Part shown: piece after piece, positions 1-32,353 of the stretch
Position numbering within the stretch: position 1 is the first letter of the stretch
How the letters are laid out: the number at the start of each line of letters is the position of its first letter
Source of the DNA: Patescibacteria group bacterium
GTDB taxonomy: Bacteria > Patescibacteriota > Patescibacteriia > Magasanikbacterales > UBA922
Direction of reading: 5' to 3'
NCBI GenBank assembly: GCA_018823045.1
Contig: JAHJIX010000017.1
Location: forward strand, 116,300 to 148,652
Length of the DNA stretch: 32,353 bases
Translations under genes and position numbers: made by a program
The notes under the pieces: model-generated
What the model was told of the DNA's origin: nothing
The model's database searches: none
The model's input: the letters and a program-made list of their open reading frames with translations, nothing else

Positions 1-693
1 TTCTTCAAAAAGATACGCAACACGCATACGATCTTCTGACAAGATCACATCTTTTGGGATGATTGCACCTCCTGTAGCACTTTTGATACTCACAATGCTG
101 AGTAAATCAGTATCTGCTGCTATTCCATGACTAAACAATACACGCACAACAGTATTCGTCATTCCAGTTGGATCATTTGCATCAGTATTTGGCGTAATAC
201 TTTTTACGACAAACAAATTATTTTCAAATAAACACTGATCTACGGGGTCACCTGGCTCAATTTCACACCAAATACCCACACAACCATCGTCTGGGTTGCC
301 ACCATCTCCAATATCTCGAATTAAAATATCTTGTAAACTCCTAATCACAAACTGTACAATTGCTAGTGCAGACAAAATAATAACTAAGCCAATAACAGCA
401 TTAATCATAATTTTCTTTGCTTGCGCAATTTTATCTTCTTGCCCCCCGGCGGTCATCCAGATAAATCCAGCATATACCATGAGCACAAGCGCAATTGTCC
501 CTAATAATCCTAATCCTGCCTGAATAATTCTTGCTATCACAATTCGAATATCAGTACCAGATAAGGCAACATTTTGCCCAACTTCATTCAAACCTAAAGT
601 ATCTTGCGCTGATACACTTTGTGGAAACACGCTCACGAACACACCAATACACAGGGTCAATAACAGGGTTAGAAATATTTTACGATAAGGCAT
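1..693 (-). CDS. Two-TM VirB2/TrbC pilin-like N-terminal domain protein with C-terminal extracellular (Ig-like) region; 3' end truncated by window edge
   Basis: Open minus frame from ATG at 693 through position 1: MPYRKIFLTLLLTLCIGVFVSVFPQSVSAQDTLGLNEVGQNVALSGTDIRIVIARIIQAGLGLLGTIALVLMVYAGFIWMTAGGQEDKIAQAKKIMINAVIGLVIILSALAIVQFVIRSL; signal peptide plus two TM segments; paralogous to the 700..2751 product. Confidence 0.75.
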   Translation of the reverse strand, partial: MPYRKIFLTLLLTLCIGVFVSVFPQSVSAQDTLGLNEVGQNVALSGTDIRIVIARIIQAGLGLLGTIALVLMVYAGFIWMTAGGQEDKIAQAKKIMINAVIGLVIILSALAIVQFVIRSLQDILIRDIGDGGNPDDGCVGIWCEIEPGDPVDQCLFENNLFVVKSITPNTDANDPTGMTNTVVRVLFSHGIAADTDLLSIVSIKSATGGAIIPKDVILSEDRMRVAYLFEE

Positions 694-699
694 ATAAAA

Positions 700-2751
700 T
701 TATTCACTCAAAGGACTAATATCTGCGCGACGCAATGTTGCACGACAATCAAGCACATTGGCTTGTAATACAATATCTTGTCTAAATTTAGTAACACAAG
801 CTGTATCTTCTTCTGCACGAAGTGTCACAGAAGTACATGCAGCACTATTTGGATCTCCATCAATACAAGGCTCTCCTACTTCTGCAGGGCCAACACCAGG
901 ATACACACAATTTTGTTGTGCATCTTTTACAGAACTTGGGATATATGGAAAATAATATAAATCGAGACCATTTGGCCCAAACACTCGATGACGAACTTCT
1001 GTAATTGTTGTATTTCCTGCACCAATTCGAGATATAGGTGACGTCCATAACAGATCTAAACCGCCAACTTCTGCAGGATACTCTTCAATACCAATACCAC
1101 GCAATGTGGCATACCACATTTCTTCATTAAAGGTAATAAGTACTTCTGTTTGTCCAACAACTCCCCCAGTATCAATATCTGGTGAAATACTTTGAATATG
1201 TGGCGGTGTTCGGTCGATGGTATTTGCAATATTAAAAGCCCAAATACCATTGTCTGGAACTCGCTCATTTTGATTAATAATTTTTCGCTCTCCAATTGGT
1301 GGTTTTCCTTGTAACACACCATCCCCACCAACAACAGTGCCTGCTCGTGTATCAAGCGCATTACTACTTAAATCCATAATTCCACTAAAAGGTACCGCCT
1401 CAAAAGAACCACTTGCCGGATCAATCGGTGCCGCTGTTCGAAGCAATACTTCATATTCGCTTAAACACCCTTCTTCTTCACACAAACTTGGAAGACAATA
1501 CATGGTATCTCCACAACTATTTAATCCACATGATTCATTTGAAATAAAAGACACTGTACGATAACCATTTGTAACACGCCATTCTCCTTCTACTAATGTT
1601 TTGCTAAAAATAATATGATCAAACGGAGAATTTTCTCCTGTTGCTCCTTGCACAACTGTTGGATCCATCGGTTCATTAAAGGTAATTTGAACAATACTGT
1701 TTTTATACCCTTGTCCATTTTCTCGTGGATATACACTTACCACATGTGGTGGATCAAGATCAATTTCTGTTCCTGTTTGAAAGTCCCAAGTATATTGTAA
1801 TGCACGCGTACGATCAAATGCACGGTCACCACTTGCAAGTACAATATTATTTGTTAATATCACTGTATAATCTCTATTTTCTTCTGGACTTCCGAGTAAC
1901 TCAACGGGATCAAAAACAAATGTGTATGCATGACGATTATCACCATCTTCATATAAAGTCATTGCCGTTGCAACAATCCATTCTGGATTTTCATTTTGTA
2001 TATCAGCAGTTAAACCAATACGCACTGCATTGGTATTTAATGTATCACAAATAAATGATCCATCTCCTGCTGGCAGACAATCACCATAATACGGATCAGC
2101 AATTTCTCCATCAGCATTTAGCGCACAATTATCACGTGTTGACGTTCCTTCTGCAGTCCAACAACTATCATTGGTATTTAAAATAATACTTTCTGGACGA
2201 ATTGGCTCAATAAATGTTACTGCAATTTTTGTATTTCTCTTTACATCCCGTTCATTTCTAAACGGATAATGATCAGCCACAATAGACCCAAGCGCTCCAC
2301 TGCCAGTAAATGTCTCAAATCCAGGACGAGAACTACCACTAGTACCTAAAGATCTTGTTGCTTGTAGTAAACTACTAATCACAAATTGAACAATAGCGAG
2401 TGCTGATAAAATAATTGTTAATCCAATTACTGCATTTACCATAATCTTTTTTGCTTGTGCAATCTTATCTTCGGCTCCTGCTGAAGTCATCCATATACCA
2501 CCAGCATACACCATGAGTCCAAGCATAATTGTTCCCAAAAGTCCGAGTGCGGCTCGAATAATTTTGGCAATGACAATTCGAATATCTGTTCCTGACAATG
2601 CAATAGTATTGTCAATTTGAGATAAACCTAAGGTATCTTGTGCAAAGGCTGTTTGTGTAGACAAAAACAGCGCAAGCAAAAATACACCGATACCCGCAAG
2701 GAGTGGTGTTTTATTTATTTTTTTCATATGTAGAGAGATCCATCGAAGCAT
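700..2751 (-). CDS. Two-TM VirB2-like pilin domain fused to Ig-like (Big_5/SbsA-like) extracellular repeats
   Basis: 683 aa ORF; N-terminal signal peptide and IRIVIAKIIRAALGLLGTIMLGLMVYAGGIWMTSAGAEDKIAQAKKIMVNAVIGLTIILSALAIVQFVI; then DxxPPHVxSxxP...VxITFNEPM repeats, Cys-rich. Confidence 0.8.
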   Translation of the reverse strand: MLRWISLHMKKINKTPLLAGIGVFLLALFLSTQTAFAQDTLGLSQIDNTIALSGTDIRIVIAKIIRAALGLLGTIMLGLMVYAGGIWMTSAGAEDKIAQAKKIMVNAVIGLTIILSALAIVQFVISSLLQATRSLGTSGSSRPGFETFTGSGALGSIVADHYPFRNERDVKRNTKIAVTFIEPIRPESIILNTNDSCWTAEGTSTRDNCALNADGEIADPYYGDCLPAGDGSFICDTLNTNAVRIGLTADIQNENPEWIVATAMTLYEDGDNRHAYTFVFDPVELLGSPEENRDYTVILTNNIVLASGDRAFDRTRALQYTWDFQTGTEIDLDPPHVVSVYPRENGQGYKNSIVQITFNEPMDPTVVQGATGENSPFDHIIFSKTLVEGEWRVTNGYRTVSFISNESCGLNSCGDTMYCLPSLCEEEGCLSEYEVLLRTAAPIDPASGSFEAVPFSGIMDLSSNALDTRAGTVVGGDGVLQGKPPIGERKIINQNERVPDNGIWAFNIANTIDRTPPHIQSISPDIDTGGVVGQTEVLITFNEEMWYATLRGIGIEEYPAEVGGLDLLWTSPISRIGAGNTTITEVRHRVFGPNGLDLYYFPYIPSSVKDAQQNCVYPGVGPAEVGEPCIDGDPNSAACTSVTLRAEEDTACVTKFRQDIVLQANVLDCRATLRRADISPLSE

Positions 2752-2852
2752 GATACAATGGATAATTTATAATTATTGTATCTATAGTATATCACATAAT
2801 ACAATATATTTCATATATATATGCACATGAATTTATAATCTCTCTTCACTTC

Positions 2853-3398
2853 TTAACTAACATGCAATTCATTGACAATCATTCCACAAACCACAACATC
2901 CTCATACACCCCATTTTTAAGCATATGTTCTTTGAGTATTCCCTCTTGTTTCATCCCAATTTTTTCCATGACTCGCCCAGAAGCCGGATTGCGGCTTATA
3001 TATTCTGCATAAACTTTGTGCAATCCGTGTTCTTCAAATGCATAATTAATCAAAGCAGTTGCTGCTTCTGTCGCATATCCATTCCCCCATTCACTTTGTT
3101 TCATCCAATACCCTAGTAAGCCCCTTTTATCTTTTTTTGCAATTTGTAGGCCAACATTTCCAATCAATACTCCTGTATCTTGAAGAACAATAGCACAATT
3201 AATAGCTTCTCCTGCTGCAAATGCCTCTGCATGAGTTGCAATCCATTCTTCAGCGACACCATCTGGATATGGATGAGGAATTTGCTCAGTTGTATCTGCC
3301 ACTGCCTTATCTCCTGCAATTGCTTGTACATCTTTTGCATCATCCAAAGTAAATGGACGGAGAATTAAACGATCTGTTTTTAGTATGTTTTGTTTCAT
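2853..3398 (-). CDS. GNAT family N-acetyltransferase (RimJ/RimL type)
   Basis: LKTDRLILRPFTLDDAKDV ... GYWMKQSEWGNGYATEAATALINYAFEEHGLHKVYAEYISRNPASGRVMEKIGMKQEG is typical of the family. Confidence 0.9.
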   Translation of the reverse strand: MKQNILKTDRLILRPFTLDDAKDVQAIAGDKAVADTTEQIPHPYPDGVAEEWIATHAEAFAAGEAINCAIVLQDTGVLIGNVGLQIAKKDKRGLLGYWMKQSEWGNGYATEAATALINYAFEEHGLHKVYAEYISRNPASGRVMEKIGMKQEGILKEHMLKNGVYEDVVVCGMIVNELHVS

Positions 3399-3799
3399 AA
3401 TAAATTTTTTAGAAATTCTTTAATTTCATTTGGGTAAATCAATAATTCACTAAGATTACTTAAATAATGCCATTCTAATAAATACTTATCTGTATCTGAA
3501 TTTCTTTTTACTTCTGGCCCACCCAGTTGCATATTCCCCTTAAATTTTGTTACAAGAAAAAAATGATGCGTCCTTTTATCAAAATCATCAATAAACTCCC
3601 ATAATTTTTTATCAACTTTAATATCTAAATTCGTTTCTTCCTTTATTTCTCTCACTACAGCTGCTTCAACTTGTTCATCTTTTTCTACTCCACCTCCTGG
3701 CAAGACATAATATTCTTTATTCTTATAAAATCTATACATCAAAAGAATCTTTCCATTGTTTATTATCACTGCTGTCGCACGCATAACATATTTATTCAA
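3395..3799 (-). CDS. NUDIX hydrolase
   Basis: Nudix box-like GGGVEKDEQVEAAVVREIKEETNL. Confidence 0.92.
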   Translation of the reverse strand: MNKYVMRATAVIINNGKILLMYRFYKNKEYYVLPGGGVEKDEQVEAAVVREIKEETNLDIKVDKKLWEFIDDFDKRTHHFFLVTKFKGNMQLGGPEVKRNSDTDKYLLEWHYLSNLSELLIYPNEIKEFLKNLL

Positions 3800-3847
3800 T
3801 AAATTATTCTGTCATTTTTTAAAAAATACTATCTCATAAAAATAAAA

Positions 3848-3863
3848 CTGCTTAAGTAAGCAG
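3848..3863 (-). terminator. Rho-independent terminator downstream of the GatB/YqeY gene
   Basis: Minus strand CTGCTTACTTAAGCAG followed by TTTTATTTTT. Confidence 0.6.
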
Positions 3864-3897
3864 CATTATTTCTCGAGCAATATACATATATTCACAA

Positions 3898-4335
3898 CTA
3901 CTGCATTTTCTTCTGCACAGCATCTTTTACTCGTCCACCATCAGCCCTTCCATCAACTTCTTTTACTACAGCCCCCATGACTTGACCAAAATTCGCACCT
4001 TCGCCAAGTTTAGCTACTACTGAGTCAACAATTGCTTCAATCTCTGCATCAGGGAGCTCTGCCGGAAGATATTCTTGCAAAACAGTAATTTCTTTTTCTG
4101 CATCAACAACCAAATCGTCTCGCTCACCTTTTTTAAAATCAACAATACTATCTTTGAGTTGTTTTACTTGTGTTTTTAAAATTGCAATGACAGCGTCGTC
4201 ATCCAGTTCACTTTTTATCTCAATTTCTTCATTTTTTATTTGTGAACACAAAATCCGCAACGTAGAGAGTGTTGCGGCATTTCGCTGTTTCATTGCTGCT
4301 TTTTGTGCGTCAAATATTACGCTTCGCAATGACAT
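3898..4335 (-). CDS. GatB/YqeY domain-containing protein
   Basis: MSLRSVIFDAQKAAMKQRNAATLSTLRILCSQIKNEEIEIKSELDDDAVIAILKTQVKQLKDSIVDFKKGERDDLV...LQEYLP; GQVMGAVVKEVDGRADGGRVKDAV. Start moved to the internal ATG at 4335. Confidence 0.9.
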   Translation of the reverse strand: MSLRSVIFDAQKAAMKQRNAATLSTLRILCSQIKNEEIEIKSELDDDAVIAILKTQVKQLKDSIVDFKKGERDDLVVDAEKEITVLQEYLPAELPDAEIEAIVDSVVAKLGEGANFGQVMGAVVKEVDGRADGGRVKDAVQKKMQ

Positions 4336-4345
4336 ACTCAATATA

Positions 4346-4594
4346 TTATTTATTGTTTCGACTAAATTTATCTTCGTCTGGTGGAAGTTTACCAATTTTT
4401 TGAAGATAAGTCTTTTTTGAATTCATTTTTGCTCGCTCTACAGCTTGTGTCTTTTGAACATTTTTACTTGGTTTATCAGCAAGAAATTGTACTTTTCTTG
4501 CTTGCAAAATCTTACCAGATTTAGTCCATTGCTGTTTTACACGTCGAAAAAATGCCTCAAAAGATTCATTCTTTTTTCTTTTAATTTCTGACAT
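4346..4594 (-). CDS. rpsU: 30S ribosomal protein S21-like
   Basis: MSEIKRKKNESFEAFFRRVKQQWTKSGKILQARKVQFLADKPSKNVQKTQA; good RBS (GGGAGGTG) just upstream of the ATG at 4594. Confidence 0.75.
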   Translation of the reverse strand: MSEIKRKKNESFEAFFRRVKQQWTKSGKILQARKVQFLADKPSKNVQKTQAVERAKMNSKKTYLQKIGKLPPDEDKFSRNNK

Positions 4595-4687
4595 ATGCTT
4601 GTCACCTCCCGTAGGGACAATTAAATAAGTAAATATATGCTTAGCATACACCACATGACGCTAAAAGTCAAGCAGTGCACACAATAA

Positions 4688-6064
4688 CTACACAATCTCT
4701 AGTAATTTCTTTAATTTTTTTTCTAATTTCTTCTGATCAATAATTTCTTGAATACCTGAATCCATATCTCGAATAATCACGGTACCATCCTGCACTTCTT
4801 TTTGCCCAAGAATAATCGTATGTGTGGCATGTTGTTTATTTGCAAGCTCTAATTGCCCTTTGAGTGAATTCTTTGACAAATGTGACCCAACAAATACACC
4901 AGACTTTCTTAGTTGTTCAATTAATGACAATGCGCGACGACGCCCCTGCTCTCCTAATTGAGCAAAAAAGATATGTGGTTTTTTCTCTGCAGGAACATCT
5001 CCTAATTTTTGTTTTTGATCTTTCATTGCAAGAATAATACGCTCAATTCCTAAAGAAAAACCCGCTGCCGGTGTCAGACGCCCACCGAGTTGCTCAACAA
5101 GCCCATCATATCGTCCACCACCACCAAGTGCTGACTGTGCAGATAATGCATCTTCGCTATCTACAAATAACTCAAATACAGTATCGGTATAATAATCAAG
5201 TCCACGTACCAATGTTGGAACAAGTACATATGGCACTTGTAATTCATCAAGATACTCAAGAACCTTCATGAAATATGCCTTAGAATCCTGACTTAACCAA
5301 TCAATAATTTGTGGTGCATCTTGAATCACCTCAAGATCTTGTCCATCTTTTGAATCAAGAATACGCAGCGGATTTTTACTTACACGTTTTTTTGATTCAT
5401 CTGATAAATATGATCGCTTACTTCGAAAATATCCAACAAGTTCTACTAAATAATTTTGTCGATCTTCCAATGATCCAATACTATTAATATGTACAACAGC
5501 ATCAATACCTAAATCTTTTATTGTGTTATATGACACAGCAATAAGCTCTGCATCAATCACCGGATCACGATCACCTAATACTTCACAACCAAATTGATGA
5601 AATTGGCGATATCTTCCTGCTTGTGGTCGATCATGTCTAAACATTGGTCCTTGATACCAGACTTTCACTGGTTGCGGTAAATTATGCATGCCATTGCTAA
5701 TATATGCACGAGCAATTCCTGCCGTTAACTCAGGGCGGAGTGCCACTTTTTTTCCGTCACGATCTTCAAAAATATACATTTCTTTATTCACGACATCTGT
5801 TCCTTTCCCGATAGAACGAACAAACAATTGTGCTTGCTCAAGAATTGGAGCTTGCATATATTGATATCCATAGGCGCGAGCAACGGATTCACTTTTATGA
5901 AATACATCCAGCCAATATCCTTCATGTTTTGGTAAAATATCTTTCATTCCACGAAGTGACTCATATGCTTTTGCTTTTTTATTATCAACAGCCTTTTTTG
6001 CAGCACTCCCCTTTTTAGTGACTTTTGTTGTCGTTGCTTTTTTTGTCGTTTTCTTTACTGGCAT
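4688..6064 (-). CDS. hisS: Histidyl-tRNA synthetase with Lys/Thr/Ala-rich N-terminal extension
   Basis: RGMKDILPKHEGYW, RPELTAGIARAY, GPMFRHDRPQAGRYRQFHQFGCE, GLDYYTDTVFE, GGGGRYDGL, GFSLGIERI. Confidence 0.95.
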   Translation of the reverse strand: MPVKKTTKKATTTKVTKKGSAAKKAVDNKKAKAYESLRGMKDILPKHEGYWLDVFHKSESVARAYGYQYMQAPILEQAQLFVRSIGKGTDVVNKEMYIFEDRDGKKVALRPELTAGIARAYISNGMHNLPQPVKVWYQGPMFRHDRPQAGRYRQFHQFGCEVLGDRDPVIDAELIAVSYNTIKDLGIDAVVHINSIGSLEDRQNYLVELVGYFRSKRSYLSDESKKRVSKNPLRILDSKDGQDLEVIQDAPQIIDWLSQDSKAYFMKVLEYLDELQVPYVLVPTLVRGLDYYTDTVFELFVDSEDALSAQSALGGGGRYDGLVEQLGGRLTPAAGFSLGIERIILAMKDQKQKLGDVPAEKKPHIFFAQLGEQGRRRALSLIEQLRKSGVFVGSHLSKNSLKGQLELANKQHATHTIILGQKEVQDGTVIIRDMDSGIQEIIDQKKLEKKLKKLLEIV

Positions 6065-6070
6065 ATATAA

Positions 6071-6670
6071 TTATAAGTTATATGTAGGAGAATCAAATAT
6101 AGTTACTCGAGTAAATGGCCACCCACGAATCCACGTTTTCCCAACAATGGTATCTCGATGGATTGGCCCAAATTTTCTTGAATCAAAACTTTCATCTCGA
6201 TTATCTCCCATGACAAAGTATTCTTCTTCACCAAGTGAATACTGAATACTGCCATATGTTTCTTCTATTAAATACTCTTCTTCAACTACAACACCCTCTG
6301 GGTTTTCGGCATTATACACAATAACCTTTTGATCTTCTATGCGTACTCGCTCTCCTGGTAACCCAATAATTCGTTTTAAATAATAATCTTTTTCTTGTAC
6401 ATTTGGTGCTTCAAACACAATAACTTCTCCTCGCTCTGGTTCTATAAACCGATAAGAAAGCTCATTAATAATCAAATACTCACTTTCATAAAATGTCGGC
6501 TCCATTGACTTCCCTTTGACCAAAAAGGGTTTAAACAAAAAATAACGAATAAACACAATGGTCACGCCCGCAAGTACTGCAATTTTAATCAACTCTAGAA
6601 AAAACAAGCCTATACTTCCGGTAGACTCTTGCTCTTTATATGGTTCATCAAATAATGGATCAGTGGTCAT
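6071..6670 (-). CDS. lepB: Signal peptidase I
   Basis: KGKSMEPTF (catalytic Ser), YYLKRIIGLPGERV (catalytic Lys), FVMGDNRDESFDSRKFGPI. Confidence 0.95.
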   Translation of the reverse strand: MTTDPLFDEPYKEQESTGSIGLFFLELIKIAVLAGVTIVFIRYFLFKPFLVKGKSMEPTFYESEYLIINELSYRFIEPERGEVIVFEAPNVQEKDYYLKRIIGLPGERVRIEDQKVIVYNAENPEGVVVEEEYLIEETYGSIQYSLGEEEYFVMGDNRDESFDSRKFGPIHRDTIVGKTWIRGWPFTRVTIFDSPTYNL

Positions 6671-6819
6671 AAAAATACCAATTCTTTATTTAGAATATAT
6701 TCTTCGCCATGATTATAGCAAAAATATGCTAAAAAAGCAAATAATTAAGTTATCACATCTGAAATAAGCAAATAAATGCTTTCTTAAGCAGAAAATACCA
6801 TCATTTTTACTAGCTAAAT

Positions 6820-6847
6820 AAAAAAAGAAACAGTACTGCTTCTTTAT
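6820..6847 (-). terminator. Rho-independent terminator downstream of the tRNA pair
   Basis: Minus strand AAAGAAGCAGTACTGTTTCTTTTTTT hairpin plus T-run. Confidence 0.6.
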
Positions 6848-6850
6848 TTG

Positions 6851-6924
6851 TGGGTGTGCCAAGAATCGAACTTGGGACCTCTACATTATCAGTGTAGCGC
6901 TCTAACCAACTGAGCTACACACCC
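6851..6924 (-). tRNA. tRNA-Ile (GAT)
   Basis: Minus: GGGTGTGTAGCTCAGTTGGTTAGAGCGCTACACTGATAATGTAGAGGTCCCAAGTTCGATTCTTGGCACACCCA; cloverleaf and anticodon GAT; CCA not encoded. Confidence 0.95.
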
Positions 6925-6973
6925 ATTCTAACCAAAAAATTCTTCTACAATATATAATTCAAACTCTTGGATG

Positions 6974-7047
6974 TGAACCCAAGAAGATTCGAACTTCTGA
7001 CCTCTACAATGTCAATGTAGCGCTCTAACCAACTGAGCTATGGGTTC
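6974..7047 (-). tRNA. tRNA-Val (GAC)
   Basis: Minus: GAACCCATAGCTCAGTTGGTTAGAGCGCTACATTGACATTGTAGAGGTCAGAAGTTCGAATCTTCTTGGGTTCA; anticodon GAC; CCA not encoded. Confidence 0.94.
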
Positions 7048-7068
7048 ATATGGTTATCTACGCAGATT

Positions 7069-7097
7069 AGTATACCCAATACCAAAACATATGTCAA
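7069..7097 (-). promoter_or_regulatory. Sigma70-type promoter of the tRNA-Val/tRNA-Ile unit
   Basis: Minus: TTGACA-17 nt-TATACT, about 20 bp upstream of the tRNA 5' end. Confidence 0.8.
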
Positions 7098-7127
7098 GCA
7101 TATTTTTAGCAGGTTCTGGATAAACAA

Positions 7128-7156
7128 AATCCCCCTGTTCGTGAACGGGGGGATTA
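7128..7156 (-). terminator. Rho-independent terminator downstream of the KH-domain gene
   Basis: AATCCCCCCGTTCACGAACAGGGGGATTTTGTTT on the minus strand. Confidence 0.65.
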
Positions 7157-7171
7157 AAAAATCAAATATAT

Positions 7172-7522
7172 TTAGATATTCAAGTTATCTACAGCGCTAG
7201 TATCAATATCATCCATAACAGATGCTACAGGCGCAGCCACAGGTGCTGCAGTTCCAGTTGGTGCTGGTCGACGACTTCCTTCAGGTTCATTGATTTTTAA
7301 ATTTACACGAGCATTGTTTTTTGCTCCAACAACTTTAAGTAACGTACGGATAGCACGAGCAGTTTGACCACGACGGCCAATCACGTATCCCATATCACTT
7401 GGGTTTAAATCCAAAGTAATAAGCACACCACGCTCATCTACTGTACGTGTTGATTTCACGTCTTCAGGATGGTTTACAATCGCTTGAACAACGTACTCGA
7501 GAAATGCTTGATCTTGTTCCAT
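7172..7522 (-). CDS. khpA: KH domain RNA-binding protein (KhpA/YlqC-like)
   Basis: MEQDQAFLEYVVQAIVNHPEDVKSTRTVDERGVLITLDLNPSDMGYVIGRRGQTARAIRTLLKVVG; VIGRRGxTARAIR KH motif; adjacent to rpsP as in many bacteria. Confidence 0.88.
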   Translation of the reverse strand: MEQDQAFLEYVVQAIVNHPEDVKSTRTVDERGVLITLDLNPSDMGYVIGRRGQTARAIRTLLKVVGAKNNARVNLKINEPEGSRRPAPTGTAAPVAAPVASVMDDIDTSAVDNLNI

Positions 7523-7649
7523 ATCTGGCGGTTCTAAAAATAAACATAAATAAATATCCAAAAGCACTGCCGACTGCTTACAAAAAAGCCAGTACTCTTG
7601 CACTACCCAGTATAACAAAGTCATATTTGAGTGTCAATCATTCTCCAAT

Positions 7650-7684
7650 AAAAAAATTGTCCGCTCTGTGGACAATTTTTTTAT
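7650..7684. terminator. Bidirectional-looking terminator between rpsP and the KH-domain gene
   Basis: AAAAAAATTGTCCGCTCTGTGGACAATTTTTTT. Confidence 0.75.
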
Positions 7685-7697
7685 TATTTTTTATGTA

Positions 7698-8075
7698 TTA
7701 CGCTGCAACTTCTTCTGCAGGAACCTCTGAAACAGCTTCTTTTGCTGCTTTCTTTTTTAATTCCTCTTCTTCACGTTTTTTATCAAGTTTTACTTGACGT
7801 TTATTACTGATTTTTACTGATTTTTTCTTTTGAGTATCTTCTATTAGTCCAGCATTGATCAACAAATTTGCCACTGTTTCTGATGGTTGTGCACCAACAG
7901 CTAACCAGTGTTTTACACGATCTTCTTTTAATTGAAGTGATTTATCACCAACTGGGTTATAACTTCCTAAAATTTCAAGAGCGCGAGCATGTGGATCACG
8001 TGATTGTTCTGATATAATCACGCGGTATGTTGGAGATTTTTTCTTTCCAAGTCTTTGGAGACGAATACGTAACAT
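7698..8075 (-). CDS. rpsP: 30S ribosomal protein S16 with charged C-terminal tail
   Basis: MLRIRLQRLGKKKSPTYRVIISEQSRDPHARALEILGSYNPVG; start at ATG 8075. Confidence 0.95.
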   Translation of the reverse strand: MLRIRLQRLGKKKSPTYRVIISEQSRDPHARALEILGSYNPVGDKSLQLKEDRVKHWLAVGAQPSETVANLLINAGLIEDTQKKKSVKISNKRQVKLDKKREEEELKKKAAKEAVSEVPAEEVAA

Positions 8076-8246
8076 AAGTCTAAATAAGTGAATATAATAT
8101 AAAAATGAGGTACTTTTTTTGCCTATATTGTCATGAATATACCACATAGCAATGCTATTGTGTGCAGCGTATACACAAGATACATATATAGCTCAAAAAT
8201 GTACAATATAGAAGATGTGAGCGTTGACGATATTTCTATGGATAGA

Positions 8247-8275
8247 AGTATACATAATATACGGTATTTTGTCAA
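8247..8275 (-). promoter_or_regulatory. Sigma70-type promoter for rpsP
   Basis: Minus: TTGACA-17 nt-TATACT; predicts a ~165 nt 5' UTR before the rpsP ATG. Confidence 0.75.
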
Positions 8276-8300
8276 GATAATACTTCTCTTTTCAGTAAAA

Positions 8301-9257
8301 TCAGTCCTTTTTACAACTCACAGCATCTCCAATCAAATAATACTCATCTTTCTCGTCTTTTTTAATGACCAAATCTCCACCAGGCATATGAACAATAATA
8401 GACCATGTATGATTTAATCCCATTTCTTCAAATAATAGTGAACCAATAACTGTTGCAGCAGTACCACAAGCTTGTGTCACATAATAAATATTTCTTTCAT
8501 ATGTTGCCGCATATACATATATTTTTTTTGCTTTTTCATCAATATGATCAATAGAAACAAGACTTGTATTGATTTCTTGTGGAAAAATCATTAAATTATT
8601 GGTAATAACCTCCCCAACAATCATTGCTTTTTCTTTCAACTCTTCACATGCATATTTTTTTGTCGCAAATACTACTGCATGTGGTTCTCCATCAATCAAA
8701 TGTTCATCTTGATAGTGTAACCCCACATGCACATGTTCTTTTAAATGAAATGTTTCACCCTCAATCTGAAATTGAGATAGAGTAAGCATTTCATTTTTTG
8801 AAATATATTTAGATACTATTTTTTTATCTTGAATAAATTTACCCATATGTACTCGCCAATTTACTCCTTCTCTGACAACAGTTTGATTTCCAGAACCAGT
8901 TTTTATAACAAATACATCTTGCTGTGCATAATGATCATGCAAATATTGGGCAACACTCCGAACACCATTACCACACATAGTTGACCAAGCAATAAATGGA
9001 TTTTTTTCATTGAATGCATTTGGCTCAAATACATCCATCGTCACATGATATCCTTGGCTATCAAAAGCAAATGGATCGCCTGAAATAACCATAATACTGT
9101 CGACACCTGCTTCAATACCTCTTTGTGCTAAATTTTTTAATTGAGAAATAGACTGTTTTAATGTTAAAATAGCTTTTTTATCAGAAAGATGATGAATGAT
9201 AAACGTGTTTCCACATCCTTGATAAACATAATCTTCTACATATTTTTTTTGACTCAT
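8301..9257 (-). CDS. dapF: Diaminopimelate epimerase-like protein
   Basis: CGNTFIIH, TMCGNGVRSVAQYL, GEPHAVVF, VTQACGTAAT (both catalytic Cys motifs); ATG at 9257. Confidence 0.82.
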   Translation of the reverse strand: MSQKKYVEDYVYQGCGNTFIIHHLSDKKAILTLKQSISQLKNLAQRGIEAGVDSIMVISGDPFAFDSQGYHVTMDVFEPNAFNEKNPFIAWSTMCGNGVRSVAQYLHDHYAQQDVFVIKTGSGNQTVVREGVNWRVHMGKFIQDKKIVSKYISKNEMLTLSQFQIEGETFHLKEHVHVGLHYQDEHLIDGEPHAVVFATKKYACEELKEKAMIVGEVITNNLMIFPQEINTSLVSIDHIDEKAKKIYVYAATYERNIYYVTQACGTAATVIGSLLFEEMGLNHTWSIIVHMPGGDLVIKKDEKDEYYLIGDAVSCKKD

Positions 9258-9308
9258 AATAAATCTATTAGAAATGGGATGGATTAGCATAGACGCTTGT
9301 CTAGAAGA

Positions 9309-10040
9309 CTACACTAATCCATCTGAGGTGGGCTTACGACGGAGGGTAAATTGGAAGGGATCACCTTTTTTCATGAATGTTCGTGTGAGACCAACGATCT
9401 CTCCAGTATAACCAAGCCATATATTCATAACCCCTAACTTCCAAGGAAGCCATGACTTACGATTTCCATCATGTCTGAGAGCTTTTAATACCTCGAGCAT
9501 ACCTGCTTGCTGTATCTCAAACGAGACAGGTTGATCTCCTACATTCAACACCTTAGGATGAATGATAATTAAGAGATCAGGCACCTGACCATTAATCTTT
9601 TTAGATAATTGAAATGAAGCATCAAGCAAGGGACATGCAGGCGTGCCATTATGGCGCACCAAGAGCGGATATGGTTCTTTCCCTAATTTTCGAAATGGGC
9701 TGCCGTTTCCTCCTGTTTGCAGCATTTTTTTAGGAATAGTAGTTAACCACTCTTTTGCAGGGCCAATAAATTCACTTTCACATACAATTCTGTCAACTGG
9801 ACCTGCCAAATGAATATATTCTTCGCGCAAACCAGGGCGCTCTTCTCCATGCACCTCATCGAGCAACATGTGATGCTCAACGAAGCAACCCAAGCGACGC
9901 AAATAAGTCATCATTTGATGCAGCAGAGCATATCCATCTCTATGCTCTCGTTCGATACTATGTGCCAAATAGATTGGTGGACCTTCCAACACAACAGTTT
10001 TCCCCTCTCCCAGCATCAAGTCACCAAAGATTTTTTTCAT
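9309..10040 (-). CDS. Uncharacterised protein, 243 aa, upstream of dapF in the same direction
   Basis: Strong RBS AAGGAG 8 nt before the ATG at 10040; 51-bp gap to dapF; no family recognised. Confidence 0.75.
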   Translation of the reverse strand: MKKIFGDLMLGEGKTVVLEGPPIYLAHSIEREHRDGYALLHQMMTYLRRLGCFVEHHMLLDEVHGEERPGLREEYIHLAGPVDRIVCESEFIGPAKEWLTTIPKKMLQTGGNGSPFRKLGKEPYPLLVRHNGTPACPLLDASFQLSKKINGQVPDLLIIIHPKVLNVGDQPVSFEIQQAGMLEVLKALRHDGNRKSWLPWKLGVMNIWLGYTGEIVGLTRTFMKKGDPFQFTLRRKPTSDGLV

Positions 10041-10152
10041 GAAAACAACTCCTTCGTCATTTGTGTACTATATAATTTGTATAGCACAAGTAGAAAACAA
10101 ATCCTTTCGGACCAAGGACTGAGAACACATTTCTCAACCCTTTGCCTGAAAC

Positions 10153-10211
10153 AAAAAATCCCGCATATACGGGAGCGTCATGTATCTACAAAAATACAAC
10201 ACTATCCCGCA
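10153..10211 (-). promoter_or_regulatory. Attenuator: antiterminator arm plus intrinsic terminator in the leader of the 243-aa gene/dapF unit
   Basis: Minus: TGCGGGAT ... TGTAT-TTTTGTAG-ATACA hairpin ... CTCCCGTATATGCGGGATTTTTTG; CTCCCG can pair either with the upstream TGCGGGA or with the downstream CGGGA(T6). Confidence 0.65.
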
Positions 10212-10264
10212 GGCGAGAGTTTCTTTTCCTTCTTTGAAACTAATTGTGTTAATACTATATTCAT
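10202..10264 (-). CDS. Putative Lys-rich leader peptide (MNIVLTQLVSKKEKKLSPAG)
   Basis: ATG AAT ATA GTA TTA ACA CAA TTA GTT TCA AAG AAG GAA AAG AAA CTC TCG CCT GCG GGA TAG; starts close to the predicted TSS; the stop codon overlaps the antiterminator arm. Confidence 0.5.
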   Translation of the reverse strand: MNIVLTQLVSKKEKKLSPAG

Positions 10265-10273
10265 AATATTATT

Positions 10274-10302
10274 ACTGTACCAGTACAAAAAGACACTGTC
10301 AA
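10274..10302 (-). promoter_or_regulatory. Sigma70-type promoter for the attenuator/243-aa gene/dapF unit
   Basis: Minus: TTGACA-17 nt-TACAGT. Confidence 0.75.
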
Positions 10303-10326
10303 TTTTTCTTTGTGGATAAATATGTA

Positions 10327-13300
10327 TTACTCCAACGCATTTTCTGGCACGTCACCCAACTTTACACTAAGCAAATGACTCATACCATCATTGCCCATTG
10401 TTACCCCATAGAGAGCATCTGCGGCATGCATGGTTACTCGATTATGCGTAATAATTATAAATTGAGATTCAAGAGATAATTCTTTAATAATGTCTACTAC
10501 ACGAACAGTATTTGCTTCATCAAGTGCCGCTTCAACTTCATCTAACACGACAAATGGAGATGGGTTTGTTTTTAAAATTGCACACATAAGCGCAATTGAG
10601 GTCATAGTACGCTCTCCACCAGACAGTGTTTGGATATGTTTTATCTTTTTTCCTGGCGGACAAGCGGTAATATCAATACCAGTTAATACTTTACGTTGCC
10701 GTTTTTTCTTTTGATACTCACTTCCTTCTTCCAATTCTTCATCCAATTCATCCTGAGCGTCAGCCGAAGGATCATCATAACCATATACTTCAATTAATTC
10801 TGCCTTTCCACCAGCAAACAATACATCAAAATAACGAGAGAATTCTTTTTTAATTTGAGCAAAAGAAGCGCTACGTTTTTTCTTCATGATTTTATCAAGT
10901 TCATCAACCAATTTTTCTAAATCGCGTAATGCTTTTCCTAAATCTTCTAATTGCATATGTAATGCTTCATGGCGCTCTTGTGTTTCTCGATATTCATCAA
11001 TAACTTCATCATCAATACCACCAATTAAACTTAGCTGATATTTGAACTTTTGCACATCTACTTGTACTTGATCAATATCTTCTAACTCAACAGTAGGCAC
11101 ACCACGCTCAATAATTGGTTCTATTGAACTGTGTAATTCTTGATATAATTCATGCAACAAATCTTCTTGTTTTGTTTCAAATTTTGCCAAAGAAACTTGT
11201 TTCTCATTTTTTTGTGCCACAAAATTATTTAGACGCACTTGCACTTCTTGCATGTTATCTTGCAAGGTAAATACTCGTTGTTTTTTTTCTTCTTCTTTTG
11301 CATTAAATGCCTCCATTTTTTCTTCTTGTCCTTTTAGTGCTTCAATAATTTCATCAATACGTATATCAACAGACTCTTTTTGTAGAGCAAGCTCTTTCAT
11401 CACATCGCCATAGTCTTCTGGGCTCATGGTTTCTAATGCTAACTCCTGTTCTAATGTTGATAATTCTCCTTCAACAGTCACCAATTGTTTTTCAAGCATT
11501 TCTTGTTTATTTTTTGCTACTTGCACGGCTGATTCACTCATGCGCATATCTGTTTGCAATCGCTCGATTGTAATTTCTAACTGATCATACCCTTGTCTTT
11601 TTTCTGCAATTGTTTTTTCTAATTCTTCAGTTTTAGCGGCAATTGCTTGTGGTGCACCCCCATCAGCAAAACTCAGCCCATGTTGTTGACGTCGTCTATG
11701 CCCACCTTTTACCGCTCCGCTTGTTTCAAATAAATCTCCTTCAAGCGTGACCATACGCACCTTACCAATACCAATTTCTCTTGCAGTTGCAAAATCATCA
11801 ACAACTAAGGTTGATCCAAATACAAATGAAAACACAGGAGCATAGGTATTGTCAAAACGAATAAGCTCTTGTGCTAAACCATGCACTCGTGGATGATCTA
11901 AAAAATCATATACAAATGGTGGTATATGTCGTTCTTTTATTTTTGAAAGTGGTAAAAATGTGGCTACCCCAAAACGTCCTTGTCGTAAAAATTCTACACA
12001 AGAGCGCGCATCATCAGTTGATCCGACTACAATGGAAGAAAGTTGACTTCCAGCAGCAACATCAAGTGCTATTTGATACTGTTCTTCAACGTCTCCTAAT
12101 TGCGCAACAACTCCACGAACATCACCTAAACGATGCTGTGACTCAAGCACTGCTTGCACAGCACGAAGTCCTGTAATTTGAAATACAGATTGCTCACTTT
12201 TTACTCGTTGCAGTTGCATATCAAGTGCAGCAATCTCTGTACGTAATTGCGTACGCTCAATTGAATACATTTCTTGCTGCTGCCCCATTTTTTGAAACAG
12301 CTTTTCTTTTTTTATATACTCCTGCTCTGCTAATTGCACTTCTCCATCTAGTTGCTCTTTTTGTGCACGTAAGCTATTAATTTTTGCATCAAGCCAACCC
12401 ACTTGGTGTTGCCCTGACTTACTATATTCTGTTTGTAATTTTCCTTGCAATACAGCACGCTCACGCTCTAATATATTTTTTTTATTTACAATCTCTTGAT
12501 AAGCACTTTGAAGTACAATAAACGCTTCTTGGCGACTTGAGGCTTGTGCTAAGGTTGACAGTTCTTCTTGTGTTATGACTAAATGCTCTTGTGCTTGCCT
12601 CAATTCTTTATCAATTGCCTGAATACTTTCTTGCAATAACACAATATTATCAGCATGGTATTGCCACAAGGTTGCATAATATGTTTCTTGCTTTTCTTGC
12701 AATTGAATTGTTAATTCTTGTCGTTTTTCTAATTTTTTTACTTGCCGTGATAATGTTTTTAATCGCGGAGAAATTTCATTGAGTAACAACTCAGCCTGCG
12801 CAACATGCTCCTCTGTTCGCGCAAGTTTAAGGGTTGCTTGATGTCGTTTAATTTGAAATTCTTTAATACCCGTCGCTTCATCAAAAAAATCTTTCCGATC
12901 TTGTGGAGATTGCAATAACATACGATCAATCATCCCCTGCCCAATCACTGCATATGACCCTTGCCCAAACTGGGCTTTAGCCAAAAGTAATTGCAAATCA
13001 AATAAACGGACAACATGACCATTCATAAAATACTCACTTTCACCAGACCGGTATAATTTTCGTCCAATGACAATTTCACTATAATCCAGATCTACTCGCC
13101 CATCACTATTATCAAGCGTCATCATCACACTGGCAACACTCATTTGCCCTTTTGATAAAGAACCAGAAAAAATAATATCATGACTCTTTTTTCCACGCAG
13201 CTGTTTCATGCTTTGTTCCCCGAGTACCCAACGAATGGCATCTGATACATTACTTTTTCCACTTCCATTTGGCCCAACAATAGTTGTAATACTGTTTTTT

Positions 13301-13383
13301 CCATGTTTTGCAGGCAAGAATGACAATGTTGTTTTTTCTGCAAAAGACTTAAATCCGTAAATTTCTAATTGTTTTAAATACAT
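10327..13383 (-). CDS. smc: Chromosome segregation protein SMC
   Basis: MYLKQLEIYGFKSFAEKT, GPNGSGKSNVSDAIRWVLGEQSMKQLRG, coiled coils, hinge, LSGGERTMTSIALMCAIL...FVVLDEVEAALDEAN. Confidence 0.96.
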   Translation of the reverse strand: MYLKQLEIYGFKSFAEKTTLSFLPAKHGKNSITTIVGPNGSGKSNVSDAIRWVLGEQSMKQLRGKKSHDIIFSGSLSKGQMSVASVMMTLDNSDGRVDLDYSEIVIGRKLYRSGESEYFMNGHVVRLFDLQLLLAKAQFGQGSYAVIGQGMIDRMLLQSPQDRKDFFDEATGIKEFQIKRHQATLKLARTEEHVAQAELLLNEISPRLKTLSRQVKKLEKRQELTIQLQEKQETYYATLWQYHADNIVLLQESIQAIDKELRQAQEHLVITQEELSTLAQASSRQEAFIVLQSAYQEIVNKKNILERERAVLQGKLQTEYSKSGQHQVGWLDAKINSLRAQKEQLDGEVQLAEQEYIKKEKLFQKMGQQQEMYSIERTQLRTEIAALDMQLQRVKSEQSVFQITGLRAVQAVLESQHRLGDVRGVVAQLGDVEEQYQIALDVAAGSQLSSIVVGSTDDARSCVEFLRQGRFGVATFLPLSKIKERHIPPFVYDFLDHPRVHGLAQELIRFDNTYAPVFSFVFGSTLVVDDFATAREIGIGKVRMVTLEGDLFETSGAVKGGHRRRQQHGLSFADGGAPQAIAAKTEELEKTIAEKRQGYDQLEITIERLQTDMRMSESAVQVAKNKQEMLEKQLVTVEGELSTLEQELALETMSPEDYGDVMKELALQKESVDIRIDEIIEALKGQEEKMEAFNAKEEEKKQRVFTLQDNMQEVQVRLNNFVAQKNEKQVSLAKFETKQEDLLHELYQELHSSIEPIIERGVPTVELEDIDQVQVDVQKFKYQLSLIGGIDDEVIDEYRETQERHEALHMQLEDLGKALRDLEKLVDELDKIMKKKRSASFAQIKKEFSRYFDVLFAGGKAELIEVYGYDDPSADAQDELDEELEEGSEYQKKKRQRKVLTGIDITACPPGKKIKHIQTLSGGERTMTSIALMCAILKTNPSPFVVLDEVEAALDEANTVRVVDIIKELSLESQFIIITHNRVTMHAADALYGVTMGNDGMSHLLSVKLGDVPENALE

Positions 13384-13397
13384 ACAAAGATAAGATA

Positions 13398-13524
13398 TTG
13401 TCATCCTAAGCGTAATGAAGCTTTGCAAAGTGAAGTCGAAGGATCCCCTTCTTAGTGGAATATGCACAGGGAATCTTTCGACTTCATTCAGTACGAACGT
13501 CTGAATTATGCTCAAGATGACAAA
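13398..13524. repeat. Imperfect palindromic intergenic repeat (REP/MITE-like)
   Basis: TTGTCATCCTAAGC...GAAGTCGAAGGATCCCC / GGGAATCTTTCGACTTC...GCTCAAGATGACAA inverted arms. Confidence 0.7.
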
Positions 13525-13567
13525 CTAAACACAATCTGCGATAATAGATGTACACAGTATAACACTC

Positions 13568-13596
13568 TTGACAAGAGCCAACAAGTACGCTATAGT
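13568..13596 (+). promoter_or_regulatory. Sigma70-type promoter for the DHH phosphoesterase gene
   Basis: TTGACA-17 nt-TATAGT, ending 27 bp before the ATG at 13623. Confidence 0.75.
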
Positions 13597-13622
13597 CCCT
13601 TGTCACTAAAAAGAGCTAATTT

Positions 13623-14630
13623 ATGGGCAAATACACCGCACAACGTATCCACACACACATGCAAAACGCAAAGCATGTGCTTTTGGTACCCCATAAAAAC
13701 CCCGATGGAGACGCATTAGGAGCTCTTATTGCCTTTACCCACTATTTAGATAAACAAGATATTCGCTATAGCACATACTGCAGTACAGATATTTCCTCTG
13801 TGTTTAGCGCAATTTTGCCTAAAGATCTTGAATGGAGCACAAAAGACATTTGGAAAGATGATTCTGTTGATACAGTTGTTGTTTTTGATACCGGAGACTT
13901 AAGCCATGCCCAAATCACCTCTTTTGTAAAAAATAAACCATACACGATTATCAATATTGACCACCATGCGACCAATACTGATTATGGCATGTATAATCTT
14001 GTATTTAATAGCCTTTCGTCAACTTCTGAGATTCTCTACCATTATTTTATCGCCAATACAGCAGAAATCAACGCTGATATGGCAACAAGCCTTTTAACTG
14101 GCATTATTAGCGATACAGGCAACTTTACCAATAGTGCAACCAGTAAAGAAGCTATTTTTATCGGGAGCAAATTAATAGAACTCGGAGCAAATTTTACCGC
14201 TATTCAACAAATGCTCTTTAAGCGCCTCCCTATTGATGCACTCAAACTTTGGGGTATTATTTTTTCTCGTTTACAAAAACATAAAAAATTACAACTGGTT
14301 CATACCTTTTTTTCTCATAAAGACATGAATGATTTATCTGTCACCATGGATGATTTAGATGGTATTACCAATTTTTTAAATGCCATTCACGAAGGGCACG
14401 CCGGTATGATTCTCAAAGAACAAGCTGATGGTAAAGTAAAAGGAAGCTTTAGAACCACACGAGATGATGTAAATGTTGCTAAACTTGCCCAACATTTTGG
14501 TGGTGGTGGACATATTAAAGCAGCAGGTTTTACGGTTGACGGCCCTATTGAAGCAGCTCAAAAATTTGTATTAAAAGAATTAGAGTTACTTTGCCCTAAG
14601 GGATTGATTATGAAAGAGGAAATGGCGTAA
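13623..14630 (+). CDS. nrnA: DHH family phosphoesterase (NrnA-like oligoribonuclease/pAp phosphatase)
   Basis: PHKNPDGDALGALIAF, DTGDLSH, NIDHHATN, GIISDTGNF, FGGGGHIKAAGF. Confidence 0.88.
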   Translation: MGKYTAQRIHTHMQNAKHVLLVPHKNPDGDALGALIAFTHYLDKQDIRYSTYCSTDISSVFSAILPKDLEWSTKDIWKDDSVDTVVVFDTGDLSHAQITSFVKNKPYTIINIDHHATNTDYGMYNLVFNSLSSTSEILYHYFIANTAEINADMATSLLTGIISDTGNFTNSATSKEAIFIGSKLIELGANFTAIQQMLFKRLPIDALKLWGIIFSRLQKHKKLQLVHTFFSHKDMNDLSVTMDDLDGITNFLNAIHEGHAGMILKEQADGKVKGSFRTTRDDVNVAKLAQHFGGGGHIKAAGFTVDGPIEAAQKFVLKELELLCPKGLIMKEEMA

Positions 14631-14767
14631 TCGCCTTTGAATTCTGCCGGAGTTGTACTCCTCTTGACTGTTCATTTTTATTATGCTCTGTTAGATCGGG
14701 TTGAGAGAATATTTCTAATCTATTCATAATAAACTGTTTAGTATATAAATTGCCACAAAAATATTTC

Positions 14768-14907
14768 GCCTAACGTTTCGGTTTGTACGAAATTGTCCAG
14801 TAATATAATATCATGATTGCTGGCCAATTTGGGTGAAGTTTTTGTGCAACAATCGATCATCAAAAAAGGCACAAAAAACTGAACCGTACAAACCGTGTTA
14901 TATGATG
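14768..14907 (-). repeat. Structured palindromic element A (attC-like): outer stem enclosing two inner hairpins
   Basis: CGGTTTGTACG/CGTACAAACCG outer arms; inner AATTGtCCAG/CTGGcCAATT and AGTTTTTGTGC/GCACAAAAAACT; minus-strand end reads CGTTAGGC (matches GTTRRRY). Confidence 0.6.
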
Positions 14908-14923
14908 TCTTATTTTCAAGTAT

Positions 14924-15226
14924 TTATTCTTCAATCTTAATACACTTTCCAAAAATTGAATTGCAACCAATCCATCCATTCAAACCACCTCTGTTATTAC
15001 CAATCAAATATCTTTCACCCTTGATTGCCTTGATTAAATGGATATATTCCCTGCCTTTTACCTTACATAATACAATATCTCCCTTTTCAAGAGTTGTATT
15101 TTTCAGCGGTTCAACGGTTACCAGTTGACCAGACTCAATTTTACCCCTCATTGAATTGCCCCTTGGACGAAAGGAGACTGTTTCATCCAATTTCAATTTT
15201 TGGATATAGTTAGTAGCCCATCCCAT
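14924..15226 (-). CDS. S24/S26 (LexA/signal peptidase-like) fold protein
   Basis: RPRGNSMRGKIESGQLVTVEPL...LEKGDIVLCKVKGREYIHLIKAI resembles the S24/S26 Ser-Lys core. Confidence 0.7.
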   Translation of the reverse strand: MGWATNYIQKLKLDETVSFRPRGNSMRGKIESGQLVTVEPLKNTTLEKGDIVLCKVKGREYIHLIKAIKGERYLIGNNRGGLNGWIGCNSIFGKCIKIEE

Positions 15227-15259
15227 ATTATTGATTTTTGAGAAAATAAGATTTTGTAT

Positions 15260-15291
15260 AACGTGGCGCGGATGAATATCCGCGCCACGTT
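15260..15291. repeat. Structured palindromic element B: perfect 14-bp stem, 4-nt loop
   Basis: AACGTGGCGCGGAT-GAAT-ATCCGCGCCACGTT. Confidence 0.8.
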
Positions 15292-15343
15292 GATCTGAAA
15301 TGCGAATTTGGAGCGAAGCAGAGTGAGTTCAAAAAATATTTTT

Positions 15344-15706
15344 CTAAGAATCAAATACCATTGCTTGTTTTATATAATAGCTTAAGATTTCATCTTTATA
15401 ATCTTCAAGTTTACTAAGTCTAAGATTAAGCGATTTATTCCCTTCTCCTTCTAACAAAGAATACTTATCTTCAAATTTTTTACCATCGGTAAAAGAAAAA
15501 GTTATTCCTTTTTTAGTTGGACTCAGTGTTATTATTATTCTATTATATCTGTAAACAGGTACTCCATAGTATTTTTCTGTCCCGCCACGCATTTCTTCTT
15601 TAATATCGGGAAAGTGTTTTATAATTAGTTCTCTGAATTTAGCAACAATGATTTGATATTCAGGCAAAACCTTTGATCTTATGAATAGTTCAATTGGTGT
15701 TTTCAT
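15344..15706 (-). CDS. DUF1801 family protein
   Basis: IVAKFRELIIKHFPDIKEEMRGGTEKYYGVPVYRYNRIIITLSPTKKGITFSFTDGKKF; DUF1801-like layout. Confidence 0.75.
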   Translation of the reverse strand: MKTPIELFIRSKVLPEYQIIVAKFRELIIKHFPDIKEEMRGGTEKYYGVPVYRYNRIIITLSPTKKGITFSFTDGKKFEDKYSLLEGEGNKSLNLRLSKLEDYKDEILSYYIKQAMVFDS

Positions 15707-15751
15707 ATTTATTTCTCCTTACTTAATGAGTAGTGTGAATTAAAATATGTC

Positions 15752-15933
15752 GCCTAATGTGGCGCGGATGATCCGAAGTTTCTCGAAGCAAATCCCGTTA
15801 GGGTTTGCGTAGAGAAATTTTGGATATCCGCTGTTATGCGATGTCACGACCGGAGGGAGTGATGAGCAGAACGGCGGAGGTATCCGCGCCACATTATGCA
15901 AAATACACGACCGCAGGGAGTGATTTTGCATAA
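15752..15933 (-). repeat. Structured palindromic element C (attC-like): 18-bp outer arms, two inner hairpins, and an adjacent third hairpin
   Basis: GCCTAATGTGGCGCGGAT/ATCCGCGCCACATTATGC; inner TTTCTC..GCAAATCCC-GTTA-GGGTTTGC..GAGAAA and CCGCTGTT.TGC../..GCA.AACGGCGG; then TTATGCAAAAT/ATTTTGCATAA. Confidence 0.7.
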
Positions 15934-16068
15934 CTCTTTTTTATCTGAACTTTTATTCGCATAATATTCAAAATACAAACAAAAAGAGAATTTTATAATA
16001 TATTAATCAATATCTTCGGAATAATTTATTTCAACCTTACAACTATTTTAATATTAAGATTTAGATAC

Positions 16069-16482
16069 TTAACCTCCCATCCCATTTTCAAAATTAAATC
16101 CGATATTATTAAAGAATAAGAATGAAACAAGAAGCATAATAAGATATACTAATAAAAATATAACTATCATTTTTTTACGTCTTGATGAAAATTTCCAAGC
16201 AAAATATAAAAACAGAATACCCAATAACGTACTTAATCCATGCAATAAAGGAAAATACTTTTTCTTCATCTCACCTAATTCTGTTAAACCTCCATCAGGG
16301 AATCCTAGCCATTGAATATGCCCCCAATATACAAACAAAGGAAGAATAATCATCATTGTCCCCAATATATTTAGAACCAATTGGTCTATTTTAAATAGGT
16401 TCTTTTTAAATATATAGATAGCACTAAACAGTATAATTGAAACAAAAATTATTAAAATAAATATATTTATGATTGGAAACAT
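16069..16482 (-). CDS. Hypothetical multi-TM membrane protein
   Basis: 137 aa ORF with about four hydrophobic segments. Confidence 0.6.
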   Translation of the reverse strand: MFPIINIFILIIFVSIILFSAIYIFKKNLFKIDQLVLNILGTMMIILPLFVYWGHIQWLGFPDGGLTELGEMKKKYFPLLHGLSTLLGILFLYFAWKFSSRRKKMIVIFLLVYLIMLLVSFLFFNNIGFNFENGMGG

Positions 16483-16496
16483 ATGTCTACTTTATT

Positions 16497-17873
16497 TTAC
16501 CCCAAAATAACTCCCTTAAACTCCTCAAGCTTCTCATCAGTCATCTCTTGACTCTTTGTTTCAAGATTTAAACGAAGCACTGGCTCTGTATTAGATTTTC
16601 TCACAGATACCCATCCCCAATCAAAAGCCATCCAAAGTCCATCTAACACTGTTACATGTGTGGCATGTTCTTTATATTTTTCTTCAAGACGAGCAATAGC
16701 CTCATCTTTTTCTTCCACTTCAAAATTATGCTCACCTGAGTGACTATATGGACTATTTAATGCTTCAACTACTGTTGATAATGGTTTTTTCTCTCGAGAA
16801 AGCAGTTGTAGAATGTAGAGTAAACACAAATCTGTTGACTCAACTGAGTACATATCTCCAAAATAGAGGTGCAGAGATAACTCACTGGCAAATAATGCTT
16901 TATCTTTATGCATCGTCGCTTTAATAAGCGCATGACCTACTGGGCACATGTCTGTTGTAGCTCCTTCTCTTTCCCAGGTCTCTTTTACCATGTGGCTCGT
17001 TCGTAAGTCATAGAGCATATGCATCTTTGGGTGTTTTTTGAGTACTTCTTTCCCTATAAGTGCTGCAACCTCAGAAGCCCCAACGACATTCCCCTTTTCA
17101 TCAACTAAACCAATACGGTCAGCATCTCCATCTAGTGCAAAACCAAAGTCAGCCCCAACTTCAAGCACTTTGGCTTGTAAATCTTTGAGTGTTGATACTT
17201 TAAGTGGATTTGCTTCATGATTTGGGAAGCTTCCGTCTGGCTCCATATACAAATAATCTACTTTGACAGGAATATCTTTGAGCCATGTCGGGAAAGTGAC
17301 ATCTCCCATACCGTTTCCTCCATCGATAACAAGATGTAAGGGTTCTATACTTTTAGTGTCAACAATGCCAAAAATACGCTTGATATAGTCTGGGCGAACA
17401 TCGTGTTCTGTAATTGTTCCCTCTGTTTCTGCTTTAGTAAACACGGCATCTTGCACAAGTGTCTTCATGCTATCCATACCACTTCCCTTCCCTATTGGCA
17501 AACCATTATGCATGGTCATTTTAAATCCATTATATTCTGCGGGGTTATGACTCGCCGTTACCATAATTCCCCCTACATGATTTGGATAGTGTGCACAGGC
17601 AAAATTAAATACACAGGTAGACGTTAAGCCAATATTCACCACATTTGCCCCTGCTTCATTAAGCCCTTTCATGAGAGCTTGGCTAAATGGAACACTGGTT
17701 TCCCTCATGTCTCTCCCCACTACAACCGACATTCCCTCAAGCTCTGCCCCTTGTTCGTGTACTAAAAAATGCACAAAAGCATGGCCCAAACGGTACGCCA
17801 ACTCTTCTGATAATTCTCCTTCAATCAGCCCACGAATATCGTAGGCTTTAAATATGTGATCTACAAATTGCAT
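16497..17873 (-). CDS. Phosphomannomutase/phosphoglucomutase
   Basis: IFKAYDIRGLIEGEL, GGIMVTASHNPAEYNGFKM, DGGNGMG, FALDGDADRIGLVDEKG, RKSNTEPVLRLNLE; start at 17873. Confidence 0.95.
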   Translation of the reverse strand: MQFVDHIFKAYDIRGLIEGELSEELAYRLGHAFVHFLVHEQGAELEGMSVVVGRDMRETSVPFSQALMKGLNEAGANVVNIGLTSTCVFNFACAHYPNHVGGIMVTASHNPAEYNGFKMTMHNGLPIGKGSGMDSMKTLVQDAVFTKAETEGTITEHDVRPDYIKRIFGIVDTKSIEPLHLVIDGGNGMGDVTFPTWLKDIPVKVDYLYMEPDGSFPNHEANPLKVSTLKDLQAKVLEVGADFGFALDGDADRIGLVDEKGNVVGASEVAALIGKEVLKKHPKMHMLYDLRTSHMVKETWEREGATTDMCPVGHALIKATMHKDKALFASELSLHLYFGDMYSVESTDLCLLYILQLLSREKKPLSTVVEALNSPYSHSGEHNFEVEEKDEAIARLEEKYKEHATHVTVLDGLWMAFDWGWVSVRKSNTEPVLRLNLETKSQEMTDEKLEEFKGVILG

Positions 17874-17901
17874 AAAAGCCGTAATTAAGACAAAAAACAC
17901 T

Positions 17902-17931
17902 TTGACATGACAGGTAAAACTAGTATATACT
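17902..17931 (+). promoter_or_regulatory. Sigma70-type promoter for the Clp ATPase gene
   Basis: TTGACA-18 nt-TATACT, 60 bp upstream of the ATG at 17991. Confidence 0.6.
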
Positions 17932-17990
17932 AAAGAAAAAATGAACGCAATATTTTTTCAGATAATCCATTACTTTCCTGAGCGAATTTT

Positions 17991-20507
17991 ATGAGTAAAG
18001 ACCAAATTTTAGACAACCTATCTACCCATTTAAAACAAGTCATTGCCAACGCAATTTCACTTGCAACAACCCTTGAACATGACTTTGTAACTCCCCTCCA
18101 TTTTTTATACGCTATTTATGAACAAAAAGGCTGTGTTGGGAAAGAAATTTTAGACAAAATTGAAATTAAACCTGAAACCATGGAAAAGGCCTTTATAGTC
18201 ATGACCAGCAAACAAAAAAAACGTTCCACAAAAAAAGGAAATACAAAAACGGCGACCCTACCAGAATTAAACGACAATGCACGATCAGTTCTCGAAAAAG
18301 CCATGATTTTAGCCTATGAGCATGAGCACAAATATGTTGGGACAGAGCATATGTTTCATGGTATTATGCACGTAGATGATGAGTATATTGCATCAGTTCT
18401 TTCTGTTGAAAACATTTCAGTTGAACATATTGATAAACAAATTGAAGTAGTTATGCGTGGAACAAGTAAATTTCCATCTATTGATAATGTATCAGAAGCA
18501 GTTGATGAATTAGAACAAATGCTTGATCAACAGCACAAACAAACATATAAACCCACACCACAAAAAAAACAAGTGCGAGCGCTTGATTTATTTACCAAAC
18601 ATCTTACAAATAAAAAAACTCAAAAAAAATTAGATCCAATTATTGGACGAGATGATGAAATTGAGCGACTCATTCATATTTTATGTCGCAGAACAAAAAA
18701 CAATCCTGTATTGCTGGGAGAACCAGGAGTTGGAAAAACAGCAATTGTAGAGGGACTTGCAAAAAAGATCGTGGCAAAAACAGTACCACCTATGTTATTG
18801 CACAAAAAAATATATGCCCTCGATCTAGCTCTTCTTATTTCTGGTACAATTTATCGTGGTGAATTTGAAGCAAGACTCAAACAATTAATTGATGAAATAA
18901 CCGCCCAAACAGATGCTATTTTGTTTATTGATGAATTGCATAATATTATTGGAGCCGGATCAAATCAAGGAACCATGGATGCGGCAAATATTTTAAAACC
19001 AGCCCTTGCTCGTGGTCAACTGCGCTGTATTGGAGCCACAACTCTTGATGAATACAAAAAATACATTACCGCAGACCCGGCACTTGATCGTCGTTTTCAA
19101 TCTATTGCAGTTGAAGAACCAAGCCGCGATGAAGCCGTTGAGATTCTCAAAGGATTACATACCGTATATGATACATTTCATCACACACACACCAGTGTTG
19201 AAGCAATGGAAGCTGCCGTTGACTTAAGTATTAAATATATTCACGATAATCATTTACCAGATAAAGCAATTGATTTACTCGATGAAGCAGGAGCACGCGC
19301 TCGCCTTGGTGAGCCAGTTTCTGCAACATTTACCAAACACCAACAATTAGAACAGACACTTGAAGAAGTCTTTACAAACAAAGAAGAAGCAATCATTAAC
19401 GAAGATTTCACAAAAGCAGAAGCACTAAAAACAAAAGCAGAAGAAATAAGCAAACAACTTGATGCTCTTGAAAAAAAGAAGAAATCAGAAAAAATTAGAA
19501 AAGTGCGTCTAACAAAAAAAGATATTATTGCAGTACTTAGTAAGCGTATTGGCATTGACCAAGCATTTTTACAACAAGATAGCTTTACACAATTAGCCAC
19601 AATTAATAAAGAACTCAAAAAAGATTTATTTGGGCAAGATCATGTTATTGATACCATAACAAAACGATTAGCACATGCTGAATTTAAAGTAGCAAAAAAT
19701 CATAAACCATTTGCATCATTTTTATTTGCCGGACCAAGTGGCGTTGGAAAAACAGCAACAGCAAAACTACTTGCCGAAACACTCTATAATGATCCAAAAG
19801 CACTTGTAAAATTTGATATGAGTGAATTTTCTGAATCTCATAGTACGGCAAAAATTTTAGGCTCTCCAGCTGGATACATTGGCCACAAAGAACGGAACCG
19901 TTTTACTGATGCGCTAAAAAAACGACCATATAGTGTTATTGTCTTTGATGAAATTGATAAAGCACATGGTGATGTTATTAAATTACTGCTTCAAATACTT
20001 GATGAAGGTGAGCTTACCGACAGCGGTGGGAAAAAGATTTACTTCGACCACAGCATTATTATTATGACGACCAACGTTGGTGCAGAGCTCTACAGTTCTA
20101 CAGGTATTGGCTTTGGTGATAGTAGTACAACAACGATCAAACAAGACGCACAAAAGCAAGTGGTTACCGCACAACTCAAAGAACGATTTTCTCCTGCACT
20201 TATCGGACGACTTGATGCCGTATGCCTTTTTCATGAATTAACACTCGAACACATCGAACTCATTATCAAAAAACATGTAGGCGAACTACAAAAAGTCATT
20301 AAACAACGAGAAGGACTTTCACTTCGTGCTGATAAGAAAGCAATTACACAACTGGCAGAAGAATCATTTGATATCAAACTGGGTGCTCGAAATGTTAATA
20401 ATCATGTTTCAGATATTGTGTGTCAATTACTACTCGAACATCGCAATACACGTACAGAAAAAACAATGACATTAACTCAAAAAGATAAGCAATATTTATT
20501 GCAATAA
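17991..20507 (+). CDS. ATP-dependent Clp protease ATP-binding subunit (ClpC/ClpA/ClpB-like AAA+)
   Basis: Clp_N repeats, IIGRDDEIERLIHILCRRTKNNPVLLGEPGVGKTAIVEGLA, FAGPSGVGKTATAKLLAE, FDEIDKAHGDVIKLLLQILDEGELTD. Confidence 0.93.
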   Translation: MSKDQILDNLSTHLKQVIANAISLATTLEHDFVTPLHFLYAIYEQKGCVGKEILDKIEIKPETMEKAFIVMTSKQKKRSTKKGNTKTATLPELNDNARSVLEKAMILAYEHEHKYVGTEHMFHGIMHVDDEYIASVLSVENISVEHIDKQIEVVMRGTSKFPSIDNVSEAVDELEQMLDQQHKQTYKPTPQKKQVRALDLFTKHLTNKKTQKKLDPIIGRDDEIERLIHILCRRTKNNPVLLGEPGVGKTAIVEGLAKKIVAKTVPPMLLHKKIYALDLALLISGTIYRGEFEARLKQLIDEITAQTDAILFIDELHNIIGAGSNQGTMDAANILKPALARGQLRCIGATTLDEYKKYITADPALDRRFQSIAVEEPSRDEAVEILKGLHTVYDTFHHTHTSVEAMEAAVDLSIKYIHDNHLPDKAIDLLDEAGARARLGEPVSATFTKHQQLEQTLEEVFTNKEEAIINEDFTKAEALKTKAEEISKQLDALEKKKKSEKIRKVRLTKKDIIAVLSKRIGIDQAFLQQDSFTQLATINKELKKDLFGQDHVIDTITKRLAHAEFKVAKNHKPFASFLFAGPSGVGKTATAKLLAETLYNDPKALVKFDMSEFSESHSTAKILGSPAGYIGHKERNRFTDALKKRPYSVIVFDEIDKAHGDVIKLLLQILDEGELTDSGGKKIYFDHSIIIMTTNVGAELYSSTGIGFGDSSTTTIKQDAQKQVVTAQLKERFSPALIGRLDAVCLFHELTLEHIELIIKKHVGELQKVIKQREGLSLRADKKAITQLAEESFDIKLGARNVNNHVSDIVCQLLLEHRNTRTEKTMTLTQKDKQYLLQ

Positions 20508-20508
20508 T

Positions 20509-20823
20509 ATGGAAGAACAAACGCAATGGGCCCGTGCGCTAAAAAAAGCACAAAGAGAACATCAACGTATGGCAGTGAGCCATGTGGATCCTATTGCGCA
20601 AACAATTAAGCAATATACTGACATGCTCCAACAACTCATGGAGACAAAGGCAAAACAAGAGCGGATAGAAATGACCTTCAATACCCTATGCTCTTTACGT
20701 GCAAAACAATGTGCAGAAGAAATAAAACACAGCGCCGCACTTCGTCACAAAGACATTCTTGCTGCATACTACCACGATTGTTATCAACTCCGTAAAGCCG
20801 TGAACTCTTCATATGGCAACTAA
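20509..20823 (+). CDS. Hypothetical protein
   Basis: 104 aa ORF starting 2 bp after the Clp ATPase stop and overlapping the next ORF by 11 bp; operon-like packing. Confidence 0.6.
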   Translation: MEEQTQWARALKKAQREHQRMAVSHVDPIAQTIKQYTDMLQQLMETKAKQERIEMTFNTLCSLRAKQCAEEIKHSAALRHKDILAAYYHDCYQLRKAVNSSYGN

Positions 20824-21808
20824 CATTACTCCACAACATAGAGAAACTATTAACAGTGCCCTTAAACAGGCATTAATTACGCTTCTTCCTCAAGATGCTC
20901 GACCAAAAGAAAGTGATCTTGCCGCAGCACAAGAAGAAATAACCCAACTAATCGGAGAAATAGTCGACGACATGCTCCCACAAGAAACAGAAGGCTCACC
21001 ATCTCCAGCGCAGACAATACAACAATTTGGCCAACCAAAACAAGCAACACCAGGAGCATCACCGTCTCCTCAAAGAGCTGCATCAGCTCAACCCCAACAA
21101 CAATCGCCTACTTCTACAACAGAACCATCAGATACTGAAATACCGCAAACAGAAGGGCCACCAACATCCTTCCAACAAGGAGAAGGCATTGCTGGTGCAG
21201 GTATGCCACTAACAAAAAAGATGGATGCAGCACCAAAACCAGCAACTGATGAAGAGATTGACAAAGAACGAGGAGAAAATAAACGAGAAGGAAAAGAACC
21301 CGCTGCAATTGATAAAAAACAACAAGTTGATGATGGAAAATTGGTTCCAGAAAAAGAAGGATCCCAAACGGGGTTTGTTGGACAACTAAACAAAGCAAGA
21401 AAACAGGCTCGTACACAAAAAAAAGCAGATAAACAGGCTGAAAAATCAAAAAAAGAAGAAGCTAATGTATTTCGAGGATTTACTTTTTTTCTTTTTATTT
21501 TTGCCATGCGAGATCTCACATTTTGTATTTCACAAATATTTGTTATTATTGGTCCAGTTCTTTTCAACGTTATTATACAACCAATTATCACACTTATTAC
21601 TCTCGTGTTCTTACACATTCAACGAAAACCAAAAAAAGAATTCATTTTTGAAAAGGCCATCAAAAATCCAAAACTCCTCGGTATACTATTCGTGGCTTCT
21701 CATACAATAACATTACTCTATTTACGCTTGAGTTATACACGATCTAAACAAGCAAAAAAAGAAAAGAAGAAAATTAAGAAAAAATCAAAGAAAAAAATAA
21801 AAAAATAA
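20813..21808 (+). CDS. Hypothetical protein: P/Q/E-rich low-complexity region, hydrophobic segments, poly-Lys C-terminus
   Basis: 331 aa; tail KKEKKKIKKKSKKKIKK; hydrophobic stretch GFTFFLFIFAMRDLTFCISQIFVIIGPVLFNVIIQPIITLITLVFL. Confidence 0.65.
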   Translation: MATNITPQHRETINSALKQALITLLPQDARPKESDLAAAQEEITQLIGEIVDDMLPQETEGSPSPAQTIQQFGQPKQATPGASPSPQRAASAQPQQQSPTSTTEPSDTEIPQTEGPPTSFQQGEGIAGAGMPLTKKMDAAPKPATDEEIDKERGENKREGKEPAAIDKKQQVDDGKLVPEKEGSQTGFVGQLNKARKQARTQKKADKQAEKSKKEEANVFRGFTFFLFIFAMRDLTFCISQIFVIIGPVLFNVIIQPIITLITLVFLHIQRKPKKEFIFEKAIKNPKLLGILFVASHTITLLYLRLSYTRSKQAKKEKKKIKKKSKKKIKK

Positions 21809-21832
21809 TTTCATCTATTTTAATATCACTCT

Positions 21833-23059
21833 ATGGATAAAAAACGCATTGCTTTTCTCATTATATTTATTCTCGTAAGCATTGGTATTGGTTATGCTCT
21901 TTACCGTGTCTTTTTTGCAGGAAGCATTACCCCACCAACGACCACTACTCCCCCGATCACCCAAGATGGTGACCCAATACTCTTCCCTATTGCAGGAGAA
22001 GGTACTGACATCGGCATTGTTGTTGATGGTGGCACAGGTCAACTCCCGACCAGTATTGACGTGAGTCCAGAAAATACACGAACCACAGATACTATCCCTC
22101 AAATTAGCCAATCTCTTGATAATACTGTTGCAAATATGCGTATTGGGGCAAATAACAATCTTCAATTTTATAATAGAGATGATGGAAAATTTTATGCAAA
22201 AGATATTAATGGTACAGTCAAACAATTAAGCGACGAAGTATTTTTTAATGTGTCAGATGTAACTTGGTCTGCAAAAAATAATACCGCAGTACTCGAGTAC
22301 CCTGATGGAGCAAATATTATCTATAATTTTGATACCAAAAAACAAGTTACCCTACCAAAACATTGGGAAGATTTTTCTTTTTCAAGTCAAGGAGACCATA
22401 TCGCTGCTAAAAGTGTCGGACTTGCACGAGAAAACAAATGGCTTGTTTACACCAACACAGATGGGTCAGAAACATACCAAATTGAAGCACTTGGAGACAA
22501 CGCAGACAAAGTCATTGTTGATTGGTCACCAAATGAACAAATTGTAGCCCTAGCACGAACAGGAGCAGCCATGGGTGTTGATCGAGAAGAAATACTTTTT
22601 GTAGGATTACATGGAGAAAATTATCGATCAATGGTTGTCGAAGGGCGAGGAATTGAAGCCGCTTGGTCACCAACAGGAGACAAACTGTTATATAGCGTCT
22701 ATAGCGCACGAAGTGACTATAAACCTGAATTATGGATTGTTGATGCAACACCACAAACTATTGGACAAAATAGAAAATTACTTAATGTAGAAACATGGCC
22801 AGATAAATGTACCTTTTCTTCTGAACGCTATGTATACTGCGCAGTCCCAGTAACACTTCAAACAGGCGCAGGACTCGCACCATCCCTCGCTGAAACCACC
22901 CCAAACTATTTAGTAAAAATCGATACGAATAGTGGAAGCAAAAGCGTAATCCCTCTTGAAGAAAATTATGTCATCGATGAATTATTTGTTGATGAACAAG
23001 CGGGCATTCTCTACTTTACAGATAGCTATTCAAGTGGCTTATTTGAAGTAGCACTCTAA
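21833..23059 (+). CDS. Membrane-anchored beta-propeller (PD40/TolB-like) protein
   Basis: N-terminal TM; repeats such as VTWSAKNNTAVLEYPDG, VDWSPNEQIVALAR, AAWSPTGDKLLYSVYS. Confidence 0.65.
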   Translation: MDKKRIAFLIIFILVSIGIGYALYRVFFAGSITPPTTTTPPITQDGDPILFPIAGEGTDIGIVVDGGTGQLPTSIDVSPENTRTTDTIPQISQSLDNTVANMRIGANNNLQFYNRDDGKFYAKDINGTVKQLSDEVFFNVSDVTWSAKNNTAVLEYPDGANIIYNFDTKKQVTLPKHWEDFSFSSQGDHIAAKSVGLARENKWLVYTNTDGSETYQIEALGDNADKVIVDWSPNEQIVALARTGAAMGVDREEILFVGLHGENYRSMVVEGRGIEAAWSPTGDKLLYSVYSARSDYKPELWIVDATPQTIGQNRKLLNVETWPDKCTFSSERYVYCAVPVTLQTGAGLAPSLAETTPNYLVKIDTNSGSKSVIPLEENYVIDELFVDEQAGILYFTDSYSSGLFEVAL

Positions 23060-23093
23060 GACTTTTGATCTATTCTCATAATAACGATTCTGT

Positions 23094-23741
23094 ATGATCC
23101 AGGCAAAAACCTATCTTAAAATATTTATTCCAGCGGTTCTTATTGTTTTACTAGCACTCACTATTCGTATTTTTCAATATGAACCTCAGTTTCCTAAAAT
23201 AACAGAAAAAGAAGCTCAAACAGGACTCAATATTCCAATATTTCCACAAGATCCACTACTCGGAAATAAAAAAGCCCCACAAACAATTATTGTATTTGAA
23301 GATATGGCCTGCACCCATTGTGCAGAACAATTTGAGATATTCCAAACACTGTTAGAACAATACCCAAACCAAGTAAAAATTATTTGGAAGGGGCTTCCTA
23401 TTGCCAAATTCCCCTATGATACCAACGAAGCACATGCTTATGCCTATTGTGCCAAAGAACAAAAACAATTTATTCCATTTGTACAATATGCTTTTGTGAA
23501 TGGAGATAATTTATCAACACAGACGCTTGATCTTATTGTACAACAAGTAGAATCCCTCGATGCAAAAAAATTAAGCACTTGTTTAACAAAAGAACAGACA
23601 AATATTGATACATATATTGCAGGAAATGTAGATATAGCAAGACAACTCGATATTAAATCAGTCCCTGCAACATTTATTAATCATAAACAAGTTGTGGCAA
23701 CAAGTTTAGATGAATGGAAAGCTATTCTTAATCTTCAGTAA
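23094..23741 (+). CDS. DsbA-like thioredoxin-domain disulfide oxidoreductase, membrane anchored
   Basis: TIIVFEDMACTHCAEQF (CxxC), IKSVPATFINHKQV (cis-Pro loop), N-terminal TM. Confidence 0.88.
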   Translation: MIQAKTYLKIFIPAVLIVLLALTIRIFQYEPQFPKITEKEAQTGLNIPIFPQDPLLGNKKAPQTIIVFEDMACTHCAEQFEIFQTLLEQYPNQVKIIWKGLPIAKFPYDTNEAHAYAYCAKEQKQFIPFVQYAFVNGDNLSTQTLDLIVQQVESLDAKKLSTCLTKEQTNIDTYIAGNVDIARQLDIKSVPATFINHKQVVATSLDEWKAILNLQ

Positions 23742-23743
23742 TT

Positions 23744-25312
23744 ATGAAATTTATTTCCTGTCTAATACTATTTTTTCTATTTATTCCGCAAGTTGCTTTT
23801 GCAAAATTAACCACAAATGAAATACAAGACTTAATTCAAGAACCTCAACCAAAAATAAACATCCCAGGGCTTACTTTTTCTGAACCAAAAGTGATAGAAG
23901 AAGGAAATACCACCTATCTGAGCCTCCCCTATCTAAGTGAATACATTGCACAAATGTATAAATTTTCCGTGATTGCCGCTGGTATTATTGCGGTTATTAT
24001 GATTATTGTTGGTGGTTTTCAAATTACCATGTCAGGAGGAAATTCAGAAGCACAAAGCTCTGCAAAAAAACGCATTACTGGAGCACTTGTCGGTTTAGTA
24101 CTTGCAGCCGGTTCATATACTATTTTGTATACTATTAATCCAGAGTTAGTTTCATTGAACAATTTACGAGTGCAGTATGTAGAAAAAGAAAATTTAGCAG
24201 ATTTTATCAGAGATTTTGGTTTTAGTGGGACAGCATTAGGTGAGGCATCACTCGGAACTTGTTCTGATTCATATTCTATACCCACGGCACCTACAGTATC
24301 AAATGGAGGTCAACAATTTACTCACATAGGTGTTGTTTGGAACTACAAAAAAGGAAAAGATGTTATTTTTAATAATCTTGATACCCTTGATATTGTTGAT
24401 ATTTTTGGCACTGAATTTAGACAAGGTAAAATCACAAAAGGAAATTATATTAATAACAGTAATGTTGCTGCATATATAAAAGAATTACGTGCAAAAAAAT
24501 CCGATATAAAAATTATTACAGGAATACATAGTATTGGTGATAAATCCGATATTAATAAACTAATACTAAAACAAAATACACACTACCCAGCATTTTTAAA
24601 ATATACAACAGATGTTATAAGAGCACATAATTTAGACGGAATAAGTATTGATCTTGAATTTCCAAGTGCGACACACCAACCAAAAGTAAACAAAGTACAA
24701 GTCACAGCATTCTATGCAGATTTAAGAAAAGATTTAGAAAAAAGCTTAAATAAAAAAATTATTATTAATGTGTACCTATTACCAAGTCCACGCTATCCAT
24801 TTGATTTAAATGCATTATCAAAAGAAGTTGATTATATTAGTGCGATGACATATGGTGTCTATAAAACAGAGGGGACACCTAAAAATACAGGACCATATGT
24901 ATTTGCTTTCCCTGGGAAACCATTTACTGAAAAATATTCTGTCCAAGCATTTACTAATTATATGAAATCTCAAATTGATGATGACAAAAAAATTATTATT
25001 GCACTCGGTGCATGGCCAGCAAGTCAATTTAATGGAACTTCCAGCAATGAACCGGGGGCTCTTTATACTAGTGGCCGTTACAATCGTCCTGAATATATGA
25101 GAAAGCAACTAGTTAATAAACCATATTGTTTACACGAATCTGGTGCAAAATATGTACAATCCGGAACAACACAATACTGGTTTGAAGACTATGAAACATA
25201 TTCAATTAAATTTAACTGGCTTAAAAAACAACAAATAGGTGGTATATTTGAATGGTCAACAAATTTAATGTCAGATCCACAATATTGGGCAGCGATACGA
25301 TCAAATTTATAA
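23744..25312 (+). CDS. VirB2-like two-TM pilin domain fused to GH18-like domain
   Basis: MYKFSVIAAGIIAVIMIIVGGFQITMSGGNSEAQSSAKKRITGALVGLVLAAGSYTILYTI, then NLDGISIDLEFPS, YISAMTYGVY, IIIALGAWPAS, QIGGIFEWSTNL. Confidence 0.78.
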   Translation: MKFISCLILFFLFIPQVAFAKLTTNEIQDLIQEPQPKINIPGLTFSEPKVIEEGNTTYLSLPYLSEYIAQMYKFSVIAAGIIAVIMIIVGGFQITMSGGNSEAQSSAKKRITGALVGLVLAAGSYTILYTINPELVSLNNLRVQYVEKENLADFIRDFGFSGTALGEASLGTCSDSYSIPTAPTVSNGGQQFTHIGVVWNYKKGKDVIFNNLDTLDIVDIFGTEFRQGKITKGNYINNSNVAAYIKELRAKKSDIKIITGIHSIGDKSDINKLILKQNTHYPAFLKYTTDVIRAHNLDGISIDLEFPSATHQPKVNKVQVTAFYADLRKDLEKSLNKKIIINVYLLPSPRYPFDLNALSKEVDYISAMTYGVYKTEGTPKNTGPYVFAFPGKPFTEKYSVQAFTNYMKSQIDDDKKIIIALGAWPASQFNGTSSNEPGALYTSGRYNRPEYMRKQLVNKPYCLHESGAKYVQSGTTQYWFEDYETYSIKFNWLKKQQIGGIFEWSTNLMSDPQYWAAIRSNL

Positions 25313-25321
25313 TATATATAC

Positions 25322-26641
25322 ATGAAAAAACCACAAACAATATTCCTCTGTGCGCACTGTGATAGTCAATATACCAAATGGGTTGGTCGCTGTCTTGAAT
25401 GTGGAAAATGGGGTACGGTTAATGAAAAAACAACATCAAAAGAAGAACTGCAAAAAAAATCTGCACCAACTATTGAAGCCACAACAATATCTATTACAGA
25501 TATTCCGCAAGCATCGATGAAACGTATTTCTTCTGAAATTGGTGAACTTGACCGTGTACTTGGTGGTGGTGTGGTCCCAGGAAGCTTTATTTTGCTTGGT
25601 GGAGAACCAGGTATTGGTAAGTCAACTCTCTCTCTACAAATGGCCATGATGATTGACCACACACTCTATGTATCTGGTGAAGAATCTGTTGGGCAACTCT
25701 TACTACGTGCCAATAGACTTAAAGAAAAAAATGATACGCTTATTCTCTCAAATGACACAACCATTGAGCATATTACTGCAACAATTAAAGCAAAAAAGCC
25801 AGCAGTAGCTGTTGTAGATTCTATTCAAACTATTTTTTCTCTCGATACAGAAGGAGCAGCAGGATCAATGGGGCAAGTGCGTGTATGCGCCACAAAACTC
25901 CTTTCTTGTGCAAAAGAAAGTGGGACCACTATTATTCTTATTGGTCACGTAACCAAAGATGGTAATGTAGCAGGCCCCCGAACACTAGAACATTTAGTTG
26001 ATACGGTTCTCTATCTCGAAGGTGATCGCTACCACAATTTACGCATGCTGCGTACGGTTAAAAATAGATTTGGCTCTACTGATGAGATTGGTATGTTTGA
26101 TATGAAAGAATCTGGATTACATGAAGTGCCGAACCCATCAGAATTACTTTTAGCTGAACGCGGAAATAGTATTGCTGGATCAATTGTTACTTGCTTAATG
26201 GAAGGAACACGTCCACTTTTGGTAGAAGTACAAGCATTGGTTAATAAAACAAGTTTTGGTTTCCCAGTGCGCAAAGCAAGTGGCTTTGACCTTAATCGCT
26301 TGCATGTACTCATTGCAGTACTTGAAAGACGAGCAGGTGTGCCACTCGGGCAATATGATGTACATATTAATATTGTAGGTGGTGTCAAAGCACGTGAACC
26401 CTCTGTTGACTTAGCCATTTGCTTAGCCATTGTCAGTGCATTTAAAGATCACCCTATGGGACAAGACTGTGTCGCCTTTGGAGAAGTTGGTCTTGGTGGT
26501 GAAGTCAGATCAGTTCAATTTGCAGAAAAACGTATAAAAGAAGCTAAACATTTTGGTATGAAAAAAGTCATGACCAAAACAAATACAACAGTAGCAGATA
26601 TTGAAATTATTACTGGAAATAATATCCGGGCATTTTTATAA
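25322..26641 (+). CDS. radA: DNA repair protein RadA
   Basis: CAHCDSQYTKWVGRCLECGKWGT, LGGEPGIGKSTLSLQ, KNRFGSTDEIGMFDM, Lon-like C-terminus. Confidence 0.96.
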   Translation: MKKPQTIFLCAHCDSQYTKWVGRCLECGKWGTVNEKTTSKEELQKKSAPTIEATTISITDIPQASMKRISSEIGELDRVLGGGVVPGSFILLGGEPGIGKSTLSLQMAMMIDHTLYVSGEESVGQLLLRANRLKEKNDTLILSNDTTIEHITATIKAKKPAVAVVDSIQTIFSLDTEGAAGSMGQVRVCATKLLSCAKESGTTIILIGHVTKDGNVAGPRTLEHLVDTVLYLEGDRYHNLRMLRTVKNRFGSTDEIGMFDMKESGLHEVPNPSELLLAERGNSIAGSIVTCLMEGTRPLLVEVQALVNKTSFGFPVRKASGFDLNRLHVLIAVLERRAGVPLGQYDVHINIVGGVKAREPSVDLAICLAIVSAFKDHPMGQDCVAFGEVGLGGEVRSVQFAEKRIKEAKHFGMKKVMTKTNTTVADIEIITGNNIRAFL

Positions 26642-26650
26642 AAACATGAA

Positions 26651-26749
26651 AGAACCACGTCATTGCGAGGAGGTACGACGAAGCAATCCCATTGTTTAGT
26701 GCATTGAAGTATGGGATTGCTTCGCTATCGCTCGCAATGACGTGATTCT
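26651..26749. repeat. Palindromic intergenic repeat (CGTCATTGCGAG type)
   Basis: CCACGTCATTGCGAGG...GAAGCAATCCCAT / ATGGGATTGCTTC...CTCGCAATGACGTG. Confidence 0.8.
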
Positions 26750-26781
26750 TTATAATACACACTACTTTATTTACAGAAAGC

Positions 26782-26816
26782 AAAAGACATACGTAGTAAT
26801 ACGTATGTCTTTTTTA
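26782..26816. terminator. Terminator between convergent radA (+) and the ncRNA gene (-)
   Basis: AAAGACATACGTAGTAATACGTATGTCTTTTTT on +; the minus strand has the same hairpin followed by TTTTGCTTTC. Confidence 0.75.
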
Positions 26817-27171
26817 TATATGTTGGACGATAAATAGAGTAAAACTCTATTACTGTATCCAAGAAGGTGAGCCTCTGGGAAAAAACGAGCCGGAGCCGGT
26901 TTAGGCCGGGGGTTCACCTTCATGCTTGTCGTGGATACAGAGATGTATATAATTGAAATCACGGTAATATGATTAAACTATACACATCTGTATATCCTCG
27001 TCTTGCCACGTGTTTTTTTACGTGGTCGTCTACTACAGAGAGATACATATTAGATTGCATGCATTTATAATACTCTACTATGTACTGTCTCTATATTCTG
27101 AACGCTTTTCCATCTAATTATGAGGATATCTACTGTGATTACTTTTCTTTCCAGTGTGCTTCAGAACACGA
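26785..27171 (-). ncRNA. Putative standalone structured ncRNA, ~390 nt, family not recognised
   Basis: Perfect promoter, no credible ORF, terminator, and multiple compatible helices: ATATCCTC/GAGGATAT, CCACGT/ACGTGG, AGATGTGTATAGTT/AATTATATACATCT, CTGTATCC/GGATACAG, GAAGGTGA/TCACCTTC, ATAGAG/CTCTAT. Confidence 0.65.
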
Positions 27172-27177
27172 CTCCGA

Positions 27178-27206
27178 ATTATATCACACAAAACACATCT
27201 TGTCAA
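27178..27206 (-). promoter_or_regulatory. Consensus sigma70 promoter of the ncRNA
   Basis: Minus: TTGACA-17 nt-TATAAT (both hexamers perfect). Confidence 0.85.
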
Positions 27207-27253
27207 TAGATGTGTGTGGATAAATGATTTTTTCTCCTTATTTAAGCTATTTT

Positions 27254-27949
27254 TTACATTTGCAAACGCACAACACACAGTGGTGTTTGCTCACTACTTT
27301 GCCCTAAAGGGTTATCTTTAAATATAGCAGCTAATTCTTCTTTATTTGCCTGATTATTTGATACACCTAAGATATCTACCCCTAAATCATTGGCGTCTAT
27401 AATGACAATTTCATTCCCTATTTCTTTTTGAATACTTTTTGCGACTTTATGAGGAAACTTTGGCGCTAAAGTTGCATTTTTATTATATGGTGGAAGCGTA
27501 TAATCACAGGGCCCATCAATTGCGGCTATTTTTCTCCCTGCAATGCGATAAAACATTCCACGAATACCAAACGGCTTTGTTACTGCAGCAACAAGAGAAG
27601 CAAATAATATTCGAAACATACCCACTTCATCAAGTGCTAACTGCATCGTCCATGGACTCCCCAAACCAATACCATATGGTGATTTATAGACAAAACGAAC
27701 TAAAAATTTTGCTAATTTTGATGGCACAATATCAGCAATAGGAATTGACCTTCCTTGTGTAATAGCAACTACTCGCTCACTCATAAACAACATGTCCCCT
27801 TTTTGTAGATGCTCGACTGCATAGCTTTTTACCACATCAACAATATCATCTTTATCTGTAATAACATGTGTTTTTATTGGCCAACGTTCATAGGTTTTTC
27901 CTCCAACAACAATTGTTAATTCTTTATCTACATTTGGAGATAATTTCAT
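27254..27949 (-). CDS. CofE-like protein (coenzyme F420-0:L-glutamate ligase-like domain)
   Basis: YERWPIKTHVITDKDDIVDVVKSYAVEHLQKGDMLFMSERVVAITQGRSI resembles the CofE N-terminal region; IDANDLGVDILGVS. Confidence 0.6.
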   Translation of the reverse strand: MKLSPNVDKELTIVVGGKTYERWPIKTHVITDKDDIVDVVKSYAVEHLQKGDMLFMSERVVAITQGRSIPIADIVPSKLAKFLVRFVYKSPYGIGLGSPWTMQLALDEVGMFRILFASLVAAVTKPFGIRGMFYRIAGRKIAAIDGPCDYTLPPYNKNATLAPKFPHKVAKSIQKEIGNEIVIIDANDLGVDILGVSNNQANKEELAAIFKDNPLGQSSEQTPLCVVRLQM

Positions 27950-27958
27950 ATAAATTTA

Positions 27959-29917
27959 TTATTCAACAATAAGTGCGACTCCTTCATCTTCTGGAATAAC
28001 TTCTCCCTCAATAGGAGGCTCTGCAACACCCTCTTCAGGAATAACTTTTGCTTCTACACCCACGAGACAAGTCTCAGGAACTGCACGATACAAACTCTCA
28101 AATAGTGTTTCTTCTTTTTCTCCTGAAGGTAAAATACGACTATAGGTAAATGATGCTTCAGCTCCAGTGTATGCATGCTGACATTTCGTTTCTCCAGGAG
28201 GTAAATCTGTTGTTTCTCTATAAATTGTTGGGCCAGCCGGAATCCAACGATGAAGTGTTGGAGGTTCATACCATCCTTTTCTTCCATCATTTGTCCCCCA
28301 TGCAGTCAAAATCAAACGAGAAGTTGAGGCATCCATTTGTGCTTGAATCAACACATGGTTTCCTGTATCATTTTTAAAACGAAAATCTGGTAATGGATCA
28401 TAAATCGTTGCATCAGTCCCCGGCAAACCATTCGTTAGATCATTATAATAGCTCACCATAAGTCCATGTGGACGACGCATCGTAATTTCAAGCCCACTAT
28501 TCATCGCCATACGAAAAAGGGTTGTACTCATTTGACAAAGTCCTCCACCAATTTCAGCCTTCACTTCATCACCTTTAATAACTAACTCCGGTAGATATCC
28601 TCCAGCAATTGTATATGGTTTCGTATAGGCTACTGTTGAAAATTCTTCTCCTGGTGCCAATAAAATTCCATTAATCTTTCTGACGGCATTGGCAATATTA
28701 TTAATACGATTTGCAGGACTACCACGATAAATAGAAACACCCACTCCAAGTACTTCAGAAATTCCTCGATCATTTAATTCTCGCATTTTTACCAGTGGTT
28801 CTTCTTGTGTCGTTTGCAAATTAACGGTAGAAACAATTCCCTCTTCATGCCATGATCGTTGTAAAAATGTATATAATACATCTTCTGCTGTTTTTTCTAC
28901 ATTAACAGAAACACCTGGTCGTGATCCCTGAAATGACTCCACCTTTCCACTTTCTGCAACTTCAAATTTTGCATTCTGTGGTAACTTATTTACAGCTGGC
29001 ACAATATTTTCTTCAATATATGCTTGAAGTAATGGCATATCAAAGGTAAACGCAAGACCATTATCTTCAACATGACCAACCAACACCCAAGAAGCAAATA
29101 CTTGTGGCGTGATATCCCACGTACGCTGAATTTCTGTTTGTGGATCAACATAAGCGATAGTCAAATCTCCTTGCTCAATGACAAATGCAAGACGATCTTC
29201 AATTGTTTTTACATCTTCAGCTGTAATGGTTGGCTTCACTTCTTCATACACTAACTCAACACTCGGAATAGACAAACTCCCCCACGCAGCAAGTACATCA
29301 TCAATTACTGCAGCCGGCTTAAAGGTCATGCCTGTTTTCTCTTCACTAATTTCATAATATAATGGTGCTGTACTATGAATCTTTACTGAAGCGTTTTCTT
29401 CTGGTAATTCACTATTTTTTGTCTTTTCTTCAATTAACTCAATTAATTCTGCTCGCTGTACAGTAATATGGTTTAAACGTACACCTGGTTTTTGCATGCG
29501 TGTTTTTATCGCAGCCCAACCTGTTTGCAAATAATTAGATCCTTTTCCAAATAATACTAATCCATCAACATTTTTTGCTAAATCCATTTGTAAATAATCA
29601 ATCGTATAGTTTTCTGACACCTCTTGTACTGGTAAAATAATACTCTTATGCGCATCTTCTACCTGAAAGGTCAATTCAATTCCTGCATCAAGTAATTTTG
29701 TATATTGTTTTTGGAGCACATCGTGCAATTCATCTTTTGTCATGCCACCAATGGGTAAATTATTAATATTTACTCCCGGAAGCACCTGATCGTTTTGTGT
29801 ATACCCATAGACAGACATTCCACCCAATACGAGTAGAATGACAAAAATACTCGAGCCAAGTGCAATGAGTATTCTTTTCCATGAAAATGATATTAAATGT
29901 TCTTGTAAAAAAGACAT
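27959..29917 (-). CDS. VanW family protein with PG-binding-4-like domains
   Basis: N-terminal TM; PGVNINNLPIGGMTKDELHDVL; FSTVAYTKPYTIAGGYLPELVIKGDEVKAEIGGGLCQMSTTLFRMAMNSGLEITMRRPHGLMVSYY. Confidence 0.9.
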   Translation of the reverse strand: MSFLQEHLISFSWKRILIALGSSIFVILLVLGGMSVYGYTQNDQVLPGVNINNLPIGGMTKDELHDVLQKQYTKLLDAGIELTFQVEDAHKSIILPVQEVSENYTIDYLQMDLAKNVDGLVLFGKGSNYLQTGWAAIKTRMQKPGVRLNHITVQRAELIELIEEKTKNSELPEENASVKIHSTAPLYYEISEEKTGMTFKPAAVIDDVLAAWGSLSIPSVELVYEEVKPTITAEDVKTIEDRLAFVIEQGDLTIAYVDPQTEIQRTWDITPQVFASWVLVGHVEDNGLAFTFDMPLLQAYIEENIVPAVNKLPQNAKFEVAESGKVESFQGSRPGVSVNVEKTAEDVLYTFLQRSWHEEGIVSTVNLQTTQEEPLVKMRELNDRGISEVLGVGVSIYRGSPANRINNIANAVRKINGILLAPGEEFSTVAYTKPYTIAGGYLPELVIKGDEVKAEIGGGLCQMSTTLFRMAMNSGLEITMRRPHGLMVSYYNDLTNGLPGTDATIYDPLPDFRFKNDTGNHVLIQAQMDASTSRLILTAWGTNDGRKGWYEPPTLHRWIPAGPTIYRETTDLPPGETKCQHAYTGAEASFTYSRILPSGEKEETLFESLYRAVPETCLVGVEAKVIPEEGVAEPPIEGEVIPEDEGVALIVE

Positions 29918-29922
29918 AAAGC

Positions 29923-30303
29923 TTAATCATCAATAAAAGTAATAGCGATCTTTTTATCGGCTTGTTTTTTTGGAATATAAATAGTCAGCAATCCATTGGT
30001 ATATGCTGCTTTTGCAATATCCCCCTTTACATCAACTGGTAAAATAATCGTTCGAGAAAAATTACCCCAAAAACACTCTGTATGATGATGTGTGCGCAAT
30101 AAGGTATCATCAACTGGAAAAGGACGTTCACCACGTATAGTGAGCAAATCATTGTGAATAGAGACATCAAGAGAATCTTGCTCTACCCCGGCAAGTGGCG
30201 CAATAATTAACAACTCTTCGCCCACATCAAATACATCGACGGAAAGTTGTCCATCATGCTCATGATTTTGCCAATCAAATTGTTCTTCAGAAGTACTATA
30301 CAT
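29923..30303 (-). CDS. Hsp20/alpha-crystallin family protein
   Basis: LLIIAPLAGVEQDSLDVSIHNDLLTIRGERPFP...CFWGNFSRTIILPVDVKGDIAKAAYTNGLLTIYIPKK. Confidence 0.92.
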   Translation of the reverse strand: MYSTSEEQFDWQNHEHDGQLSVDVFDVGEELLIIAPLAGVEQDSLDVSIHNDLLTIRGERPFPVDDTLLRTHHHTECFWGNFSRTIILPVDVKGDIAKAAYTNGLLTIYIPKKQADKKIAITFIDD

Positions 30304-30360
30304 ATACCTTTATCATATCAAAAAAATAAGGGTTTGTAAATGAAAGAAAAGGAATAAAAA

Positions 30361-30402
30361 AAAGGCCCAGCACTATTGTAATTTTACTCACAATGGTGCT
30401 TA
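30361..30402 (-). terminator. Terminator overlapping the stop codon of the zinc-ribbon ORF
   Basis: Minus: AGCACCATTGTGAGTAAAATTACAATAGTGCTGGGCCTTTTTTTT; TAA lies inside the hairpin. Confidence 0.6.
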
Positions 30403-30575
30403 AGCCAATACCCTAATTTTCGTGCGTAATCACTACTGCTAAAGCTGTAGAAACAACGCCTACACCACTCATGATCATCATCTGAGACAAAACGTCCTTT
30501 TGACCATGACCAATATAAGGCCGGTTCACCACATTTAGTACATAGTCTCCTTGAACGCTTTCGGCGACGAGCCAT
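30384..30575 (-). CDS. Small zinc-ribbon-like basic protein (63 aa)
   Basis: MARRRKRSRRLCTKCGEPALYWSWSKGRFVSDDDHEWCRRCFYSF; two CxxC pairs; promoter at 30610-30638. Confidence 0.65.
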   Translation of the reverse strand: MARRRKRSRRLCTKCGEPALYWSWSKGRFVSDDDHEWCRRCFYSFSSSDYARKLGYWLKHHCE

Positions 30576-30609
30576 GAGTTCTCCTTTTGTGTTAGGTTAC
30601 TAGGATGTG

Positions 30610-30638
30610 ATCATAAAGGAAAATGTGGAAGTTGTCAA
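30610..30638 (-). promoter_or_regulatory. Sigma70-type promoter for the zinc-ribbon ORF
   Basis: Minus: TTGACA-17 nt-TATGAT. Confidence 0.7.
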
Positions 30639-30737
30639 GGCATTAAAATAATAATTTCGGTTCAGGTAACCAATTAAATCAATTCATTTATTCTTTCCTT
30701 TGTTTTTTCATGTAACATACTAAAATAAGTTTCTAAC

Positions 30738-30775
30738 ACCAGCTGGCTCCATAGTCCCTTTAGGGCTGTGGAGCC
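30738..30775. repeat. REP hairpin, left copy of inverted pair
   Basis: ACCAGCTGGCTCCATAGTCCCTTTAGGGCTGTGGAGCC. Confidence 0.85.
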
Positions 30776-30786
30776 TTGATGCTTTG

Positions 30787-31329
30787 CTATTCTTTCTTAT
30801 CTAATTCAATGACAGAATGATCATAATTAATCCAATTCTTTGCAGAAGAATATTTCCAATCTTCTGGGTTCTTTACATATCCTTTCTTTACTGGATTCAT
30901 GTAAATATATGTTGTTTTTGTGAGACAAAATGTATCTGAATAGATTAATTCTGGATAATTTTCTCTTTGCCATATTTGATTGGTATATCCTTTTTTTTTA
31001 TTATAGCTATTATTCAATAAATTTAAGATGTAGTTTCTATTATCCTTTTCTAATAATTTCCAGATTTCTCTTGTTGTATGTTTTTTAAAATCACTGATTA
31101 CTTGAGATAAGTTATTTGTTTTAGGAGTGGAAATAATTATATGCACATGATTGGTCATGATGACATATTCATACACTTTTAATCCTTTATTCTTTTTACA
31201 ATAGTTTAAACTATCTATGACAACCTTAAAATATTCCTCTTTTGTAAAAATATCTATCCATTCTATAACGGTCAATGTTATAAAATGGGGCATATTTTGA
31301 CTATTCTCATTTATACGCAATGTTGGCAT
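30787..31329 (-). CDS. REP-associated tyrosine transposase (Y1, IS200/TnpA_REP family)
   Basis: HFITLTVIEWIDIF, YVIMTNHVHIIIS (HUH motif), YIYMNPVKKGYVKNPEDWKYSSAKNW; RBS upstream; inverted REP hairpins on both sides. Confidence 0.92.
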   Translation of the reverse strand: MPTLRINENSQNMPHFITLTVIEWIDIFTKEEYFKVVIDSLNYCKKNKGLKVYEYVIMTNHVHIIISTPKTNNLSQVISDFKKHTTREIWKLLEKDNRNYILNLLNNSYNKKKGYTNQIWQRENYPELIYSDTFCLTKTTYIYMNPVKKGYVKNPEDWKYSSAKNWINYDHSVIELDKKE

Positions 31330-31384
31330 ATATATTTCCCCTCCTTTTTTTATTTATGATTTTTTGATTTGGATTAAGCACTCT

Positions 31385-31422
31385 GGCTCCACAGCCCTAA
31401 AGGGACTATGGAGCCGGCTGGT
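31385..31422. repeat. REP hairpin, right copy of inverted pair
   Basis: GGCTCCACAGCCCTAAAGGGACTATGGAGCCGGCTGGT; reverse complement of the left copy with one mismatch over 38 nt. Confidence 0.85.
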
Positions 31423-31468
31423 AACTCCTGTTAATGCTTGATTAGTAATTATGCAAAAACATCACAAA

Positions 31469-31759
31469 TTAATTACCGAAGTCTTCAATATAAAAATTAT
31501 ATATATTACTTGCTAATGAACTAATTAAATTTGTAGCTAAATCAAATTCAGTAGTTTCAAAGATTATATATAACCGTTTTTCTAAAAGAGTCAAATCAGG
31601 TTTTTCATTTATAACAAATGAAACCACATTATCTATATATTTATCATACTCATCATATGGCGCTCCCATTTCAATTAAATACCAAGGATCAAACTTATTA
31701 ACATTTTTAGTTACTTTTTCTCTAAACTTATTTATTTTAAATTTATTATCAACATTCAT
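31469..31759 (-). CDS. DUF1871-like small protein, possible immunity protein
   Basis: VNKFDPWYLIEMGAPYDEYDKYIDNVVSFV resembles the WDPxxLxxxGAPxDEYDxEI motif; directly follows the toxin-like ORF. Confidence 0.5.
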   Translation of the reverse strand: MNVDNKFKINKFREKVTKNVNKFDPWYLIEMGAPYDEYDKYIDNVVSFVINEKPDLTLLEKRLYIIFETTEFDLATNLISSLASNIYNFYIEDFGN

Positions 31760-31764
31760 ATGTT

Positions 31765-32353
31765 TTATTTAATCATATTAGATACTTGTAACAAAGTTCC
31801 ATAAAAGTTAGACTGTGCGATAGCTGTTACTACTTGTCCAGAACTATCTAAAACTATATATGCATCCTTACTTAAATAACCGATTCTTCCAAATCTAGCA
31901 CTGAACCGAAGTGTTGGACTTTGCACTGTTTTTAGGATAACTTCAGGAGAAACTCCCCTACTAATTATTTGATCGATTCCATGATATGTCCCATTATGAT
32001 TGAATCCAGTAATATGTCCAGAGGCATTATTAATAACTGTACCTAAACGACCAAAACTATCTCCCACGTTAATCTTATCACAACTCCATAAACACATCGT
32101 CCCAACACTACCCAAATACCTAACACTCAATGCTGTCGCAGCTTTTGCCCCACCAACGATAAGAGCACCACTAGTTACTCCTATCGCAGTTCCTGTTTGA
32201 ACTGGATGACTTAATGCATAATCAACAGCCTTATTTTCTTGTGACCAAATACTTAATCCATTTCCTATTTCAAATCCAGCTTTCTTACCAAAGATCCTAT
32301 CTATCATATTAGGATCATCTTGTTCATATATTTCCCACTGACTTTGATAACTA
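31765..32353 (-). CDS. C-terminal part of a probable polymorphic toxin; 5' end outside window
   Basis: Frame stays open to the window edge (SYQSQWEIYEQDDPNMIDRIFGKKAGFE...); C-terminus GTYHGIDQIISRGVSPEVILKTVQSPTLRF...YLSKDAYIVLDSSGQVVTAI resembles RNase-type toxin tips of Rhs/CDI-like proteins. Confidence 0.55.
   Translation of the reverse strand, partial: SYQSQWEIYEQDDPNMIDRIFGKKAGFEIGNGLSIWSQENKAVDYALSHPVQTGTAIGVTSGALIVGGAKAATALSVRYLGSVGTMCLWSCDKINVGDSFGRLGTVINNASGHITGFNHNGTYHGIDQIISRGVSPEVILKTVQSPTLRFSARFGRIGYLSKDAYIVLDSSGQVVTAIAQSNFYGTLLQVSNMIK

Follow-up and report, generated by a model that had tools for sequence, protein, structure and literature searches.

The window, a stretch of 32,353 nucleotides of DNA from a Patescibacteria group bacterium, carries on its minus strand smc (10327–13515), a gene for an orphan 243-aa protein preceded by the SD sequence GAAGGAG (9309–10040; gene reading, family and homolog searches) and a dapF-like diaminopimelate epimerase gene (8301–9290; sequence and family search). 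The epimerase has both cysteines of the CG motif, and its true start is probably the ATG at 9257. Further downstream lie rpsP, a KH-domain gene, tRNAs, signal peptidase, and hisS. The 243-aa protein has no family match, a profile search of PDB sequences returned nothing convincing (best E 0.96), and an AlphaFold model of the protein with its ortholog was poor (pLDDT 42.6). Its sole homolog among 59 genomes searched is in G002 (46% identity), a genome of a different genus, and G002 also holds the only homolog of the dapF gene among 39 genomes; the two genes are neighbors in both. No leader of the kind described below accompanies the tRNA-Val/tRNA-Ile pair of the window. The 5′ region of rpsP (S16; 8275–8075, minus strand) contains, after a strong promoter, a CGTCA...ACGCTCTCA-type motif that recurs upstream of rpsP in loci L019, L024, L029, and L031 and may be a ribosomal-protein leader.

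The element of interest lies between smc, which ends 24 nt before its −35 box and is context rather than target, and the orphan gene; all coordinates that follow are on the minus strand. On rereading, the promoter, the 20-codon open reading frame (ORF) and the T6 run reported by a first-pass annotation of this DNA were all present where it had placed them. The −35 hexamer TTGACA (10297–10302) is separated by a 17-nt spacer from the −10 hexamer TACAGT (10274–10279), and nine bases past the latter is the ATG (10264) of the predicted leader-peptide ORF, MNIVLTQLVSKKEKKLSPAG (10202–10264), which is kept in relatives. Near its 5′ end the transcript would therefore hold a short ORF with codons for one amino acid clustered in it: AAG AAG GAA AAG AAA (K11–K15, 10220–10234) encodes KKEKK, and the comparison with related leaders marks these as the proposed sensor codons. 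TGCGGGAT is present twice, both copies compete for a single CTCCCG, and T6 follows the second copy. Arm 2, TGCGGGA (10205–10211), overlaps the last codons of the ORF and forms the 5′ side of the antiterminator, whose loop encloses a TGTAT..ATACA hairpin (10181–10198) seen on folding. Arm 3, TCCCGTA (10168–10174), is common to antiterminator and terminator; arm 4, GCGGGA (10159–10164), is the 3′ arm of the terminator, the stem of which is only 5–6 bp, and the U6 tract (10153–10158) completes it. The earlier claim that antiterminator and terminator are mutually exclusive is borne out by the sequence and by folding, and the arms co-vary in relatives. The competing pairings it described are thus real, but its scheme overlooked an upstream arm, CTCTCGC (arm 1, 10219–10213), identified by folding and by the masking simulation below. 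Arm 1 can bind the 3′ arm of the terminator so as to enclose the antiterminator, which gives four arms, as in trp, rather than three.

The leader folds at −34.3 kcal/mol, compared with −20.2 kcal/mol for dinucleotide shuffles (z = −4.55), and in the minimum free energy fold CTCTCGC, immediately after the Lys codons, pairs with the 3′ arm of the terminator around the antiterminator. Scanning both strands of the 32 kb window brought up no second site where a promoter is followed by a near-5′ ATG, a short ORF, and a GC-rich terminator with competing arms. The caveat that Lys codons are common in AT-rich DNA was checked: base shuffles of the ORF gave four Lys in five codons in 0.16% of cases, and in the related leaders, where AAA and AAG are both used, the excess is restricted to the reading frame (4.0 versus 1.1 and 1.4). 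Since both synonymous codons are in use for Lys (AAA and AAG) and for Asn (AAT and AAC; see below), with the excess in frame only, it is codon identity that is kept.

The effect of ribosome position was simulated by masking the RNA up to 12 nt past the first base of the A-site codon and computing the probability of the terminator for 16 Lys leaders. With the stop codon in the A site, the window element gave a terminator probability of 1.00; with the ribosome at K11, K12, K14, and K15, the values were 0.00, 0.00, 0.01, and 0.15 (0.25 at K15 by another measure). None of 60 shuffled controls matched this flip. Followed codon by codon, the 2:3 antiterminator prevails as far as K15, and at L16 and every later codon the 3:4 terminator is fully formed; the switch therefore falls where the Lys cluster ends. 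In silico, then, a ribosome at the cognate codons frees arm 2 and one at the stop codon covers it. A ribosome that has yet to reach K14, or no ribosome at all, leaves arm 4 paired with arm 1 beside the U-tract; early stalls at K11 or K12 may thus also terminate. Among the Lys leaders, the terminator probability was at least 0.93 with the stop codon in the A site in 15 of 16 and below 0.3 with the ribosome at the Lys codons in 15 of 16; 14 showed both, the leaders of G016 and G017 being without a flip. When the stretch from the last Lys codon to arm 3 was shuffled as a control, the mean was 0.85. The same simulation produced a flip in 19 of 27 Asn leaders.

The proximity of the ATG to the promoter had been regarded as a weakness of the first-pass reading, initiation being nearly leaderless. 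That observation was correct, and the feature appears to be one of design: the ATG is 8–9 nt past the −10 box in 33 of the 37 leaders with a recognizable promoter (∼9 nt in the window), which makes near-leaderless initiation a conserved property and places the expected transcription start at or next to the AUG. Judged from this spacing, the window ORF has its AUG within ∼2 nt of the expected start and is probably leaderless.

Relatives from other genera and families were searched, and most of the 16 Lys leaders were gathered with a covariance model built from six of them, which gave further matches in the family, order, and class, including sites far from smc; its E-values are rough. Matches in contigs 17 and 24 of the window's own genome, as well as many matches with E > 1e-3, were judged by eye to be coding sequence or ordinary terminators and were dropped. 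The Lys leaders, from several families of the class, share clustered Lys codons (KKxKK or similar), the promoter spacing, the arms, and the U-tract. Conservation had been named at the outset as the check on the attenuation reading, and the short ORF, its Lys codons, and both competing stems are indeed kept across genera and families. In G002, the same orphan and dapF pair is preceded by such a device (MNAIQLFTLKKVKKISLAG, with GCGGGATAG...TTATCCCG...GCGGGATTTTTTT). Leaders downstream of smc were found in G001 (MNMTYLQLVAKMNKKSSPIAV), G012 (MNLILSLKDTKKKILPAG), G025 (MNRIALIFVKKAKKTA), and G017 (MIIYKNKTTKKTKKTLFAS). The arm sequences differ among leaders yet match within each, as with CTAGGTAGTT/AACTGCCTAG in G026 and GAAGGGT/ACCCTTC in G027. 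Exchanging arms across the full set of leaders discriminates poorly, since GCGGG arms are common to many of them, and only divergent leaders are informative; in these (G026, G027, G324, and G372) each arm pairs with its own partner better than nearly any foreign arm does. G372 carries tandem Lys leaders, MNNIVNKKVAKKNKV and MYINIVKKTKKSKLAFRPEG, each with its own terminator, ahead of a small acidic ORF (locus L135, minus strand).

The genes behind the leaders include those for aspartokinase, DAP decarboxylase, and DHDPS, in addition to the orphan and dapF pair of the window and G002. A leader precedes lysC-lysA in G001, which belongs to the window's genus (TIGR01048, 383 bits); in G085, from another family, lysC starts ∼10 nt past the U-tract (TIGR00657, 324 bits); in G010 a 70-aa ORF and then lysA follow the leader; and in G324, from yet another family, the leader lies ahead of dapA (PF00701, 309 bits). 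These genes are scarce, lysA being above the cut-off in 4 of 46 genomes and dapA (DHDPS) present in 1 of 14. We roughly estimate that, in a 1-Mb genome, a given leader would have one such pathway gene in the 1.5 kb behind it with a probability of ∼0.0015, so that several independent cases are not attributable to chance. Codon identity thus matches the metabolism of the regulated genes for lysC, lysA, dapA, and dapF, and some targets are not lysine genes. Counting against the match, the leaders of G012, G025, G026, and G027 precede GNAT or other genes whose link to lysine is uncertain, and that of G017 has no gene before rpsP. GNAT genes stand behind the leaders of G025, G026, and G027; the GNAT of G026 weakly resembles beta-lysine acetyltransferase, and in G027 lysA is adjacent, in divergent orientation.

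The search for Lys leaders also drew in leaders with Asn codons (MIYQIHINNNNGNNNCH and MKYISLNNNSNNNAPSGM). NNN-x-NNN leaders that share the arm and terminator layout stand immediately before the tRNA-Asn(GUU) gene in over 25 genomes (loci L147, L092–L108, L111–L115, L121, L123, L125, L128, and L137). With a sequence model built from four such leaders, matches at E 1e-3 turned up in 29 of 46 genomes; in most cases ARAGORN called a tRNA-Asn(GUU) immediately behind the match, a few weaker matches are Lys leaders or chance, and other families hold additional cases. The window's own genome has MKYQRTNNSNNNRLLKIG, in a similar layout, before tRNA-Asn (contig C11, near 41000–41300, minus strand). 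In G003 (L093/L064) the Asn leader and tRNA-Asn are followed by a gene that, from its sequence alone, reads as asparaginyl-tRNA-synthetase-like. A tRNA gene appears to be attenuated by the codons that it decodes, and the arrangement offers independent support for codon-specific sensing. A candidate Trp leader with a terminator, MNQFRVNNSWWKARLSG, is present in G012 (contig C5, L079:501–605); the next gene reads like a GCS2-type ligase.

We conclude that the element is very probably a transcription attenuator of the ribosome-mediated (leader-peptide) type that responds to charged tRNA-Lys. The first-pass annotation had proposed attenuation of the trp type, and conservation, the target genes, the masking flip, and the Asn counterpart all speak for it. 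RNA polymerase would start just ahead of the ATG, and a ribosome would load on the near-leaderless AUG. With ample Lys-tRNA, it would pass Lys15 and cover arm 2, and arms 3 and 4 would form the terminator. With Lys-tRNA scarce, it would stall at K14/K15, covering arm 1 but not arm 2; the latter would then pair with arm 3, and transcription would proceed into the 243-aa gene and dapF, which we infer to be cotranscribed. As a broader proposal, it seems probable that leaderless leader-peptide attenuators sense amino acid starvation throughout this class of reduced-genome bacteria, which genome size, gene losses, and the T4SS_pilin family mark as probably Patescibacteria/CPR, with Lys codons gating scattered lysine and DAP genes and Asn codons gating a tRNA-Asn gene.

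Other explanations can be weighed against the same data. The hairpin is the first terminator past smc, and AT-rich DNA commonly holds Lys codons, so it might simply terminate smc, with the Lys-rich ORF and the repeated arm arising by chance. We consider this scarcely credible and reject it as contradicted by conservation: the ORF, its Lys codons, the distance to the promoter, and both pairings are kept across genera, the Lys-codon excess is confined to the reading frame, and the element also occurs away from smc, before lysC, lysA, and dapA. Alternatively, the ORF could be translated and the stall driven by the polybasic KKxKK nascent chain, or by the general rate of translation, rather than by tRNA-Lys charging. 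Polylysine slows ribosomes and KKxKK is compact, but the Asn version places uncharged residues (NNNxNNN) in the same layout before tRNA-Asn, and the targets match codon identity; we regard this explanation as improbable. A further possibility, that the peptide has a function of its own, as a small protein or in trans, and that the terminator is secondary, is extremely unlikely; action in trans is known for a leader peptide (peTrpL, PMC7298713), but here the sequence outside the Lys cluster varies widely whereas the arms and codons are kept.

A gene downstream of the element had been put forward as the lysine-pathway gene dapF, and a dapF-like epimerase gene is indeed there, but it is an isolated fragment of the pathway: dapA and lysA were not detected in the window's genome. 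This dapF therefore cannot complete lysine synthesis, nor is it an obvious relief for a lysine shortage, which counts against our reading. The signal may still be lysine starvation; what the device yields is probably not newly made lysine but salvage, or DAP for peptidoglycan. Speculatively, cells short of lysine may be induced to salvage DAP compounds.

Control of lysine genes at the RNA level is known from L-box riboswitches and T-boxes. Searches with Rfam at gathering and permissive thresholds found no riboswitch, T-box, or leader family, and neither the L-box nor the T-box models matched the window or its relatives. The L-box, under whose control lysine is listed (PMC1262725), likewise provides lysine-responsive control of lysine-pathway genes but is aptamer based. 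The T-box likewise senses tRNA charging to control termination but binds uncharged tRNA directly, as opposed to the translated ORF here. Before cases in Firmicutes were described, only Proteobacteria and Actinobacteria were known to have leader-peptide systems (PMC2965389). We found no published leader-peptide attenuator for lysine, or any on a tRNA gene, in a search that was thin on subscription papers and whose silence is not proof of absence. A lysine leader-peptide attenuator would fill a gap in the list of RNA-level lysine controls, and the Lys and Asn devices, the latter on a tRNA gene, would provide concrete, testable cases of amino acid sensing in strongly reduced-genome, probably host-dependent, mostly uncultured bacteria.

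The closest likeness is to the E. coli trp (trpL) and his, leu, thr, and phe attenuators, which share with the present element a short ORF, clustered cognate codons, four arms, and an antiterminator that excludes a U-tract terminator, with ribosome position deciding between them. Unlike these, the window element uses Lys codons, has its AUG at or next to the 5′ end, places arm 2 within the last codons rather than after the stop, and belongs to a reduced-genome lineage. For the leaderless format there is a published precedent in trpL of Sinorhizobium meliloti (rnTrpL), a leader-peptide attenuator whose transcript begins with the leader ORF's own ATG (PMC7298713); it differs in sensing Trp, rather than Lys or Asn, and in coming from an unrelated lineage. 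The mechanism class is already known, as is the leaderless format, from S. meliloti trpL; as far as can be told, what is new is the choice of amino acid, the tRNA target, and the lineage.

Follow-up and report, generated by a model that had tools for sequence, protein, structure and literature searches.

The minus strand of the window (the whole stretch of 32,353 nucleotides that was analysed) almost certainly carries an RNA gene with a promoter of its own, its expression being inferred since there are no transcript data. We are also confident, within the limits set by the coverage of the literature and of Rfam, that it represents a new RNA family running through the whole of GTDB class ABY1 of the Patescibacteria, to which we take the order of the window's genome to belong. 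The boldest reading, to which as a whole we give a probability of about 0.35, is an RNP RNA specific to this class, probably essential and lacking in other bacteria, with the closing stem serving in one order as a two-state switch that controls the presentation of a nearly invariant loop. The gene has the following features (positions in the window):

27201 to 27206, minus strand: -35 element TTGACA, without a change in 96 of 103 homologues
27178 to 27183, minus strand: -10 element TATAAT with the TG of an extended -10 in front of it and a 17-bp spacer
27172, minus strand: predicted transcription start (TATAAT-N5-G; most homologues begin with GUY), inferred and unmapped
26998 to 27171, minus strand: order-specific 5' region, a AUAUCCUC/GAGGAUAU helix around two hairpins, differing in length among relatives
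26933 to 26997, minus strand: hairpin A (GGAUAUACAGAUGUGUAUAGUU ... AAUUAUAUACAUCUCUGUAUCC), which uses the P1 strand CUGUAUCC in its lower part
26853 to 26940, minus strand: conserved core domain P1 to P5 (88 nt, about 90 bases), the part detected class-wide by model R1
26933 to 26940, minus strand: 5' strand of P1, CUGUAUCC, from covariation and folding
26922 to 26932, minus strand: nearly invariant one-sided loop ACGACAAGCAU, from alignments
26887 to 26899, minus strand: apical P4/P5 hairpin CCGGCUCCGGCUC, with a conserved G.U pair and mostly a UNCG-type tetraloop
26861 to 26865, minus strand: opposite strand UUCUU, with the invariant U88 C89 U90 of alignment A3
26853 to 26860, minus strand: 3' strand of P1, GGAUACAG, from covariation and folding
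26834 to 26850, minus strand: small 3' hairpin AUAGAG-UUUUA-CUCUAU, from folding
26782 to 26813, minus strand: terminator hairpin at the gene end, from folding

A preliminary description of this DNA had claimed a perfect consensus promoter on the minus strand, and this was found at 27206-27178 (TTGACA-N17-TATAAT, zero mismatches), the only such site in the window, where 0.64 sites with up to one mismatch are expected by chance. The transcript predicted from it is about 390 nt long (27172 to 26782), its last elements being a 14-bp hairpin and a short run of U residues, which places the terminator hairpin of that description at 26813-26782; this hairpin is symmetrical, and hence possibly shared with radA, which lies downstream and converges with the RNA gene. 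Folding of the minus-strand RNA gave -122.4 kcal/mol against -76.7 kcal/mol for shuffled sequences (z = -9.3), as would be expected of the structured RNA of about 390 nt that had been proposed, and the weaker result for the plus strand (z = -7.2) fits transcription from the minus strand, which had been proposed as well. The helices that had been listed by eye are present in the gene, the 14-bp helix among them as the upper part of an upstream hairpin. The absence of a credible open reading frame also held, and protein coding was rejected: an overlapping 63-aa frame is unconserved, with in-frame stops in 60 of 100 homologues, and the length of the domain is not kept modulo 3. As to the surroundings, vanW-like and F420-ligase-like proteins are encoded immediately upstream of the RNA (27254-29917), the upstream gene in the same direction matching the F420 ligase family only weakly. 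A REP-like palindrome (CATTGCGAGCGATAGCGAAGCAATCCC) with an imperfect inverted copy lies just past the RNA terminator (26647-26755), and a REP-associated tyrosine transposase (NF047646) is encoded 4 kb away (30787-31329).

Near-perfect promoters are found at nearly all copies of the gene in the window's order. Class-wide, the spacer is 17 in 96 and the -10 is TG-extended in 93 of 103 copies, most of which start with G-U-pyrimidine five bases past the -10 element. Within the order the usual place of the gene is between clpP and a vanW-like gene, the latter adjoining the RNA in most of the genomes, and the gene occurs in either orientation relative to both; elsewhere in the class the neighbouring genes differ. 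The near-perfect promoters and the variable orientation argue for an independent transcript. The frequent position between clpP and the vanW-like gene might also be expected of a cis-regulatory element in the leader or 3' UTR of one of these neighbours, but such an element is very improbable in view of the separate promoter and terminator, the occurrence of both orientations, the change of neighbours within the class and the convergent radA, all of which agree with the standalone transcript, rather than leader, that had been suggested earlier. The locus probably encodes a standalone, trans-acting structured RNA which is strongly transcribed, although transcription is inferred here. Upstream of the -35 element (27248-27215), in this gene and in many Magasanikbacteria copies, there is a palindrome of the GGCTTAAATAAGCC type, in many cases at the same distance, which has perfect arms in 15 of 45 copies compared with 15 of 400 background sequences, and a DnaA-box-like site (TTATCCACA) was seen upstream of the -35 element in 21/45 copies compared with 12/400. 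The GGCT..AGCC palindrome was not retained as a regulator site upstream of the promoter, as another copy in relative G028 is located just behind a gene and may be a terminator.

The core consists of P1 (8 bp), the loop ACGACAAGCAU opposite UU, P2 (10 bp), a short P3 and the apical P4/P5, and its covariation is strong. In an alignment of 45 distinct sequences of the order over the 88-nt domain, 18 of the 29 pairs are altered on both sides, and none of 500 shuffles attains the covariation observed, while in 69 diverse sequences from the class all eight P1 pairs show compensatory, two-sided changes, and the structure as a whole has 376 double-change cells versus 117 in shuffles. This covariation supports two of the helices that had been drawn by eye, CTGTATCC/GGATACAG, which corresponds to P1, and the stem GAAGGTGA/TCACCTTC. 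The loop behaves quite differently from the helices: A12, A14, A15, G16 and A18, together with U88, C89 and U90 on the facing side, do not vary among the 69 sequences, adjoining loop positions are 97-99% identical, and two G.U pairs are retained as G.U in 66/69 (columns 21-88) and 64/69 (columns 49-60), so that ACGACAAGCAU is near-constant across dozens of families. Such fixed loop sides and flanking G.U pairs next to variable helices are the pattern of a site recognised by a protein or through tertiary contacts. Variants of the core were also seen. Two tandem cores, separated by about 215 nt and probably transcribed together, are present at locus L131 of family f40 (G117:C2:276483-276784), and loci L010, L012 and L019 have extra tandem modules (CUGUAUCC-ACGAC-[GC hairpin]-GACGAG) 5' of the core, which suggests a partial duplication of its 5' strand; these modules are clear only in those few members and were not accepted as a general feature. 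A pairing of the 5'-end GUYGY with ACGAC of the loop was likewise noticed and set aside, as there is no compensation when the 5' end varies.

Searches of related genomes found the RNA in close relatives and throughout the class, and they refine the preliminary description in that class-wide conservation is limited to the 3' core. At the DNA level the 3' part of the gene was found in most genomes of the same family, and an exact pattern search of the GTDB genomes returned 46 stretches, nearly all from Candidatus Magasanikbacteria, the remaining few being labelled only Parcubacteria, Patescibacteria, Paceibacter or 'bacterium'. Covariance model R1, built solely from aligned core sequences of the order (Magasanikbacteria-type), matched 322 of the 381 genomes of class ABY1 (about 85%), usually with one copy each; the absence of a match in the other 59 is probably for the most part due to gaps, divergence and strict filters, something which was not checked. 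In a phylum sample of 380 genomes R1 matched 32, of which 31 are ABY1, and the sole match outside the class (L176) lies in an apparent dnaB helicase gene and lacks the loop, and was therefore discarded as false. A virus or plasmid origin was rejected as well, since viral contigs, phages and plasmids gave no match.

With regard to known RNAs, no family of Rfam 15 (including raiA, ROOL, OLE and T-box) reached the gathering threshold in the gene or in the scanned relatives, nor in the window, and scans of Rfam at relaxed E-values gave no bacterial RNA worth considering. No description of this RNA was found in the open-access literature, although preprints and most subscription papers fell outside this coverage. 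An unusual form of one of the known housekeeping RNAs is hardly credible. For tmRNA, ARAGORN found nothing at the locus, there was no alpha_tmRNA, and the tmRNA of the genome is elsewhere (G000:C15:80642-81062), which is also true for RNase P RNA, without an Rfam match at the locus and with the genome's own copy at G000:C11:81637-82164. The SRP RNA deserves more attention: it was undetected in ABY1 (models RF00169 and RF01854 match 0/57 ABY1 genomes, and neither matches at the locus), so that a missing RNA is imaginable, and the bacterial small SRP RNA (RF00169) resembles the core in being a hairpin of about 100 nt that has an internal loop and whose apical stem is capped. However, the core has neither a match to that model nor, by inspection, the signature of SRP domain IV, and its hosts have no recognisable Ffh: this protein (TIGR00959) scored above cut-off in only 1 of the 380 phylum genomes and in no ABY1 genome, while 10 of 14 controls passed. 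SRP appears to have been lost as a whole across the phylum, well beyond ABY1, and since both SRP RNA and Ffh are missing, and Ffh almost phylum-wide where the new RNA is specific to ABY1, the SRP RNA reading was excluded. The raiA motif RNA (ModT), ROOL, GOLLD and OLE are similar in being conserved standalone bacterial RNAs from comparative genomics, restricted to clades and long of unclear function, but the ABY1 RNA matches none of their Rfam models, differs in size, structure and host range, and is, unlike these, usually single copy and near-universal in one class. The suggestion of an "unrecognised or very divergent housekeeping RNA" in the preliminary description thus stands in its first half, while there is no support for a divergent form of a known one; the underlying observation is confirmed and its interpretation supported.

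The core is a long hairpin with one near-invariant asymmetric internal loop and a capped apical stem. Most likely ACGACAAGCAU opposite UU, flanked by the conserved G.U pairs, docks a conserved protein or protein machine, the RNA then acting as the RNA component of a housekeeping RNP. While gene, core structure, distribution and promoter conservation are shown by the analysis, the partner and the expression are inferred, and we regard a protein-bound, trans-acting RNA with a docking loop as the best reading, at even odds. The invariant loop could instead serve base-pairing between RNAs or the tertiary fold. Base-pairing of the exposed ACGACAAGCAU loop with mRNAs or rRNA would make use of an invariant and formally unpaired stretch of 11 nt. 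The universal 23S segment CUUGUCG is complementary to seven of these bases (CGACAAG), and in relative G028 there is one perfect complement of all 11 nt at what may be a start codon; but a 7-base match to rRNA is expected by chance, complements near starts are not enriched in the complete genome of this relative (7 vs 4.7 in shuffled controls, with 105 of 500 at least as high as observed), and the facing strand with its G.U pairs is as invariant as the loop while not needed for pairing, which makes a base-pairing regulator quite unlikely. The G028 complement (CCATGCTTGTC, at G028:C1:71218) spans what may be the start codon of a protein that is exported or lies in the membrane; the chance expectation for perfect 11-nt complements near starts is about 0.03 by our own estimate.

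The strongest named rival to the docking loop is control of RNA polymerase by an ABY1 counterpart of 6S or Ms1, a rod-shaped RNA with a 5' bulge that binds the polymerase and tunes transcription. 6S RNA has a rod shape with a closing stem, a large 5' bulge and an apical stem with small loops (PMC8414754), its release occurs by refolding, and its central bubble has a -10-like element on the 3' side (PMC8876501). The ABY1 RNA has this shape and is moreover a near-universal single standalone gene with a very strong promoter and an alternative refolded state, in a genome without a recognisable 6S. As with 6S (RF00013), the actinobacterial Ms1 shares with it the standalone, rod-like hairpin in which a bulge separates the closing stem from the apical one, the near-universal presence in a clade, the lack of a protein product and the possibility of refolding. 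A defining feature of 6S fails, however: the 3' side of the bubble is only about 2 bases in all 69 sequences, too short for a -10-like element. There is also no match to the Rfam 6S covariance model and no evidence of RNA polymerase binding, and the bulge is near-invariant, whereas 6S bulges usually are far less so. Predicted lengths are 127-421 nt outside the order (median 184) and 179-558 nt within it, with a minimum of about 130 nt, compared with about 160-200 nt for 6S, although the ends are unmapped. On balance we consider a 6S-like role unlikely, without being able to dismiss it.

The closing stem is where the window's order departs from the rest of the class. Outside the order the stem extends below P1, with on average 6.4 of 8 flanking pairs compared with 2.7 in the order, and in some copies this extended stem, followed by U residues, doubles as terminator. 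The extension is absent in the window's order, where CUGUAUCC can pair with a GGAUAYAG further upstream to close a long hairpin at its base; as the base of hairpin A and P1 share this strand, the two are mutually exclusive, and this second pairing was absent from the helices of the preliminary description. It can be formed by 45 of 48 sequences of the order, versus 127 of 240 controls made by shuffling and 22 of 55 sequences from other ABY1. In unconstrained folds the upstream pairing was favoured in 35/44 sequences of the order, mostly by 1-8 kcal/mol, and P1 in 6/44, whereas P1 is part of the minimum-energy fold in 48/55 of the other ABY1 copies; the energy gaps are small and come from protein-free folding. 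Position 2 of the strand changes jointly with both partners (U-A to C-G), although the register for this test was taken from the fold itself, which biases it towards the upstream pairing. The alternative pairing is supported only by folding and this limited covariation, which suggests that the order carries a two-state RNA that has been conserved; any function of the two states is inferred, and a functional switch in the window's order remains tentative, somewhat short of even odds. In the proposed mechanism the extended closing stem of most ABY1, possibly doubling as terminator, would hold the loop in place, while in the window's order the loop would be presented when the 5' strand of P1 pairs with its 3' strand, and P1 would be opened when the same strand pairs with the upstream hairpin.

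To our knowledge there are very few housekeeping RNAs conserved over a whole bacterial class, and the ABY1 hosts are ultra-small bacteria that have small genomes of about 1 Mb and are mostly uncultivated. The retention of a single-copy RNA in about 85% of the sampled genomes points to an indispensable function, and the ABY1 RNA is probably a housekeeping RNA of which the job is not yet known. A covariance model is now available for it, the 11-nt loop is a defined target for mutation, and the RNA is a clear bait for the protein partner; it could show by what means a large branch of the bacterial tree regulates transcription or translation.
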